This document shows, piece after piece, positions 1 through 64,000 of a stretch of DNA of 64,000 bases; within the stretch, counting starts at the first letter, position 1; each line of letters starts with the position of its first letter. Below the pieces are notes generated by a model. The model had not been told where the DNA came from. It saw only the letters and a list, made by a program, of their open reading frames with translations, and searched no databases. The position numbers and the translations under genes were made by a program. Source of the stretch: Pedobacter borealis DSM 19626 (GTDB lineage Bacteria; Bacteroidota; Bacteroidia; Sphingobacteriales; Sphingobacteriaceae); NCBI RefSeq assembly GCF_000708285.2, contig NZ_JAUG01000004.1, positions 1-64,000 on the forward strand, given 5' to 3'.

Positions 1-140
1 TTAGTCCAGAGAAAGCGATTGAAATTGCAAAAACTATTTATTCATTGAAGGTTCTTAATCCATTAAATAATGAAGTGGTCGAGCAAACTTTAATCTTGAA
101 TGAAGAGCAGAAATACTTAAGCCAATTATTCAACTTTTGA
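1..140 (+). CDS. C-terminal fragment of a possible transposase
   Basis: The window opens inside a reading frame (codons from base 3) that ends at the TGA at 138-140 and gives 45 residues ending in QLFNF. The tail, with a short beta-like stretch, then ILNEEQKYL and a terminal LFNF, resembles the C-termini of IS4/IS1634-type DDE transposases. That is recall of a pattern, not an alignment. Most of the gene is outside the window, so neither catalytic residues nor intactness can be judged. A MITE-like inverted repeat lies about 100 bases downstream, which fits a mobile-element context. Confidence 0.35.
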   Translation, partial: SPEKAIEIAKTIYSLKVLNPLNNEVVEQTLILNEEQKYLSQLFNF

Positions 141-237
141 AACTGGGTGTCCCAGTGCGGAAGACAGGTGAGGTCGGGATGAAAAACAACTCCGCTCTTT
201 CTTTATAAAATTATCATATTTTTGATTAACAACTGTT

Positions 238-434
238 ATAACCTGAGTTCGATTATTAAATCTCACTTTGTGACGTTTTAATCAAGTTTTCAGTTAAGGC
301 GGTCGTCACCCTGAATTTATTTCAGGGTCTTTCACGCTAAAAAGATGCTGAAATAAATTCAGCAGGACGATAAAGCTGGATTAGGCGTGTATAAGATATG
401 ATTTTCAGCTAATAATTATCGAACTCAGGTTTAT
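238..434. repeat. MITE-like inverted repeat with internal REP hairpin
   Basis: A block of about 195 bases is bounded by imperfect inverted copies of AACCTGAGTTCGAT plus a short A/T tail (238-258 and 411-434). Inside is a second inverted pair: CCTGAATTTATTTCAG near 310-325 and CTGAAATAAATTCAG near 348-362, with CGTC/GACG at the outer ends. It has no coding frame. The layout resembles a small non-autonomous element. Whether the upstream transposase-like gene recognises its ends is unknown. Confidence 0.6.
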
Positions 435-473
435 AGATTTAAGTTTCATTCAATCAATATCCAATCATTCTAC

Positions 474-1772
474 ATGGAAGAAGCATTACAACAGAACGAA
501 ATTAAAGATATAGAATATCGGTTAAAATCTATATTTGGCGGTTCGGTGGGTAATCTTGTGGAGTGGTACGATTGGTATACCTATTCTGCTTTTGCGCTTT
601 ATTTCTCTCCTGCCTTTTTCCCGAATAGCAATCCAACTGCACAGTTATTAGATACTGCAGGTATTTTTGCCGTAGGCTTTTTAATGCGGCCTATCGGTGG
701 CTGGTTGTTTGGCAGCATTGCCGATAAGTTAGGCAGAAAAAGATCGATGACACTTTCTGTTCTCATTATGGCCATTGGGTCATTAATTATCGGTTTAACT
801 CCAGGTTACAAACAGATTGGAATTGCAGCACCGTTACTACTCATTTTTGCAAGATTGATTCAGGGGTTGAGTACTGGCGGCGAATACGGTACTTCTGCCA
901 CTTACCTCAGTGAAATGGCCACTAAAAAACATAGAGGCTTTTATTCAAGCTTTCAATATGTAACCCTGATCGGTGGGCAATTATTGGCCTTAGGTATTCA
1001 ATTAATTTTGCAAAACTGGTTGCTTACACCTGCCGAACTGCATGAATGGGGCTGGCGGATTCCATTTTTTATCGGCGCCATACTTTCTTTCATCGCGCTG
1101 TACCTACGTAGACATATCGACGAAACCTCAGCTTTTAAAAGCAAAAACTCGGCAGACAAAAAAGGTGGCATTGCGGTACTGATGAAATATCCAAAAGAAG
1201 TTTTTACCGTAGTAGGCTTAACTTTGGGCGGAACGATTGCCTTTTATACATTTAGCACTTACATGCAGAAATTTCTGGTTAATACGGTACATCTCAGTAA
1301 AGAAACCTCCACAACATTATCATTCATTTCTCTGTTGGTTTTTGCCGTTATGCAGCCGCTGTTTGGCCTGTTATCCGATAAAATTGGGCGTAAACCTTTA
1401 TTAATTGGTTTTGGTGTGCTGGGTACTTTATGTACTTATCCAATTTTAACCGGTTTGGCTGGAGAAACCAATACTACTATCATATTCTTGCTGATGATTG
1501 GCGCTTTGATTATCGTGAGCGGTTATACGAGTATTAATGCTGTAGTCAAGGCAGAACTGTTCCCTGCCGAAATCAGGGCTTTGGGTGTGGGTTTACCATA
1601 TGCTTTAACTGTTGCCATTTTCGGTGGAACGGCAGAATATTTTGCGCTATGGTTTAAGAACATCGGTCACGAAAATTATTTCTACTGGTATGTAACCGGA
1701 TGTATTTTAATCTCGTTGATTTTATATACCACGATGAAAGATACGAAACACCATTCGAAGATTGAAGATTAA
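474..1772 (+). CDS. MFS transporter, metabolite:H+ symporter (KgtP-like) family
   Basis: This is a 432-residue inner-membrane secondary transporter with about 12 hydrophobic segments. It shows the MFS motif A (GSIADKLGRKRSM, about residues 80-92) and the MHS-type stretch RLIQGLSTGGEYG around 127-139. A second motif-A-like loop, DKIGRKP, sits near residue 303. The N-terminal VGNLVEWYDWYTYS motif is typical of alpha-ketoglutarate, proline/betaine and citrate symporters. Length equals that of E. coli KgtP. The substrate is probably a dicarboxylate or similar small organic acid but cannot be fixed from sequence. It stands alone, with repeats on both sides. Confidence 0.88.
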   Translation: MEEALQQNEIKDIEYRLKSIFGGSVGNLVEWYDWYTYSAFALYFSPAFFPNSNPTAQLLDTAGIFAVGFLMRPIGGWLFGSIADKLGRKRSMTLSVLIMAIGSLIIGLTPGYKQIGIAAPLLLIFARLIQGLSTGGEYGTSATYLSEMATKKHRGFYSSFQYVTLIGGQLLALGIQLILQNWLLTPAELHEWGWRIPFFIGAILSFIALYLRRHIDETSAFKSKNSADKKGGIAVLMKYPKEVFTVVGLTLGGTIAFYTFSTYMQKFLVNTVHLSKETSTTLSFISLLVFAVMQPLFGLLSDKIGRKPLLIGFGVLGTLCTYPILTGLAGETNTTIIFLLMIGALIIVSGYTSINAVVKAELFPAEIRALGVGLPYALTVAIFGGTAEYFALWFKNIGHENYFYWYVTGCILISLILYTTMKDTKHHSKIED

Positions 1773-2088
1773 TTTCTTGAAACTTAATACAATACGGGGC
1801 GTCATTTCCAACTTGATTGGGAATCTTAATGCAATCAAAACAGCCCTTTTTTGGTAATGAAATGTTGAGGTGTCAGTCTGAGTCTGTCGAAGGCTTTTCT
1901 TTAAACAACTTAAATAGTCCTCGTTTGTAACGAGGATTATCGAGATCTGCATTTGTAATGCAGATAAACAAACCAAATGGCGATAAAATCGCCTTTCTCC
2001 TCCATCCTCGTTGCAAACGAGGACGATGAAAGCGTTACCATCTCCGTGTCAATCTGTGCTTCCGTGGCAAAAAGTCTTTGCGAGGAGT
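1773..2088. other. Gene-free interval with REP-type hairpins
   Basis: No credible gene is seen. The interval holds a CTGAGTCTGTCGAAGG motif near 1879, which is half of the CTGAGCNTGTCGAAG repeat family seen elsewhere in the window, then a cluster of small hairpins (1918-2022), then low-complexity text near 2045-2075 of a kind that recurs in gaps of this genome. Confidence 0.6.
1918..2022. repeat. Cluster of three REP-type hairpins
   Basis: Three short palindromes stand in a row: CCTCG-TTTGTAA-CGAGG (1919-1935), ATCTGCAT-TTGTA-ATGCAGAT (1945-1965) and CCTCG-TTGCAAA-CGAGG (2006-2022). Each has a TTTGTAA or TTGCAAA type loop with variable stem arms. The same loop style recurs at 53805-53987. 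This is the look of REP sequences mobilised by RAYT transposases, but no cognate RAYT sits beside this cluster. Confidence 0.6.
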
Positions 2089-2478
<390 letters not shown>

Positions 2479-2590
2479 TTAGAACTAAAGCATTCGTCCT
2501 TTTGTTTTAACAACCTGGGATTTATGCTTTCAATATTTGGTTAGTAAATTATCGACAAACAAAATACTCAATTTTTATATATTTACCATT

Positions 2591-3871
2591 ATGGAAAACC
2601 TGCCTCCTTTAGCCGAACGTATGCGCCCTCAAAATCTCGATGAATATGTTGGTCAACAGCATTTAGTTGGAGAAGGTGCGGTTTTACGCAAAGCGATCGA
2701 AAGCAGTCAGCTCCCTTCCATGATTTTTTGGGGACCTCCAGGTGTGGGTAAAACAACCTTGGCCTATATCATTTCGCAGGCACTAGATCGCCCGTTTTTT
2801 AACTTAAGCGCCATTAACAGTGGTGTGAAGGATATTCGGGAGGTAATTGATAGGGCCGCACAGCTGAAGGATAGTTTTTTAGGCCTACCCATTTTGTTTA
2901 TTGATGAGATTCACCGTTTTAGTAAATCGCAACAAGATAGTTTATTGGGGGCAGTGGAAAGAGGCTTGGTTACCTTAATTGGTGCAACGACCGAAAATCC
3001 GTCTTTCGAGGTGATCTCCGCTTTACTTTCCCGCTGTCAGGTTTACATTTTAAAATCGTTAACCGAAACGGAGTTAGCGGGTTTATTGGAAACAGCTATT
3101 AAAAAAGATAGCATTCTCTCAGAGAAGAATATTACTATAAAAGAGCACGAAGCATTGATCCGTTTATCGGGTGGTGATGCGCGGAAATTGTTAAACGTGC
3201 TCGAAATTGCCATTAATGGCATCGGTGGAAATAAAATTATACTCACCAACGAAAATGTACTGGCGCATGCACAGCAGAACCTTGCGTTATACGATAAAGC
3301 CGGAGAGCAACACTACGATATCATTTCGGCCTTTATTAAATCCATCCGTGGCAGCGACCCCAATGCAGCTGTTTATTGGCTGGCTCGAATGATAGAAGGG
3401 GGTGAAGATCCACTTTTCATTGCCCGTAGATTGCTGATCTTGTCTTCAGAAGATATTGGCAATGCCAACCCTAATGCCCTGCTTTTGGCCAATAATTGTT
3501 TTACTGCAGTAAATGTAATCGGTTATCCGGAGGCGCGGATCATCTTATCGCAATGTGTAACCTATCTGGCCAGTTCGCCTAAAAGCAATGCAGCTTACGA
3601 GGCCATTAACAAAGCACAGGCCTTGGTTAAACAGACAGGAAATTTGCCTGTGCCTTTGCATATCCGTAATGCACCGACCAAATTGATGAAAAATATCGGT
3701 TATGGAAAAGATTACCAATATTCGCACGGATACGAAGGCAATTTTTCACCACAAGAATATTTTCCAGAAGAATTAAGTGGCACAAAACTCTACGATCCGG
3801 GGAAAAACCCTGCAGAAGAGAAGTTGCGTGAAAAGCTTAAGCAGAACTGGAAAGACAAATACAAGTATTAG
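2591..3871 (+). CDS. rarA: Replication-associated recombination protein A (AAA+ ATPase)
   Basis: A 426-residue clamp-loader-like ATPase of the RarA/MgsA/WRNIP1 family, which acts at stalled replication forks. Visible are the N-terminal [19 protein letters not shown], Walker A GPPGVGKT (48-55), Walker [11 protein letters not shown] (101-110), sensor text [11 protein letters not shown] and the C-terminal AAA-associated and tetramerisation region ([16 protein letters not shown]). The ATG at 2591 is chosen over an in-frame TTG at 2537 because family proteins begin at this point. A near-consensus TATATTTA lies 5 bases before the ATG. The following ABC genes are on the same strand 28 bases downstream. 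Confidence 0.95.
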
Positions 3872-3899
3872 TGTAACATTTTCTGTCGAATGACTACTA

Positions 3900-5408
3900 A
3901 TGAGTATATTAACCACATTAACATCTAAACTAAATATGCTGAGTACTTTTTTAAGCCATCAAAGAAAATCTTTCTGGCGTTCGCGGAATAAAGGCGGTAG
4001 TATTGCTACACAAATCATTATTGGTTTTTTTATGCTTTATTTTCTTGTTGTTGCAGTGGGGATTGGCTTTGGTATGACAATTTTTCTCCCAAAAATTTTC
4101 CCCAATCAAACTGTAATGACAAGCTTCAACGGAATAATTTTATATTATTTCGCATTCGATTTTTTGATGCGGTTACAGCTTCAGGACATCCCGACACTGA
4201 GCATCATTCCTTATTTGCACCTCAAGATACCAAAGCGTAAGATCATCAATTTTTTAAATGCAAAGGCACTTTTCTCGGCCTTTAATTTATGGCCATTTTT
4301 CTTGTTTTTTCCGTTCATATTCATCGAGATATGGAGTATAGATGGTGCGTTAGTTGCAGTAATGTACATTGTCGCTATCCTCTCCATAATGGTATTTAAC
4401 AACTATTTTATACTATACCTTAAGCGTAAATCGATCACCAATGTATTGTTTACCTTGGTTGGTTTGGTTATAATCGGCGTGTTTGCCGCCTTAGAATATT
4501 ATAAGGTGATTTCTATCATGGTCGCATCTAACTTTGTTTTTAGCGAGATGGCCGATAAACCTTATTTGGGGCTTATCTTTCCAGTTATAGCATCTGTAAT
4601 TTTTATCCTCAATTCTAATTACCTGCGCAGAAATCTTTATGTAGAAGAATTAGGTTCGAAACAGGAGAAGAAAGTAAGTACTGATTATGCTTTTTTAAAC
4701 CGATTTGGGAAAGCTGGCGAATTGGCTGCACTAGAACTCAAATTAATTTTAAGGCACAAACGGCCGCGTTACTCGGTATTTATGGGGCTGTTCTTTTTAT
4801 TATATGGATACCTCTTTTATAAGGCCCCGTATATTGCAGCAGATTCTTTTAGTAAGATGATTTTTGCGGCAATTTTTATGACGGGTTTTTCTGTACTTAG
4901 TTATGGCCAGTTTATGTTTGCGTGGCAAAGCTCACATTTTGATGGTTTACTCATAAATAAAATCGACTTTAAAGATTACATCAAAGGCAAGTTTTTACTC
5001 TTTACTATAATGTGTACCATAACAACTATTTTAGCCAGTTTTTATGGCTTTTTAAGTCCAAAACTTTTATTATTACACTTAGCGGCATATCTGTATAACA
5101 TTGGCTTCTGTACAGTTCTGGTTTTGTATTTAGCCACTTTTAATTACAAACGGATTGATATCACAAGAAGTGCTAGCTTTAATTTTCAGGGTATGGGCGC
5201 TACCCAATGGATTTTAATGATCCCTTTTATACTTATTCCCTATCTTGTTTATTTGCCTTTTGGTTATTTAAACAGGCCGTACCTGGGTTTAATGACAATC
5301 GGCTTTTTTGGCCTTATCATGTTATTCATGCGAGCTTACTGGGTTAACTATATTGCAAAAAGATTAGAATTACAACGTTATAAAATAGCCGAAGGCTTTA
5401 GAGAATAA
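3900..5408 (+). CDS. DUF5687 family ABC transporter membrane protein
   Basis: A 502-residue polytopic membrane protein with roughly 10-12 hydrophobic segments. The stretch FLSHQRKSFWRSRNKGGS near the N-terminus is characteristic of DUF5687 proteins of Bacteroidota. The next gene, 2 bases downstream, encodes an ABC ATPase, so this is most likely the permease half of an exporter of unknown substrate. An alternative ATG at 3936, directly before STFLSHQ, matches the usual family start and may be the real one. Confidence 0.85.
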   Translation: MSILTTLTSKLNMLSTFLSHQRKSFWRSRNKGGSIATQIIIGFFMLYFLVVAVGIGFGMTIFLPKIFPNQTVMTSFNGIILYYFAFDFLMRLQLQDIPTLSIIPYLHLKIPKRKIINFLNAKALFSAFNLWPFFLFFPFIFIEIWSIDGALVAVMYIVAILSIMVFNNYFILYLKRKSITNVLFTLVGLVIIGVFAALEYYKVISIMVASNFVFSEMADKPYLGLIFPVIASVIFILNSNYLRRNLYVEELGSKQEKKVSTDYAFLNRFGKAGELAALELKLILRHKRPRYSVFMGLFFLLYGYLFYKAPYIAADSFSKMIFAAIFMTGFSVLSYGQFMFAWQSSHFDGLLINKIDFKDYIKGKFLLFTIMCTITTILASFYGFLSPKLLLLHLAAYLYNIGFCTVLVLYLATFNYKRIDITRSASFNFQGMGATQWILMIPFILIPYLVYLPFGYLNRPYLGLMTIGFFGLIMLFMRAYWVNYIAKRLELQRYKIAEGFRE

Positions 5409-5410
5409 TT

Positions 5411-6103
5411 ATGATTTTAGAAGTTAAGAATTTACAAAAAGTTTATGGCGATAAAACCGTTGTAAACATCGAGGATTTGCAGATTACCGCAGGCGAAACC
5501 GTTGGCTTAGTTGGAAATAACGGCGCTGGTAAAACCACTTTCTTCCGGATGCTTTTAGATTTAATCCGCCCAACCAATGGCCAGGTTTTATCAAAGGGCG
5601 AAAATGTAATGCACAACGATAACTGGAAAAACTATACCGCATCGTTTTTGGATGAAGGTTTTCTGATCGATTACCTAACTCCAGAGGAGTATTTCATTTT
5701 TATTGGCAGTTTGCATAACTTAAGTGTGGCTGATGTTTCTGCCTACCTAAACCAATATGGCGAGTTTTTTAATGGCGAAATATTAAACAGTGGAAAATAC
5801 ATCCGCGATTTTAGTAAAGGAAATCAGAATAAAGTAGGAATTGCGGCTGCCCTGATGCAGAAGCCGGAAATCTTAATTTTAGATGAGCCTTTTGCCAACC
5901 TCGATCCAACCACGCAGATCCGTTTAAAGAAATTGTTGAAAGAGCAGACAGGCAACATGACTACCTTTATTTCCAGTCATGATTTAAATCACGTTACCGA
6001 CGTTTGTAACCGGATCATTTTGGTTGAAAAAGGGCAGGTAATTAAAGATTTTAAAACAGACGAAAATACATTGAAAGAGTTGGAGAGTTATTTCTCTGCC
6101 TAG
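5411..6103 (+). CDS. ABC transporter ATP-binding protein
   Basis: A 230-residue ABC ATPase with Walker A GNNGAGKT (35-42), a variant signature FSKGNQNK (134-141) in place of LSGGQ, Walker B ILILDEP (154-160) and a switch His in ISSHD. The SKGNQ form is common in ABC-2-type exporter ATPases. It begins 2 bases after the DUF5687 gene, so the two are almost certainly co-transcribed as one transporter. A hairpin terminator follows at 6132. Confidence 0.93.
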   Translation: MILEVKNLQKVYGDKTVVNIEDLQITAGETVGLVGNNGAGKTTFFRMLLDLIRPTNGQVLSKGENVMHNDNWKNYTASFLDEGFLIDYLTPEEYFIFIGSLHNLSVADVSAYLNQYGEFFNGEILNSGKYIRDFSKGNQNKVGIAAALMQKPEILILDEPFANLDPTTQIRLKKLLKEQTGNMTTFISSHDLNHVTDVCNRIILVEKGQVIKDFKTDENTLKELESYFSA

Positions 6104-6131
6104 TTTTTGTACTAAGAATGATACATTATCG

Positions 6132-6164
6132 AAGAGTCTCCATTAATTCGGGACTCTTTTTTTG
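6132..6164 (+). terminator. Intrinsic terminator after the ABC pair
   Basis: Stem AAGAGTC / GACTCTT with a 13-base loop is followed by a T run. It closes the rarA/ABC transcription unit before the OmpA-like gene. Confidence 0.75.
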
Positions 6165-6280
6165 TGCGTATAATTTTTATTTAGGCTAAAATTTGGTCAA
6201 AACAGACAGAAAATCCAGTTCGGTTACTTTTTGGCATTGTGTTTGAATATAAGGAGTAGAAATTATAAATCTAGATTATT

Positions 6281-6958
6281 ATGAGTATTTCAAAAGTAAG
6301 AATAGCAACATTAAGTATAGGGTTAGCAGTAGGTTCGATGGCATTCCAAAGTTGTGATAGTTTAACTAAAACACAAAAAGGAGCTGGTATTGGTGCTGCA
6401 GCTGGCGGTGTTATTGGTGCATTGATCGGTAAAAAAGCCGGTAATACAGCAGTTGGCGCCTTAATTGGTGGTGCTATTGGCGGTACAGCGGGAGCTTTTA
6501 TCGGCCGTAGAATGGACAGACAGGCAGCTGAAATTCAGAAAGCTATTCCTAACGCAGAAGTTATTCGTGAAGGTGAAGGAATTATTGTAAAATTTGATAG
6601 TGGTATTTTATTCGATTTCGATAAAACGGCTTTGAAAGATGCGGCTAAAACAAACATCCAGAGTTTAGCTTCTTCATTAAATCAATATCCTGATACTGAT
6701 ATCAAAATTATCGGTCATACCGATAGCCGTGGTACAGAACAATATAATATGGGCCTATCAGAAAGAAGAGCAGCAGCGGTTAAAGCTTATGCGGTTTCTC
6801 AAGGTGTTCCATCATCAAGGTTAGTTACCATTGGTAAAGGTTTTGCTGAGCCAATTGCAGATAACGAAACCGATGCAGGCCGTGCAGCTAACCGTCGTGT
6901 AGAGATTGTAATCGTTGCTAACGATGCATTAAAAGCGACAGCACAAAAACAAGGATAA
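6281..6958 (+). CDS. OmpA family outer-membrane lipoprotein
   Basis: A 225-residue envelope protein. An N-terminal signal ends in a lipobox (FQSC, Cys25). It is followed by a glycine-zipper region rich in GAGIGAAAGG and GALIGG repeats (about 34-75) and a C-terminal OmpA/MotB peptidoglycan-binding domain (about 100-212) with FDFDKTAL, GHTDSRGTEQYN, LSERRA and the final NRRVEI. The family anchors outer membrane to peptidoglycan. It is monocistronic, with terminators on both sides. Confidence 0.92.
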   Translation: MSISKVRIATLSIGLAVGSMAFQSCDSLTKTQKGAGIGAAAGGVIGALIGKKAGNTAVGALIGGAIGGTAGAFIGRRMDRQAAEIQKAIPNAEVIREGEGIIVKFDSGILFDFDKTALKDAAKTNIQSLASSLNQYPDTDIKIIGHTDSRGTEQYNMGLSERRAAAVKAYAVSQGVPSSRLVTIGKGFAEPIADNETDAGRAANRRVEIVIVANDALKATAQKQG

Positions 6959-7000
6959 TATCGCAATTTCCCTCTACCTATGAGGTCATTATAAATGCAG

Positions 7001-7028
7001 CCCCGGTGTACATCCACCGGGGTTTTTT
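7001..7028 (+). terminator. Strong intrinsic terminator after the OmpA-like gene
   Basis: Perfect 8-bp stem CCCCGGTG / CACCGGGG with loop TACATC, followed at once by six T residues. Confidence 0.9.
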
Positions 7029-7100
7029 GTTGCCCCATGAAACTTACGAAGTCGGCTTGGGCTGGGAATCTGATAGACTTCGTAAGTTTTCTTGCAGAGT

Positions 7101-7741
7101 TAGTTGTGGTGCCGGATGTTACCATCTGACACTGTTAGTGTATATTCTTTAGTCTTTTGAAAAGCAGGTTCCTCTGTCTATCGGTTCCGAAAGCCCCGCC
7201 ATTCGCTTTACCTCACTACGTTCGGTGCTCGCTGCTGTCGGGTTTAGTTGACTTGGGTTTGTGCTGCTTGGGTAAGTTGGATTACTGTGTTGATGTGGTG
7301 TCTGATGTTACCATCTGACACTCGATTAATAAATTTAGTCTGTTTTTTGAAAATCAGGTTCCTGTGCTCGTCGGTTCCGAAAGCCCCGGTATTCGCTTTA
7401 CCTCACTGCGTTCGGTGTTCGCTGCTGTCGGGTTTAGTTAACTTGGGTTTGGTGCTGGGCAGGCCAAACTTCCGAAGTTTCGCTTAGCCCAAACCGAGGC
7501 TAACTTCGGAAGTTTTCTAACCGCCCTGCAACCCCAAATACTTGCATGAATGATCTAAACGGGATTGAAGCGACATCCTCCCGATCCCGATTCTTCATCG
7601 GATTGGGAGATATAGCGAAAAGGTACTGATATTAAAAAAAGCAAATGGCCTTGCTTTCCAAAAAGAAAGAATCGTACTGTGCAGTCAGATGTTACCATCT
7701 GACTGGGTAAATCTGTGTCAGATAGAAATATCTGACACCAC
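7101..7741. repeat. Gene-free repeat block: duplicated 170-200-base unit plus hairpins
   Basis: Two direct copies of a unit (about 7101-7260 and 7290-7455) each run from GATGTTACCATCTGACA through GGTTCCGAAAGCCCCG to GCTGCTGTCGGGTTTA. The CCCCGCCATTCGCT and GCTGCTGTCGGGTTTA cores recur at 34339-34660. Two clean hairpins end the block: CAGTCAGATG-TTAC-CATCTGACTG (7682-7705) and GTGTCAGATA-GAAA-TATCTGACAC (7715-7738). The first hairpin also appears in diverged form inside each unit. Short open frames here look like by-products of the repeat. Confidence 0.7.
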
Positions 7742-7751
7742 GGTAAGGAAG

Positions 7752-8102
7752 TTAATCCGCCGAATAAATATCTTCGAAATAACTTACCACGAGCGATTTC
7801 ATCAGCATTTCCTGCTCGAGCATGGTATAAGGCGGAATTGCTTTAATTAACTTCCAATGTGGCCAACCATCCTGATCCAAACCCTCAAGCTCATAAAAGC
7901 CCATTTCGCTCAATAAACGGCAAGTTGCTATGTGCATCAGCTCCTCTTTTTGGCGTTTGCTGTATTTTTTTGGCCCTTTGCCCAATTCCTGAACACCAAT
8001 TAGAAAAAGCATTACTTTTAAGTCAGGAAAATCCGAATCAAATTCCTTCGAAATCTTTTCCTGTAAAACTTTCCACTTGGCATTAATCTCCGACGGCTTC
8101 AT
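7752..8102 (-). CDS. Hypothetical protein, 116 aa
   Basis: I do not recognise a family. The product is soluble, mixed in charge and probably helical, with features such as MLFLIGVQELGKG and a C-terminal acidic tail. The ATG at 8102 (KPSEINAKW) is preferred over an in-frame TTG three codons upstream. Codon use looks like that of its neighbours, so it is probably a real conserved gene. It is divergent from the oxidoreductase at 8208. Confidence 0.7.
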   Translation of the reverse strand: MKPSEINAKWKVLQEKISKEFDSDFPDLKVMLFLIGVQELGKGPKKYSKRQKEELMHIATCRLLSEMGFYELEGLDQDGWPHWKLIKAIPPYTMLEQEMLMKSLVVSYFEDIYSAD

Positions 8103-8168
8103 ATCTGGCAAAGATAAGGTAAAAAGGTGTAAGGCCTAAGTAAAAGCTTTGCAGTTTTAACATTAAAG

Positions 8169-8201
8169 CTTGAATCGTAATTGTATTTTTAGCTACATTT
8201 A
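8169..8201 (+). promoter_or_regulatory. Candidate promoter very close to the start codon
   Basis: CTTG (8169-8172) is followed after 21 bases by TACATTTA (8194-8201), one mismatch from the Bacteroidota -7 element TAnnTTTG. The ATG at 8208 is only 6 bases further, so the transcript would have almost no leader. Confidence 0.5.
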
Positions 8202-8207
8202 TAACCT

Positions 8208-9233
8208 ATGGATACGAATATCAATAAAACAATTAACGCGGGTTTATTAGCTTATGGCATGTCGGGGCAAGTTTTTCATGCTCCCTTTTTACAGGCACAT
8301 AGCGGGTTCAATTTAAAGGCTATAGTAGAACGCAGCCATAAAAATGCAGTTAATGATTATCCCAATATTACAAGTTATAATAGCGTTGATGAGCTTTTAA
8401 ATGATACCGAAATAGAATTGGTTGTTATTAATACGCCCAATAATCTTCATTATGAGCATTCGAAAGCAGCATTAACCAGGCATAAACATATTCTGGTTGA
8501 GAAACCATTTACGGCAACAGCTGCACAGGCGAAAGAACTTTTTGAACTTGCCGATAGCGTAGGGAAGCAAATCTTTTTCTACCAGAACCGTCGTTGGGAC
8601 AGTGACTTTACCGCTGTGAAAAAGGTGATTGAAAGCGGTAAACTGGGTAAGCTGGTTGAAGTTCATATGCGTTACGATCGCTATCGTAATGTGATTGGGC
8701 CTAAGGCATTTAAAGAAAACCCGGTAGAGGCCAGCGGACTTTTATACGATTTAGGCCCGCACCTTTTAGATCAGGTAATCAGCCTGTTTGGCAAGCCATT
8801 AAGTTTCCATAAAATACTGGGTAAGAATAGAGTAGGTACTTTGGTAGACGATTATTTCTCGATCCAACTGAGTTACCCTAATAGTTTGTATGTTTTTGTT
8901 ACTTCGAGCATGTTGGTGGTAAACCCACAGGCGGGGTTTATTTTACATGGCGTAAATGGAAGTTTTATTAAACAAAGAACGGATATTCAGGAAGAACAGT
9001 TGCTGGCGGGTATGAAATTAACCGATCCGCGCTATGGCATTGAGTCTGCAAGTAAAGATGGTTTATTAACAACTATTGATGCTGAAGGCCATAAAACTGA
9101 GGAGACAATTCCATCAGAAGTAGGAAGTTATTTACCGCTTTTCGAAGCTGTTTATCAAGCCATAAAAAACAATAAACCCTACCCGGTTACACGTGAGGAT
9201 GTTTTGATCCAATTAGAAATTATCGAAAGCTAA
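8208..9233 (+). CDS. Gfo/Idh/MocA family oxidoreductase
   Basis: A 341-residue NAD(P)-dependent oxidoreductase. It has an N-terminal Rossmann fold beginning AGLLAYGMSGQVFHAPFL, in which the glycine-rich turn is GMSGQ, and the family motif EKPF (VEKPFTATAAQA, about residues 97-108). The C-terminal alpha/beta substrate domain includes DLGPHLLDQ. The pattern is like E. coli YdgJ/YhhX; substrates in this family are sugars, inositols or related compounds. No sugar operon surrounds it, so the specific role is open. Confidence 0.92.
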   Translation: MDTNINKTINAGLLAYGMSGQVFHAPFLQAHSGFNLKAIVERSHKNAVNDYPNITSYNSVDELLNDTEIELVVINTPNNLHYEHSKAALTRHKHILVEKPFTATAAQAKELFELADSVGKQIFFYQNRRWDSDFTAVKKVIESGKLGKLVEVHMRYDRYRNVIGPKAFKENPVEASGLLYDLGPHLLDQVISLFGKPLSFHKILGKNRVGTLVDDYFSIQLSYPNSLYVFVTSSMLVVNPQAGFILHGVNGSFIKQRTDIQEEQLLAGMKLTDPRYGIESASKDGLLTTIDAEGHKTEETIPSEVGSYLPLFEAVYQAIKNNKPYPVTREDVLIQLEIIES

Positions 9234-9310
9234 CCCTTATCTGTCCATCTGTTAAATTCTTATAATCACCCTAAATCTGTGCAATCCTTTAAATCCGTGT
9301 AATCCTTATT

Positions 9311-10084
9311 ATGAACTCGCTTCCACTTGCCTACTTAATTCCTATTTTTCTAATTGCCCTTTATCTTATCCTTAAAAAAAAGAAGGTTACTGTTGAGCCT
9401 TTAACGGATGTAGACAAAAAGATACTGGATGACTATGTAGGGTTTTACCATAATCTCGATTCGACCGATAAGATGAGGTTTGAGCAGAAAGTGGCCGCGT
9501 TTTTCAGCACGGTTAAGATCGAAGCGGTGGGTTTAGAAATGACAACATTAGACGAATTGCTGATTGCCTCAAGTGCGGTTATCCCCATTTTTGGTTTTGA
9601 TGATTGGCAATACAAAAACTTAACCAGCGTTTTATTGTATCCGGATACTTTTAATAAAGATTTCCAGTTTGAAGGTAGCGAAAGGAATATTATGGGCATG
9701 GTAGGAACTGGTTATATGAATGGACAGATGATTTTATCACGTTCGGCCTTGCGACATGGTTTTTCTAAAAGTGCAGGGAAAGAAAATACGGCTATACACG
9801 AATTTGTGCACCTTTTGGATAAATCTGACGGCGCAACAGATGGTGTTCCAGAGAATTTAATTGCACATGAATATACTTTGCCCTGGATTAAGATGATGCA
9901 TGAAGAAATGGAAAAAATTGAAGACAATAAATCGGATATTAACCCTTATGCCATTACCAATCAGGCTGAATTTTTTGCTGTGGTTTCTGAATATTTCTTC
10001 GAAAAACCTGAACAGTTAAGGGAAAAACATCCGGAATTATATTTTCAGTTAAGCCGCATTTTTGCACAACAGCCTGCAGGTTAA
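9311..10084 (+). CDS. mtfA: MtfA-like zinc-dependent peptidase (M90 family)
   Basis: A 257-residue protein with one N-terminal transmembrane helix (about 3-22), then a soluble domain with the metallopeptidase motif HEFVH (163-167), followed by DKSDG and the NPYAITNQAEFFAVVSEYFF block typical of MtfA. E. coli MtfA binds the Mlc repressor and has aminopeptidase activity; the partner here is unknown. Short direct repeats resembling AATCTGTGNAATCCTT lie just before the ATG. The next gene starts 1 base after its stop codon. Confidence 0.88.
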   Translation: MNSLPLAYLIPIFLIALYLILKKKKVTVEPLTDVDKKILDDYVGFYHNLDSTDKMRFEQKVAAFFSTVKIEAVGLEMTTLDELLIASSAVIPIFGFDDWQYKNLTSVLLYPDTFNKDFQFEGSERNIMGMVGTGYMNGQMILSRSALRHGFSKSAGKENTAIHEFVHLLDKSDGATDGVPENLIAHEYTLPWIKMMHEEMEKIEDNKSDINPYAITNQAEFFAVVSEYFFEKPEQLREKHPELYFQLSRIFAQQPAG

Positions 10085-10085
10085 A

Positions 10086-10991
10086 ATGGTCAATTATCAA
10101 ATAAAAATAGTTACAATAATCATCTGGAGCCTGGTCTCTATAACTGCCTTTGCACAGAAAACCTATGTGTTAAGACAAAATTATCCAACGGGCTATAAGT
10201 ACGATTTCACACTTACTTCCGAACAGATCATTAACCAGAAAATTGCTGGCCGCGATGTACATTTAACCCAAAGCATTGGAACGGATTATACTTTTGATAT
10301 TACCGAAGGTCATAGCGGTGAAAAGGATGTGAAAGTAATATACAACAGAATTTTTATGAAATCTGTAGCAATGGGTAATACCATGACCCTTAAATCCGAT
10401 GATCAGGATAGTACCAAAAAGAATCCTTTTAGCGGCTTAAAAGGAGCTTCTTTTTATATGACTGTAGCCCCAAATGGTGCGATTAAAACAGTTGCTGGTA
10501 TTGATAAAATGCTCGATAATATGGCGGCCAGGATGACTAAGGATACCAGTCAGGTTAAACAGATTAAAAATGCTTTAAGTAAACAATTTAGCAACGAGGT
10601 GATAAAACAGACCATGGAATCGTCATTTAAAATTTACCCTGATAAACCCGTTAAAATAGGCGACAGCTGGACGGTTGATACCAAAATGCAGATGAGCATG
10701 CCGATTGAAACGATTACACAATACACATTGAAGGAAGTGAAAGATGGTATTGCTATTTTAAGCGTAAAAGGAACATTAGTCTCAAAAGGAAATTTTGAAG
10801 TGATGGGCAACAAAATGGAAACTGATTTACAAGGAACCAACTCGGGAGAAACCTCACTTGATATGAAAACTGGAATTGTACTTAACAGCCACCTCCGTGT
10901 TGAGCTGTATGGTAAAATGAAATCGATGGGGCAGGACATAGATTTCGAAATGCAAGGTATTAATAAAATTGTAGGGAAAGAGGTTAATTAA
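10086..10991 (+). CDS. Secreted DUF6263-like protein
   Basis: A 301-residue protein with a Sec signal peptide ending ITAFAQ (about residue 23), then a beta-rich body containing YPTGYKYDFTLTSEQ, GLKGASFYMTVAPNG and a DSW-containing block. It resembles periplasmic or secreted Bacteroidota proteins of the DUF6263 type, of unknown function. The ATG at 10086 is 1 base after the stop of the MtfA-like gene, and the signal peptide begins there, which decides the start. It is probably co-transcribed with that gene. Confidence 0.8.
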   Translation: MVNYQIKIVTIIIWSLVSITAFAQKTYVLRQNYPTGYKYDFTLTSEQIINQKIAGRDVHLTQSIGTDYTFDITEGHSGEKDVKVIYNRIFMKSVAMGNTMTLKSDDQDSTKKNPFSGLKGASFYMTVAPNGAIKTVAGIDKMLDNMAARMTKDTSQVKQIKNALSKQFSNEVIKQTMESSFKIYPDKPVKIGDSWTVDTKMQMSMPIETITQYTLKEVKDGIAILSVKGTLVSKGNFEVMGNKMETDLQGTNSGETSLDMKTGIVLNSHLRVELYGKMKSMGQDIDFEMQGINKIVGKEVN

Positions 10992-11013
10992 AAATTAAGT
11001 TCGGTATTCCTGC

Positions 11014-11085
11014 TGTCAGTCTGAGCCTGTCGAAGACCCTTAAAAAAATCACGAAAGATTTTCCTTCGACAAGCTCAGGATGACA
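11014..11085. repeat. REP-type inverted repeat (CTGAGCCTGTCGAAG family)
   Basis: TGTCAGTCTGAGCCTGTCGAAG faces CTTCGACAAGCTCAGGATGACA across about 28 bases (arms shown as two separate halves). It sits between convergent genes and could also end transcription. Related copies are at 12256-12327 and 41535-41604. Confidence 0.75.
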
Positions 11086-11110
11086 TCCTTCGTGATTTGA
11101 CTTCTTCGTA

Positions 11111-12097
11111 TTACAAACTACCAGTTAACGCCACCAAAAACTCCGTCGGAATCTCGATATGCGGAATATGGCCACAGGCATCAAATTCGATAATTTTAGC
11201 GCCGATAATTTTAGCTGCGGTCTGCTTTCCTAAAAGTTTATATTGCCCGTGTAAAGCCTGTTGATCTGGCGTAAGCAGGCCTTTGCCGACGATCGTTTTA
11301 TCTTCTTTTCCGATAAATAAAACAGTAGGTACCTTTAAGTTCTGAAATTCGTATACCACAGGCTGTTCATAAATCATGGTATAAGTTAACGCGGCAACTT
11401 TAGCCCAACGCGGGTAGTCGGAACTATTGGTTACCCCTCCCGCAATGCTCACCAGGTATTCGTATTCAGGTTTCCAATACGTAAAGTAAGAGCCCTGGTA
11501 ATATTTACGAACACTTTCTGCTGTGGTTTTAAGTTCCGTTTGGTACTGCTGCGCTGTGGTGATATAAGGAATGAAAGTTTTATAATCTTCTAATCCGATT
11601 GGATTTTCGAGCAAAAGTTTTTCAGTCGTTTCCGGATACATCAAAGCAAAACGTGTAGCCAGCATACCGCCCATACTATGACCTAAAACTACGGTTTTTT
11701 GAACGCCTAACGTATCTAGTAGTCGTTTATTCCAGCTAGCCATTTGGTGGAAACTGTAATGAATAAATGCTTTTGATGATTTACCAAAACCAATTTGATC
11801 AGGTACGATAACCCGGTAACCGATATTGGTTAGGGCTTTAATTACGTTGCCCCAGTAATAACCACCGAAATTTTTTCCATGGAAAAGGATTGCTGTTTTT
11901 CCGTTGGCTGCTGCGGTGGGCGCAACATCCATATAGGCCATTTTAATATCTTGCCCTTCGGTATTGATAGGAAAATATTTAACCGGATATGGGTATTTAA
12001 CGTTATCAAGGGTGATAGATAGGGTGTCTATTTTTTGTGCATGTACATGGCTAAAAACGAACAGGCTGAGGGCAAATAAAAGAAAAAATCTCTTCAT
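11111..12097 (-). CDS. Secreted alpha/beta hydrolase
   Basis: A 328-residue protein with a signal peptide (MKRFFLLFALSLFVFSHVHA) and an alpha/beta hydrolase fold. The oxyanion region is FHGKNFGGYYW, the nucleophile elbow is GHSMGG, a DQIGFGKS strand precedes it, the acid is probably in GKEDKT and the catalytic His is in CGHIPHIE. It is likely periplasmic and acts on an ester or similar substrate that cannot be named. It is monocistronic and converges on the DUF6263-like gene. Confidence 0.92.
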   Translation of the reverse strand: MKRFFLLFALSLFVFSHVHAQKIDTLSITLDNVKYPYPVKYFPINTEGQDIKMAYMDVAPTAAANGKTAILFHGKNFGGYYWGNVIKALTNIGYRVIVPDQIGFGKSSKAFIHYSFHQMASWNKRLLDTLGVQKTVVLGHSMGGMLATRFALMYPETTEKLLLENPIGLEDYKTFIPYITTAQQYQTELKTTAESVRKYYQGSYFTYWKPEYEYLVSIAGGVTNSSDYPRWAKVAALTYTMIYEQPVVYEFQNLKVPTVLFIGKEDKTIVGKGLLTPDQQALHGQYKLLGKQTAAKIIGAKIIEFDACGHIPHIEIPTEFLVALTGSL

Positions 12098-12255
12098 AAT
12101 GGGGGTAATGATGTAAAACTAAAAAGCTAATCGGCCCAAGTTAAACTTTTGCCAATTAGTTAGCTTAAAAATCATGCCCTTTTTAAATAACGAGAATAAA
12201 AGATGTTTGTAAATACATTAAATCGTAAAAAAACGAGTGTATCATAAAATAGAGT

Positions 12256-12327
12256 TGTCATCCTGAGCTTGTCGAAGGAACTGTTTAAATGCTTTTGATA
12301 AAGCGTTTCGACAAGCTCAACGTGACA
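12256..12327. repeat. REP-type inverted repeat (CTGAGCTTGTCGAAG family)
   Basis: TGTCATCCTGAGCTTGTCGAA faces TTCGACAAGCTCAACGTGACA. It is preceded by GTGTATCATAAA, the same flank seen at the end of the MITE-like copy at 41488, which links the two copies as one family. Confidence 0.75.
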
Positions 12328-12364
12328 GGGCTTGAATTTAACCTATAGTATAGCTTCATTAAAA

Positions 12365-13198
12365 TTATTTCTTAAACATTTGCTTTAAGTATTTTACAGG
12401 CATTTGAACTTTTGTTTTATCCGAAAAGTCACCTGAAATATTGTTAATCATAACATTTTCTAGCGTAATTTCAGACGTATTGAAGGTGTTGATTGTTAGA
12501 TTGTCAATGCTGTTCTTTTGATCTCCTTTAATGTCAACTGATGAATCTTTACAGTTGATATTAAGGTTTTTATAAGAACTGTTAGATGAATAAAAAGACG
12601 CGCTATCAAGATTTACATTCAATTGTTTGATGTCTGTTTGATTAATTACTCTCGTAATTTTCTCATTTACGCTAAATGTTATCGGCGTGCCAAGGCTTAG
12701 CGAGCCAGATCTTTTCATATTAATGCTTAATGTATCCGCTCTTGCTGTTAGAACTACGCTCGAAAGATTATTTAGGTTAAGTGCATGAATATTTGGGCTA
12801 TAAACTACTATAACAATGGTGTCGCCTGTATGGGATCCATCAAGTTTGTCATCAAAATCGATTTGTAATACACCGCTGTTGTCTACATTAAATTTAATAT
12901 CATCCTTAATATCTTCCGGTACTTTTACTCCGTACATTTCACTTTCAATGAAATGTAATTCTAGAAATACTCTTTTTCCATTATTGATGTTAATAGTGCT
13001 AAATTTGGTTTTTATGGGTATTGAAGCCCTATTTGCTGTTTTCTTTTCAAAAGGTTCTGAGTTCGCTACTTGAGTGTCTACAAAGCTCCCACTGGTAGAT
13101 GCAACATAGTTCATTTTAATATTTACAGCTACAACTATAATCGGTATAACAATTAATAGTACCGCCAGGCTAATTAATAATTTATTGCTTGTTTTCAT
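12365..13198 (-). CDS. GIN/DUF2807-like beta-helix protein, membrane-anchored
   Basis: A 277-residue protein with one N-terminal transmembrane or signal-anchor helix (about 7-27), followed by a repetitive beta-rich body full of short N/S/D turns (NLNNLSSVVL, LNINCKDSSVDIKG). This is the look of the putative adhesin GIN domain. It ends the operon ABC ATPase - permease - GntR - this gene and starts 4 bases after the GntR gene, so it is probably part of the same envelope-related response. Function unknown. Confidence 0.78.
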   Translation of the reverse strand: MKTSNKLLISLAVLLIVIPIIVVAVNIKMNYVASTSGSFVDTQVANSEPFEKKTANRASIPIKTKFSTININNGKRVFLELHFIESEMYGVKVPEDIKDDIKFNVDNSGVLQIDFDDKLDGSHTGDTIVIVVYSPNIHALNLNNLSSVVLTARADTLSINMKRSGSLSLGTPITFSVNEKITRVINQTDIKQLNVNLDSASFYSSNSSYKNLNINCKDSSVDIKGDQKNSIDNLTINTFNTSEITLENVMINNISGDFSDKTKVQMPVKYLKQMFKK

Positions 13199-13202
13199 GT
13201 TT

Positions 13203-13577
13203 TTAAGCGTTAAAATTTTCTTTTACAAATGTTTCGTATTTGCTTTTCAGTTCATCAAAACCAATATTTAATAAATAGATGTTCCTGAATACTACGGGAA
13301 GCTCATCTATAATGAACTGCTGTTTTCTGTAGTTTCTTACATTATCCATTGCCGCTTCATCTACAAAAAAACCAATTCCTCTTTTATTGTTAATGATGTT
13401 CTTGTTTTGTAGCAGCTCGTAGGTGCGCATTACCGTATTAGGGTTTACTTCCATTTCTACAGCCAGTTCCCGCACCGAAGGAACTTTCTCATCGGCTTTC
13501 CATTTTCCGAGCAAGATATGTTCGCAAACATATTCTGCTATTTGAAGGTATATTGCCTTGTTATCTCTAAATTCCAT
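13203..13577 (-). CDS. GntR family (YtrA-type) transcriptional regulator
   Basis: A 124-residue regulator with only a winged helix (IYLQIAEYVCEHILLGKWKADEKVPS, then VRELAVEMEVNPNTVMRTYELL) and a short C-terminal helical tail. It lacks the large effector domain of FadR/HutC types. YtrA-type GntR proteins usually repress the ABC operon that contains them. That fits this arrangement and the palindromes at 15252-15279, upstream of the first gene of the operon. Confidence 0.93.
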   Translation of the reverse strand: MEFRDNKAIYLQIAEYVCEHILLGKWKADEKVPSVRELAVEMEVNPNTVMRTYELLQNKNIINNKRGIGFFVDEAAMDNVRNYRKQQFIIDELPVVFRNIYLLNIGFDELKSKYETFVKENFNA

Positions 13578-13594
13578 ATCTATACCTTTTAAAA

Positions 13595-14413
13595 TTAAAC
13601 CTCTTTTTCTTTAAGACGGATGTAAGTAATCGTCCAGATAATTAAAGTGATGATGCTCGTTACCAATAAAATTGTTAGCAAAACCCAGTCTTTGTCCTCT
13701 TTTCTAAAATGATGATGATTAGCAACTTTACCCTCCATTAACCATATCGAAAGTTTAACTACCAGGTAAGATGCCAGGCCAATAAAAACCATTACAGATA
13801 GTGCTGTTTTAATATAGTGAAAGCGGTTAAAGTAGACAGATCCTAAAAGGAACACGCTGGTAATAAGAAAGGGGAAAGCAAAAAAGTAGCTGCAATATTT
13901 TCTATAGCCTTCATCATTAAATACCTGATAAGTAATCGTTTCAACTTCTCTAATAGCCCCGTTTTTTGGCAAAAGGCCTTTAAAGGCGTCAAGGTGACCG
14001 TTCAGGTATTTTACAAAGGCCAAGTCTGTTAAATAAAAGATCAACAGGTAGCTAAACAAACTTATTATTGCAGTATAAACTACGCCTGCCAGAAATTTTT
14101 CGCATACTGAAGCGGGTGTCATCAACTCTAAAATTGCCCTCGATTTCTGTCCCAGGATATTAAAATAGCTACTGGCTACGATACTGATAAAAACAAATCC
14201 CAAAATCAGGAAAAGAGGATAGCGGAAACGCATATCGAGGTTGCCGTCGTAGTCAAAATTATTGTCTTTAAGTGGCGATGGTATATTATAGCTATAAAAT
14301 CCCACTACAATTCCCAATAACACCACTAGACTGATCAGGTAAATCTTGCCAAAATCGAGCCACTGTCTTCTAAGCAATAAGCCAAATCGATTAATATTAA
14401 ATGTGTTGTTCAT
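13595..14413 (-). CDS. ABC-2-like membrane permease of the GntR operon
   Basis: A 272-residue protein with about six hydrophobic segments and no catalytic motif. It lies 3 bases downstream of the ABC ATPase gene and 17 bases upstream of the GntR gene. The position makes it the membrane half of that transporter. The substrate is unknown; in related YtrA-regulated systems the transporter often concerns cell-envelope stress. Confidence 0.85.
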   Translation of the reverse strand: MNNTFNINRFGLLLRRQWLDFGKIYLISLVVLLGIVVGFYSYNIPSPLKDNNFDYDGNLDMRFRYPLFLILGFVFISIVASSYFNILGQKSRAILELMTPASVCEKFLAGVVYTAIISLFSYLLIFYLTDLAFVKYLNGHLDAFKGLLPKNGAIREVETITYQVFNDEGYRKYCSYFFAFPFLITSVFLLGSVYFNRFHYIKTALSVMVFIGLASYLVVKLSIWLMEGKVANHHHFRKEDKDWVLLTILLVTSIITLIIWTITYIRLKEKEV

Positions 14414-14416
14414 CGC

Positions 14417-15244
14417 TTAACTGAATAAAGGTTTAAATTTGATTTTTTCGGCAAGTATAGCATTGAAAAGAAGTTCCATATCTAATTTGCTTTCTTCTTG
14501 ATGATAGTTTGGCATAACAGCATTATAACCAGAGAGTGATGCCTCCGCGTAGATGATGCTATCATCGATTTCTTTAACTTTCTTGAAGGTTAACTTGGCT
14601 GTAATTTCTTCTACCGAAGCTTTAAGCGCAACGTCATTTTCGTCAAGCATAATCACCGTGTCGATCAAATTGTCCAAATCCCTAACCTGGTGCGTAGAGA
14701 TAATGATACAACGTTCATCTGTCATAGCAGAAGCCATAATTTTTCTGAACTGTGCCTTTGATGGAATGTCTAAACCGTTAGTCGGCTCATCCATAATTAC
14801 CAGTTTGGCTTGTGTAGCCAGTCCAAAGGCGATAATTACTTTTTTCTTCTGGCCATAGCTCATGTTGATGAGTTTCTGTTCAACCGGAATATCAAATTCC
14901 TTAATCAGATCGGTAAAATACTGGTTATCGAAATTTTTGTAAAATGGAGCATTTGCTTTTAAATAGGCATCTATTTTTACCGATGGCAAATAAAATTCTT
15001 CTGGTATAAAACAGATCTGCTCTAATAGTGCGGGCTGTCTTTTGGCAGGATTAAAGCCCATTACATCCAAGGTGCCGCTCTGTGCATACACCAAACCAGC
15101 CAGGTTTTTTAATAAGCTCGATTTACCAGCTCCATTTTTTCCAAGCAAACCGTAAATATGACCATTGCTTAAGCGCATGCTCATATTTTTAAATAATGGC
15201 TTATGCTTGCTGTAGCCAAAATTAAGATTGTTAATATTTATCAT
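14417..15244 (-). CDS. ABC transporter ATP-binding protein
   Basis: A 275-residue ABC ATPase with Walker A GKNGAGKS (35-42), signature MSYGQKKK, Walker B LVIMDEPTNGLD and switch His in ISTHQ. The ATG at 15244 is used because MININNLNFGY is the natural domain start and because an upstream in-frame ATG at 15301 would place the operator palindromes inside the coding region. First gene of a four-gene operon with permease, GntR regulator and beta-helix protein. Confidence 0.93.
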   Translation of the reverse strand: MININNLNFGYSKHKPLFKNMSMRLSNGHIYGLLGKNGAGKSSLLKNLAGLVYAQSGTLDVMGFNPAKRQPALLEQICFIPEEFYLPSVKIDAYLKANAPFYKNFDNQYFTDLIKEFDIPVEQKLINMSYGQKKKVIIAFGLATQAKLVIMDEPTNGLDIPSKAQFRKIMASAMTDERCIIISTHQVRDLDNLIDTVIMLDENDVALKASVEEITAKLTFKKVKEIDDSIIYAEASLSGYNAVMPNYHQEESKLDMELLFNAILAEKIKFKPLFS

Positions 15245-15251
15245 ATCTACT

Positions 15252-15279
15252 GTATTAGTTAAATAATACACTAGTGTAT
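15252..15279 (-). promoter_or_regulatory. Candidate operator of the GntR/YtrA-type regulator
   Basis: Two overlapping palindromes lie just upstream of the ABC operon: the perfect 14-mer ATACACTAGTGTAT (15266-15279) and GTATTA-N6-TAATAC (15252-15269). They begin 7 bases before the start codon. AGTGTA/TACACT half-sites are typical for YtrA-type repressors, and the operon encodes one, so autoregulation is likely. Confidence 0.65.
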
Positions 15280-15438
15280 GGTGTTGTTTGATAATTTCCA
15301 AATTTTTGTAGAAAAAAGTTTAACGGTAAGCGAATAGCGGTTGGCGTTTTCAGGCCCGTAACTCCGCGCTCTCCGCCACCGGAAGGTAAAATATCAGTCT
15401 AATAATTGTTGCATTAAAACATCCTTAGCTGGAGATTG

Positions 15439-15446
15439 TATGTTTG
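15439..15446 (+). promoter_or_regulatory. -7 element of the old-yellow-enzyme gene
   Basis: TATGTTTG matches TAnnTTTG exactly and leaves a leader of about 16-20 bases before the ATG at 15468. No clear -33 partner is visible. Confidence 0.45.
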
Positions 15447-15467
15447 TGGAAAAGCAAATCACACGAT

Positions 15468-16547
15468 ATGTCTAAATTATTTTCTCCTTTTACCATAAAG
15501 GATGTAATCTTAAAAAATAGAATTGTTATTTCGCCAATGTGCCAGTATTCTGCTGTTGATGGTTTTGCAACCGATTGGCATTTGGTGCATTTAGGAAGCC
15601 GTGCCGTTGGTGGTGCAGGTTTAATTATCCAGGAAGCTTCTGCAGTAACTGCCGATGGAAGAATTACCTATGCCGATTTGGGCATCTGGAAAGATGAACA
15701 TGTAGTTAAATTAAAACAGATTGTTTCGTTTATCCATGATAATGGGGCAATTGCAGGCATCCAACTGGCACATGCAGGTAGAAAAGCCAGCTGTGAAGTG
15801 CCCTGGAAAGGTGGCGAACAAATTGCCGCTGGTGAAAATAGCTGGAAACCAGTTGCGCCATCTCCAATTTCTTTTAAGCCAGGACAGGTTGAACCACATG
15901 AATTAACGATATCAGAAATTCAGGATATTGTTTTTGCTTTCCGGGCAGCTGCTAAACGTGCATTGGATGCAGGCTATAAAGTTGTAGAAATACATGCTGC
16001 ACACGGTTATTTACTGCATCAGTTTTTTAGTCCGCTGAGCAATAAACGTACAGATGTTTATGGCGGAAGTTTCGAAAACCGGATCCGTTTGGTCATCGAT
16101 GTCGTGGAAGCCGTACAATCGGTATGGCCGGAAAACTTGCCTTTATTTGTTCGTATCTCGGCAACAGACTGGACAGAAGGCGGCTGGAATGAGCATGATT
16201 CGCTACAACTGGTTGCAGTTTTAAAAGATCGTGGCGTCGATTTGATAGATACCTCATCAGGCGGAAATGTGCCTGATGCTTTTATCCCTGCAGGACCAAA
16301 TTACCAGGTTCCTTTTGCTGATAAGATCAGAAATGAAATTGGCATTTATACAGGTGCAGTAGGCGTAATTGTAGAGGCACAGCAGGCGGAAGAAATTTTA
16401 GAACAAGGCAAAGCTGATTTGATTTTTATTGCCCGCGAATCGTTACGTGATGCTTATTTTCCTACACATGCGGCGCAAGTGCTTGGCGATGATACCGAAT
16501 GGCCAAACCAGTATGTTAGGGCTAAGAGGGAAACGTTTAAAAAGTGA
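15468..16547 (+). CDS. NADH:flavin oxidoreductase, YqjM/NamA-type old yellow enzyme
   Basis: A 359-residue TIM-barrel FMN enzyme that reduces activated C=C bonds. The N-terminal SPMCQYS places the YqjM-type regulatory Cys near residue 26. HAGRKAS, HAAHGYLLHQFFSP and DVYGGSFENR are family landmarks for flavin and substrate binding, and the C-terminal GKADLIFIARESLRDAYF completes the barrel. The ATG at 15468 fits the family start. A TATGTTTG promoter-like element lies at 15439-15446. It is a single gene. Confidence 0.93.
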   Translation: MSKLFSPFTIKDVILKNRIVISPMCQYSAVDGFATDWHLVHLGSRAVGGAGLIIQEASAVTADGRITYADLGIWKDEHVVKLKQIVSFIHDNGAIAGIQLAHAGRKASCEVPWKGGEQIAAGENSWKPVAPSPISFKPGQVEPHELTISEIQDIVFAFRAAAKRALDAGYKVVEIHAAHGYLLHQFFSPLSNKRTDVYGGSFENRIRLVIDVVEAVQSVWPENLPLFVRISATDWTEGGWNEHDSLQLVAVLKDRGVDLIDTSSGGNVPDAFIPAGPNYQVPFADKIRNEIGIYTGAVGVIVEAQQAEEILEQGKADLIFIARESLRDAYFPTHAAQVLGDDTEWPNQYVRAKRETFKK

Positions 16548-16570
16548 CAGCGATAATAAACCGCCATAAA

Positions 16571-16714
16571 TCGTCATTTCGACTGAAGCCTACCGATTTT
16601 TCATCGGTTGCGTAACGGAGAAATCTTTAATTTTTTTAATAAACATGGTTTAAAGATCTCTCCTCCGAAGGAGTTCCTTTGGAACACTCCGCGTTGCTTC
16701 GGTCGAGATGACGA
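16571..16714. repeat. Long imperfect inverted repeat (BIME-like)
   Basis: CGTCATTTCGACTGAAGC and GGAGAAATCTTTAA on the left face TTAAAGATCTCTCC and GCTTCGGTCGAGATGACG on the right. The interval lies between convergent genes. A half copy (AGATCTCTCCATTTCGC...GAGATGACGAC) is found near 51392-51430. Confidence 0.7.
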
Positions 16715-16837
16715 CCTTTCTATTGGAACCCCTCAATCATAGCGAAATGACGATTAATCTTAGATATACTTAAACAAAAAGCGGAGTGATCTTATTGATC
16801 AACCCCTCTTTTTGTCTGTAAATGGTGTTCGTGAGTT

Positions 16838-19150
16838 TTATTTTACCAGTGTAAAAGGAACATACAATCCGAAAGTGATATTTCTACCGGTATTGTAAAC
16901 ACCTAAATTAGGATTCTCCTGATCAAAACGGCCTGGTTTAAATCTACTTAAAGCATCATAATATTTCTGATCTAGCAAGTTGTTGGCCGAAACAGATAGT
17001 TTGATTGGCTGTTTGCCTAAATTAAATGTAGCACCAATACCTGCGTTTAATAGCGTATAACCGCTGGTTGGCGTTTCGAAAACATCATCTACGCGTGTTT
17101 GTTTAAATGCCGAGTTGATGCCTACAGAAAGATATGCATCATTTGTTCCTTTAAGTTTAGGCTCGAAACGCAATTCGTTTCTCAAAGTTCCCGCAGGGAT
17201 AAATGAAAGTGGCCTGTTTAAAGTGTTATTCTGTGCATGAACGTATCCAAAGGTATTCTCGAAGTGGATAAACGGAACAGGATGGATGGTTAAACTGGCT
17301 TCTGCACCATAAAGGTTGGCGTTTACCTGTCCGTAACGGTAAACATCATAAAGTGTACCTTCAGCTTCTCTTTGTTCGCCATTGTTGGAAGCATAAATAT
17401 AATTGTGGATGTAGTTGTTGTAAACACTTGCACTTGCACTTACAATTTTTCCTTCGTATTCCAAAGCTGCATCTACCTGGTAACTACGCTCAGGGCTTAA
17501 GCCGGAGTTACCGATTTCATATCTAAATGTACCTTCGTGTACGCCGTTCGAGCCTAACTCTGCAGGATTCGGTGCACGGAACGCAGAACCTGCATTGGCT
17601 TTAAAGTTCCATTCTTCGTTAAATTGGTGCGTAAAACCCAATGCGCCACTTACATTGGAAAACTTATTTTTGAAAGGTGCGAAAAGCTCTTCTCCGTCAT
17701 CAAACAATTGTTTTCCGTTGTTTTTTCTGAAATCATAACGTGCACCGATGCTAAATGTATTGTTCTCCCAGTTTTTCTTGGCAAAAGCAAAAACACCTAA
17801 ACCAAAAGTATCATAAGCTGGAATTAAAAATTCTGTTCCTTTATTTTGGCTATGTGCATCATCTACACTTACCCCAAAAACGGGCTGCCATCCGTTGGTT
17901 TCGTGTATATAATATTTCAGGTCTGCATTGTAGGTTTTAAGATCGAAGAATAAGGCCGGGTCTGGTCCATCTAACTCACGGCGTTGGTTTTGTTGATAGC
18001 CAAAATCAGCTTTCAAATTGCCGTTACCGATAATGAAATTGTTGTTCAATGCAATTTTAAAGTGCCTGATATCCTGACGAGGGTATTCTAAAGTACGGTT
18101 TTTATAATCATCGTTTGTAAAAGCGCTACCATCTTCTTTTACAAAATTTCCATTGTCATCTAAAGCCGGCTCATAAAAGCCAATATTGTTATGAAAGTTA
18201 GAAACGTTTAAGTGGGTATAACCCCAGCTTTTATTTAAACCTACCATACCACTTAAATCGGTTTCGTTAAAGCCCGAATTAGGGAAGTAACCTGTTGGTG
18301 TTTTAAAAGAGTAAGCACTTTTATACGTTCCACGGGCTCTCCAAACAAACCCGTTTTCGTTACCATTTAACATTAACGAGTTAGCGGTAAGGCCATTATT
18401 TGTAGAGTAATTGGTAATAAATTCACCTTTAATCTGCCCTTCGGGTGCGGTACTTGGCTCTAATAGATTAATTACGCCGCCGAGTGCATCAGAACCGTAC
18501 ATTAACGATGCTGCGCCACGTAAAACTTCAACGCGGTCCGATTTAAACTGATCGATTTCAATACCATGCTCATCGCCCCATTGCTGGCCTTGTTGTTTTA
18601 TCCCATCATCTAAAGTTACAATTCTGTTGTAACCCAAGCCTCTGATTACTGGCTTAGAAATAGATGGGCCAGTAGTAATCTGCGATACACCAGGTATTTT
18701 GGTTAACGCATCAATTAAATTCGTTGAAGGTTGTAAAAGCTGATCCTTGCCAATTACTGCAGAAGAAGCACTATTTCTTTTGCTGGTACTGCTGATCAAA
18801 CTTCCGGTAATTACAATCTCCTTTGTTTCTATGGCAGTAGGTTGTAAAGAAAATTCTAATCCGGCTGCGCTTGCAAAATTTACCACCTGTGTAGTGGTTT
18901 TATAGCCAACATAATGTACCTCAATAAGATAACTTCCTTTTGAAGGAAGGTTATTCAATGTAAATTCTCCATCATTGTTGGTTACTGCCGAAACTTTTAA
19001 ATCAGGAATAAAAATGGTTGCCCCTGGCAACGTTTGTTTGGTGCTGGCATCAATAACCTTACCTGTTATATTCTTTAAAGTGGCAGCAAAAACAGTGCTG
19101 CTTAATAATGTATATAGAATTACCAAGCCAATAAGCTGTAATTTTTTCAT
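16838..19150 (-). CDS. TonB-dependent outer-membrane receptor
   Basis: A 770-residue receptor: signal peptide ending in FAA, a CarboxypepD_reg-like domain (about 25-105, GKVIDASTKQTLPGATIFI), a plug (about 115-220, with IRGLGYNRIVTLDDG and RVEVLRGAASLMYGSDALGG), then a 22-strand type beta-barrel ending in a hydrophobic strand (NITFGLYVPFTLVK). The plug text QQWGDEHGIEIDQF is like that of receptors linked to zinc or other metals. The adjacent small His/Cys-rich gene supports a metal role, but this is inference. The start at 19150 is preferred over 19189 because the signal peptide begins there. Confidence 0.93.
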   Translation of the reverse strand: MKKLQLIGLVILYTLLSSTVFAATLKNITGKVIDASTKQTLPGATIFIPDLKVSAVTNNDGEFTLNNLPSKGSYLIEVHYVGYKTTTQVVNFASAAGLEFSLQPTAIETKEIVITGSLISSTSKRNSASSAVIGKDQLLQPSTNLIDALTKIPGVSQITTGPSISKPVIRGLGYNRIVTLDDGIKQQGQQWGDEHGIEIDQFKSDRVEVLRGAASLMYGSDALGGVINLLEPSTAPEGQIKGEFITNYSTNNGLTANSLMLNGNENGFVWRARGTYKSAYSFKTPTGYFPNSGFNETDLSGMVGLNKSWGYTHLNVSNFHNNIGFYEPALDDNGNFVKEDGSAFTNDDYKNRTLEYPRQDIRHFKIALNNNFIIGNGNLKADFGYQQNQRRELDGPDPALFFDLKTYNADLKYYIHETNGWQPVFGVSVDDAHSQNKGTEFLIPAYDTFGLGVFAFAKKNWENNTFSIGARYDFRKNNGKQLFDDGEELFAPFKNKFSNVSGALGFTHQFNEEWNFKANAGSAFRAPNPAELGSNGVHEGTFRYEIGNSGLSPERSYQVDAALEYEGKIVSASASVYNNYIHNYIYASNNGEQREAEGTLYDVYRYGQVNANLYGAEASLTIHPVPFIHFENTFGYVHAQNNTLNRPLSFIPAGTLRNELRFEPKLKGTNDAYLSVGINSAFKQTRVDDVFETPTSGYTLLNAGIGATFNLGKQPIKLSVSANNLLDQKYYDALSRFKPGRFDQENPNLGVYNTGRNITFGLYVPFTLVK

Positions 19151-19263
19151 GTGTTGTAGTAAATAAAAATGATAGAAAAACCAAAGCAATAGCTAAATGA
19201 AGCTAGTTTTAGTTTTTCAAATAAATAATTTGATTAAGCGCGGATGCGCTTGAAAAGAAAAAA

Positions 19264-19596
19264 TTATGCTAATGGGGGACCACGTAGGCAAGTACGCTTT
19301 ATTTCGGTAAAGGCATTCTTTAAGGTCGCTTCGGTTCGGCTAAAAATTTTGGCTGATAAGAAGATTCTGTAAATGTGGTGCGTTTGCACATAATTTTTTT
19401 CAAAACTAGCATTACAGATTAAACAGGTATCGCCATGGGCCTGCACGTGGCTAACATGTTTACAGTTGACCTCTTTTTGCACAACTGGAAGAGGGTTGTG
19501 GTGATGAAGTACACTCCAGGGAGTTAAAGCAATAGCAAATACGATCAACATAAATGCTGATAGATATTTTTTAATGTTTTGTCTATGCTTTTTCAA
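19264..19596 (-). CDS. Small His/Cys-rich membrane-anchored protein
   Basis: A 110-residue protein with one hydrophobic segment (about 11-28) followed by potential metal ligands: HHH near residue 31, CKHVSHVQAH, a CLIC motif near residue 57 and THH. The C-terminus carries CLRGPP, a motif I associate with small Bacteroidota proteins near metal transporters. The start codon is TTG at 19596, placed 5 bases after a TACTTTTG promoter element. It lies upstream of the TonB receptor on the same strand and may act with it in metal handling. Confidence 0.7.
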   Translation of the reverse strand: MKKHRQNIKKYLSAFMLIVFAIALTPWSVLHHHNPLPVVQKEVNCKHVSHVQAHGDTCLICNASFEKNYVQTHHIYRIFLSAKIFSRTEATLKNAFTEIKRTCLRGPPLA

Positions 19597-19601
19597 CAGT
19601 C

Positions 19602-19609
19602 CAAAAGTA
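19602..19609 (-). promoter_or_regulatory. -7 element adjacent to a TTG start
   Basis: On the minus strand TACTTTTG matches TAnnTTTG exactly and ends 5 bases before the TTG start of the His/Cys-rich gene. This supports that start and suggests a leaderless or nearly leaderless transcript. Confidence 0.5.
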
Positions 19610-19783
19610 GTAATTCCTAAGCAATTATATATATTTACAAAGTAACATTGTATTTATAGTGTTATGACCTGCGATTTAATCAATGGTTTAACGTAAGAAG
19701 GGTGTAAATCTTCTAATAAATTATTGAAGTACCAATTGTGAATCTATTCTCGTTATTATTTATATAAGAAAAGCAGATAGGCA

Positions 19784-20356
19784 ATGAAATTTATCAGGAA
19801 AAATATATTCAATGCGTTATTTATCATTATCCTTTTGATAATAGTTTTTGTGCCCGATGCAAAAGCATTTTTAATTAGGGGATTAATGGAAATTGGTTTT
19901 TATTCGCCAAAAGTTGAAAGCCCAAAGGAAATCGTAACGAGCCTTAACGGAATTCAGTTTAAGGATGTAAAAGGAAATGTGATTGATCTTGGCGATTTAA
20001 AAGGAAAAGTCATTTTTCTTAATTTTTGGGCAACCTGGTGTCCTCCCTGTAGAGCTGAAATGCCATCGATTAACAAATTATACACTCAGTTTAAAGATGA
20101 TAAAAATGTTGTTTTCATTTTTGCGGATGCAGATGGCGATTTTGCCAAATCGGGCAAGTTTATGTCCGACCGTAAATATGCGATGCCCGTTTATAAAGTA
20201 GAAAGTGAGATTCCTGAAAAAGTATTTGCAGGCGCTTTACCAACAACAGTTATTTTTGATAAACAGGGACGATTGTCTTTCAAGCACGAAGGCGTAGCCA
20301 ATTATGCCGATAAAAAGATTGTCGACTTTCTCAATAAGTTAAAGAACACAAAATAA
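19784..20356 (+). CDS. TlpA/ResA-type membrane-anchored thioredoxin
   Basis: A 190-residue protein with an N-terminal membrane anchor (about 9-30) and a thioredoxin-fold domain that carries the redox motif WCPPC (85-89) in NFWATWCPPCRAEMPS and a cis-Pro loop GALPTTV. It faces the periplasm and probably reduces disulfides, for example in c-type cytochrome maturation, though no cytochrome genes are nearby. Confidence 0.92.
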   Translation: MKFIRKNIFNALFIIILLIIVFVPDAKAFLIRGLMEIGFYSPKVESPKEIVTSLNGIQFKDVKGNVIDLGDLKGKVIFLNFWATWCPPCRAEMPSINKLYTQFKDDKNVVFIFADADGDFAKSGKFMSDRKYAMPVYKVESEIPEKVFAGALPTTVIFDKQGRLSFKHEGVANYADKKIVDFLNKLKNTK

Positions 20357-20410
20357 CTTTCTCCAGTAACCAAATTCTTCCTAAAATTTGAGGTTCAAAT
20401 GATATTGGCA

Positions 20411-20443
20411 TTTGGAATATATGTAGTTAGCTACATATATTTG
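20411..20443 (+). promoter_or_regulatory. Promoter with embedded MarR-type operator
   Basis: TTTG (20411-20414) and TATATTTG (20436-20443) are separated by 21 bases, a full match to the Bacteroidota promoter. Between and overlapping them is the perfect palindrome ATATATGTAG-TTAG-CTACATATAT (20417-20440). The operon downstream ends in a MarR gene. A repressor bound here would block the promoter. Confidence 0.8.
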
Positions 20444-20460
20444 TCGGATAATATTTAGCA

Positions 20461-20964
20461 ATGCAAAACGACTTTAAAATTGAACGGTTAGATAATCAAT
20501 TCTGTGAAGCGATTATTGGGTTAATTCTGCCCATCCAGCAAATAGAATTTAATGTAGATATAGACCTGGCAGCACAGCCGGATTTGTTGGATATAGAAAA
20601 AAATTATGATGGCTCGGGCGGTGCTTTTTGGGGTGCCATACTAAATGGTGAATTGATTGGTACCATTGCCTTAATTGCTGTTCCTGAGCATCAATCGGGG
20701 GCAATCAGAAAAATGTTTGTTAAAAAGGAATTCCGAGGAAAAGATTTGGGTGTTGCGCAAGCTTTATTAAAAACACTTCTAGCCTACTGTGAGGATAATA
20801 ACCTGAATGAGGTATATTTGGGCACAAAAGACATATTGCAGGCCGCCTGCCGTTTTTATGAACGTAACGGATTTAAATCAGTTGCAATGGAAGATTTGCC
20901 AGTTTACTTCCCTCGGATGGCTGTAGACAATGTTTTTTATAGCCTGGATTTAAAATCTGTTTAA
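20461..20964 (+). CDS. GNAT family N-acetyltransferase
   Basis: A 167-residue acetyltransferase with the acetyl-CoA-binding motif A region (IRKMFVKKEFRGKDLGVAQALL, quoted here as a region around residues 77-98) and a C-terminal YERNGFKSV block. Substrate unknown. Its stop codon overlaps the ATG of the MarR gene by one base (TAATG), so the two are translationally coupled. MarR-coupled acetyltransferases often modify a small toxic molecule, which is a plausible but unproven role. Confidence 0.9.
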   Translation: MQNDFKIERLDNQFCEAIIGLILPIQQIEFNVDIDLAAQPDLLDIEKNYDGSGGAFWGAILNGELIGTIALIAVPEHQSGAIRKMFVKKEFRGKDLGVAQALLKTLLAYCEDNNLNEVYLGTKDILQAACRFYERNGFKSVAMEDLPVYFPRMAVDNVFYSLDLKSV

Positions 20965-21446
20965 TGGAACAAAATGAAATTGATGCTTCTGGTTTATTGG
21001 CCATTTCTACCCGTTTGCAAAGGCTGAGCGATCGGATCCGTAAAGATGGTCTGTTGATTTATAAAGCATTTGGAATTGATTTTCAACCCAAATGGTTCCC
21101 TGTGCTTTATACTTTATATAAAAAATCGACGATGAACGTGGTTTCGTTGTCAGATGAAATTGGTTATGCACATCCTTCTACCATCAGTTTGTTAAAAGAA
21201 TTGGAGAAGGAGAAACTAATCCGGTCTAAAAAAGATAAAGTAGATACCCGTAAACGTTTGGTTGAACTCACAGAAAAGGGTACAGCACTTCTTTCCACTA
21301 TGGAACCCGTTTGGGATGTGATTATTAAAGCCACAGCAGAAATTACGAATACGGAAAATAACTTAATGAAGGCTATAAATGAGGTTGAGGCATCGTTAAA
21401 GGAAAAAAGCTTTCTGCAGCGGGCCGAGGTTTATATTAAGAAATGA
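20964..21446 (+). CDS. MarR family transcriptional regulator
   Basis: A 160-residue winged-helix regulator. The recognition region MNVVSLSDEIGYAHPSTISL and wing KKDKVDTRKRLVELTEKG are plain MarR signatures. It is the second gene after the GNAT gene, overlapping it by one base. The perfect palindrome in the operon promoter is a natural autoregulatory site. The ligand is unknown. Confidence 0.93.
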   Translation: MEQNEIDASGLLAISTRLQRLSDRIRKDGLLIYKAFGIDFQPKWFPVLYTLYKKSTMNVVSLSDEIGYAHPSTISLLKELEKEKLIRSKKDKVDTRKRLVELTEKGTALLSTMEPVWDVIIKATAEITNTENNLMKAINEVEASLKEKSFLQRAEVYIKK

Positions 21447-21528
21447 GTGAAGGATAGAATGATGGAGCGGGAAAATAATTGAATTAGAGAATGATTGAAT
21501 GACCGGGAAGGTTAACCAATGATTTTAC

Positions 21529-21536
21529 TATTTTTG
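21529..21536 (+). promoter_or_regulatory. -7 element close to a start codon
   Basis: TATTTTTG matches TAnnTTTG and ends 5 bases before the ATG at 21542, so the mRNA would be nearly leaderless. No clear -33 box is visible. Confidence 0.4.
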
Positions 21537-21541
21537 CCCCC

Positions 21542-22600
21542 ATGATTTCATTTTTCGAGGCTTCACTTAAGCAACTTTCTATCCACCATGCAGGCAATAA
21601 ATTGCTTGAAGAGTATTATAAATTATCTGATGCGCCTTTAAAAATTGATGATGAAGTGTTGGGAAACCTGTTGATGCAGTATTTCTTAAAACCTTTCGAA
21701 AAGGTAAATGAGGTCTACCGTTTTTACCATCCTAACGATAATCTGGAGTTGAACGAAGTATTCCATTTCGTTCATGAAATTTTCGAAAACAACGAACTTT
21801 TTCATGAAGATTCGCAACAACTGGCCAAACATTTATACGATGTAGCCAATCACCCAAAAATTAAATCTGGCGAGCTGTATGTTGCTTATTTTGAAAAGGT
21901 GCAGATAGAAGGCGAGCAATTGGATGTAGTTGGCGTTTTTAAATCCGAAACAAAAGATACTTACCTAAAAGTTTACCCTGAGCAGGATGGCTTTAATGTA
22001 AGTTACGAGCAAGAAGCCATCAGTATTAATAAATTGGATAAAGGCTGCCTGATTTTTAATGTTGATAAAGAAGAAGGTTACAAAGTTGTGGTGTTGGATC
22101 AATCGAAAAGTAGCAACGATTCTGCTGTTTACTGGAAAGATGAATTTTTGAAGCTGAAAATCAGGAACGACAGTTATAACCAAACCAATAATGTTTTAGG
22201 GGCTTACAAAAACTTCGTTACGCAGAAACTTGATGATGATTACGAAATCTGTAAAGCGGATAAAATCGATCTCTTAAACCGCTCGATGAAGTATTTCAAA
22301 GAAAAAGAAACCTTTGATATTGAGGAATTCGGTAATGAAGTAATTGGTAATGCCGAAGGCATTGAATCATTCAAAAACTATAAGAAAAATTACGAGCAAG
22401 AGTACGAAAGTCCGATTGCCGATAATTTTGAAATCGCCGAATCTGCTGTTAAAAAACAAGCCCGAGCCTATAAAAGCGTGTTAAAGCTGGATAAAAACTT
22501 CCATATTTATATCCATGGCAATAAAGATATGATCGAAAAGGGTTACGACGATGATAAATCAATGAACTTTTACAAGGTGTATTTTAGGGAAGAGGAGTAG
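21542..22600 (+). CDS. Nucleoid-associated protein (NdpA/YejK-like)
   Basis: A 352-residue acidic soluble protein matching the 37-kDa nucleoid-associated family. Recognisable parts are the N-terminal region with ISFFEASLKQLSIHHAGNK, a central block GELYVAYFEKVQIEG, and the C-terminal KNFHIYIHGNKDMIEKGYD. Homologues bind nucleoid DNA; the exact function is unsettled. It is monocistronic and directly upstream of the first RAYT locus. Confidence 0.85.
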   Translation: MISFFEASLKQLSIHHAGNKLLEEYYKLSDAPLKIDDEVLGNLLMQYFLKPFEKVNEVYRFYHPNDNLELNEVFHFVHEIFENNELFHEDSQQLAKHLYDVANHPKIKSGELYVAYFEKVQIEGEQLDVVGVFKSETKDTYLKVYPEQDGFNVSYEQEAISINKLDKGCLIFNVDKEEGYKVVVLDQSKSSNDSAVYWKDEFLKLKIRNDSYNQTNNVLGAYKNFVTQKLDDDYEICKADKIDLLNRSMKYFKEKETFDIEEFGNEVIGNAEGIESFKNYKKNYEQEYESPIADNFEIAESAVKKQARAYKSVLKLDKNFHIYIHGNKDMIEKGYDDDKSMNFYKVYFREEE

Positions 22601-22655
22601 AGGGGGGTGAGTTGGGCGTTTGGGGTTTGGAGTCGGTTCAACGTTACCATTTCCT

Positions 22656-22677
22656 CGGTCTGTGTCCCCACAGACCG
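22656..22677. repeat. RAYT-1 cognate REP hairpin, copy A
   Basis: Perfect 9-bp stem CGGTCTGTG / CACAGACCG with a TCCC loop, preceded by CCT and followed by AAACTG. It starts the partial duplicate unit. The sequence from here to 22851 is repeated after 22852 with a period of 196 bases. Confidence 0.85.
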
Positions 22678-22706
22678 AAACTGAATTATATTTTCTATTT
22701 TTAATA

Positions 22707-22880
22707 ATGGAAAACAATTATATTTTCAAACAAGACCGTAACTCAAAAATGCTTTTGGATGAAGTTTATTTTTGGACGGATACGATTAAAGATTGGAAAA
22801 AGATATTTTCTATCAATAAGTATAAAATAATAGTAATTGATACCATTCCCTCGGTCTGTGTCCCCACAGACCGAAACTGA
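22707..22880 (+). pseudogene. Truncated duplicate of the RAYT-1 N-terminus
   Basis: The 57-codon frame begins MENNYIFKQDRNSKMLL, as the full gene does, and follows it with few substitutions for about 46 codons (to VIDT), including E for G at position 19. It then runs into the next hairpin copy and stops. It lacks the HUH and tyrosine motifs, so it cannot be active. It arose by a tandem duplication of about 196 bases that includes the upstream hairpin. Confidence 0.8.
22852..22873. repeat. RAYT-1 cognate REP hairpin, copy B
   Basis: Same stem and loop as copy A, same orientation, 30 bases before the ATG of the intact RAYT gene. The bases between the hairpin and ATG are also identical to those after copy A. 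Confidence 0.85.
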
Positions 22881-22902
22881 ATTATATTTTCTATTTTTAA
22901 TA

Positions 22903-23466
22903 ATGGAAAACAATTATATTTTCAAACAAGACCGCAACTCAAAAATGCTTTTGGATGGTGTATATTTTTGGACAGACACGGTTAAAGATTGGAAAAAGAT
23001 CTTTTCTATCGATAAGTATAAATTAATTTTAATAGATACTTTAAGGGAACTTGTAAATAGAAAAAAGATTATTGTTTATGCTTTTGTAATTATGCCAAAT
23101 CACTTGCACTTAGTTTGGCAGATGATTGAGGCGAATGGAAAAGAGATGCCTCATGCAAGCTTTAATAAATTTACTTCTCATCAGATTTTTCAGGATTTGA
23201 AGGATCATCATCCAAATATATTGCCGTATTTTGAAGTATCAGATGCAGAAAGAAACTTTCGTTTGTGGCGAAGAGATCCTTTAGCTATTCTTATGGATAC
23301 TCCGGATAAGCTTGAACAGAAAATAGACTATATCCATCTCAATCCATTACAGGAAAGATGGCAGTTGTGCGAGAGACCGGAAGATTACGAATGGTCATCA
23401 GCAAAATTTTATGAAACTGGAATAGATAATTTTGGCTTTTTAACTGATTATAGGGATCTTCTGTAG
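22903..23466 (+). CDS. REP-associated tyrosine transposase (RAYT-1, Y1_Tnp)
   Basis: A 187-residue single-strand DNA transposase-like protein of the IS200/IS605-related Y1 family. It has the HUH motif HLH (His67, His69) in MPNHLHLVWQ and the nucleophile Tyr143 in DYIHLNP, with the typical downstream DYEWSSAKFY. The ATG at 22903 is used because the frame upstream is the hairpin. The gene is flanked by hairpins of one family in opposite orientation (22852 and 23480), as expected for a RAYT and its REP substrate. It is full length and appears intact. Confidence 0.9.
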   Translation: MENNYIFKQDRNSKMLLDGVYFWTDTVKDWKKIFSIDKYKLILIDTLRELVNRKKIIVYAFVIMPNHLHLVWQMIEANGKEMPHASFNKFTSHQIFQDLKDHHPNILPYFEVSDAERNFRLWRRDPLAILMDTPDKLEQKIDYIHLNPLQERWQLCERPEDYEWSSAKFYETGIDNFGFLTDYRDLL

Positions 23467-23479
23467 CTTTATTCTATTT

Positions 23480-23501
23480 CGGTCTGTGAGGACACAGACC
23501 G
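23480..23501. repeat. RAYT-1 cognate REP hairpin, copy C (inverted)
   Basis: CGGTCTGTG-AGGA-CACAGACCG, the same stem as copies A and B. The loop and flanks (TTT before, AGGATT after) show that it lies in the opposite orientation. It stands 13 bases after the RAYT stop codon. Confidence 0.85.
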
Positions 23502-23567
23502 AGGATTAGCGTGAGCTTGATCATCGGTTGTGAAGTCGATTTTGGACTCGGGACTGAAGACTCATGA

Positions 23568-24914
23568 CTAAATTCGCTGTTGCGCTTTTAATGCCAAATA
23601 TTGGTTAATTACATTAACAGTAAGTTTTTGGGGAGGGGTAAGGATGGCTAAAATGCCATGTTTGTTAAGCTCCTTAACCATTAGTTTTTTCTCGTAGATA
23701 AATTTCTCGGCAATGGTTTTATGGTAGATGCCTTCTACATCTTTTGCAGGTGCTGTACTTAATTCTTTTAGTTCAGTATTTTCGAAAAATACAACCACCA
23801 GCAAGTGGTACTTGGCAATTCTTTTTAAATAAGGTAACTGCCTTTGCAGTGCCGATAAACTTTCGAAATTGGTAAAGAAAACCAAAAGGCCCCTTTGTTT
23901 TACTACTGATCGTACCGCGGAATAAAGTGCCTCGAGATTACTTTCAAGGTATCTCGTTTTTTCTTTGTAAAGCACATTCATGATAGTGCCAAGCTGAGAA
24001 GCTTTACGATCTGCTGGTACAACAGCGCCGATATTTTCAGATATCGTAATTAAACCTGCTTTATCTTCTTTAAGCATGGCCACTTTCGAAAGTGCAACGG
24101 CTGCATTTATAGCATAATCGAGTAGGCTTAATCCTTCAAAAGGCATGCGCATTACACGCGATTTATCAATTACACAATAAATATTTTGCGATTTCTCGTC
24201 TGTATAGGTATTCACCATTAAACCACCTTTTCTGGCCGTAGCTTTCCAGTTAATGGTACGGATATCGTCGCCACCAACATAATTTTTGATCTCGTCAAAT
24301 TCGCTGCTTTGTCCAACCTTTCTGATTTTTTTGATCCCGAATTCTGTTAAATAGCGTGAAGCGGCCATCAATTCGTATTGACCAAGGTTAATAAAAGAAG
24401 GAAAAACAGGCAGGATCTTGGCGCCATCAAAATTATAACGGCGGTTAATTAAGCCCAGAGGTGAACTGACGTACGCTCTAATAAAACCAAAATCATACTC
24501 ACCACGTTTTGTTGGCCGCAGGTTGTAGTGGATCGATTTTACTTCAGCAGATTTTAGGTGAAGTTTAAAATCTTTATCCCGGAGTTGAAACTGAAAAGGT
24601 ACTTCATCAATCACCCTGGCATTTACCCCAAAACCATAACTGTTCCTGATTTCGATTTGTATCGGATTTTCATCTCCATTACTCAAACGTTTCGAGGTAA
24701 TTCTTTTGGCATCAATCCCTTGGGCATTGCGGTATAGAATAAAAATATCGATAAAAAATAAAACAAATATGGCGCCAGTGGCAATTTCAGGAATATCGCC
24801 CAGCCAGGCAAAAAAGAACTTCAACAAAAAAAGTACAATACAGAGGCCTAAAGCCGCAAATAAGCGATCGCTTAGGAATAGATTGTTATAATATTGCTGA
24901 AAGAATTTTTTCAA
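23568..24914 (-). CDS. DUF58 domain-containing protein
   Basis: A 448-residue protein with two N-terminal transmembrane helices (about 16-62), then a beta-rich region and a vWA-like DUF58 domain marked by VGGDDIRTINWKATAR (about 213-228) and VIDKSRVMRM. It is the last gene of the MoxR operon. In such operons the MoxR ATPase is thought to act on vWA/DUF58 partners as a chaperone-like pair; the actual process is not known here. Confidence 0.92.
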   Translation of the reverse strand: MKKFFQQYYNNLFLSDRLFAALGLCIVLFLLKFFFAWLGDIPEIATGAIFVLFFIDIFILYRNAQGIDAKRITSKRLSNGDENPIQIEIRNSYGFGVNARVIDEVPFQFQLRDKDFKLHLKSAEVKSIHYNLRPTKRGEYDFGFIRAYVSSPLGLINRRYNFDGAKILPVFPSFINLGQYELMAASRYLTEFGIKKIRKVGQSSEFDEIKNYVGGDDIRTINWKATARKGGLMVNTYTDEKSQNIYCVIDKSRVMRMPFEGLSLLDYAINAAVALSKVAMLKEDKAGLITISENIGAVVPADRKASQLGTIMNVLYKEKTRYLESNLEALYSAVRSVVKQRGLLVFFTNFESLSALQRQLPYLKRIAKYHLLVVVFFENTELKELSTAPAKDVEGIYHKTIAEKFIYEKKLMVKELNKHGILAILTPPQKLTVNVINQYLALKAQQRI

Positions 24915-24917
24915 TGT

Positions 24918-24975
24918 TGTTTAATCGGTTAACTGTATAAATTGTTTAATCGGTTAATTGCAAACTGTGTACTAA
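24918..24975. repeat. Short direct repeat between MoxR and DUF58 genes
   Basis: TTGTTTAATCGGTTAA occurs twice within about 35 bases. Related GGTTAACC-rich text is found at 38640-38730, so this is a recurrent low-complexity gap sequence. Confidence 0.5.
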
Positions 24976-24997
24976 AAATTGGCAACTGCAAACCGAC

Positions 24998-25975
24998 TTA
25001 TCTAGGTACTTCAATTTTTTTTACAATCTGGTTAACGATGTCGCTTGTGGTTAATCCTTCCATTTCTTTTTCAGGTGATAACAATATCCTGTGCGCTAAT
25101 ACAGGGCCTGCAACGGCAATAATATCTTCAGGTGTAACAAAATCACGGTTTTGAATAGCTGCGAAAGCTTTTGCACTGTGTACTATTGCTAAAGATGCCC
25201 TTGGCGAAGCGCCCAGATAAAGTGATGAATTGTTGCGGGTTTCATTTACGATTTTGGCAATAAACTCCAATAATTTTGGCTCTACAAACAAATTTCGGAT
25301 GATTGCTCTAGCCTCTTGTATCTGTTTAACAGACAATACTGGTTTTACATCGTTTAATAATGTTTTATTAACTAAAGTGTGCTGAGCCATTAAAATCTCA
25401 GTTTCTTCCGCTAAAGAAGGGTATTTAACCTCTATTTTGAATAAAAACCTATCCAATTGTGCTTCAGGCAGGCGATATGTTCCTTCCTGCTCAATCGGAT
25501 TTTGAGTGGCCAATACCATAAAAGGTTCGTCCATGATATAGGTATGGCCATCTATAGTTACCTGGCGCTCTTCCATCACCTCGAACAAGGCCGATTGGGT
25601 TTTTGCCGGTGCACGGTTAATTTCATCAACCAGAATAATATTGCCAAAAATAGGACCTTTTCTAAATTCGAAATCTCCTATTTTGGTATTAAAAATCGGG
25701 GTTCCTAAAACATCAGATGGCATTAAATCGGGGGTAAACTGAACCCTCGAAAATTGTGCATCAATAGATTTTGCCAGCAATTTAGCGCTCAGCGTTTTGG
25801 CTACACCGGGTACTCCTTCAATTAAGATGTGCCCGTCGGCAAGCAAACCAACAATTAAGAAATCAATAACCTGTTTTTGGCCGATAATGATATTTCCAAG
25901 TACATTTCTGATTTGATTTACAGCTTCATTTAAGACGCTTAAATCGGTACGTGGGTTAAACTGTTCTTGCTCCAT
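24998..25975 (-). CDS. MoxR family AAA+ ATPase
   Basis: A 325-residue AAA+ protein. Walker A is GVPGVAKT (54-61), Walker B is NIILVDEINRAPAK (112-125), and the sensor region ATQNPIEQEGTYRLPEAQLDRF is diagnostic for MoxR. It overlaps the upstream DUF4350 gene by 20 bases and is followed 83 bases later by DUF58. MoxR ATPases work with vWA-type proteins in folding or assembly of envelope components. Confidence 0.95.
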   Translation of the reverse strand: MEQEQFNPRTDLSVLNEAVNQIRNVLGNIIIGQKQVIDFLIVGLLADGHILIEGVPGVAKTLSAKLLAKSIDAQFSRVQFTPDLMPSDVLGTPIFNTKIGDFEFRKGPIFGNIILVDEINRAPAKTQSALFEVMEERQVTIDGHTYIMDEPFMVLATQNPIEQEGTYRLPEAQLDRFLFKIEVKYPSLAEETEILMAQHTLVNKTLLNDVKPVLSVKQIQEARAIIRNLFVEPKLLEFIAKIVNETRNNSSLYLGASPRASLAIVHSAKAFAAIQNRDFVTPEDIIAVAGPVLAHRILLSPEKEMEGLTTSDIVNQIVKKIEVPR

Positions 25976-27146
25976 TGCTTTGCGTATTTTTATAAAACTG
26001 TTCTATGCTTTCGTTTAAATTAATCAATTGGGTATCGCTTAAATCGCCCATTGTTGGCGTTTGGATAAAATGTTTGGTCAGGGTTTTGGCCAGGGCTTCA
26101 TTAATGCCTGTTTTCTCTATTAGCACCTGAGCAAATTTGCTGTCGATATCGTTGGTCTTTAGATAATACCTGGTTCTTAAGTACTCCATAAAGTAATTGA
26201 TCTTTTTTAAGGCTATATCGAGGTTGTTCCGCTCGTGGTAATAAACACTGCCCACCACATTAACAAAGGCCAAAGAAGAATTAGTAAGCGGATCTGCGAT
26301 TGGGATAATTCTTTGCCTGCGCTTAATGTCGTACAAGACAAAAACTATCAGGCTAAATATTGCCAGATAGTATGCAAACTCCAGTTCAGGATGTTTAAAG
26401 AACACCCTGAGCATATCGGTAGCGGTGTTCTTTTGCACAGAAAAATATTCATCAAAAATGAGTTGCTTATTGCCGTGCAAATAACTCAAGGTTTTAGCGG
26501 CATATTCTGCACCATATTTATCCAGCAGATTAAAATTAGTGTAAAAACCGGGTTCTGCGATGAGGTAAAGATTGCCTTTTCCGTAAGCATAACGGATAAA
26601 ATTAGGTTGGCCTTTTCCATTTACGCCAAGTATTGTCGTTTTGTTGCTATCTACCTTACTAAAATACTGGCTGCCGATGCCTCTTTCAAAACCATAGTTT
26701 GCATCAGTTTTTAACTCTGGATTAGTGAAATTTAAGGTACTTCCTTCGAGAGACATTGCGGTAGAAGTTTGCACTTTAAGTTCCTTCCTTATTTTTCCTA
26801 AATCATAAGTGGCTATAAATACATCATTGCCCGCTTGCATATATTTTATCAGCTGTTCAAGATCAGTTTTACTAATGTCTGTGTTTTGCGCAACGATTAT
26901 ATAAGCCGTTTTATTGAATCTTTTAGATTTTAGCGTAGTATAAACGGCTGTTTTCGACTGTTGAATACTTGCCGAGGGCAAAATATCTTTGATTCTATTG
27001 TATAAAATATATGTTCCGTATGGGATTTTGTCGTTAATAGCATATGTTGGCGCCCAGTTTGTTGGCGTAGGCTTATTATACTGCGCAATTAAATAACCCA
27101 AAATTAGAATGGAACCGATAATCAGGTATAATTTGTAGCCTTTCAT
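25956..27146 (-). CDS. DUF4350 domain-containing protein
   Basis: A 396-residue protein with an N-terminal transmembrane helix (about 5-22), an extracytoplasmic DUF4350 domain (DKIPYGTYILYNRIKDIL, NDVFIATYDLG) and a second transmembrane helix near residue 255-275, followed by a cytoplasmic helical tail. It overlaps DUF4129 upstream by 4 bases and MoxR downstream by 20, so co-transcription is certain in practice. Function unknown. Confidence 0.88.
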   Translation of the reverse strand: MKGYKLYLIIGSILILGYLIAQYNKPTPTNWAPTYAINDKIPYGTYILYNRIKDILPSASIQQSKTAVYTTLKSKRFNKTAYIIVAQNTDISKTDLEQLIKYMQAGNDVFIATYDLGKIRKELKVQTSTAMSLEGSTLNFTNPELKTDANYGFERGIGSQYFSKVDSNKTTILGVNGKGQPNFIRYAYGKGNLYLIAEPGFYTNFNLLDKYGAEYAAKTLSYLHGNKQLIFDEYFSVQKNTATDMLRVFFKHPELEFAYYLAIFSLIVFVLYDIKRRQRIIPIADPLTNSSLAFVNVVGSVYYHERNNLDIALKKINYFMEYLRTRYYLKTNDIDSKFAQVLIEKTGINEALAKTLTKHFIQTPTMGDLSDTQLINLNESIEQFYKNTQSNGARTV

Positions 27147-27871
27147 TTAATCTGGTTGTTAAACTGGTTAAATGATTGCTTGATAGGGTCGAATTTCACT
27201 TCATCGATAGGGAAATCGCCATACCAGATATAATCGAACTGTAGGGTAAGCTGGCTAAAATCGTTTCTCAGCTCTGGCTTACTGATTTCCATTAAATAAT
27301 TATAATTGGTTTTATCGGGCTGCCATTGGATAATTTCGGCATCGCTCAATTTTTTTAGCGCCCTCAAGTATAAAAGCCTAACGGCCAGACGGAATTTTCT
27401 TTCGGCAACTAATCTTTGTAATTCCTGTTCATAATCTATCTCATGGATGTTTTCGGTAATTACATCGTATGGAAGGATTGTTTCTTTCGATTTTTTAGTA
27501 AAGATTTTTTCTGCGCCAATAACTTTAACCACAATAAATATGATCAGCGCAACACCAAGTCCGATAAAAATATACCTGGAAAAAATGTTGGATGCTGCTC
27601 CCTGAAACAGCTCGCCGATTACATCCCAAAACCAAAGCCAAAATTTGTCCCATAACGATAATTGCTGTTGACCTATTTCGTCGTATTGAAACTCTTTTTG
27701 TTCTTTATAATTGCTTATGGCCTCTTTATCAAATTTTGAGGCCACAACCTTACTGCTGTCTGTTTTAATTATAACAGTTACAGGCTTAGGTTTAGCCGTC
27801 TGCGCCTTGTTGATTACCGGAATAAAAAACAAAAGAGAAACAAGAAGATATCGGAAGAGTGCACGCTGCAT
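27143..27871 (-). CDS. DUF4129 domain-containing protein
   Basis: A 242-residue protein with a signal peptide, a single transmembrane segment (about 97-118) and a C-terminal cytoplasmic DUF4129 domain (LQRLVAERKFRLAVRLLYL, then WQPDKTNYNYL). Some other members of this family are fused to transglutaminase domains. It sits between the 294-residue membrane protein and DUF4350 in the MoxR operon. Confidence 0.86.
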   Translation of the reverse strand: MQRALFRYLLVSLLFFIPVINKAQTAKPKPVTVIIKTDSSKVVASKFDKEAISNYKEQKEFQYDEIGQQQLSLWDKFWLWFWDVIGELFQGAASNIFSRYIFIGLGVALIIFIVVKVIGAEKIFTKKSKETILPYDVITENIHEIDYEQELQRLVAERKFRLAVRLLYLRALKKLSDAEIIQWQPDKTNYNYLMEISKPELRNDFSQLTLQFDYIWYGDFPIDEVKFDPIKQSFNQFNNQIK

Positions 27872-27872
27872 T

Positions 27873-28757
27873 TTAATATTCTTCTGGTCTGGTATCTATA
27901 GGTTTTTCGGTATTGCCAAAATTAGAAATCCGTTCCATTAAGCCAGTGCTTTCTTTTTGTTCAACCAAACTGAAATAGGCCAATGAAATGGTAATGATGG
28001 GGATGATGGTAAACGCCTGGCACAATGACTGCAAAACAGTTGTAATCATGGTAAGTGTTAAGGACATGTGGGGCGTTTTATGCGTAAACATCCCAATCAT
28101 ATTAAACAAAGTTGTAGGTAAAATGATCATGCTCATACAGGCATAAACAATAATCCATACCACGATCAGCGTACCGAAAGTAATCCAGAAATTATCTTTT
28201 ATAATTTTGAAGCTTCTGCTAAAAGAGTAACCTAAAGAACCATTTTCGATTACCATAATGGGGAACATCATGGCCACATAGGGGAATAGCCAAAAGCCAG
28301 GTACAAGGCAAAACATAAAGGCTATACATAACAGGATAATCAATAAGATAGAACTGCCAAAAATCCTGAAGAAGTAATACTTAAAATATCCCCATACTTC
28401 ATCGGTGGTTGGTGTTTGGTTCCCTTTCTGTACGTATATAGCGATATAAGATAGTATGGCAACACTCATACTGGCATATGTTGCCAAAGAGAATAAAATA
28501 GATAAGAAATACTCTAACCCATATGAAGCCGAAAAACCTAAACCTTTGGTATTTCTTCCATTACCGATGGTATTGATGATGTTAACCATTTTGTATTGTT
28601 GCAATAACATGGTTAGCATACTGGCCAGTACAAATAAGCCGCAAAATGTGAAATATATTTTAATGAGGGGCTTAAAATTTTGACGCATGAAGGTAAAGGT
28701 GTCGTTAATCACCTGTCCGAAATCTCTTCTTTTCTTAAATTCAATTTTCCCTAACAT
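27873..28757 (-). CDS. Multi-pass membrane protein of the MoxR operon
   Basis: A 294-residue protein with about six hydrophobic segments, a cytoplasmic N-terminus (KKRRDFGQVINDTFTFMRQNF) and the motif VPGFWLFPYVAMMFPIMVIENGSLGYSFSRS near the middle, given here only as a region around residues 145-175. This resembles the membrane domain of glycerophosphoryl diester phosphodiesterase-type proteins, without a catalytic domain. It is separated by one base from each neighbour. Confidence 0.8.
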   Translation of the reverse strand: MLGKIEFKKRRDFGQVINDTFTFMRQNFKPLIKIYFTFCGLFVLASMLTMLLQQYKMVNIINTIGNGRNTKGLGFSASYGLEYFLSILFSLATYASMSVAILSYIAIYVQKGNQTPTTDEVWGYFKYYFFRIFGSSILLIILLCIAFMFCLVPGFWLFPYVAMMFPIMVIENGSLGYSFSRSFKIIKDNFWITFGTLIVVWIIVYACMSMIILPTTLFNMIGMFTHKTPHMSLTLTMITTVLQSLCQAFTIIPIITISLAYFSLVEQKESTGLMERISNFGNTEKPIDTRPEEY

Positions 28758-28758
28758 G

Positions 28759-29712
28759 TTAATTTAGTGTTGCTTGTTTATTGTAGATTTTTATGGGGTA
28801 TATAAATACATACCAAATAATGAAAGCAGCAGAAGATAATAAAATGAACATACTTAACCATAACGGCATCTCAGTATGTCGGGTAACAAAACTCTCAAAA
28901 AATGCTGCAACTATAAAAACCGGTATCAGGCCAATTACAATTTTTAATCCATCTTTAGCCCCTTTTAAAACTGAAGCCATACGGGTATAGGTTTTGGGAA
29001 ATAAAAGGCTATTGCCCAAAATTAAACCAGCCGCACCTGCCAAAACAATTGCCGATATTTCTAATGTTCCGTGAATCCAGATCACCAGAACCGATTGAAA
29101 GCCCAATCCCTTACTAAAAAAGAAATATTGGAACGAACCCAGCATCACGCCATTTCTGAATAATGAAACGATAGAGCCAAATGAAAATATAATACCCAGA
29201 ACAAAGGTATATAGCGCAACATAAATATTATTGGCCCCAATTTGCATAAACATCATCAACTCATTACTTTGTTTGTAAATCCCAAAAGGATTACCTTTGG
29301 CAATGTTTTCGTTTGTCATGTTTACATAACCATCGCCCATAATCAATCGCACAAAAGTATCATCGTATTTTGCCGATAAAGCACCAATGGCACAAGAAAC
29401 CAGGAAAAATGCCAATGCATAAAATACCTGTTTTCGGTGCTGTAAAAATATTAAGGGGAGTTCTGTTTTCCAGAAATGGACAAAGCGGTTCGATTTTTCC
29501 TTTTTGTTTTTGTAAACGGATTGATGTAATTTAGAGGCTAAGCCATTGAGATAAGCGGTTGTTTTCGAATTTGGATAAAACGTTTTTGAGTAAGCCAAAT
29601 CGTTAGTGATTTCGATAAACTGATTGGCCACTTCATCAGGATTTGCCTGTTGCATGGAATCATAATGTTGCCACTTCTTCGAATTTTGTTTAACAAATAA
29701 TGCTTCTCTCAT
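28759..29712 (-). CDS. Stage II sporulation protein M-like (DUF95) membrane protein
   Basis: A 317-residue protein with a cytoplasmic N-terminal domain and about five C-terminal transmembrane helices. The motif NNIYVALYTFVLGIIFSFGS and the following HGTLEISAIVLAGAAGLILG are typical of SpoIIM/DUF95. It is the first gene of the six-gene MoxR operon. In non-sporulating Bacteroidota this protein must have another, unknown role. Confidence 0.9.
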   Translation of the reverse strand: MREALFVKQNSKKWQHYDSMQQANPDEVANQFIEITNDLAYSKTFYPNSKTTAYLNGLASKLHQSVYKNKKEKSNRFVHFWKTELPLIFLQHRKQVFYALAFFLVSCAIGALSAKYDDTFVRLIMGDGYVNMTNENIAKGNPFGIYKQSNELMMFMQIGANNIYVALYTFVLGIIFSFGSIVSLFRNGVMLGSFQYFFFSKGLGFQSVLVIWIHGTLEISAIVLAGAAGLILGNSLLFPKTYTRMASVLKGAKDGLKIVIGLIPVFIVAAFFESFVTRHTEMPLWLSMFILLSSAAFIIWYVFIYPIKIYNKQATLN

Positions 29713-29894
29713 TTAAAGGCTTTACCAAATCTCGGGTTAAAATAGCTAATTTTTTATGGAAATGAAACCAACATTATATTCAAATCAATTAACGAGGCTG
29801 AACAAATATACATAGATGAACAATCTAAATAAGAAAACTTTAGTTTAAAAAATAAAGATCGGCCTACAGCTATTATCCTTAAAAAAAATTATGT

Positions 29895-30641
29895 TTGAAT
29901 ATGGATAGCATCAGAATTAGCACTGCTCAAAATATTGATATTGATTACGAAATTGCTGGCCTTGGAGAACGTATAGCTGCAAGGTGTATCGATCTGGCTG
30001 GATTTCTAATTCTCGCTGTAATTACGCTAGTAGTAATGGGCGCTGCACAGATGGCGATGTCGGGAAGTGCTGCAATAGTTGTTTTCTTTATTTTCCTGGC
30101 AATTTTTGCTTTCTACGACCTGGTTTGCGAAATCACTATGGATGGCCAGACTTTGGGTAAGAAGGTGTTAAAGATAAAGGTAATTAGTATTGATGGTACA
30201 CAACCAACACTTGGACAATATGTTTTTAGGTGGTTATTTAGGATGATCGATTTCGGCTTCCCGTTTGGCTGGGGTGTTGTAGCACTGGTTTCTGTAGCAG
30301 TAACCAAAAACCATCAAAGATTGGGTGATATATTAGCAAAAACGACATTGATTAAAACTAAACCGAGAACCGAATTTTCTAACGTGGCTTTCAGTTTTAA
30401 TTTACCTGAAGAATATGAACCGCAGTTTAAAGAAGTTCTGCACTTAAATGATAGAGATATAGAACTAATTCATGAAGTGTTAACCGGTTATTACCAAACT
30501 GGGAATGCCGATTTAATTTATGCCATGGCGGCCAAAACCAAGGAACACATTTTTGTAACCATTCCGGCCGGGATGAATGAACTGCAGTTTCTAGAGGCGG
30601 TGCTAAAAGATTATAATCACCTTACTGCTACAATGGCCTAG
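29895..30641 (+). CDS. RDD family membrane protein
   Basis: A 248-residue protein. The RDD domain (about 15-150) has the Arg of GERIAARCIDL and paired aspartates (FYDLVCEI, MIDFGFPFG), with three hydrophobic segments, followed by a soluble C-terminal part. It is divergent from the SpoIIM gene. This RDD-SpoIIM-MoxR pairing is common in the phylum and suggests joint work. Confidence 0.9.
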   Translation: MNMDSIRISTAQNIDIDYEIAGLGERIAARCIDLAGFLILAVITLVVMGAAQMAMSGSAAIVVFFIFLAIFAFYDLVCEITMDGQTLGKKVLKIKVISIDGTQPTLGQYVFRWLFRMIDFGFPFGWGVVALVSVAVTKNHQRLGDILAKTTLIKTKPRTEFSNVAFSFNLPEEYEPQFKEVLHLNDRDIELIHEVLTGYYQTGNADLIYAMAAKTKEHIFVTIPAGMNELQFLEAVLKDYNHLTATMA

Positions 30642-31037
30642 CTAAGCAGCGAGATAATTGAATGGTGTGTAGGGCAAATTTCTGGCGATCCAGAATATCA
30701 TTACGATAGCAAAAATTACTTTAGGTGTATTTGGGTTATACCAAAAGCGCATCACCAGGTTCTTCTTTGTTGAAAAAGAATAAATTTTGAAAGCCAGCTG
30801 GGTAATGAGTAGTGGTAAGCTGCGTACAAGGAGTAGATTATATCCTGCAGCTTTTTGGATATCGAGGTGGAGCAGGGCATGTATTGCCCTTTGTGAACCG
30901 CAACCAGGACAATCGAGGTGTAAATATTTGTGGAAAGGGCATTCCGGAAAGAAATTGTACATCTCAGGATTAAAGTTATAGTAAATTATTACAAATGCTA
31001 ACCCTATAATGATTTCTAAGATGTACGTTAATTTCAT
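30642..31037 (-). CDS. DUF2752 domain-containing protein
   Basis: A 131-residue membrane protein with the DUF2752 signature CPFHKYLHLDCPGCGSQRA (about 33-51) between the first two hydrophobic segments. Function unknown. It is 1 base after the CD225 gene, with which it is co-transcribed, and its end directly abuts the RDD gene end (convergent). Confidence 0.9.
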   Translation of the reverse strand: MKLTYILEIIIGLAFVIIYYNFNPEMYNFFPECPFHKYLHLDCPGCGSQRAIHALLHLDIQKAAGYNLLLVRSLPLLITQLAFKIYSFSTKKNLVMRFWYNPNTPKVIFAIVMIFWIARNLPYTPFNYLAA

Positions 31038-31379
31038 CTATCTGTAATTACTCATCATGGCACCGCCAAAACCTAGCACCACAAAAAATAATATATATAA
31101 GACATAAACTCCAATTCCAATAAAGAATCCAATTTTTGTCCATTTGCCGGCGGCTTGAGATGCTGCCTGAGCCCCTGCATAGTCGCCCATGGCATATTTA
31201 CTATTAACATTAGCCGCATTTACAATACCAGCTATTCCAAAAGGCAGGCAGCAGAATAATGTAACCAGAATTGATTCTACAAGCCAGTTCTTTGGTGCTG
31301 GGCCTTGATTTCCGAATGGTGTTTGTCCAAACGGCTGCTGACCGAAGGGTGCTTGTTCTTGAGGTTTTTGATCTTCCAT
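31038..31379 (-). CDS. CD225/dispanin-like small membrane protein
   Basis: A 113-residue protein with a Pro/Gln/Phe-rich N-terminal tail of GQQPFGQTPFG type repeats, followed by a CD225 domain: WLVESILVTLFCCLPFGIAG, then a conserved loop with YAMGDYAGAQAAS and a second helix. It probably pairs with DUF2752. Bacterial function unknown. Confidence 0.88.
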   Translation of the reverse strand: MEDQKPQEQAPFGQQPFGQTPFGNQGPAPKNWLVESILVTLFCCLPFGIAGIVNAANVNSKYAMGDYAGAQAASQAAGKWTKIGFFIGIGVYVLYILFFVVLGFGGAMMSNYR

Positions 31380-31463
31380 AGTATCAACTTTTAAGTGTAT
31401 TAATTTAAATAGTTAACCTAAAATAAATTTTTTAATTTAAAAACAGCATAAATAAGTCTTTAA

Positions 31464-32189
31464 TTATTTCAACACATTGGTCACTTTTGGTAATAAAGCA
31501 TTAGCCCATTCGGCGTACATTTTACCACTTGGATGCAATCCATCACTCGCCACTAACGACGGATCGGTTGCTGCATTTCGAGATGCAGGTGTAATGTTGG
31601 TATAGTTTACGCCAGCTGAAAGCGTGATTTCTTGGTTTGCAGCGTTAAAGCTATCGATATCATTAGCAATACTTTGTGTATTTCTTCCTGAGTTTTTGCC
31701 AAAGGGCGTAGCGCCCCAATCTGGAATAGAAACTACAAAAACCTTATTCTTGTTGCCTCCGGCAAAAGCGATTGCCGTTTGTAACAATTCTGTGAATTCC
31801 TTTTTGTATGTGTTTATTGGGTAACTCCTGTATTGATTGTTTACGCCAATCAAAAGCGTAACAAAACTGTAGGTGCCTGTTAAATTCTCTTTTTTTATAC
31901 CCGCCTGGAGTTCGTCGGTAGTCCAGCCGGTAACCGCAATAATTTTTGGATTAGCTACACTGCTACCTTGAGCTTTTAATAAACTTTGAAGCTGATAAGG
32001 AAAAGATTCTGCCTGTTTAACCGATTCGCCAATGGTATAAGAATCGCCAAGTGCCAGATAAGTAAAATTACCTCCTCCATTTGGTGAAGTTGTTGTCCGA
32101 TCGATAAGGGGTTCAATAGGCATAGGCTGTTGTTTTGTACAGCCCGAAGTTAAGAAAGAAAATAAAATGGCGCTTAATAAAATCTTCAT
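31464..32189 (-). CDS. SGNH/GDSL hydrolase lipoprotein
   Basis: A 241-residue lipoprotein (lipobox LTSGC, Cys near 17) with an SGNH esterase fold: block I LALGDSYTIGE, block III LIGVNNQYRS and block V DGLHPSGKMY with the Asp and His. It should hydrolyse an ester or acyl group in the periplasm or on the surface; the substrate is unknown. Confidence 0.92.
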   Translation of the reverse strand: MKILLSAILFSFLTSGCTKQQPMPIEPLIDRTTTSPNGGGNFTYLALGDSYTIGESVKQAESFPYQLQSLLKAQGSSVANPKIIAVTGWTTDELQAGIKKENLTGTYSFVTLLIGVNNQYRSYPINTYKKEFTELLQTAIAFAGGNKNKVFVVSIPDWGATPFGKNSGRNTQSIANDIDSFNAANQEITLSAGVNYTNITPASRNAATDPSLVASDGLHPSGKMYAEWANALLPKVTNVLK

Positions 32190-32233
32190 AGTTTAATCTA
32201 CGAATTAGCGTTCGGTTTAGTTTTACCAACTAA

Positions 32234-32968
32234 TTAAATCAGTTTCATTTTAAAGAGTTCGGCAATATGATTCTTTAATTTCCCTTTTACTTCTTCCATA
32301 TCAAGATGATAGCCCAGCTCTTTTGCTAAAGAAGTTACGGCTTTATCATCAATGCCGCAGGGCACAATATTTTTAAAGTAATCTAAATCTACATTTACAT
32401 TAAAGGCAAAACCGTGCATGGTAACCCAACGGCTGCAACGAACACCCATGGCACATATTTTACGGGCCTTTTCGTTATCGGCATCTAACCACACCCCCGT
32501 AAAACCAGGATAACGGCCAGCTTCTATCCCATAATCTTTTAAGGTAAGGATAACGGCTTCTTCCAGGGTGCGTAAATATAAATGTATGTCGGTAAAGAAA
32601 TTATCAAGATCAAGAATAGGGTAGCCCACTAGCTGCCCCGGACCATGATAAGTAATATCGCCACCCCGGTTTATTTTATAGTAGGTTGCCTGTTTATCTT
32701 TCAATCCCTGCTCATCCAATAATAGATTTTCGGGATGCCCGCTTTTACCTAAGGTGTAAACATGTGGGTGCTCGCAAAATACAAGATGGTTTGGGGTAGG
32801 CTTATTGGTATTGTTTACACGGTTTTCTGTCTTAATGGCCACCGTTTTATTTAACAGATCTTCCTGTTTGTCCCAGGCTTCCTGATAGTCTGTTAAGCCC
32901 CAGTCTGTAAAAATAGTTGGCTTTAAATCTGTTGCAATTGCTTTTTCCGCTGTCTCGTTCATCTCCAT
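32234..32968 (-). CDS. lipB: Octanoyltransferase LipB
   Basis: A 244-residue enzyme that transfers octanoyl from acyl-carrier protein to lipoyl domains. Key text: RGGDITYHGPGQLVGYPI, a catalytic Lys in ARKICAMGVRCSRWVTMHG, and VPCGI with the catalytic Cys. The N-terminus is about 20 residues longer than in E. coli. The next gene on the strand (a phosphopantetheinyl transferase) is 5 bases upstream, which makes an acyl-carrier-related pair. Confidence 0.95.
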   Translation of the reverse strand: MEMNETAEKAIATDLKPTIFTDWGLTDYQEAWDKQEDLLNKTVAIKTENRVNNTNKPTPNHLVFCEHPHVYTLGKSGHPENLLLDEQGLKDKQATYYKINRGGDITYHGPGQLVGYPILDLDNFFTDIHLYLRTLEEAVILTLKDYGIEAGRYPGFTGVWLDADNEKARKICAMGVRCSRWVTMHGFAFNVNVDLDYFKNIVPCGIDDKAVTSLAKELGYHLDMEEVKGKLKNHIAELFKMKLI

Positions 32969-32973
32969 TTATG

Positions 32974-33621
32974 TTAAGAATTGCTGGCTACATAGCCTAA
33001 CATGTAACTGTCTTTGGTTTTAAAGTAATTAACGGTCAGCTCTCGCGTACCTGTTGGCAGTTCTACCAATGCATTTAGTGAGCCTTCGCTTTTTAGCTTA
33101 AAAGGTTTAATATGGATATGCTGTTTAAATTCTAAACCCTTTTTGCCATGCCACTTATAAATAGCTTCTTTAGCGCACCACGCAACATATAAGCCATCCG
33201 TATTATCGCCAATCTGTTTCTGGGCGAGCTCTACATCGCTTAAAAACTTGTGTTTAATGCTTTTTATCTTGTGCTTAATCAGTTCGATATCGATACCTAC
33301 AGCATGATCTTTGCTAATCATTACGGCAGCATAATCATAAGAATGGCTTAATGAAATATGATAATCGAAATTAACCAGATAGGGCTTGCCATGTTCATCA
33401 AACTGACAGTCGATATACTCAGTTGTATTCAGCATTGTTCTCAATAGTAATCTTGTGCTTAACCAGTGCAGTAACCGCTTGCCGCTGTTTAATGACGAAA
33501 TAATGTCATGTTCATGCTGCTTAAGCTGCAGTCCGGCCAACAATTCTTCCTCCGTTTCTTCAATTTTCCAAATTGCTAAAACAGAATGCTGATCAATATT
33601 TTTATTGTAAATTATTGGCAT
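32974..33621 (-). CDS. 4'-phosphopantetheinyl transferase superfamily protein
   Basis: A 215-residue Sfp-type enzyme that attaches phosphopantetheine to carrier proteins. The magnesium site is GIDIELI and the downstream motif WCAKEAIYKWHGKKG is standard. The N-terminal half is weaker, as usual. Co-transcribed with lipB (5-base gap). Confidence 0.92.
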   Translation of the reverse strand: MPIIYNKNIDQHSVLAIWKIEETEEELLAGLQLKQHEHDIISSLNSGKRLLHWLSTRLLLRTMLNTTEYIDCQFDEHGKPYLVNFDYHISLSHSYDYAAVMISKDHAVGIDIELIKHKIKSIKHKFLSDVELAQKQIGDNTDGLYVAWCAKEAIYKWHGKKGLEFKQHIHIKPFKLKSEGSLNALVELPTGTRELTVNYFKTKDSYMLGYVASNS

Positions 33622-33692
33622 TGATTAAATTGGAGATTACATGCAAAATTATCTTAAATAAATGATAATTTAGGCCAAAAATACGTATAAAA

Positions 33693-34229
33693 ATGATATT
33701 ATCTGATAGCAGGATATTAGAAGAAATTGAGAAGGGAACAATCATCATTGAGCCTTTTAAACGCGAATGTTTAGGAACCAACTCGTATGATGTGCACTTA
33801 GGGAAATACCTGGCTACTTATAAAAGCCGTGTGCTCGATGCGAAGGCGCACAATGAAATCGAACATTTCGAAATCCCTAAAGATGGTTATATCCTTCATC
33901 CCGGTACGCTATATCTTGGTGTTACTTTAGAATATACCGAAACACACGGGCATGTACCTTTTTTAGAAGGTAAAAGCAGTACCGGCCGCTTAGGTATCGA
34001 TATCCATGCAACAGCAGGTAAAGGAGATGTTGGTTTTTGTAATACCTGGACATTAGAAATATCAGTAGCACAACCTGTGAAAATTTATGCCGGAATGCCT
34101 ATTGGCCAATTGATTTATTTTGTTGTTGAAGGTAAGATCGAAACGATGTACAATTCAAAAGGTAACGCTAAGTATAACAACAAAACCACCAGGCCGGTAG
34201 AAAGCATGATGTGGAAGAATAAGTTTTAA
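33693..34229 (+). CDS. dcd: dCTP deaminase
   Basis: A 178-residue trimeric nucleotide enzyme that converts dCTP to dUTP. The motif LEGKSSTGRLGIDIHATAG carries the nucleotide-binding Ser/Arg residues, and the N-terminal LGTNSYDVHLG and C-terminal TTRPVES complete the family. Divergent from the phosphopantetheinyl transferase gene. Confidence 0.94.
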   Translation: MILSDSRILEEIEKGTIIIEPFKRECLGTNSYDVHLGKYLATYKSRVLDAKAHNEIEHFEIPKDGYILHPGTLYLGVTLEYTETHGHVPFLEGKSSTGRLGIDIHATAGKGDVGFCNTWTLEISVAQPVKIYAGMPIGQLIYFVVEGKIETMYNSKGNAKYNNKTTRPVESMMWKNKF

Positions 34230-34299
34230 CGATTTGGTAGTCGGTTAACTATTTCAACTGCCTAATTGTCGACAGCCGATTGAAAACAGGCATCTTTCT

Positions 34300-34840
34300 C
34301 GTTTTTGGAAATGAAAGGCAGTGTGCTATGGCTGCTTTAGCCCCGCCATTCGCTGTGGTCCCGATAGAAGGAATCGGGAGCCGCCGCTGCTGTCGGGTTT
34401 ATGATTGGCAGTCTGTTCTCCGGGGGCCAAACATTGTTCCTAAACCCGATTGTCGTGAATGCCGATTTTTCATCGGCAGAAACAAAAGCGGGGCTGGTTA
34501 GACCAAGTGATCAGAACCCCTCATTTCAGAATCAATAGTCTAAAAGAATATTTTTTGTTTTTGGAAATGAAAGCCAGTGTAACGTGGCCGCTTTAGTCCC
34601 GCCATTCGCTGTGGTCCCGATAGAAGGAATCGGGAGCCGTCGCTGTTGTCGGGTTTATTAACAAGGGACTGTTTTCTGGGCTGCTGAACATTGTTTCTAA
34701 ACCCGATTGTCGTGAATGCCGATTTTTCATCGGCAGAAACAAAAGCGGGACTGTAGCTGCCAAATGCTCCGAAGCCACTCATTTCCAAATCAATAGCTTA
34801 AAAGAATATTTTTTTTTGGAAATGAAAGCTAGTGTGTTGT
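34300..34840. repeat. Structured tandem repeat, two full copies and one partial
   Basis: Each unit begins TTTTTGGAAATGAAAG (about 34303, 34559, 34814). The first two continue through CCCGCCATTCGCTGTGGTCC and the pair GTCGGGTTTA / TAAACCCGAT, and close with a stem against the start of the CCCGC arm. Outer arms are AGCCCCGC (34339-34346) with GCGGGGCT (34488-34495) in copy one, and AGTCCCGC (34595-34602) with GCGGGACT (34745-34752) in copy two. GCCGATTTTTCATCGGC is an inner hairpin. There is no convincing gene. The core also occurs at 7190-7440. Confidence 0.75.
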
Positions 34841-35019
34841 GGCTGCTGTATTAAGACCAGGCATACTGAATCCTTCATTTTCAAATCCATATTGATAAAT
34901 TAATGGGTTTCTGTAGTTGTGAACTAAAAATTTAGATTGAAACTAAATTTCATGGTATCTTCATAAAAATATGCCTTAGGTTTTGTACCTTGACACATAT
35001 TTATTTGTTACTTAACCAC

Positions 35020-37710
35020 ATGAAACTCAAAATTACTCTCGCAATCAGTTTTCTATCTCTACTTATTGTTTTTGCCGCATTTAAAATGGATGATGATCCA
35101 TTTAGTCAGCTCTTGCAAAAACTCGAAGATTACACCAGTAAATATCCGCAAGAAAAAGTTCACCTTCACTTAGATAAGCCTTATTATGCCATTGGCGATG
35201 ATATTTGGTTCAAAGCCTATGTTGTAAATACCAAGACTTCGGCCCCTTCGGGCATTAGTAAGATCCTGTATGTGGAGCTGATAAATGAAAAAGATTCGTT
35301 AAAAAAACTGGTTAAGTTACCTATTATGGGAGGAATTACCTGGGGCGATTTTAAGTTAACAGATTCACTTGGTGAGGGCAATTATAGAATTAGGGCCTAT
35401 ACCAATTACATGAGGAATTTTGGCACCGAATTCTTTTACGATAAGACAATTAAGATCGGAAATAGCTGGGCTAACAAAGTTTTTACAAAAACTTCTTACA
35501 GTTTTACCAAAGAGAACAATGCAGATAAAGTAACGGCAACAGTTCATTTTGAAGATAAAAATGGCGTGGCTTACAGTGAAAATGAAGTAAGTTATGAAGT
35601 TCAGTTAGATTACCGTACCGTTACAAAGGGTAAAGTTAAAACAAGTTTAACAGGTGATGCGGTAATTAGCTTCACAAACAATCAATCTTTCCAAAATAAA
35701 TCGGGGAAAATTATTGCGACCATCGCGCTGGATAATAAACAAAAAGTAATCAAATCTATCCCGATCACTTCCACGTCTAACAATGTTGATGTACAATTTA
35801 TGCCAGAGGGGGGGACGCTTGTTGAAGAATTGCCCCAAAAAGTTGCCATTAAAGCTGTTAATGCCGATGGCCGCGGTGAAGATGTAGAAGGAAGTATAGT
35901 AGATGAAGGGGGAAATGAAGTAACCAGTTTTGCCACCAATTATTTAGGTATGGGTAACTTTGTGTTTAATAATCAGGCAGGTAAGTCATATTCGGCAAAG
36001 GTTAAATTTAAGGATGGATCAGAAAAAACGTTGAAATTACCTGTGGCCGTTAAAAGTGGTTATGCACTTTCTGTAAATGCTTTAGATACAGGTAAAGTGG
36101 TGGTTAAAATTATGGCCAGTGCCGATCTTGTGAATGGCGATGAACTAAAAGTTGTGGCGCAGCATGGTGGCAATGTATATTATGGCTCGAAAGCTAAAAT
36201 GGATAAACAGGTATTAGTGGCCAATATTCCAAAAAAGAACCTGCCAACTGGTATTGTGCAGTTTACTTTATTTTCAAGCAGCAATCAACCTTTGGCAGAG
36301 CGGTTGGTTTTTATTAATAACAAGGCCGAACTAATTGACGTATCGATTAATTCATCAGGAGTTTCTGGTTCAAAAAGAGGAAAAGCAGCCTTTACTTTCG
36401 ATGCTGCTAATGATAGCAAACCCGTTTTAGGTAGTTTTTCGGTTGCTGTAACCAACACGGTAAAAGTAACACCTGATGAAAATAATGAGTCTAATATCCT
36501 CACCTCGTTGTTGCTTACCTCTGATTTGAGTGGCTATGTGGAGAAACCCAACCATTATTTTTTAAAGGATGACCTTCAAACACAAAAGGAACTCGATAAC
36601 TTAATGCTTACCCAGGGCTGGAGAAGATTTCTTTGGAAAAATATTATCAATGGTGTTGGTCCGAATATTACCTATAAACCCGAGCAGTCTATTACCATTA
36701 GTGGTACGGTAATGAAAGGCAATAAGCCTGTACCTGGTGGTAAGGTGATGCTAATGGCTACAAAAGGAACGGTGTACATTTTGGATACGGTAACTAATGC
36801 CGAAGGAAAATTTGTTTTCGATAATTTAAGTTTTGGCGATAGTACAAAATTTGTTGTTCAGGCCAGAACTAAAACAGAAAGGAAGTTTGTGGATATTAAT
36901 CTTGACATCGTTCCCGGGCAGATTGTAACCAAGAATAAAAATGGAGCCGATATCGATATCAATGTGAATAATACTTTGATGAAGTATATTAAAGAAAGCG
37001 ATAACTATTTTAATGAGATGACCCGTTTAGGCTTGCTGGAGCGGACCATTAAACTTGAAGAAGTAACCATTACTGAAAAGAAAAACCCAGCAAAAAATTC
37101 ATCCAACTTAAATGGTGCCGGAAGAGCCGATTTCGTGATGACAGCCGATCAGTTATCGACATGTATTACCTTATCGCAATGTTTACAAGGCAGACTTCCT
37201 GGTGTAATATTTAGAGGTAATGTGCCATATTTAATGCGCAGCCAAAATACTCCTATTCAACTCATTGTGGATGGAATGCCTATGGAAGCCGATTTTCTGG
37301 ATAATGTTAACCCTAACGATGTAGAATCTATTGAGCTTTTAAAAAGTATCGGTAATACAGCCATTTATGGTTCGCAAGGTGGCGGAGGTGTAATTATCGT
37401 TACAACTAAACGTGGCGATGGAGGAAGAAGTACTACCCGTTATGCTCCAGGTATTGTAACCTTTAATCCAAAAGGATTTACGATTTCAAGAGAGTTTTAT
37501 TCGCCAAAATATGATGCAACAAGCTCAAGCAGCAGGACCGATTTCAGAACAACTATTTATTGGAACCCACAGGTTGTTACAGATAAAGACGGAAAAGCAC
37601 AATTCGAATTTTATAATGCAGATGAGCCTGGAACCTACCGTGTAGTAATAGAAGGAATAGACGCTATAGGGCATTTGGCAAGAAAAGTTTACACTTATGA
37701 TGTTAAATAG
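35020..37710 (+). CDS. Large secreted protein: MG2-like, CarboxypepD_reg and TonB-plug domains
   Basis: An 896-residue protein with an N-terminal signal or anchor (about 2-20). Domains in order: an MG2-like beta-sandwich near 45-150 (HLHLDKPYYAIGDDIWFKAY), further beta-sandwich modules, a carboxypeptidase-regulatory-like domain near 560-640 (SITISGTVMKGNKPVPGG), a TonB-plug-like domain near 695-790 (GRLPGVIFRGN, NDVESIELLKSIGNTAIYG) and a final beta domain. There is no transmembrane barrel after the plug. The start at 35020 is chosen because the signal begins there. Not part of an operon. The role may be surface binding or scaffold assembly; this is unproven. Confidence 0.82.
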   Translation: MKLKITLAISFLSLLIVFAAFKMDDDPFSQLLQKLEDYTSKYPQEKVHLHLDKPYYAIGDDIWFKAYVVNTKTSAPSGISKILYVELINEKDSLKKLVKLPIMGGITWGDFKLTDSLGEGNYRIRAYTNYMRNFGTEFFYDKTIKIGNSWANKVFTKTSYSFTKENNADKVTATVHFEDKNGVAYSENEVSYEVQLDYRTVTKGKVKTSLTGDAVISFTNNQSFQNKSGKIIATIALDNKQKVIKSIPITSTSNNVDVQFMPEGGTLVEELPQKVAIKAVNADGRGEDVEGSIVDEGGNEVTSFATNYLGMGNFVFNNQAGKSYSAKVKFKDGSEKTLKLPVAVKSGYALSVNALDTGKVVVKIMASADLVNGDELKVVAQHGGNVYYGSKAKMDKQVLVANIPKKNLPTGIVQFTLFSSSNQPLAERLVFINNKAELIDVSINSSGVSGSKRGKAAFTFDAANDSKPVLGSFSVAVTNTVKVTPDENNESNILTSLLLTSDLSGYVEKPNHYFLKDDLQTQKELDNLMLTQGWRRFLWKNIINGVGPNITYKPEQSITISGTVMKGNKPVPGGKVMLMATKGTVYILDTVTNAEGKFVFDNLSFGDSTKFVVQARTKTERKFVDINLDIVPGQIVTKNKNGADIDINVNNTLMKYIKESDNYFNEMTRLGLLERTIKLEEVTITEKKNPAKNSSNLNGAGRADFVMTADQLSTCITLSQCLQGRLPGVIFRGNVPYLMRSQNTPIQLIVDGMPMEADFLDNVNPNDVESIELLKSIGNTAIYGSQGGGGVIIVTTKRGDGGRSTTRYAPGIVTFNPKGFTISREFYSPKYDATSSSSRTDFRTTIYWNPQVVTDKDGKAQFEFYNADEPGTYRVVIEGIDAIGHLARKVYTYDVK

Positions 37711-37760
37711 AGAAAAATAGATAAATTTGAATTAGTATGCGTGCATAGTTTATGCTGCGG

Positions 37761-37768
37761 TATATTTG
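37761..37768 (+). promoter_or_regulatory. -7 element upstream of the enoyl-CoA isomerase gene
   Basis: TATATTTG matches TAnnTTTG exactly, about 40 bases before the ATG at 37809. The leader contains two copies of CTTGATACTA. Confidence 0.45.
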
Positions 37769-37808
37769 TCTTGATACTAGATTCTTAAATCTTGATACTA
37801 TTTAAAAT

Positions 37809-38570
37809 ATGAATACAATAAAAGTAAGTGTTAAAGACCGCCTGGCAATCATTACGTTAGATAGAGGAAAATCGAATGCCTTAAACCGCGAGTTGATTAC
37901 CGAGCTTGACGATATGCTTAAAAATATTACCGCCGATGATAACATTGGCGGTGTGATTTTAACCGGGACAGCACCTTTCTTTTCTGCTGGATTGGATTTG
38001 GTAGAACTTTATAACTATAACGAAGAAGAGGCTAAATCTTTCTGGCAGTTGTTTTTGGGTTTTACAGCCAGTATGGTCTCATTTAAAAAACCGATGGTAG
38101 CGGCAATTAGTGGCCATAGCCCGGCCGGCGGATGCGTAATGGCATTGGCCTGCGATTATCGGGTAATGGCAGAAGGACAATATATTATTGGACTTAATGA
38201 GGTGCCAGTAGGTATTATTGTGCCAAATAGTATTTTTCAATTGTATGCGTTTTGGTTAGGTAAGGCTGAAGCCAGTCGTAGTTTGCTTTCGGGTAAACTT
38301 TACAGCCCCGAAGAAGCTTTAAAAGCCGGTTTGGTTGATGAATTGGTGAAAAATGAAAGTTTGTTAACGGCTGCCGAACGTAAGATTAAGAAATACATGG
38401 AGCTCGAAAGTAATACCTGGTCGCAAAGCAAGTTAAATATACGCGAGGAATTAATTGCTGCCGTAACTGCAGATCAGTCGGCTACTTTAGAAAAAATGTT
38501 AGCACAATGGTGGTCGCCGGCAACACGCCATATTTTAAAAACAATTTTAGCTAATCTGCAGAGAAAATAA
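37809..38570 (+). CDS. Enoyl-CoA hydratase/isomerase, delta3-delta2-enoyl-CoA isomerase (ECI1) type
   Basis: A 253-residue crotonase-fold protein. The first catalytic Glu of hydratases is replaced (GGCVMALACDY, Val110), while the second is kept as Glu131 in IGLNEVPVGIIVP. This single-Glu pattern and the text SPAGGC...CDYR...IGLNE are those of mitochondrial ECI1, which moves cis/trans-3 double bonds to trans-2. The next gene is a DECR1-like reductase, which supports a role in unsaturated fatty-acid oxidation. Confidence 0.88.
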   Translation: MNTIKVSVKDRLAIITLDRGKSNALNRELITELDDMLKNITADDNIGGVILTGTAPFFSAGLDLVELYNYNEEEAKSFWQLFLGFTASMVSFKKPMVAAISGHSPAGGCVMALACDYRVMAEGQYIIGLNEVPVGIIVPNSIFQLYAFWLGKAEASRSLLSGKLYSPEEALKAGLVDELVKNESLLTAAERKIKKYMELESNTWSQSKLNIREELIAAVTADQSATLEKMLAQWWSPATRHILKTILANLQRK

Positions 38571-38639
38571 GTTTAGAGTTCGGAGCAGGGCGTTTGGAGT
38601 CGATTACTCGGTTCAAACAACTGAGCGATTACTCAGCAC

Positions 38640-38730
38640 GGTTAACCAGTTTCAACAATTAACCGATTAACCAGTTTCAACAGTTAACCATTTAACAATT
38701 CCCAGCAATTTAGCTTTAACCAATTAACCA
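38640..38730. repeat. Direct repeats rich in TTAACC
   Basis: TTAACCAGTTTCAACA occurs twice, 33 bases apart, among further ACCNATTAACC steps, just upstream of the reductase gene. Similar text is found at 24918-24975 and near 34240. It is probably a slippage-prone low-complexity gap, with no coding potential. Confidence 0.5.
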
Positions 38731-38737
38731 ATATACT

Positions 38738-39619
38738 ATGTTCAGTTATAATGCACCAATGCTCAGAGAAGACGCTTTAAAAGGAAAAACCATTGTAATT
38801 ACAGGTGGTGGAACGGGGTTAGGGAAAGCAATGGGCGTATATTTCTTGAAATTAGGAGCCAACCTCGTAATCACAAGCAGAAAACAGGATGTACTGCAAA
38901 AAACTGCCGATGAAATGGAAGAAAAAACTGGCGGCAAAGTATTGGCGGTTGCATGTGATGTTAGAGAAGTAACGCAGGTAGAAAACGTATTGGCCAAAAC
39001 TTTAGAAAGATTTGGTTCAGTTGATGTATTATTGAACAATGCTGCCGGTAACTTCATCTCTCCAACCGAACGGTTATCAGCCAATGCATTTTCATCCATT
39101 ATTGATATCGTTTTAAAAGGAACAGTTAATTGTACACTTACCTTTGGTAAACACTGGATTAAGGAAAAACAAGCCGCAACAGTCTTAAATATAATCACTA
39201 CCTATGCTTTTACGGGCTCAGCCTATGTTGTGCCTTCTGCCTGTGCAAAAGGCGGTGTTTTAGCACTAACCAGATCTTTAGCCGTAGAGTGGGGTAAATA
39301 TGGTATCCGTACCAATGCTATTGCTCCAGGTCCGTTCCCAACCAAAGGCGCATGGGAGCGTTTATTGCCCGGCGATTTAGCCAAAAAATTCGATTTCAAA
39401 AACCGTGTACCGTTGAAAAGAGTTGGCGATCATCAGGAACTTGCCAATTTAGCTGCATTTCTGGTGAGCGATTTCTCTGGATACATTAATGGCGAAGTAA
39501 TTACCATTGATGGCGGCGAATGGCTGCAGGGAGCAGGCCAGATGAACGGTCTGGAAGCAATCCCGAACGAAATGTGGGATATGCTCGAGCAAATGACAAG
39601 AAGTGCAAAAGGAAGCTAG
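38738..39619 (+). CDS. SDR family 2,4-dienoyl-CoA reductase (DECR1-like)
   Basis: A 293-residue short-chain dehydrogenase with the NADP motif TGGGTGLGKAMG and text nearly identical in pattern to mitochondrial DECR1: NNAAGNFISPTERLS, VVPSACAKGG, EWGKYGIRTN and PGPFPTKGAW. The classic YxxxK is replaced by Tyr156 and Lys171, 15 residues apart, as in DECR1. It should reduce 2,4-dienoyl-CoA with NADPH. The preceding gene is an ECI1-like isomerase, so both auxiliary steps for unsaturated fatty acids sit together, separated by a repeat-rich 167-base gap. Confidence 0.9.
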   Translation: MFSYNAPMLREDALKGKTIVITGGGTGLGKAMGVYFLKLGANLVITSRKQDVLQKTADEMEEKTGGKVLAVACDVREVTQVENVLAKTLERFGSVDVLLNNAAGNFISPTERLSANAFSSIIDIVLKGTVNCTLTFGKHWIKEKQAATVLNIITTYAFTGSAYVVPSACAKGGVLALTRSLAVEWGKYGIRTNAIAPGPFPTKGAWERLLPGDLAKKFDFKNRVPLKRVGDHQELANLAAFLVSDFSGYINGEVITIDGGEWLQGAGQMNGLEAIPNEMWDMLEQMTRSAKGS

Positions 39620-39671
39620 TATTTGATGACAAGTCTTATTACTTGATACTCGCTACTTGTTACTAAAATAT

Positions 39672-39679
39672 TATCTTTG
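39672..39679 (+). promoter_or_regulatory. -7 element 5 bases before purD
   Basis: TATCTTTG matches TAnnTTTG and is separated from the ATG by CCGAT only. The panD gene has the almost identical arrangement TAACTTTG-CCGA-ATG. Confidence 0.5.
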
Positions 39680-39684
39680 CCGAT

Positions 39685-40956
39685 ATGAATATCTTACTTT
39701 TAGGTTCAGGCGGCAGAGAAAGCGCATTCGCTTGGAAAATGAGCCAGTCTTCGCACTGCGATAAACTAATTATTGCTCCAGGTAACGGTGGTACAGGAGC
39801 TTATGGTACAAACATCAACATCAATGTAAACGATTTTGATGCCATTAAAAAAGTAGTGCTTACCGAAAACATCGAACTCGTTGTAGTAGGTCCGGAAGAA
39901 CCTTTGGTAAATGGTATTCACGATTTTTTCCTTGCCGACAAAGCCATTGCGCACATTCCAGTTATCGGACCTAAAAAAGAAGGGGCTATTTTAGAAGGAA
40001 GTAAAGATTTTTCTAAACAGTTTATGGAACGCCATGGTATTCCTACTGCGGCCTCAAAATCTTTCACGCCCGAAACTTTAGAAGATGGCTTGGCTTATCT
40101 GCAAAACCATGCATTGCCGGTTGTTTTAAAGGCCGATGGTTTGGCAGCAGGTAAAGGTGTGTTAATCTGTACCGAAACCATCGAGGCTCAGGAAGAATTA
40201 AAACTGATGCTTGGCGGTAAATTTGGTGCAGCCGGGGCAACAGTAGTAATCGAAGAATTTTTAAGCGGGATAGAACTTTCGGTATTTATTTTAACCGATG
40301 GCGAAAATTATATCACGCTGCCTTCAGCTAAAGATTATAAACGGATTGGTCAAGGCGATACCGGTTTAAATACTGGTGGTATGGGCTCTGTTTCGCCAGT
40401 TCCTTTTGCCACACCAGAATTTTTGGCTAAAGTAGAAGAACGGATTATTAAGCCAACAGTTGAGGGTTTAAAGAAAGATAATATCGATTATACAGGTTTC
40501 ATCTTCTTCGGACTGATAAAAGTAGGGGAAGAGCCATTTGTAATCGAGTACAATGCACGTATGGGCGATCCTGAAACAGAGAGTGTGATCCCTAGAGTTG
40601 AAAACGACTTGGTAGAGTTGTTTTTAGCTACTGCCAACAAACAATTAAACCAGGTGAGTTTGGTTATTTCTGAGCAAACAGCTGCTACTGTAATGATTGT
40701 GGCAGGTGGTTACCCAGGCGATTACCTGAAGGGTAAAGCCATTACCGGAATTGAAAACCTACGTCATTCTAACGCATTCCATGCCGGAACATTGTTAGAA
40801 AATGATGTCGTGAAAACAAATGGAGGAAGGGTAATTGCGATTACCAGTTTGCAAAAAGATTTGTTTACTGCCTTACAATCTGCAACTGCTGATGCTGGTA
40901 GAATTTATTTCGATGGCAAATATTTCAGAGAAGATATTGGTTTTGACTTAATTTAA
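39685..40956 (+). CDS. purD: Phosphoribosylamine-glycine ligase
   Basis: A 423-residue ATP-grasp enzyme for the second step of purine biosynthesis. It shows the N-domain GSGGRESAFAWKM, the text APGNGGTG, the ATP-grasp region VLKADGLAAGKGVLIC, the RIGQGDTGLNTGGMG loop and the metal-binding FIEYNARMGDPE-type block (YNARMGDPETE). It is not in a purine operon here. A SMI1/KNR4 gene begins 11 bases after its stop. Confidence 0.96.
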   Translation: MNILLLGSGGRESAFAWKMSQSSHCDKLIIAPGNGGTGAYGTNININVNDFDAIKKVVLTENIELVVVGPEEPLVNGIHDFFLADKAIAHIPVIGPKKEGAILEGSKDFSKQFMERHGIPTAASKSFTPETLEDGLAYLQNHALPVVLKADGLAAGKGVLICTETIEAQEELKLMLGGKFGAAGATVVIEEFLSGIELSVFILTDGENYITLPSAKDYKRIGQGDTGLNTGGMGSVSPVPFATPEFLAKVEERIIKPTVEGLKKDNIDYTGFIFFGLIKVGEEPFVIEYNARMGDPETESVIPRVENDLVELFLATANKQLNQVSLVISEQTAATVMIVAGGYPGDYLKGKAITGIENLRHSNAFHAGTLLENDVVKTNGGRVIAITSLQKDLFTALQSATADAGRIYFDGKYFREDIGFDLI

Positions 40957-40967
40957 AAGAATATAAG

Positions 40968-41474
40968 TTGAAAAAGATACTTAAAAAGATTTCCGAAATC
41001 GCAATTAAACAAGGAGAGTTTAGTTTTACAACTGAGCAGATCGAAACAAAGTGGCTAGGTAATCAACCTGCCACCTTAGCCGAAATACAAGAAGCTGAAG
41101 TAAGATTGGGGGTAACGCTACCAACGGATTATAGAGAATTTCTGTTGATTACCAATGGATTTACCACGCCAAATGAACATGTTGATCCATCGTTTTCAAA
41201 AGCAAGCGATATCGCATTTCTAAAGGATGTTGATCCACAGCTGATCGAGATTTGGACAGAAAATGACGAGTTGCTAGAGGTGGCCATTAAACTGGCCAGA
41301 AGCATTATTATTGGTGGCTTAGGAGAAGAGCAATATTTTCTTCTAATCCCGCCGGTAATTGAAAATGCTGATTGGGAATACTGGAAATTTGCATCATGGA
41401 TTCCAGGAGAAGATCCTTACGAAGGACTTGAAAATTATTTCATTAACGTATTGGATTTCTTAAAATCTGCATAA
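40968..41474 (+). CDS. SMI1/KNR4 family protein
   Basis: A 168-residue SUKH-type protein (AEIQEAEVRLGVTLPTDYREFLLITNG around 38-65, given as a region). SUKH proteins are often immunity proteins against polymorphic toxins, but many act outside that context and no toxin gene is nearby. The start codon appears to be TTG (AGTTG) 11 bases after purD, so it is probably co-transcribed. Confidence 0.85.
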   Translation: MKKILKKISEIAIKQGEFSFTTEQIETKWLGNQPATLAEIQEAEVRLGVTLPTDYREFLLITNGFTTPNEHVDPSFSKASDIAFLKDVDPQLIEIWTENDELLEVAIKLARSIIIGGLGEEQYFLLIPPVIENADWEYWKFASWIPGEDPYEGLENYFINVLDFLKSA

Positions 41475-41487
41475 TACGTTTTCGTAT

Positions 41488-41639
41488 AAACAAAGAAAGA
41501 GGGTGTATCATAAAGGCGATTTCAGCCCAGAAGCTGTCATGTTGAGCCTGTCGAAACACCTCAAAGAGTATTTAAACAGGTCCTTCGACAAGCTCAGGAT
41601 GACAAATTTATATTTATGATACACCCTCTTTCTTTGTTT
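41488..41639. repeat. MITE-like element with 25-bp perfect terminal inverted repeats
   Basis: The terminal arms at 41488-41512 and 41615-41639 are perfect reverse complements (each contains AAGAGGGTGTATCAT in one orientation). Inside is a REP inverted repeat of the TGTCA...CTGAGCCTGTCGAA family (41535-41604). It lies between convergent genes and could act as a bidirectional terminator. The 12256 copy has a diverged left flank of the same kind. Confidence 0.8.
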
Positions 41640-41650
41640 TGAACGCTTTT

Positions 41651-42796
41651 TTATTTCGATTTACTTCCCAGTAATTCCTGAAGTTTATCTTGTAAAGCTT
41701 GTTCTCTTAAGCCTTTAGCAATAATTTTGCCTGTTGGATCAATTAAGAAATTGGCTGGAATTGAGCGGATACCATACATTTGAGCCACCTCGTTCTCCCA
41801 AAATTTTAAGTCCGAAACATGTGTCCATGTTAATTTGTCATCAGCAATTGCTTTTAACCATGCATCTTTTTTACCCGGACGGTCTAAAGAAACACCTAAA
41901 ACGGTAAAGCCTTTATCTTTAAATTTGTTGTAGGCTACTACCACATTTGGGTTTTCCTGACGGCATGGGCCACACCAAGATGCCCAGAAATCGATCAGTA
42001 CATATTTTCCTTTAAAATCAGATAATTTAACCGGTTTGCCTTCTGGATCATTCTGCGTAAAATCCATGGCCATTACACCTATCTCTGTTTTTTTTCCAGC
42101 ATCAAACATTTGAGCAATTTTTTTGCCTGTATAAGTTGCTTTAAGCTCAGGTGATAGTGCTCCAAAAGCCTTTTCTGCTGCAGCAGCCTGATCAGGATCT
42201 GAAGCCAACTGGCTAATAGAAGTTAAGCTTATAAATGATTTTGGATTGCTGTTTGCAAACTGCAATAATAGTGGAGGCATTCCCTCTGATGCTTTTTCGA
42301 ATTTAGCTCTCAGTGCACCTACAACTTCTTTATTCTGTTTTTGCTCTGCAGTATAGCCTCTATATTCTGCATCGATAGCCATAAGCTGATCATTTACCGG
42401 TTTGGTTAATGCTTTTAATTTCTTTGCATCGTCATTAACTGGTGAGCCAGTAATTATTGCTTTTTTTAATGAATCTGCTGCGGCCAGTTTTATGTTTCCA
42501 GGCTCTACATAAAGCGATAAAGCATCTAATTTTTCGCCTTCTGCCGGACGGTTAACATAAGGATTTTTATTTAAGAAAAGACTTCCCTGTGCCGGACTGG
42601 CTAGTGTTCCTTTAAAAGCAAAAACACCGTTTGCTACAATTGCCGAATCGGTAATGCTTTTACCTTCTGTCTGATAAACAAGGTAAACCTTATCTCCGGT
42701 TTTTAGGCCTTTTATGTCGCCGTTAACTGCAAATGGCTTCTGTGCCAATGCTGCAAGTGGCAATAACGCCATTGCTGATAATAATATTTTTTTCAT
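41651..42796 (-). CDS. TlpA-family redoxin with DUF4369-like N-domain
   Basis: A 381-residue secreted protein: signal peptide ending LAALAQ, an N-terminal DUF4369-like beta domain (NGDIKGLKTGDKVYLVYQ), a helical middle and a C-terminal thioredoxin domain with WCGPC (274-278) and cis-Pro SIPANFLID. This is the usual Bacteroidota periplasmic thiol-disulfide reductase design. The start at 42796 is taken from the signal peptide; an in-frame ATG at 42868 is less likely. Confidence 0.92.
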   Translation of the reverse strand: MKKILLSAMALLPLAALAQKPFAVNGDIKGLKTGDKVYLVYQTEGKSITDSAIVANGVFAFKGTLASPAQGSLFLNKNPYVNRPAEGEKLDALSLYVEPGNIKLAAADSLKKAIITGSPVNDDAKKLKALTKPVNDQLMAIDAEYRGYTAEQKQNKEVVGALRAKFEKASEGMPPLLLQFANSNPKSFISLTSISQLASDPDQAAAAEKAFGALSPELKATYTGKKIAQMFDAGKKTEIGVMAMDFTQNDPEGKPVKLSDFKGKYVLIDFWASWCGPCRQENPNVVVAYNKFKDKGFTVLGVSLDRPGKKDAWLKAIADDKLTWTHVSDLKFWENEVAQMYGIRSIPANFLIDPTGKIIAKGLREQALQDKLQELLGSKSK

Positions 42797-43028
42797 CTGT
42801 ATAATATTTTTTTCATTGATGATGTAGCTATCATGATTTGTTGATTTTACTTTGATTTTGAAAATCATGATGGTTTCATGAGGTTAGTTTAATCCTGTCC
42901 AAATATAGAAATCTGTACCGCTAAAACGTAAATAGCTGTGTAAAATTATGATAGATTTATTCGTTTAATTATTTAGCTCCCAATAACATAATAGGATTTT
43001 TCTAACCCCACCTTGAAATTACATAAGT

Positions 43029-44210
43029 TTAGTTTAATTTTTGATAGGTTCTCCACCATAAATCGGGCATTTCGCCATTAACAGCAGTCTGGTAATCATC
43101 ATATCTGCAAGGCACAAGGTGGTAGCGCTCGTTTTTAGATTGTCCCGAAGGGTAAGGGACCTGCATCCACCAGCGGTCTGATTTTTTGCTTTTCACAAAC
43201 ATCATTTCCCCTGAACCATCTTTTAAACTGGTTCGATAGATCATAAATTGCGATTTCGGCGTAAGCGGGAAGTCCTTTTTGCGGGCGTAAAATCCATCTA
43301 CAAAATACCATACCATCTGAGCAAGTAAAAAGGCTGTTTGTCCGTTGTTATCGTAGGCCGGATTAAACTCGTAAAAACCAATTGAGGTCAACTTATCATT
43401 CATGCCAGCATAACGGGCAATACGGCAAGCTTCTTCGCCATCAAAACCATTTGGTGTGGTATTCGCATTTGCAGCAGCATCGGCAGAACGGATAGCGCCC
43501 ATGTCAAAGCTAATCATGTTTGCATTACGGATAATGGGCTCTGTTAAGGTAATGTCCTGAGCAAATTCACCCAAGCGGTGTACATCAAAATATAATTTAT
43601 CCATCACGCTCAAACTTTCTTGGTTTACAAAATAAGTTTGATAACCCACATTGCTAAAATTGAAAAGGTAATTGGGCTGGTGCAGGAAAATTTTGTTCAG
43701 GTAACAGTCCGAGCGGGTAGCAATTCCCTCATTGTCGTCATCGCCAATGTCAAATTGGTTATCAATAACCACCAGATCTACTTTTTGCTCTAAATCTTCA
43801 TAACCCAGGTATTGGCCATAGGTTAGGTCTTGCCCACCACCAATAATGATCGGAATAATGTCTTTTTTAATCAGTTCCGAAACCACCATCTTGATGGCAA
43901 TGTAGGTATCGGCAATGGTTGCGCCATGTTTAATATTGCCTAAATCGACAATCCTGCTATTAAAAGCACCTTCGTTGAGTTTATAAAATTTCTCTCTAAA
44001 ATAATCGGGTGCCAGGGCAGAGCCTTCATTGTTAACGGCGCCTCTTCCATCAAGTACCCCAAAAATTGCCAGATCGTAGGTGTGCTCCTCAAAATCGGGG
44101 AACGATTCGGTGTAAATCTGCGCTTTTAACCCCAGCTGACTTGTAAAAAATCCTTGCTTGGGTGTAAAACTATCGGGGTTTATAGGGGAAAAGAAATCCG
44201 TTAATGACAT
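43029..44210 (-). CDS. Arginase/formimidoylglutamase-fold protein with degenerate metal site
   Basis: A 393-residue ureohydrolase-like protein. The places where active members have GGDHS, DAHxD and SxDVDxxDP read here GGGQD (124-128), DNQFD (150-154) and SFDMG (234-238). Both metal-binding histidines are Gln and one Asp is Gly, so a binuclear manganese site is unlikely. It may be non-catalytic or have a changed chemistry. It is often annotated as formimidoylglutamase, which the residues do not support, and no histidine-degradation genes are near. Divergent from the epimerase gene. Confidence 0.82.
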   Translation of the reverse strand: MSLTDFFSPINPDSFTPKQGFFTSQLGLKAQIYTESFPDFEEHTYDLAIFGVLDGRGAVNNEGSALAPDYFREKFYKLNEGAFNSRIVDLGNIKHGATIADTYIAIKMVVSELIKKDIIPIIIGGGQDLTYGQYLGYEDLEQKVDLVVIDNQFDIGDDDNEGIATRSDCYLNKIFLHQPNYLFNFSNVGYQTYFVNQESLSVMDKLYFDVHRLGEFAQDITLTEPIIRNANMISFDMGAIRSADAAANANTTPNGFDGEEACRIARYAGMNDKLTSIGFYEFNPAYDNNGQTAFLLAQMVWYFVDGFYARKKDFPLTPKSQFMIYRTSLKDGSGEMMFVKSKKSDRWWMQVPYPSGQSKNERYHLVPCRYDDYQTAVNGEMPDLWWRTYQKLN

Positions 44211-44237
44211 ATATTTAAAACTCTCGGCTCAAATATC

Positions 44238-44245
44238 TATTTTTG
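44238..44245 (+). promoter_or_regulatory. -7 element that decides the epimerase start
   Basis: TATTTTTG matches TAnnTTTG, with TTTA 20 bases upstream as a weak -33 box. It lies one base before an in-frame ATG at 44247, which would therefore be upstream of or at the transcription start. The ATG at 44283 is thus the likely start. Confidence 0.55.
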
Positions 44246-44282
44246 AATGCGTATTTCCACATATAGCTCGAAAAAAAATAAA

Positions 44283-45245
44283 ATGATACTGGTAACCGGA
44301 GGAACTGGATTTTTAGGATCTGAATTAATTAAGCAGTTAACCGATAGGGGTTTAACTGTTCGGGCCTTGAGGCGGGAGAAATCTAAAATCCCTTCACAAA
44401 TCCAGAATATCCCACTCGTTGAATGGTTTGAGGCTGATATTAACGAGCCTTCTGCATTGGAAGATGCCTTTATCGGGATTACCAAAGTTTACCATTGCGC
44501 AGCTTTTGTGTCCTTCAACCCAAAAGATAAAAAGCAACTTTTTCACGTAAACATAGAAGGAACCTCGAACATTGTAAATCTTTGTGCCGAAAATAACTGT
44601 CGTTTATTGCATGTAAGCTCAGTTGCTGCGTTAGGAAATGCTAAAAAAGGCAACAAGATTACTGAAAAAGACTTTTGGGAATACGATGCCAAAGCACACG
44701 CCTATGGTTTATCGAAATACGAGGGTGAGATGGAAGTTTGGAGGGGCATTACTGAAGGTTTAGACGCTATTATTGTCAATCCATCGGTAATTATCGGTAA
44801 AAGTGCGGGCTTTGAGGGGAGTGGAGCAATTTTTAAACTGGTAAAAGGTGGTTTTCCATTTTATACTGATGGGGCTTCGGGTTTTGTAGATGTAGAAGAT
44901 GTGGCCAAAGCGATGATCTTGTTAATGGAGGCGGAAGTTTCTGGAGAACGGTATATCATTTCTGCCGATGATTATCATTATAAAGATCTGTTCAGCGAAA
45001 TTGCACAGGGTTTTGGCGTTAAAGCACCAAAAAGAGAAGCAAAACCATGGATGCTCGGAATAGCCTGGAGGGCGCTAAAATTTACATCCATATTCACTGG
45101 TAAACAGCCTTCCATCACTAAAGATGCTGCAAAGAGCAGTTTAACCTTAAGTTATTACAATAACAATAAAATAAAAACGGAAACAGGCATTACCTTTAAG
45201 CCAGTTGCCGAAAGTATAAAAGAAATTACCCAACATTTAAGATAA
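44283..45245 (+). CDS. NAD-dependent epimerase/dehydratase family protein
   Basis: A 320-residue extended SDR. The Rossmann motif is VTGGTGFLGSEL at the very start, followed by SSVAALGNA and the catalytic YGLSKYEGE (YxxxK). The C-terminal part is diverged. It resembles dihydroflavonol-reductase-like enzymes; the substrate is unknown. The start at 44283 is chosen from the promoter position. Its last base is the first base of the serB-like gene's ATG, so the two are coupled. Confidence 0.9.
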   Translation: MILVTGGTGFLGSELIKQLTDRGLTVRALRREKSKIPSQIQNIPLVEWFEADINEPSALEDAFIGITKVYHCAAFVSFNPKDKKQLFHVNIEGTSNIVNLCAENNCRLLHVSSVAALGNAKKGNKITEKDFWEYDAKAHAYGLSKYEGEMEVWRGITEGLDAIIVNPSVIIGKSAGFEGSGAIFKLVKGGFPFYTDGASGFVDVEDVAKAMILLMEAEVSGERYIISADDYHYKDLFSEIAQGFGVKAPKREAKPWMLGIAWRALKFTSIFTGKQPSITKDAAKSSLTLSYYNNNKIKTETGITFKPVAESIKEITQHLR

Positions 45246-46546
45246 TGCCCAAACAGAAAGCCTATTACATCATCGATTTTGATAGTACCTTTACACAGGT
45301 AGAAGCACTTGATGAACTTGCACGAATTTCGCTAAAGAACCACCCAGATAAAGAGGCGATTTTTCAAAAAATTGAAGATTATACCAATTTTGCCATGGAA
45401 GGAAAACTTTCCTTCTCCGAAAGTTTAGCACAACGTGTTAAGCTTCTTGAAGCTAACGAAGATCATTTAAAACAACTCATCAAACATTTGAAAAAGAAAG
45501 TATCTACCTCTTTTTCGCGTAATGCCGAGTTTTTTAAGAAACATGCCGATGAGGTGCTGATTGTTTCTGGCGGATTTAAGGAATTTATTACTCCTGTAGT
45601 GAGCCAATACCACATTAAAAAGGAAAATATTTATGCCAATACCTTTGTAACCACTGGCGATGGTAAAATTATAGATTACGATCATACCAATCCATTAAGT
45701 GAAGAGGGTGGCAAAGTAAAATTACTTCAGCATTTAAAGCTCGAAGGCGAACTATTCGGTATTGGCGATGGGTATTCTGATTTCCAGTTGCGCGAAAGCG
45801 GTATCATCAATAAATTTTTTGCATTTACAGAGAATATAGCCCGTGAAAGTATTGTTTCGAAAGCTGACCATGTAACACCAAGCTTCGACGAGTTTTTGTA
45901 CGTAAACGATCTGCCGCGTGCAATTTCTTATCCTAAAAACAGAATCCTTTGCCTGGTAATTGGTGAAGTTGATCCCTTAACGATTGCTATCCTTAAAAAC
46001 GATGGTTTATCAATTAGGCATAAAACTTCTTTTGAAGATAAATACGTAAAGGATGTGGGAATTATTCTTTTAGCTGATGGCGAAAAAATAAATAAAGAAC
46101 AGTTAAAAAACGCAGCTAAGCTAAAAACTATAGGTTATTTAGGTAATGCGAAAAATAAAATAGACCTCGATTTATGTACCAAACAAGGTATTGTTGTTTT
46201 CGATGACCCTAAAAATAATCCACGTAATATCGATTTTATCCCGAAACGGGTTGCCGATTTTATGAATACCGGAGCAACTTATCTGAGCAGCAATTTCCCT
46301 AACTTACAATTGCCAAAAATTGAGAAATCGCATCGCTTAATTCACATCCACAAAAACGTTCCGGGTATTATGGCGAAAATCAACACTGTTTTTGCCAAGC
46401 ACGACATTAACATTGTGAGCCAGTTTTTAATGACCAATCCTGAGATTGGCTATGCCATTACCGATATCAATGCAGAATACGATAAACAATTGTTTAAATC
46501 GCTTAAAAAGATCGAGCATACCATAAAGTTTAGGGTGCTGTATTAA
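45245..46546 (+). CDS. serB: Phosphoserine phosphatase fused to SerA-like regulatory domains
   Basis: A 433-residue fusion. Residues 1-215 are a HAD phosphatase: DFDST (11-15), SGG (108-110), GDGYSD (174-179). Residues about 232-340 resemble the substrate/ligand domain of 3-phosphoglycerate dehydrogenase without the NAD domain. The end (about 341-433), with FPNLQLPKIEKSHRLIHIHK, IGYAITDI and RVLY, matches the ACT domain and linker of SerA. The last step of serine synthesis would thus carry the serine-sensing part of the first. The layout recurs in Bacteroidota as far as I recall; enzyme function is likely, feedback is inferred. Confidence 0.87.
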   Translation: MPKQKAYYIIDFDSTFTQVEALDELARISLKNHPDKEAIFQKIEDYTNFAMEGKLSFSESLAQRVKLLEANEDHLKQLIKHLKKKVSTSFSRNAEFFKKHADEVLIVSGGFKEFITPVVSQYHIKKENIYANTFVTTGDGKIIDYDHTNPLSEEGGKVKLLQHLKLEGELFGIGDGYSDFQLRESGIINKFFAFTENIARESIVSKADHVTPSFDEFLYVNDLPRAISYPKNRILCLVIGEVDPLTIAILKNDGLSIRHKTSFEDKYVKDVGIILLADGEKINKEQLKNAAKLKTIGYLGNAKNKIDLDLCTKQGIVVFDDPKNNPRNIDFIPKRVADFMNTGATYLSSNFPNLQLPKIEKSHRLIHIHKNVPGIMAKINTVFAKHDINIVSQFLMTNPEIGYAITDINAEYDKQLFKSLKKIEHTIKFRVLY

Positions 46547-46557
46547 TTTTCTCGAAG

Positions 46558-46601
46558 GCTTTGACAACCTTATAGGCTATTTGCCAGTAGGTTGTCAAAG
46601 C
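46558..46601. repeat. RAYT-2 cognate REP hairpin, upstream copy
   Basis: Perfect 13-bp stem GCTTTGACAACCT / AGGTTGTCAAAGC with an 18-base loop, lying between the serB stop codon and the RAYT-2 gene. Confidence 0.85.
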
Positions 46602-46645
46602 TTTTTATAGCCTATTTTTAGTATATTGGTTTATGCAACATTCTT

Positions 46646-47245
46646 ATGGCAAAGACCGAACATTACTATACTAAATTTGAACAAGGAAAATTCTATCACA
46701 TTTATAACCGATCTATAGATAGGCAACCACTTTTTAAATCAGATGCTAATTATAGGTTTTTCCTAAAAAAATTCGATCTATACCTTTCCAATGTTTTAGA
46801 CGTATATGCATATTGTTTATTAGGGAATCATTTTCATCTGCTAATCCGGGTTAAAGAAAGTTTAAAGGCTAATGACCCAATTAGTGAATTTTCAGTGCAT
46901 GATATTGTAAGCAAACAATTCAGAATATTTTTCCAATCATACGCATTGGCATTTAATATCCAGCATAAAAGAATAGGTACATTATTTCAAACGCCATTTA
47001 AACGTGCTCAGATAAACGACGAATCTTATTTTACAAGGCTTGTTTATTATATTCATTCTAATCCTCAAAAGCATAATCTTATTTCCGATTTCAGAGATTG
47101 GAAATGGAGTTCTTACGGTCGGATTCTACTTGAAGCCAATACTAAATTAAAGAAACATTATGTGTTGGATTGGTTTGGTGGAAAAGCAGGATATCTAAAA
47201 TTTCACTCTGACATTCAGGATGGTATCATGTTTGATGAACTTTGA
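46646..47245 (+). CDS. REP-associated tyrosine transposase (RAYT-2, Y1_Tnp)
   Basis: A 199-residue Y1-type single-strand transposase-like protein. It has HFH (His62, His64) in LLGNHFHLLIRV and the catalytic Tyr135 in YYIHSNPQKH, with a downstream DWKWSSYG block. It belongs to a different subgroup from RAYT-1 (N-terminal FYHIYNRSIDRQPLF). Hairpins of a single family surround it (46558, 47239, 47293), and their stems differ completely from those of RAYT-1. The gene looks intact. Confidence 0.9.
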   Translation: MAKTEHYYTKFEQGKFYHIYNRSIDRQPLFKSDANYRFFLKKFDLYLSNVLDVYAYCLLGNHFHLLIRVKESLKANDPISEFSVHDIVSKQFRIFFQSYALAFNIQHKRIGTLFQTPFKRAQINDESYFTRLVYYIHSNPQKHNLISDFRDWKWSSYGRILLEANTKLKKHYVLDWFGGKAGYLKFHSDIQDGIMFDEL

Positions 47246-47339
47246 CAGCCTTCTTTGCAAATCTCTAGAAGATTGTCAAAACCAATTCGATAAGCTTTGA
47301 CAACCTTACAGGCCTCTTGTTGAGAAGGTTGTCAAAGCT
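47239..47339. repeat. RAYT-2 cognate REP hairpins, downstream pair
   Basis: A degenerate copy (CTTTGACAGCCTT...GATTGTCAAA, about 47239-47281) is followed by a perfect one: AGCTTTGACAACCTT / AAGGTTGTCAAAGCT (47293-47307 and 47325-47339). The latter overlaps the stop codon of the CLC gene on the minus strand, so it may also end that transcript. Confidence 0.8.
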
Positions 47340-48615
47340 ATCTCAAAAACTGATGCCTCTTCAACAACAAATGCTTAGGTGCACCTATCGTTTGCGACCG
47401 ATAAATTCCCGTATGGCCTGAAAATAAGTAAGCAGTAACACAGGCTAAGGCGATATAAATTCCCGATGAGGTACCAAATAGCTCTACGCCCATAAAAATA
47501 CAGGCCAAAGGGGTGTTCGCTGCCCCTGCAAAAACAGCCACAAAGCCCATTCCTGCCAACAGTCCAAGAGGTAAGGGGATAAAGAAACTCAAAAAACTAC
47601 CCAGTGTGGCCCCAATAAAGAAAAGTGGAGTAACTTCACCGCCCTTAAACCCTGCACTCAGGGTAAATGCTGTTAAAAATAATTTGATCGCAAATGTATA
47701 ATACGCTTCTTGTTGAACAAAGGATTCTGAAATAACCGGAATGCCCAAGCCGATATATCGTGTATTTCCGATCAGGTAAATAATACCAATTAAAACTAGT
47801 CCACCAATAAATGGCCTTAATGGTGGGTATTTGATTTTACTGAAAAGACTTGATAAGCCATGGTTTAAGGCTGAAAAAGATCTTGCCACCAGTCCAAATA
47901 GTATTCCTGCACCTAAGGATAACAGTAAATTGATCGAATTCATTTCCGGCACCAGAGAAATGGAATAATGGGTATGCCCAACACCCCAGCTTTTGCAGGC
48001 ATAATCGGCAATAATTGCAGTAATAAATGAAGGAAGAATGGAACTATAGGTTAAACTTCCAATAACGAAAACTTCCAATCCGAATACTGCGCCTGCCAAT
48101 GGTGTCCCGAAAACAGAGGCAAAGCCAGCACTGATCCCGCAGATGAGGATCACTTTTCGATCTCTGGCTTTAAGTTTAAACAGTTTCGTAAACTGGTCGG
48201 CAAAGGCTCCTCCAATTTGCACAGCTGTACCCTCTCTTCCAGCCGAGCCGCCAAATAAATGGGTAATAATCGTGCCTGCAAAAATGAGTGGCGCCATAAT
48301 CAGCGGAATCACATTTTTGGGCGATTGTAATTCCTCAATCAAGAGGTTGTTGCCCTTTACAACGGCTGCACCCCAGTAATGGTAAGCCAGGCCAATGAGT
48401 ATACCGGCAATTGGTAAAAAGGCGATAATCCAGAGGTGTTGTTCACGGTAATTGGTTGCCCAGTTTAAAGTTTCTAAAAACAGGGCAGAGGCAGAGCCTA
48501 TAATCCCACCCAATATTGCAGAAATCAACAGCCACTTTAATGTGCTAATTAAGAGTAATCTGAAGTCGAGTTTAATAAACAGAAGAAATCCTTCTGTTAG
48601 TTTTTTAACAGGCAT
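47338..48615 (-). CDS. CLC-F type fluoride/proton antiporter
   Basis: A 425-residue CLC membrane protein. The gating-Glu motif is GREGT (126-130). The helix-D GSGIP motif of chloride transporters is replaced by KGNNLL (87-92), and the GxFxP motif reads GGEVTP (325-330). These changes mark the fluoride-exporting CLC-F branch. A fluoride riboswitch sits directly upstream, which supports the same conclusion independently. Transport of fluoride out in exchange for protons is the expected role. The stop codon overlaps a RAYT-2 hairpin. It is usually annotated as a voltage-gated chloride channel. Confidence 0.9.
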   Translation of the reverse strand: MPVKKLTEGFLLFIKLDFRLLLISTLKWLLISAILGGIIGSASALFLETLNWATNYREQHLWIIAFLPIAGILIGLAYHYWGAAVVKGNNLLIEELQSPKNVIPLIMAPLIFAGTIITHLFGGSAGREGTAVQIGGAFADQFTKLFKLKARDRKVILICGISAGFASVFGTPLAGAVFGLEVFVIGSLTYSSILPSFITAIIADYACKSWGVGHTHYSISLVPEMNSINLLLSLGAGILFGLVARSFSALNHGLSSLFSKIKYPPLRPFIGGLVLIGIIYLIGNTRYIGLGIPVISESFVQQEAYYTFAIKLFLTAFTLSAGFKGGEVTPLFFIGATLGSFLSFFIPLPLGLLAGMGFVAVFAGAANTPLACIFMGVELFGTSSGIYIALACVTAYLFSGHTGIYRSQTIGAPKHLLLKRHQFLR

Positions 48616-48640
48616 TTGAATTCAATTTTAAATAAAAATC

Positions 48641-48688
48641 GTAGGAGTCATCAGCCTGTTTGGGCGGTTTTGGCGGTACTCCATCGCC
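48641..48688 (-). ncRNA. Fluoride riboswitch (crcB motif)
   Basis: On the minus strand the 48 bases start GGCGATGGAGTACCGCC and end GGCTGATGACTCCTAC, the two conserved halves of the crcB motif. GGCG pairs with CGCC, GCC with GGC across CAAACA, and GGAGT with ACTCC. It lies 25 bases before the ATG of the CLC-F gene and starts within a few bases of the predicted transcription start. The expression platform is not obvious: there is a short T-rich stretch and a TTGAATTCAA palindrome before the ATG. Confidence 0.92.
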
Positions 48689-48695
48689 ATTGTCC

Positions 48696-48727
48696 CAAAT
48701 GTATAAAATTTAGTTATTTGTTGCAAA
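48696..48727 (-). promoter_or_regulatory. Promoter of the riboswitch-antiporter unit
   Basis: On the minus strand TTTG (48727-48724) and TACATTTG (48703-48696) are separated by 20 bases, a full Bacteroidota consensus promoter. Transcription would start around 48691, so the leader is essentially the riboswitch plus 25 bases. Confidence 0.8.
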
Positions 48728-48761
48728 ATCTTTATCACCTTTGTGCAGCTAACTTTAAACC

Positions 48762-49727
48762 ATGGATTTTACACCCGAAATAAAAGACAAACTACATCAA
48801 CTGCAAGAAAAGTATACGGCAATGGGGCAAGATATGGCATCGTACCTCGATGGACTCTTATATGCCGATTTCTTAACCTATTGGGACTACATTCATTTGG
48901 ATACTTTGCTGAGCTTACAGAATCCTAAAACACCCATTCCGGATGAAGAGATTTTCATTATGTACCATCAAATCACGGAACTTTATTTTAAGCTTGCACT
49001 GCACGAATGCAGGCAGATTGCTGAACATGAAAATTTAACCGCCGAATTTTTTACTGCACGCGTAAAACGGATCAACGCTTATTTCAATGCCTTAACCACT
49101 TCTTTCGAGGTGATGGTTGATGGTATGGAGAAAGAGCAGTTCCTGAAATTCCGCATGTCGTTATTGCCTGCCAGTGGATTCCAATCTGGCCAGTACCGGA
49201 TGATCGAGATCTGTGCTACAGATTTTATCCAATTGGTAGATAAAAGCAAACGCGAAGAACTAAGTACTGCAACAATAGAAGAACAATTCGAAAATATTTA
49301 CTGGAAATTCGGTGCAACCGAGCTGTCTTCGGGTAAGCAAACTTTAACCTTAAAGCAATTTATTAAAAAGTATGCTGCTCAGTTTCTACAACTGGCTAAA
49401 GATCGCACCTTAACTAATTTTTCTGCTTTATACCATCAATTGCAAGCGAATGGAGCCGATGTTTCTGCCCTTGCAGAGGAGTTGCGTAAGTTAGATTTGT
49501 ATGTAAATGTAGAATGGCCTTTATCGCACTACAAATCGGCCGTACGTTATTTGGAGAAAGATCCGGTTGATATTGCAGCAACAGGTGGAACCAACTGGCA
49601 AAAGTATCTGCCTCCGCGTTTTCAGAAGAGAATCTTTTATCCGTTCTTATGGACCGGTGAGCAAATAGAAGAGTGGGGTAAAGGTTGGGTGCTTAGTGTA
49701 CTTAAAACACTCAAAAACAAAGATTAA
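48762..49727 (+). CDS. kynA: Tryptophan 2,3-dioxygenase family protein
   Basis: A 321-residue helical heme dioxygenase, first step of tryptophan degradation to kynurenine. Recognisable: IMYHQITELYFKL (substrate-pocket His near 68), FRMSLLPASGFQSGQYRMIE, and late SHYKSAVRYL with ATGGTNW, where the axial heme His is expected in SHY. Other kynurenine genes are not in the window. Divergent from the riboswitch unit. Confidence 0.9.
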   Translation: MDFTPEIKDKLHQLQEKYTAMGQDMASYLDGLLYADFLTYWDYIHLDTLLSLQNPKTPIPDEEIFIMYHQITELYFKLALHECRQIAEHENLTAEFFTARVKRINAYFNALTTSFEVMVDGMEKEQFLKFRMSLLPASGFQSGQYRMIEICATDFIQLVDKSKREELSTATIEEQFENIYWKFGATELSSGKQTLTLKQFIKKYAAQFLQLAKDRTLTNFSALYHQLQANGADVSALAEELRKLDLYVNVEWPLSHYKSAVRYLEKDPVDIAATGGTNWQKYLPPRFQKRIFYPFLWTGEQIEEWGKGWVLSVLKTLKNKD

Positions 49728-49871
49728 TATTACAAAAAGCTATTAAAAAAGCCTGTTTTTTCTTAATTTGCGCGAAATAATTAATGACAGAATGAGCGAA
49801 CTATTGAATAAGAGAATGAGCGGTAAAACACTCAACCATTCGATCATTCACCCATTCAAAATTCAAATACA

Positions 49872-50936
49872 ATGACCGAGACATTAGATATAAAAATCAC
49901 CAAAGCAGCGCAAACACGTTTGGCTGTTACTGATTTTTCGCAATTACCGTTCGGTAAGGTTTTTACCGATCACATGTTTACTGCCGACTACGAAGATGGC
50001 GAATGGAAAAATTTACAGATTCTTCCTTATGGCCCAATTCCGATGAGCCCGGCAATTTCTGCACTTCATTATGGACAGGCGATTTTCGAAGGATTAAAGG
50101 CTTACCGCCAACCAGATGGTAAAATTAGTGTTTTCCGTGCCGATAAAAACTTCGAACGTTTTAACAAATCAGCCGCCAGAATGTCGATGCCGGGTATTCC
50201 TGAAGAAATTTTTATGCAAGGTTTGGCCGCATTAATCAATGTTGATGAGAAATGGGTACCTAATCAGGAAGATTATGCTTTATACATCCGCCCGGTCATG
50301 TTTGCAATGGACCCTTATTTGGGCGTTAAGGCATCTGATACCTATAAGTTTGCTTTGTTAACTACACCAACTGGTCCATATTACAGTAGTGCACTAAAGG
50401 TTAAAATTGAAACTGAATTTACGCGTGCAGACGAAGGTGGTGTAGGCTTTGCCAAAACTGCTGGAAATTACGCACGTTCGTTATATCCTTTCGAGCAAGC
50501 TAAAAAAGAAGGTTACGATCAATTGATCTGGACAGATTCGGTAACGCATGAGTTTATTGAAGAAGCTGGAACTGCCAACTTACTTTTTGTAATTAATGGC
50601 AAATTGGTTACGCCATCAGTACGCAGTACGGTTTTAGATGGTGTAACGCGTGATACCATTATTAAACTGGCTAAAGATGCCGGAGTAGAAGTTGAAGAAC
50701 GTAGGGTTTCTGTCAAAGAAGTGATCGAAGGAATTGAAAACGGAAGCTTAACAGAGGCTTTTGCCGCAGGAACTGCAGCTACAGTAACGCATGTGGGCGA
50801 AATGGGCTATAATGGTCAGAGCTATAAATTGACCGACCCATCTACAAGACATATTTCTAATGGCATTGCTAAAAAATTAAACGATATCCGTTACGGTTTA
50901 GCACCTGATGAATTTGGCTGGAACTGGGTTTTATAA
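49872..50936 (+). CDS. ilvE: Branched-chain amino-acid aminotransferase
   Basis: A 354-residue fold-type IV PLP enzyme. HYGQAIFEGLKAYR, the PLP Lys in FAKTAGNYARSLYP, and EEAGTANLLFVI are standard for the longer, type II IlvE group. It carries out the last step of leucine, isoleucine and valine synthesis. Monocistronic, with a strong terminator at 50957. Confidence 0.94.
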   Translation: MTETLDIKITKAAQTRLAVTDFSQLPFGKVFTDHMFTADYEDGEWKNLQILPYGPIPMSPAISALHYGQAIFEGLKAYRQPDGKISVFRADKNFERFNKSAARMSMPGIPEEIFMQGLAALINVDEKWVPNQEDYALYIRPVMFAMDPYLGVKASDTYKFALLTTPTGPYYSSALKVKIETEFTRADEGGVGFAKTAGNYARSLYPFEQAKKEGYDQLIWTDSVTHEFIEEAGTANLLFVINGKLVTPSVRSTVLDGVTRDTIIKLAKDAGVEVEERRVSVKEVIEGIENGSLTEAFAAGTAATVTHVGEMGYNGQSYKLTDPSTRHISNGIAKKLNDIRYGLAPDEFGWNWVL

Positions 50937-50956
50937 TTCGGAAACCATTTAAAAGT

Positions 50957-50990
50957 AAACCCCGATACAGCATATGCATCGGGGTTTCTT
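50957..50990 (+). terminator. Intrinsic terminator after ilvE
   Basis: Perfect 10-bp stem AAACCCCGAT / ATCGGGGTTT with an 11-base loop; the A and T sides make it potentially active in both directions. Confidence 0.85.
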
Positions 50991-51528
50991 ATTTATAATA
51001 TCGTCATTTTGAGGGATAATTTATTGTATAAAAATCAATATGAATGACGCATATCTTTTTTTGCCCAGAAGCTCATTCTTGCCTCGGCTCGCCACCGCCA
51101 AAGGGCTCTTTCTTTTTGGCATCAAAAAGACCAGCAAAAAACCCATGAAAAAACAAAAAATGCCGGCTGAAAATTTTTCTTTCGAAGCTAGTGGGTTGGC
51201 TTGATGAGTGCGGCCCGAAAAATTTGTTAGGCCGGGTTTAAGTAGAACGGGGATACCGTGGTGCGGCCTAGTTGGGCGGAAACACAAAATAGGTTAAAAC
51301 GTTGATTATTAGTTGTTTGTAAAATAACGTCAATGGTAGTGGTGTATAACGCGTCGAAAACCCGAAAGCTCAGCGCGAAGCTAATCTATTATAGATCTCT
51401 CCATTTCGCTACGCTTCAGGAGATGACGACTTTCATATAGTATATTGTTATTTATAATTTATTGTAGCAAAATTTAGCTCTTTAGGCTTGCCGCCGCTAA
51501 CTTCGGTCTTCGGACCCCGGACTTTCTT
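50991..51528. other. Gene-free interval with dispersed-repeat text
   Basis: No credible gene. An open frame on the minus strand (51021-51287) has the unusual composition of a repeat by-product (PKRKSPLAVASRGKNELL). The text around CCAAAGGGCTCTTTCTTTTTGGCATC looks like dispersed gap sequence. Near 51392-51430 is a half copy of the 16571 inverted repeat family. Confidence 0.55.
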
Positions 51529-51993
51529 TTATTTATCCAAAATCACTACGCCTTTAGCTTCGAAAGCCAATTCTTTTTTAGGATCGGTAATTTTTGCTAC
51601 TTCTTCAGGAGATTTTTTAGCATCTTCAGCATAGTGGCGTAAAGTTTCTACCGAGATGGTTTGTCTCTTTGCTAATCCATCCAAAACTACTTTTTTGCCA
51701 ACAATATCCATCGGCATAAAGAATGCATAATCTTTAAAAGTTACCCGCATTGGATCGCCATTGGGCATTTCTAAAGTCATCCAGCAGCCCTTTTTCTTAC
51801 ACACATCTACCACCTTGCCTTCGATTTTCATATCGGCAATTTTTTTATCCCCCATGGCAGCTTCCATCTTTGCAGCAGGTTTTACATCGCCTGGTTTAAC
51901 TTCTTCTCCAAATTTTTGACCAGTATATGCGCTTTGAGCAAATGAAAATGCCGCTAATAGGCAAAAGCCCAAGCTTAGAATGATTTTTTTCAT
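51529..51993 (-). CDS. DUF4920 domain-containing secreted protein
   Basis: A 154-residue protein with a signal peptide ending SFAQ, then a small beta domain with VVDVCKKKGCWMTLEM (two Cys, about 62-68) and RVTFKDYAFFMP. DUF4920 proteins are periplasmic with unknown function; the Cys pair suggests a metal or redox role. Gene stands alone. Confidence 0.9.
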   Translation of the reverse strand: MKKIILSLGFCLLAAFSFAQSAYTGQKFGEEVKPGDVKPAAKMEAAMGDKKIADMKIEGKVVDVCKKKGCWMTLEMPNGDPMRVTFKDYAFFMPMDIVGKKVVLDGLAKRQTISVETLRHYAEDAKKSPEEVAKITDPKKELAFEAKGVVILDK

Positions 51994-52060
51994 GATTTTA
52001 CAATTATCCGGTTAATGATCTAATCAAAGTTATTTAAAATTTTTCATTCATAATGAAAAC

Positions 52061-52091
52061 AAAAAATCCCCGCTAACATCCATTAACGGGG
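52061..52091 (-). terminator. Intrinsic terminator downstream of radA
   Basis: On the minus strand CCCCGTTAA pairs with TTAGCGGGG (one G-U pair), followed by ATTTTTT. The 51994-52318 interval holds this and otherwise nothing that I can recognise. Confidence 0.75.
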
Positions 52092-52318
52092 AAAATCATC
52101 CCTATAATTGTAAATCACATTTTATGATGTACATTTTAAATTGTTATAGGCAAACTAGAATCCAAAAGTTTAATTTTTGTTTTGGTTGTAGTTAATTTCT
52201 TTGTATCCAGGTAGTTGTTATTTTTTTGCCAATTTATTAATATTCAATGATGTTATAGGAATGTAGAATATTATCTTCTTTCTGTGGAAATTTGTTGAGT
52301 TGTTTCCCCACCTTTTAT

Positions 52319-53695
52319 CTATCCAAAAACAAGGCTGAACACTTCTTCTATCTTACTTACTGCTTTAATCTCAAGGCTGTATTTGTCTATGGCAATTCCT
52401 TTCAAATTGTATTTAGAGATGTAAATCGTTTCGAAACCCAATTTGTCTGCTTCGGCAATGCGTTGTTCTATTCTGTTTACTGCCCTAATTTCTCCTGATA
52501 GGCCTACTTCTGCGGCGAAACAGTTTTTTGAAGAAACAGCGATATCCTGATGCGATGATATAATGGCAATTAATACAGCCAGATCAATTGCAGGGTCTTC
52601 GACTCTAATTCCGCCGGCGATATTTAAGAAAACATCTTGTGTACTTAATCTAAAGCCACAGCGTTTTTCTAAAACAGCTAAGAGCATATTCATCCTTTTG
52701 GTATCGAAGCCCGTTGCTGAGCGTTGAGGAGTTCCATATGCTGCCGAACTCACTAAGGCCTGTGTTTCAATCAACATCGGCCTGGCACCTTCTAAGGTTG
52801 CGGCTATGGCGATTCCGTTTAGCTCTTCATCACGTTGTGAGAGCAAGATTTCTGATGGATTGGAAACTTCTCTTAAACCACTGCCCTGCATTTCGTAGAT
52901 CCCGAGTTCTGCGGCTGCACCAAACCGGTTTTTGATGGATCTTAGGATGCGATAAACGTGGTGCCTGTCGCCTTCGAACTGTAAAACGGTATCAACCATG
53001 TGCTCGAGTATTTTAGGCCCTGCAATAGCGCCATCTTTGGTGATGTGGCCGATAAGGAAAACAGGTACGCCGGTTTCTTTTGCAAAACGCAATAATTCGG
53101 CAGTACATTCCCTTACCTGCGATACGCTACCTGGTGTTGAATCGATATGAGCGGAGTGCAAAGTCTGAATAGAATCTACAACTAAAATTTCAGGTTCAAG
53201 AATTTCGATCTGTTTAAATATATTCTGTGTAGAAGTTTCTGTTAAAATGTAACAGTTGGACGAGGGGCTTTCCTGAATCCTTTCTGCCCGCATTTTAATC
53301 TGTTGTTCGCTTTCTTCACCGGAGATATAGAGCAGTTTTTTGCCCTTTAAATTTAAAGCCAGTTGCAACATCAAGGTCGATTTCCCGATGCCCGGTTCAC
53401 CGCCGATGAGCACTAGCGATCCTTCTACTAATCCACCACCTAAAACACGGTCCAATTCTTTATCGCCAGTTAATATTCTACGTTCAGTTGACGATTGTAT
53501 TTCATCAACCTTGCTTGGTTTGCTTAATTTGCGGCTAGTAGTATCGCTTTTCCAGGTCGGAACAGAAGCTGAGCTTTTTTCTACAATTTCTTCAACAAAG
53601 GTATTCCATTGGTTACAAGACGGACATTTACCTAACCATTTTGCCGATTCGTAGCCACAGCTCTGACAGAAAAATGCACTTTTTGATTTTGCCAA
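52319..53695 (-). CDS. radA: DNA repair protein RadA
   Basis: A 458-residue branch-migration ATPase for recombination. Four-Cys zinc motif C10-x2-C13-x10-C24-x2-C27, Walker A GGEPGIGKST (98-107), the RadA-specific KNRFG (255-259) and a C-terminal Lon-protease-like domain. The start codon is TTG at 53695, supported by the canonical MAKSKSAFFCQSCG beginning. Terminator at 52061. Confidence 0.96.
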   Translation of the reverse strand: MAKSKSAFFCQSCGYESAKWLGKCPSCNQWNTFVEEIVEKSSASVPTWKSDTTSRKLSKPSKVDEIQSSTERRILTGDKELDRVLGGGLVEGSLVLIGGEPGIGKSTLMLQLALNLKGKKLLYISGEESEQQIKMRAERIQESPSSNCYILTETSTQNIFKQIEILEPEILVVDSIQTLHSAHIDSTPGSVSQVRECTAELLRFAKETGVPVFLIGHITKDGAIAGPKILEHMVDTVLQFEGDRHHVYRILRSIKNRFGAAAELGIYEMQGSGLREVSNPSEILLSQRDEELNGIAIAATLEGARPMLIETQALVSSAAYGTPQRSATGFDTKRMNMLLAVLEKRCGFRLSTQDVFLNIAGGIRVEDPAIDLAVLIAIISSHQDIAVSSKNCFAAEVGLSGEIRAVNRIEQRIAEADKLGFETIYISKYNLKGIAIDKYSLEIKAVSKIEEVFSLVFG

Positions 53696-53804
53696 TTGAT
53701 TAAAATTTTAGATTACGAATTTAACCTTTCAGGATTGAAAGTGTTTTTATTTTTTTGAACAATTAATCGTTTGGCCCTTTAAGCCGTTGGTCGAGATGTC
53801 GTTG

Positions 53805-53987
53805 GTCGAGATTTGTAATCTCGACCGTATGAATTGTGGATTTGCAATCCACACAAGGAATTCATATTTCTGAAATCGGGATTACAAATCCCGACTAGCA
53901 TGAATCTCGACCGTATGAATTGTGGATTTGCAATCCACACAAGGAATTCATATTTCTGAAGTCGGGATTGCAAATCCCGACTAGCAA
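53805..53987. repeat. Array of REP hairpins with an 86-base tandem period
   Basis: Three kinds of hairpin alternate: GTCGAGAT-TTGTA-ATCTCGAC (53805-53825), TGTGGAT-TTGCA-ATCCACA (53835-53853) and TCGGGAT-TACAA-ATCCCGA (53876-53894). The stretch ATCTCGACCG to CCCGACTAGCA then repeats from 53904 with two base changes, both in the third hairpin (A/G and A/G). Loop style matches 1918-2022. It lies in the gap between rng and radA. Confidence 0.8.
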
Positions 53988-53991
53988 AAAT

Positions 53992-54024
53992 AAAAAAGCC
54001 CGGATTTAAAAAAATCCAGGCTTT
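53992..54024 (-). terminator. Intrinsic terminator after rng
   Basis: On the minus strand AAAGCCTGGAT pairs with ATCCGGGCTTT, followed by TTTTA. It lies 20 bases after the rng stop codon. Confidence 0.8.
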
Positions 54025-54043
54025 CTGTTAAAGGTGTTTTGAG

Positions 54044-55594
54044 TTATAATTTAATCTCCTCATCTTTTGCGGAGATGAAGTGAAACTCGGTTAAGTGATA
54101 CGATGATTGTGCCTTAACTTTAATCCATTGGCCGTATTTAAAGAACCAGCGGCGTTGAAGGTTGAAAATGCCTTTTGTAATATAAGCTTCGATGTATGGG
54201 TGTACGCAAAGGGTTACGCCTTTTTCATTCTGCTCTCTTAAAATATAATTAAGGTTGTTCTCAATATCATCCATTAAAACGATACTCGCTTTAATTTCTC
54301 CGGTCCCATCGCAGGCCGGACATTTTTCTACCGTAACAATATTCATTTCCGGACGAACACGTTGTCTGGTAATCTGTACCAAACCAAATTTGCTTGGAGG
54401 CAAAATAGTGTGTTTGGCTCTATCCAATAACATCAGCTCACGCAAATAATCGAATAGCATTTTACGGTTTGTTGGTTTGTGCATATCGATAAAATCGATT
54501 ACCACAATACCGCCCATATCGCGCAAGCGCAATTGACGGGCAATTTCTTTGGCCGCCTCTTTGTTTACCTGTAAAGCATTCTCTTCTTGATTTTCTTTAC
54601 TGGCAGTACGGTTTCCACTATTCACGTCTATAACGTGTAGTGCTTCAGTGTGCTCTACAACAAGGTAAGCACCACCTGGTAAGTTTACTGTTTTTCCGAA
54701 AGCGTTTTTAATCTGCTTTTCTACACCAAAATGATCGAAGATAGGTTCTTTCTGTTTGTATAGTTTAACGATCTTTTCCATTTCGGGAGAGATATCGTGA
54801 ACATAAGAACGGATATCATCGTACAGCTCCGGCGTACTCACGTAAACGTTTGTAAAATCAGGGTTCAGAATATCGCGGATTAACGTTGATGATCTGTCCA
54901 TTTCTCCCCAAACTCTTTTTGAAGGTTCGGTAGATGGCATTTTTTTAATGAAGTTTTCCCACTTGGCAATTAAATCTAAAAGATCTTTTTGCATTTCGGC
55001 AACTCCTCTGCCTTCAGAAACGGTTCTGATAATGACCCCAAAATTTTGAGGTTTAATACTTTCAATAATCTTTTTTAAACGATTACGTTCGGTATTACTT
55101 TTAATTTTTTTTGATACAGATATGGTATTGGAGAATGGCACCAGTACCACATACCTGCCGGCAATCGAAATGTCGGAACTTAAACGCGGTCCCTTTGTAG
55201 AAATTGGCTCTTTGGCAATTTGTACAGGTAGGAGCATGTTTTTACTGAGCACATCAGAAATTTTGCCAGCCTTGTTAATATCGGCTTCTAGCTTTAAATT
55301 ATCTAATAATGTGCCTGTAACCGAGCCATTACGCTTGATCTTCGTTAGCTTAATTAAAGATTGCACCTGAGGGCCCAAATCAAAGTAATGCAAAAAAGCA
55401 TCTTTTTCATAACCAACATCCACGAAAGCGGCATTCAGACCAGGCATAATTTTTTTAATGCGGCCTAAATAAATATCGCCTACAGCGTAGTTAATATTGA
55501 TTTGCTCTTTGTGAAGCTCAACAAGTTGTTTGTCTTCAATCAACGCTATGGTAACTCCGGCAGGAGTCGAATTGATAATTAATTCTTTTACCAA
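54044..55594 (-). CDS. rng: Ribonuclease E/G
   Basis: A 516-residue endoribonuclease of the RNase G type. S1-like domain near 35-125 (AVGDIYLGRIKKIMPGLNAAFVD region), the catalytic Asp in VIDVNSGNR and in VVIDFIDM, and the zinc-link CPACDGTG near residue 430. No long C-terminal scaffold. The start is TTG at 55594 (VKELIINST is the usual N-terminus). It lies in the HU - TPR - mini-protein - rng cluster that is commonly kept together in the phylum. Confidence 0.95.
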   Translation of the reverse strand: MVKELIINSTPAGVTIALIEDKQLVELHKEQININYAVGDIYLGRIKKIMPGLNAAFVDVGYEKDAFLHYFDLGPQVQSLIKLTKIKRNGSVTGTLLDNLKLEADINKAGKISDVLSKNMLLPVQIAKEPISTKGPRLSSDISIAGRYVVLVPFSNTISVSKKIKSNTERNRLKKIIESIKPQNFGVIIRTVSEGRGVAEMQKDLLDLIAKWENFIKKMPSTEPSKRVWGEMDRSSTLIRDILNPDFTNVYVSTPELYDDIRSYVHDISPEMEKIVKLYKQKEPIFDHFGVEKQIKNAFGKTVNLPGGAYLVVEHTEALHVIDVNSGNRTASKENQEENALQVNKEAAKEIARQLRLRDMGGIVVIDFIDMHKPTNRKMLFDYLRELMLLDRAKHTILPPSKFGLVQITRQRVRPEMNIVTVEKCPACDGTGEIKASIVLMDDIENNLNYILREQNEKGVTLCVHPYIEAYITKGIFNLQRRWFFKYGQWIKVKAQSSYHLTEFHFISAKDEEIKL

Positions 55595-55747
55595 CAGCTA
55601 CAGATTTAAGGCTTTCGCCTATTAACAAATGGATAGTAAATAAAACAGTGATGTAGCCAAAAATTATACAATAAAAAAATCATATAAATTGTTTAAACCT
55701 CATAGTGTTTACTATGAGGTTTAATTGGCTTTAATCAAAATAAGAAA

Positions 55748-55837
55748 CTATTTTTTCTTATGTCTGTTTTTTCTTAAACGTTTTTTACGTTTGTGGGTAG
55801 CCATTTTATGTCTCTTTCTTTTTTTACCGCTTGGCAT
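55748..55837 (-). CDS. 29-residue basic protein, AURKAIP1/COX24 (mS38/bS22-like)
   Basis: A very small gene: MPSGKKRKRHK, then MATHKRKKRLRKNRHKKK. More than half of the residues are Lys or Arg, plus four His. This matches the AURKAIP1/COX24 domain, whose mitochondrial member is ribosomal protein mS38 and whose actinobacterial relative is bS22. A small-subunit ribosomal role is therefore likely. It sits between rng and the TPR gene on the same strand and is easily missed by length cut-offs. Confidence 0.88.
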   Translation of the reverse strand: MPSGKKRKRHKMATHKRKKRLRKNRHKKK

Positions 55838-55873
55838 AGTTTTAAGTTTTAAATGTTTTTATTAATCTGTTAA

Positions 55874-56755
55874 TTAATTTTTATTCTTTAGTTCAGCCAC
55901 CTTCTTATCAATGAATGAAGATAAGGTTGGGTTAGCCGCTAATTTTTTGCTTGATAGGTAAGCATTTACTGCTTCTTTATTTCTGCCTAAATTTTCTAAA
56001 GCTGTTCCTAAATAAAAATAGGCTTCAGGGGTTGGAGCAGTGGCAATTACCGTGTTAAAACGAGGAATTGCTTTGTCAAACTGACCTGATTTTATGGAGA
56101 ACAATCCTAAATTCATATTCGCCTTTACATTTTTAGGTTCTTTAGCAACAACTTCTAACAACATTGCAATACCTTGCATTGGTGCGCCTAAGCCGTTTAC
56201 TATCGTTACACCTAAGCCTGTTTTAGCTTCAATGTTTGTAGAGTCTTTCTCTAATGCATTTTTGTAAGATGCATTGGCTTTCTGCAATAAAGCAGGTTGC
56301 GCTATGCTATCTTGTGTGCTTTCAAAAGCTTTTATAAATTGATTACCGGCCGCTAACCATGATTTTGATGATGGTTCGCCTTCGGCTACAACTTCTAAAT
56401 ACAATGCAGATGGCGTAATTTGTTCAACATCGTCCCATTTCTGAGCCAGTTGCTTAGCAAGTTCAATCTTCTCTGCACCATTTGCGCCTTTGTAGCTGTT
56501 TTCTAAAGCTGTAATGTCTGTAGCCAAATTCTTGTTGATTACATTCTTTGCAGCAGTAGACGAAGTTTCGAGGTTTAGTACCGATGTAGTTGATGGAGAT
56601 GCTGCTGCTCCGGCCATTGGGCCACTTGAAGGCATTTTTCCATTTTCTTCCGTTGGTTTAACCAAACCCTTAATGTCTCTTGTAAATAAGAACGCAACAA
56701 GCAATACAATCGCTCCAATAACTATGGTTTGTTTTGATCTGATGTTGCTATTCAT
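55874..56755 (-). CDS. TPR-repeat protein with N-terminal membrane anchor
   Basis: A 293-residue protein. One transmembrane helix (about 10-26), a Gly/Ala/Ser-rich linker, then tetratricopeptide repeats (NIEAKTGLGVTIVNG, NVKANMNLGLFSIKSGQFDKA, TPEAYFYLGTALENLGRNKEA as regions about 170-280). It begins 9 bases after the HU gene stop and is co-transcribed with it. Probably a scaffold; partner unknown. Confidence 0.87.
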   Translation of the reverse strand: MNSNIRSKQTIVIGAIVLLVAFLFTRDIKGLVKPTEENGKMPSSGPMAGAAASPSTTSVLNLETSSTAAKNVINKNLATDITALENSYKGANGAEKIELAKQLAQKWDDVEQITPSALYLEVVAEGEPSSKSWLAAGNQFIKAFESTQDSIAQPALLQKANASYKNALEKDSTNIEAKTGLGVTIVNGLGAPMQGIAMLLEVVAKEPKNVKANMNLGLFSIKSGQFDKAIPRFNTVIATAPTPEAYFYLGTALENLGRNKEAVNAYLSSKKLAANPTLSSFIDKKVAELKNKN

Positions 56756-56764
56756 ATATAAGAC

Positions 56765-57067
56765 TTAGGCTTCTACGTTAATTTTTTTTGAATTGCTTTT
56801 CACTTTATCAACAAATACTTTTGCTGGTTTAAAGCTAGGAACGAAGTGTTCTGGGATAATTATTGCAGTGTTTTTTGAGATATTTCTCGCAGTTTTTTGC
56901 GCTCTCTTTTTAACAACAAAGCTTCCGAAGCCTCTAACGTATACATTTTCACCGCCAATCATGCTGGTTTTGATAACCTTGAAAAATGCCTCAACTGTTT
57001 CCTGTACATCAACCTTCTCAATTCCGGTTTTTGTTGATATTTCTGAAATAATATCTGCCTTAGTCAT
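56765..57067 (-). CDS. HU/IHF family DNA-binding protein
   Basis: A 100-residue histone-like protein. N-terminal TKADIISEISTKTGIEK, the core VRGFGSFVVKKRAQKTARN and the DNA-binding beta arm with IIPEHFVPSF. The C-terminal Lys/Val/Ser tail extends beyond the 90-residue norm. First gene of the HU - TPR - mini-protein - rng group; mutY is divergent. Confidence 0.94.
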   Translation of the reverse strand: MTKADIISEISTKTGIEKVDVQETVEAFFKVIKTSMIGGENVYVRGFGSFVVKKRAQKTARNISKNTAIIIPEHFVPSFKPAKVFVDKVKSNSKKINVEA

Positions 57068-57236
57068 ATTTTATTATTTATTATATATTATGTTTTAATA
57101 TTACTACTGTTTTGGGGTTGCAAAAGTATTGCTTTTTAATGAGATAGGGAAATAAAAGATGATTTTTTTATCACTAGACTTATCAGGCAATTGCAAGTTT
57201 TTTTTAAATCGGATAAATAGACCGTAATTTGCAGTA

Positions 57237-58298
57237 ATGATATTTCAAAATGAACTCATCAATTGGTACCTGATAAACAAGAGAGATTTGCCCTGGAGGC
57301 ATACCAATGATGCTTATACCATCTGGTTATCAGAGGTTATATTACAACAAACACGAGTAGAACAAGGGCTTCCGTACTTTAATAGGTTTTTAGAGAATTT
57401 CCCTACAGTTGCCGATTTTGCCAGTGCTACCGAAGCCAAAGTTTTGAAGCTTTGGCAAGGACTGGGTTATTACTCGAGGGGCAGGAATATGCATGCAACC
57501 GCTCAAATTGTGGTGAAAGATTATCATGGAATCTTCCCAAATCTGCATGATGAGCTCATAAAATTAAAAGGGATTGGCGAATATACAGCTGCTGCCATTT
57601 CCTCATTTTCATCTGGAGAAGCACGGGCTGTGGTAGACGGAAATGTATTTCGGGTACTCTCCAGGTTCTATGGTTTAGCTACACCAATAAATAGCCCGGC
57701 CGGCAAAAAAGAGTTTTATGCGTTAGCAAATGATTTGCTCTATAAAGAAGACCCTGCGCTATATAACCAGGCTGTTATGGAGTTTGGAGCCATGCAGTGC
57801 AAGCCAAAATCGCCCAATTGCAGTGTTTGCCCACTTGGTCAGGAGTGTTATGCTTTTAAGCATGGCCAGGTAAATGAGCTGCCAGTTAAAATCCGAAAAG
57901 CCGAACAAAAACACCGGCATATTAATTATTTTGTTTGTTTTGAAGATGAAAAAGTATTGATCAGGGAAAGACAAGCAGGGGATATATGGCAGCATTTATA
58001 TGATTTCCCTAGCGTGGAAACTACAAAAGAATGCGAGTGGAGCGATTCATTATTCATCGATCGGGTAAAATCTGTATTCGGAAACAACGCCGATTTTACA
58101 TTTATAAGAGCCAAAAAGCACATATTAACTCACCAAATAATCCATGTACAATTTTTTGCATTAAAAAATTATATATTTAACTTTAATAAACAAAAGGAAC
58201 TTAATTGGGTTTCTTTAAGTAACTTAGATGAGTTACCGCAGCCAAAAGTAATCCATGATTTTGTTCTGGAATATTTTTATAAGAACAAAATGGAGTAA
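57237..58298 (+). CDS. mutY: A/G-specific adenine glycosylase
   Basis: A 353-residue base-excision enzyme that removes A opposite 8-oxoG. Catalytic Glu33 (SEVILQQTRV), helix-hairpin-helix LKGIGEYTAAA (110-120), catalytic Asp134 (VVDGNVF), a [4Fe-4S] loop with Cys188, 195, 198 and 204 (C-x6-C-x2-C-x5-C), and a C-terminal NUDIX-like 8-oxoG recognition domain (about 230-345). ssb follows on the same strand. Confidence 0.95.
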   Translation: MIFQNELINWYLINKRDLPWRHTNDAYTIWLSEVILQQTRVEQGLPYFNRFLENFPTVADFASATEAKVLKLWQGLGYYSRGRNMHATAQIVVKDYHGIFPNLHDELIKLKGIGEYTAAAISSFSSGEARAVVDGNVFRVLSRFYGLATPINSPAGKKEFYALANDLLYKEDPALYNQAVMEFGAMQCKPKSPNCSVCPLGQECYAFKHGQVNELPVKIRKAEQKHRHINYFVCFEDEKVLIRERQAGDIWQHLYDFPSVETTKECEWSDSLFIDRVKSVFGNNADFTFIRAKKHILTHQIIHVQFFALKNYIFNFNKQKELNWVSLSNLDELPQPKVIHDFVLEYFYKNKME

Positions 58299-58354
58299 CT
58301 AACCATCTTATTCGGTGCGCACTTAGAAAACGAAACAACTAACCAAAAATATTT

Positions 58355-58792
58355 ATGTCTGGGATTAACAAAGTTATTTTAGTAGGCCATTTAGGCAAAG
58401 ACCCTGAAGTGCGACATTTAGACGGTGGCGTAACAGTAGCCAGTTTTCCATTAGCTACCTCGGAAACATACAACAAAGACGGTAAAAGAGTAGAACAAAC
58501 GGAATGGCACAATATTGTGTTATGGCGTGGCTTAGCAGAGGTAGCTTCCAAATACCTTCAGAAAGGTAAACTGGTTTACATAGAAGGCAAATTAAGAACA
58601 AGATCCTTTGAAGACAAAGAAAAGGTTAAAAAATATGTAACAGAAATTGTGGCCGAAAACTTTACCATGTTAGGCAGAAAAAGCGATTTCGAGCAAAGTC
58701 CAACTACACCAACGCATCAAAGTTCTGAAGCTAAAATTGAAGATGAATTTACAATTGGTCCATCAGATGAAAATGGAGATCTTCCGTTTTAA
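58355..58792 (+). CDS. ssb: Single-stranded DNA-binding protein
   Basis: A 145-residue SSB: OB fold (NKVILVGHLGKDPEVRHLDGG start; EWHNIVLWRGLAEVASKYL) and a short linker ending in the acidic tip GDLPF that binds partner proteins. It follows mutY by 56 bases. The leader contains AACNAACTAACC steps and no clear promoter of its own. Terminator at 58814. Confidence 0.96.
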   Translation: MSGINKVILVGHLGKDPEVRHLDGGVTVASFPLATSETYNKDGKRVEQTEWHNIVLWRGLAEVASKYLQKGKLVYIEGKLRTRSFEDKEKVKKYVTEIVAENFTMLGRKSDFEQSPTTPTHQSSEAKIEDEFTIGPSDENGDLPF

Positions 58793-58813
58793 TTAAGGGT
58801 TAAACGCATAAAA

Positions 58814-58843
58814 AAAGCTACCTGATGAGAGGTAGCTTTTTTT
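58814..58843 (+). terminator. Intrinsic terminator after ssb
   Basis: 10-bp stem AAAGCTACCT / AGGTAGCTTT with a 6-base loop and following T run. Confidence 0.85.
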
Positions 58844-58880
58844 ATGTAATTTTATTTCGTAGCCTTAAAATAATGATACA

Positions 58881-58913
58881 AAAAACTCCTGCTAGTTTTG
58901 CCAGCAGGAGTTT
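58881..58913 (-). terminator. Intrinsic terminator after the DUF4270 gene
   Basis: On the minus strand AAACTCCTGCT pairs with AGCAGGAGTTT, followed by TTTG. It faces the ssb terminator, so each convergent unit has its own. Confidence 0.82.
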
Positions 58914-58932
58914 CTTATGCTAGACTAAATGG

Positions 58933-60366
58933 TTAATTAATTTTAGTGTAGTAAATATTTAACTTTATCTTATTAGCAGTTGCATTGCTGGCGCCTATAA
59001 TCGACCTTTCTGCAGATGTAGCTGTAGGTACTCTCTGAAAGTTAGTATAGGATGTAGGAGCTAGGAATGTGCCATAATCTTCAACGTTTTTATCAATCAA
59101 GCTTTGAACATAACTGGTTATGATAAAGATGTAGCGTTTCTTTAACGAATCGAAATAACCGCCAAAAAGTGCTGCACCGCCAGAGGCGCTACCAGAGAAT
59201 GTTGTATAGTCCGGTATATCGGTTGGTTGATGTGCAATATCCCAACGATATAAAGAAAGTCGTTGAGCGGCATTAAAAGGATATGCTGGTGCATTTTCAC
59301 CTATCTCTACAACTAATTCTGCCTTATTGATAATTGCTTTCCCGTAAGTATCCTTAAAGCTTGTTAATGCTGGGAAGGTTAACTTGGTTTTTACACCGGC
59401 TAAGCCTTGTAAGTAAGTAACATTATATTGTTGAGCCGGATCTGTTGGAACTGCAACATCAATTTGTTTTTGCACTTCCGTGCCGGTATAATCGTGCTTA
59501 ATGTTTGCGGCTATTCCGGAAATTGAACTGCCACTACTGCTATTTTGAACCAACGCTCCAATTGGAAAGTTAACACTAGTGGTGTCTATTCCGCTTGATG
59601 AATTGGTTTTTTTCCAAACCAGTTGTAAATATGAATCGGTGCCTGTGAAATTGAAAAAGGCAATACCTCCAACCCCTGTTGAAGATGTTTTATTTACCTG
59701 AGCATATAAGCCTTTAAATGCGTCTATAAATTTTGCATTTGTGGATGTTCCTGCGGTGCCTAAGTTTAATATGGCGTTTTGTATAAATGCCTTGTTTAAA
59801 GGAATCCTGATCTGTGCAGGTACAGTTTTTAGAGTATCAGCTTTGCCTGGAACAATAATAGATATTTTTCTTTTAGTATTCGGCGCCAGTTTACCTGTAA
59901 AATTGCCTAAAAGTGTGTTGTTAATCGCTTGTACATCAGAACTTTTATAATTCGTAACCTTGTTGGCTAACTGATAAACATCAATACTGTATTTAGAATT
60001 GGTGGTATCGCCATAAAATTTGGTTAGTGTAGATGTTGTATCTAATTTTAATACCAAAACTGCAGAATCTAATACTGGAGTGGTACCGAAATCTGTATTA
60101 ACAATTGGGTAAACCGTCATTGCTAAAGCTGCCTCCGTTTTTCCAAAGGTAGGGTCTGTCATGTATCCCAATGGATAACGGTTTAATCCGGCGGTGTTGG
60201 CAGCGTCTTCTTTAACAAGTTGAGATTTAACAGGAGATACCACCAGTGTTCCGGTAATTGCAGCGTTCGGATCTACATCTAAACCAACACCATCAGGGTT
60301 TTTGCACGATGCAAAAAGAAAAAGACCTATCAACAGGGTTAATAAGTCTTGTTTTGTAAATTTCAT
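58933..60366 (-). CDS. DUF4270 family lipoprotein
   Basis: A 477-residue surface or periplasmic lipoprotein. Lipobox FASC (Cys21), then KNPDGVGLDVDPN, typical for DUF4270. The rest is beta-rich with a long middle of low similarity. Function unknown. It is 22 bases downstream of the glycogen-synthase-like gene, and the pair commonly travel together in this phylum as far as I recall. Confidence 0.9.
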   Translation of the reverse strand: MKFTKQDLLTLLIGLFLFASCKNPDGVGLDVDPNAAITGTLVVSPVKSQLVKEDAANTAGLNRYPLGYMTDPTFGKTEAALAMTVYPIVNTDFGTTPVLDSAVLVLKLDTTSTLTKFYGDTTNSKYSIDVYQLANKVTNYKSSDVQAINNTLLGNFTGKLAPNTKRKISIIVPGKADTLKTVPAQIRIPLNKAFIQNAILNLGTAGTSTNAKFIDAFKGLYAQVNKTSSTGVGGIAFFNFTGTDSYLQLVWKKTNSSSGIDTTSVNFPIGALVQNSSSGSSISGIAANIKHDYTGTEVQKQIDVAVPTDPAQQYNVTYLQGLAGVKTKLTFPALTSFKDTYGKAIINKAELVVEIGENAPAYPFNAAQRLSLYRWDIAHQPTDIPDYTTFSGSASGGAALFGGYFDSLKKRYIFIITSYVQSLIDKNVEDYGTFLAPTSYTNFQRVPTATSAERSIIGASNATANKIKLNIYYTKIN

Positions 60367-60388
60367 ATTTAAAATAATAATACCTTAA

Positions 60389-61213
60389 TTAAGCAAGTGA
60401 AACCAGTTCGTCATTCGAAATTTCTTCATAAAAAGTATAGAAGTTTTCGAAATTCTCGGTTAAGTTAAAAGCTAATGTTGGCTTATTGGAATCTTTAACA
60501 AATTTTAACATAGCTGCATTCAGGTTTTCATCTGCTAAAACTACTGCGTCAGAATGTGTTATCGCACCAATGTGCATGCTGTCGCAATCAGATGGTAAGA
60601 ATGCTTTAGTGTCATCCTCAGTCATATTTGCCATTATTGCTTTATTCGCAAAATTTGCATTTAATTTCTCTGTAAAGCCATCCTCATAAACAGAATATAC
60701 TACTTTAGAATTTTTAAAAGTAGGATCATTTTTATAAGTTGTTTTGATATAGGCAGGAACTAATGCACTCATCCAGCCATGACAGTGAACGATATCTGGC
60801 GCCCAGCCTAATTTTTTAACGGTTTCCAATGCGCCTTTGCAAAAGAAAATGGTGCGTTCATCATTGTCGTCGAAGAATTTCCCGCTTGCATCTCTAAATA
60901 CTTGTTTGCGTTGGAAATATTCTTCATTGTCTAAGAAATAAACTTGCATGCGTGCAGCTGGGATGGAGGCTACTTTAATGATTAAAGGATTATCGTTGTC
61001 ATCGATAATGATGTTCATTCCTGATAAGCGGATTACTTCGTGTAAACGATTTCTTCTTTCGTTGATGTTACCAAATTTAGGCATTAAGATGCGGATTTCG
61101 AATCCTTTTTCTTGCATTGCTTGTGGTAATTGTCGCGTGATTTCAGAAATTTTAGTAAGCTCGAGGAAAGGCGACATCTCGTGTGTAACAATCAGCAGCT
61201 TCGTTTTTGCCAT
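60389..61213 (-). CDS. Glycogen-synthase N-domain-like protein (GT5, truncated)
   Basis: A 274-residue protein that covers only the N-terminal Rossmann half of glycogen/starch synthase: LLIVTHEMSPF, RILMPKFGNI, DIVHCHGWMSALVPAYI. The ADP-glucose-binding KTGGL motif expected shortly after EMSPF reads ELTKIS. The whole C-terminal GT-B domain is absent. It is therefore unlikely to be a glycosyltransferase by itself. The start at 61213 (MAKTKLL) is preferred over an ATG two codons upstream. Divergent from panC. Confidence 0.85.
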   Translation of the reverse strand: MAKTKLLIVTHEMSPFLELTKISEITRQLPQAMQEKGFEIRILMPKFGNINERRNRLHEVIRLSGMNIIIDDNDNPLIIKVASIPAARMQVYFLDNEEYFQRKQVFRDASGKFFDDNDERTIFFCKGALETVKKLGWAPDIVHCHGWMSALVPAYIKTTYKNDPTFKNSKVVYSVYEDGFTEKLNANFANKAIMANMTEDDTKAFLPSDCDSMHIGAITHSDAVVLADENLNAAMLKFVKDSNKPTLAFNLTENFENFYTFYEEISNDELVSLA

Positions 61214-61362
61214 CTCCATATTCTAAGAAAATATTAAGTTAAATAAAAGATAATGAGCTGCAAAGGTAAGCATAATAATACTATTTATCAATATAGCAAG
61301 CATTTGTTTGGTTTCGTTTAGATTAATTTACACCTTTACGGCTTTAATTTAGTTTGTCCAAA

Positions 61363-62208
61363 TTGGAAATATTTAAAACCAAAGCAGCACTTAAGGCTTT
61401 TTTAAAACCCTTAAAAGCATCAGGTAAAAAAATAGCACTTGTGCCTACCATGGGTGCCTTGCACAATGGTCATATATCGTTGATAAAACTGGCCCAACAA
61501 AATGCAGATATCATTATCTGTAGCATATTTGTAAATCCAACGCAGTTTACAGATCCCAAAGATTTAGAGAAATACCCACGCCCAATCGAACACGATTTAG
61601 CCATGCTGGCCGATGCTGGTTGTAACGGTGTATTTATGCCTAATGTAGATGAAATGTATCCTACCGGGGCCGACGAGGCTTGGCACATTGATTTGGGTAA
61701 TGCAGAATTTCTGTTGGAAGGTGAATTTAGAAAGGGCCACTATCAAGGTGTAACGCAGATTGTAAAAAAATTGTTTGATGCCGTTGAGCCAGGTGTAGCC
61801 ATGTTCGGACAAAAAGATTTTCAACAGGTATTAATGATCAAGAATATGCTGGCTTATTTTAAGCTGCCCATCACCATTATTACCTGTCCGATTATCCGCG
61901 AAGCCGATGGTTTAGCCATGAGCAGCCGAAACATCCATTTGTCAGCCAATGATCGCAAACATTCGCTCGTGCTGAGTAAATCGCTGCAGTTCGTTATCGA
62001 TCATTTTAACGAATATTCGCTGTCGGAATTAGAAGATAAGGCCAAAGCATTTTACCATAATATTGATGGTATTGAACTGGATTATTTTACCATAGCCAAT
62101 GGCGATACATTGGAACCAGCCAAATCAAAACATGAAAATAACCTGATTGCGCTGGTTGCCGCAAAAGTAGGTTCAACCAGGCTGATCGATAATATGATTA
62201 TTAAGTAA
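61363..62208 (+). CDS. panC: Pantothenate synthetase
   Basis: A 281-residue ligase joining pantoate and beta-alanine. PTMGALHNGHISLI (HIGH-like), FVNPTQF, FGQKDFQQ and MSSRNIHLS (KMSKS-like) are all in place. The start is TTG at 61363: the product then begins MEIFKT like family members, and it lies 6 bases after a TTTAGTTTG promoter-like element, while an upstream TTG at 61354 would be inside that element. panD is 0.9 kb downstream on the same strand, separated by an unrelated gene. Confidence 0.94.
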   Translation: MEIFKTKAALKAFLKPLKASGKKIALVPTMGALHNGHISLIKLAQQNADIIICSIFVNPTQFTDPKDLEKYPRPIEHDLAMLADAGCNGVFMPNVDEMYPTGADEAWHIDLGNAEFLLEGEFRKGHYQGVTQIVKKLFDAVEPGVAMFGQKDFQQVLMIKNMLAYFKLPITIITCPIIREADGLAMSSRNIHLSANDRKHSLVLSKSLQFVIDHFNEYSLSELEDKAKAFYHNIDGIELDYFTIANGDTLEPAKSKHENNLIALVAAKVGSTRLIDNMIIK

Positions 62209-62281
62209 ATTTATCGTCATCACTTGAGTTTCTTGAGAAATTAAAATTGTTTAAGGCGCACTACGATAATTATTGATTTAT

Positions 62282-62815
62282 TTAGTTAGGAAAACGATCA
62301 TAACTTGATGATAAAGGAAATGGTTTGATATTAATCTCAGGTACATAATTCACATTTATTATAGAATCCCATCTAATGTGATAATTATCCATGGTCATGG
62401 GGTTAGGTATTTTATAATGTATGCCGTTTTGTCCATAGAATCTTAAATAAACACTTCCTGCAGCATTCACGAGGTCTACACCTCCTCTAATGACTCCAAT
62501 AGGGTATGAATTAGCATATGGAGGTGGTAATGTTATAAATTGTGGAAAGTTACTAACTTCAAATTGATAATTTTCTGGGTTAGAAAATAAATATTGATAT
62601 GAGCCATAATCTTCTATATGGTATAGTACTCCGCCGACATGCCAATAAATTTTTCCATTACTACTATCTCTGTAGAGATAACCTTCAATTAATGGAGGAT
62701 TAGAAAATTTATATTTAGTTGTAATTTCGATGTTGCTAGTAATAGATGCATTTGCAGCAGTTATATTAATTAGGGCAAAAATTATTGATAAAGTGATAAT
62801 TTTAAGTTTTTTCAT
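62282..62815 (-). CDS. Secreted protein of unknown family, 177 aa
   Basis: I do not recognise it. There is a signal peptide (MKKLKIITLSIIFALINITAANA), then an aromatic, Gly/Asn/Pro-rich body. Two stretches resemble each other: GKIYWHVGGVLYHI and GSVYLRFYGQNGIHYKI, suggesting a repeated beta motif. It has higher A/T content than its neighbours and sits between panC and panD on the opposite strand, as if inserted. It may be recently acquired. Confidence 0.65.
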   Translation of the reverse strand: MKKLKIITLSIIFALINITAANASITSNIEITTKYKFSNPPLIEGYLYRDSSNGKIYWHVGGVLYHIEDYGSYQYLFSNPENYQFEVSNFPQFITLPPPYANSYPIGVIRGGVDLVNAAGSVYLRFYGQNGIHYKIPNPMTMDNYHIRWDSIINVNYVPEINIKPFPLSSSYDRFPN

Positions 62816-63122
62816 AGTGTTTTAATGGTTTAAGTTCGTAGTGCATAGCAAAGCTACGTTTATAAACTGATTTTTTAGTTCAAATAAATTTTTATTTTAT
62901 GGAAGGAATAAAATTTTAATAAAGTTGAATTTTTCGATTGGTAGTTATAGGTAAATTATATAATCTTGATTAAGATTATAACCCATATGCAAAAGACCAA
63001 TAGTATTTAAGCCTGATTGAAAAATGTTTCTTTGTTGTTTGGTGGTTGTTTTTTAGCTTTCGACTTTCTACAAACTCCAAACTGATGACTGAAAACTCCA
63101 AACTGATTACTAACTTTGCCGA
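62816..63122. other. A/T-rich gap before panD
   Basis: No gene or stable hairpin was seen. Near 63070-63110 the text AAACTCCAAACTGAT occurs twice, 24 bases apart. The panD promoter element TAACTTTG is at its end (63111-63118). Confidence 0.5.
63111..63118 (+). promoter_or_regulatory. -7 element 4 bases before panD
   Basis: TAACTTTG matches TAnnTTTG and is separated from the ATG by CCGA only, the same junction as in purD. Confidence 0.5.
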
Positions 63123-63473
63123 ATGGTTATCACAATATTAAAATCGAAAATACACCGTGTTAGGGTAACACAAGCCGAATTGAACTATGTAGGCAGTATT
63201 ACGATAGATGAAGATTTGATGGATGCAGCTAACATTATCGCTAATGAAAAGGTGCAGATTGTAAATAATAATAATGGTGCACGTTTCGAAACTTATGTAA
63301 TTAAAGGCGAACGCGGTACCGGAACCATCTGTTTAAATGGAGCAACAGCCCGTTTGGCTCAGCTTGGCGACATTCTCATCATTATGTCTTACGGCTCATT
63401 ACCAATAGAAGAAGCCAAAAAATACAATCCAATATTGGTTTTTCCTGACGATAACAACCACTTGCTAAAATAA
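63123..63473 (+). CDS. panD: Aspartate 1-decarboxylase
   Basis: A 116-residue pyruvoyl enzyme that makes beta-alanine for pantothenate. The self-cleavage site is Gly24-Ser25 (YVGSIT), with the conserved [12 protein letters not shown] and LNGATARL blocks. With panC it supplies the same pathway. A flippase-like gene begins 4 bases after the stop. Confidence 0.95.
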
Positions 63474-63477
63474 CCTT

Positions 63478-64000
63478 GTGATATTCGACCTCAAAACAGC
63501 GCTAAAATATATCATCCTGTTTTTAATCGGGATAGGGGTTTTATATTTAGCTTTTAGAGGTCAGGATTTAGGAAAGATCTGGCAGGAAATTAAAAGCGCC
63601 AACTATTTTTGGGTAATTACTTCTGCATTTGCCGTATGGATTGCACATGTATTACGTGCTTTGCGCTGGCAAATGCTGTACAAATCTATTCATTACAAAG
63701 TGAGTTTCTGGAATGTTTACCATGCCGTAATAATCGGCTATCTGGCTAATCTTGCTTTACCGCGCTTTGGAGAGATTGGCCGTTGTTCGGTTATTCACAA
63801 AGCCGAAAAGGTGCCCATGTTTGCTTCTATAGGTACCGTAATTACCGAACGGCTATTTGATGTGCTGATGCTTTTTCTCACCAGTTTGGCAATGTTGATT
63901 TTTCAGTATGATATGGTAGCCGGTTTTCTTTATCAAACCATATACGTTAATCTTGTTAAAAAATTAAGTACGATTAACTATTTGTGGTTGGTTGGTTTGG
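63478..64000 (+). CDS. Lysylphosphatidylglycerol synthase TM-region/flippase-like protein (5' part)
   Basis: The frame opens with GTG at 63478 and runs off the window. Visible are at least four hydrophobic segments and the text VLRALRWQMLYKSI, ALPRFGEIGRCSVI and TVITERLFDVLMLF, which mark the UPF0104/LPG-synthase TM superfamily. Starting 4 bases after panD, it is likely co-transcribed with it. Substrate unknown. Confidence 0.87.
   Translation, partial: MIFDLKTALKYIILFLIGIGVLYLAFRGQDLGKIWQEIKSANYFWVITSAFAVWIAHVLRALRWQMLYKSIHYKVSFWNVYHAVIIGYLANLALPRFGEIGRCSVIHKAEKVPMFASIGTVITERLFDVLMLFLTSLAMLIFQYDMVAGFLYQTIYVNLVKKLSTINYLWLVGL

Follow-up and report, generated by a model that had tools for sequence, protein, structure and literature searches.

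The fluoride riboswitch and the CLC-F antiporter gene that lie on the minus strand of the 64,000-nucleotide stretch of Pedobacter borealis DNA analysed here (the window) are probably a fluoride-induced export unit under translational control, with the control located partly in the coding sequence, where the start codon and codons 2 and 3 would take one strand of the aptamer helix P3. That a fluoride riboswitch and a CLC-F gene form a unit is known biology, and both the aptamer and the exporter are ordinary members of their kinds; the new part, of a type that we did not find described, is the expression platform. We infer the inhibitory helix between the P3 strand and the start region (the OFF helix) from the conservation of both strands together, the constraint on synonymous sites, the computed folds and the difference from other aptamer loci. 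An earlier interpretation of this DNA made from the letters alone (the sequence-only reading) had left the mode of control open, and the present proposal gives it a specific form.

A Rfam search of the whole window placed the fluoride aptamer (RF01734) at 48697-48635 on the minus strand, with a score of 56.8 bits (the gathering score is 34 bits) and an E value of 4.3e-13 over model positions 1 to 64 of 64. RF01734 was the sole Rfam family above its gathering score within the window, and this was the only match to it found across the 5.5-Mb genome, with no second aptamer. The covariance-model result bears out the sequence-only reading, which had recognized a fluoride riboswitch in the leader and had described the halves of the crcB motif as complete and pairing: P1 (GGCG at 48688-48685 with CGCC at 48675-48672, seen in both the covariance match and the alignment), the pseudoknot (GGAGU at 48682-48678 with ACUCC at 48648-48644, seen in the alignment) and P3 of the ON state (GCC at 48665-48663 with GGC at 48656-48654) are all complete. 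In the alignment of 50 orthologous leaders, 100% of cells are paired in all three elements, the middle pair of P3 having alignment gaps in 5 sequences. The fluoride site within the aptamer adjoins P3. Homology thus makes a strong case that the leader is a fluoride riboswitch. Among genomes drawn from the order, 202 of 300 have an RF01734 match (197 above the cut-off), and among those drawn from the phylum the count is 55 of 395 (46 above the cut-off).

A Bacteroidota-type promoter, TTTG-N20-TACATTTG, whose elements are named -33 and -7, lies at 48727-48696. Within the window by itself, its occurrence is not significant (5 matches where 2.45 are expected, with as many in 14 of 100 shuffles), but the same pattern stands 6 to 7 bases upstream of P1 in all 50 orthologous leaders; the claim that the riboswitch has its own consensus promoter holds. 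The extent that had been assigned to the switch ended too early, as the proposed start-codon helix would reach 48607 and a further hairpin 48578, both inside the coding sequence.

The open reading frame at 48615-47338 encodes a 425-residue CLC protein (Pfam Voltage_CLC, E 1.2e-69). Judged against solved structures only, it is much nearer to the CLC-F protein Eca (6d0j; E 4.8e-62, query residues 30-410) than to Escherichia coli ClcA (3ejz; E 1.2e-8, far weaker), and it contains the three CLC-F signatures KGNNLL, GREGT and GGEVTP, so that the earlier assignment to the CLC-F type is upheld. GREG and GGEVTP are common to both this protein and Eca CLC-F, whereas Eca has QGMNLV in place of KGNNLL; the part of a review cited here gives the signatures as GNNLI or GMGLI, GREGT or GREGV, and GEVTP (PMC11139923). 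By homology, there is a strong case that the gene product is a CLC-F fluoride/proton antiporter. The genome has three CLC genes, and a motif pattern found CLC-F signatures in only the riboswitch-led one; crcB was sought in the genome and was not found. On these gene contents, the riboswitch-led CLC-F is probably the main fluoride exporter of this soil bacterium. Its divergent neighbour is a tryptophan 2,3-dioxygenase-like gene (Pfam E 9.4e-22), and just downstream lies a REP-associated tyrosine transposase-like gene (46646-47345; NCBIfam 61.4 bits, below the cut-off of 80) that adjoins long inverted repeats at 47239-47345 (fold -40.4 kcal/mol).

The 5' strand of the proposed OFF helix is AACAGGC (48660-48654), which comprises the P3 loop and 3' arm, and the 3' strand is GCCUGUU (48613-48607), which comprises the G of the AUG and codons 2 and 3. 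When the window leader was folded with the pseudoknot left out, these strands paired with each other at 0.86 to 1.0 per base for codons 2 and 3. Over 48 leaders, the mean ViennaRNA probability of the six inner pairs was 0.96, exceeding 0.9 in 45 and 0.5 in 47, with the weakest pairing in L094 (0.29), followed by L002 and L125 (0.75 each). The OFF helix draws on four bases of the loop as well as on the 3' arm of P3, so it would exclude P3 and hence the ligand-binding fold. Bases -3 to +9 were unpaired at an average of 0.31 in the free ensembles of the 48 leaders versus 0.66 when the aptamer was enforced (P1 and P3 paired, pseudoknot bases held unpaired), the lowest enforced value being 0.36 (L006), so that some leaders remain partly closed.

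Mean energies were -28.0 kcal/mol for the free fold and, with only nested pairs counted, -21.8 for the aptamer fold, a figure that leaves out the pseudoknot duplex of -4.5 to -5.4; the two states may thus lie within 1 to 2 kcal/mol of each other, as a ligand-tipped switch would need, although these energetics are rough and the ViennaRNA folds leave out both pseudoknot and ligand. In 15 of the 48 leaders the pseudoknot strand pairs somewhat with the start region too. In stepwise folds of the window leader, RNAs that ended just before or just after the AUG contained P3, a different fold was seen three bases later, and the OFF helix formed as soon as codon 3 was included in full.

The ortholog set comprises 50 CLC-F places with at least 74% identity, obtained by searching 145 genomes of the genus with the protein. 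Of these, 48 leaders had been picked in aptamer searches with a pattern in which part of the aptamer, CAGGC included, is fixed; the other two, from G746 (L171) and G739 (L218), also have both strands, so no close ortholog from the protein search was omitted. The 48 leaders underlie the analysis of four-fold degenerate columns, the folding probabilities and the comparison of P3 with pseudoknot pairing, and all 50 were used for promoter spacing, covariation, the pseudoknot-strand test, helix cells, codon-pair energies and the spacer hairpin. The 50 sequences have a single common origin. Each has the aptamer, with ACAGGC in its P3, as well as the start ATGCCTGTT, and in every one the P3 strand is complementary to the start codon and codons 2 and 3. 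Six of the seven pairs of the OFF helix are invariant and the remaining one is A-U or G-U, and with so little variation covariation is uninformative about this helix.

Among 48 genes, 65 to 98% identical over the compared part, 56 four-fold degenerate columns encode a conserved amino acid, with a median codon entropy of 1.66 bits; just two columns never change codon, and these are codons 2 and 3 (CCT and GTT), with no synonymous change in either. If columns are taken as exchangeable, the chance of the invariant pair being exactly codons 2 and 3 is 1 in 1540. In the neighbouring dioxygenase-like gene, none of 15 columns is invariant (45 sequences), and some near-start bias is seen there, codon 4 being ACA in 40 of 45; this control uses 45, 49 and 50 sequences, 5 of the 50 loci being absent where the start pattern missed the gene. 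In silico, each of the three other proline codons at codon 2 of the window leader breaks the pairing (at most 0.38, versus 0.99), and GTA or GTG at codon 3 leaves it at 0.98, so the fold alone does not account for the fixed third base of codon 3. Among the 16 synonymous pairs, the native codon pair has the lowest energy in 42 of 50 leaders, not being the optimum in 8, and the highest pairing in 41.

Codons 2 to 4 (CUGUUA) might instead be constrained by pairing with codons 6 to 8 (UAACAG), or by another function at the start site or at the DNA level, with the complementarity to P3 a by-product and fluoride acting by some other route. CUGUUA can indeed pair with codons 5 to 8 at five or six of six positions in 45 of 50 leaders; GTA and GTG never occur at codon 3, although they would keep the OFF helix in silico; and the near-start bias of the neighbouring gene points the same way. 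Against this, five orthologs (L022, L069, L120, L127 and L137) match at only four of six positions and still have CCTGTT unchanged, and the explanation leaves unaccounted for the ACAGGC of the P3 loop, which is fixed in the 50 loci and absent from 109 others. We regard it as improbable and favour constraint by the OFF helix.

Downstream of the OFF helix, codons 6 to 13 can form a hairpin, AACAGAAG-GAUUU-CUUCUGUU (48598-48578), that is suggested by both fold and covariation: in the alignment of 50 sequences, five of its eight pairs have changed on both sides and 80.3% of cells pair, although the outermost pair forms in only 3 sequences. None of 500 shuffles attained the covariation score of the complete structure, a count that is not a probability. 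The hairpin hides UAACAG, the second complement of CUGUUA, and in the enforced ON fold without its 3' arm, start accessibility fell from 0.65 to 0.50, with a drop in 49 of 50 leaders. In these folds, the coding hairpin may act as an insulator of the opened start. The hairpin alone admits another explanation, namely that it is conserved as a weak-looking plus-strand terminator (the hairpin, then AGTTTTTTAA) that shields the divergent dioxygenase gene from antisense transcription. A terminator search did record the site 48578-48598 on the plus strand, and covariation cannot distinguish the two strands, but shuffles of the region give 2.8 such sites where one was found, and, as noted, removal of the hairpin's 3' arm leaves the start less accessible in the enforced ON fold of 49 leaders out of 50. 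This explanation seems to us somewhat unlikely, and we retain the insulator as a tentative role.

A second small hairpin, CGAUUUU-UAUUU-AAAAUUG (48641-48623), occupies the spacer between aptamer and AUG. It has the form C(G/A)AUUU(U)-loop-(A)AAAUUG, with loops of 3 to 5 nucleotides and variable sequence, is closed in 49 of 50 leaders, lies 5 to 7 nucleotides upstream of the AUG (7 in 41 of 50) and is predicted in both states. Its first base is the final C of the aptamer core (CUAC), and one can picture fluoride pulling the closing C-G pair into the aptamer, so that the hairpin melts and the ribosome binds. Its near-universal closure, changing loops and closeness to the AUG fit such a platform. 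It is weak, however (0 to -1.8 kcal/mol), it persists in the enforced-aptamer fold of the leaders inspected except L144 and, shifted, L140, and it leaves the fixed codons 2 and 3 unexplained. As the sole platform it was rejected, being weak and mostly present in both states, and we give this mechanism very little credence.

Control by transcription also has to be weighed, for example by Rho-dependent termination early in the untranslated gene, with or without the start-codon helix. Those fluoride riboswitches that have been studied act on transcription in the parts of the reports cited (PMC13273304, PMC11077080), and Rho is reported to be linked to other translational riboswitches. On the other side, a search of 46500-49500 gave no terminator-like site on the strand of the gene, and in all 50 leaders no strand upstream of the AUG is directed at the pseudoknot. 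The sequence-only reading had likewise judged that the expression platform is not a clear terminator. Terminator control was accordingly rejected, and control at the level of transcription strikes us as quite improbable beside the translational control that we propose. A pseudoknot-directed strand as the platform was rejected too, such strands being absent from the 50 leaders and common elsewhere.

The two strands do not recur at other aptamer loci. ACAGGCTGATG occurs in the aptamer of 0 of 109 other loci, and ATGCCTGT within 80 nucleotides in 0 of 109 (L052 and L053 excluded). At many of these loci a strand near the start codon is instead complementary to the 3' strand of the pseudoknot, as in CCUACAAUA/UAUUGUAGG, CCUGAUUA/UAAUCAGG and UCCUGUACAU/AUGUACAGGA; a strict ungapped test detects such a strand at 59 of the 108 other loci that it covered, and in none of the 50 leaders of the window's group upstream of the AUG. 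By pairing probability, P3 is a partner of the start region in 46 of 48 leaders of the window's group versus 8 of 108 other loci, and the pseudoknot strand is one in 84 of the 108; the 8 include L050, which itself has a pseudoknot-directed strand. The other loci are not independent, seven of them (L029, L030 and L032-L036) having an identical leader, and their start codons in the pairing comparison were chosen by a simple ORF rule. L039, L052 and L053, which are cut off or below the family score, were excluded from the pseudoknot-strand and pairing comparisons; in L039 (genome G054), the aptamer is followed by adapter-like sequence, which we take to be a sequencing adapter, and then by a long G run, an assembly artefact.

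The full arrangement was found in all 24 named Pedobacter loci, which overlap the genus genome set and so are not independent evidence, and in none of 4 more distant loci whose genes are 47 to 60% identical (Paenibacillus, two Ferruginibacter and Flavobacterium). Within the genus, CLC-F genes 57 to 62% identical to that of the window (L048-L051) have the pseudoknot-directed design, and thus two platforms serve related genes on one aptamer class. For the second kind of aptamer in the genus (GGAAATGGTGT...GCGCCTAC), the idea of a different ligand was dropped, since most such leaders precede CLC-F and the island loci precede a CLC-F-containing operon.

These island loci, L057-L061 (in G003, G036, G021, G046 and G027), share a block of at least 5 to 9 kb that is 99.0 to 99.96% identical across five genomes classed as different species. 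The block (from about 10241 in L057) encodes a DUF326 protein and includes a fluoride aptamer, followed by genes that include those for a small membrane protein lacking any Pfam match, EamA, enolase, a second CLC-F and DUF202. The block has the look of a mobile island for fluoride resistance that carries a spare enolase, enolase being a known fluoride target in the part of the review cited (PMC11139923). A CLC-F of the same frame length, 49 to 50% identical to that of the window, is present in 19 of the 145 genus genomes.

Other CLC-F genes of the genus have no aptamer. Six of them (L201, L202, L204, L205, L210 and L211) have a short leader after TATATTTG, and most of these leaders contain a small hairpin (for example AGCCUG...CAGGCU or AGCCUU...AAGGCU) just before the AUG, possibly another regulatory element. 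L207 and L208, and similarly L200 and L206, have no recognised aptamer, and in them repeated CATGGAC or GTGGAC, perhaps operator sites, is followed by TATATTTG, which resembles a promoter and lies only a few bases from the start. When 19 stretches upstream of CLC-F genes were scanned with Rfam, nothing credible emerged, with six weak matches to microRNA families far below the cut-offs.

We propose the following mechanism for the window's switch. The promoter would give a leader of roughly 75 nucleotides that is nearly all fluoride aptamer. During transcription, P1, P3 and the pseudoknot could form first, GCCUGUU emerging about 34 nucleotides later. Where fluoride does not lock the aptamer, GCCUGUU would gain a foothold on the AACA that is unpaired in the P3 loop and would displace the 3-bp P3, and the resulting 7-bp helix would trap the start codon and dismantle the aptamer (OFF). 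With fluoride bound, P3 would stay closed and the start region open, and CLC-F would be made and would expel the fluoride (ON). The AU hairpin before the AUG would shorten the spacer in both states, and the hairpin over codons 6 to 13 may hold the second complementary strand (UAACAG) off codons 2 to 4.

The wider reading, that the whole switch, from the transcription start to codon 13, is a single RNA device spanning untranslated and coding sequence, seems to us rather likely, if held with some reserve. In such a device the P3 loop would serve as the foothold, codons 1 to 3 as the invading strand and the coding hairpin as the insulator of the opened start; it would permit a riboswitch to act on translation in a phylum that lacks Shine-Dalgarno sequences, and it would replace the pseudoknot-directed platform found on related CLC-F genes of one genus. 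If the proposal is correct, a single synonymous change in codon 2 should render the exporter constitutive, an aptamer can draw its switching strand from sense codons, a riboswitch can be carried by synonymous sites, and platforms can differ among related genes while the aptamer class and the gene stay unchanged.

Riboswitch control of translation seems to have been little described in Bacteroidota. A literature search, which left most subscription journals outside its reach, found nothing that combined Pedobacter, fluoride and riboswitch, and no sense-codon switching strand for a fluoride riboswitch. As far as the cited part of one study goes, Bacteroidota mRNAs have no Shine-Dalgarno sequence, and initiation in Flavobacterium is tuned by structure from -20 to +20 (PMC6847099); to hide the start codon itself would thus be a reasonable way to switch. 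Elsewhere in the Bacteroidota, and at other CLC-F genes of the genus, fluoride riboswitches have the same aptamer class, stand mostly before CLC-F or crcB-type genes and are apparently translational, but in them a strand upstream of the AUG pairs with the 3' strand of the pseudoknot, and the window's group has no such strand.

Silencing through P3 and the first codons is probably unlike the fluoride switches so far studied. The transcriptional riboswitches of Bacillus cereus and Thermotoga petrophila have the same P1, P3 and pseudoknot, and there too a downstream strand takes an aptamer strand; in the parts of the reports cited, however, a competing terminator stem takes the pseudoknot strand (PMC13273304, PMC11077080), whereas the strand proposed here takes P3, sits in codons 1 to 3 and would hide the start codon. 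The window leader does not fit the terminator platform, as the gene's strand has no terminator-like site and none of the 50 leaders has, upstream of the AUG, a complement of the pseudoknot 3' strand. Expression platforms have been modelled for terminators in one of these reports, the cited part of which mentions the translational fluoride riboswitches of Burkholderia pseudomallei and Pseudomonas syringae as controls (PMC13273304). A likeness is also found in the add adenine riboswitch of Vibrio vulnificus, a translational ON switch in which, according to the part of the source cited, a sequester hairpin conceals the AUG when ligand is absent (PMC10907184), and the AUG would be hidden here too; in add, however, the ribosome-binding site is hidden too, whereas the strand in the window would consist of the start codon and sense codons 2 and 3, with no Shine-Dalgarno sequence.
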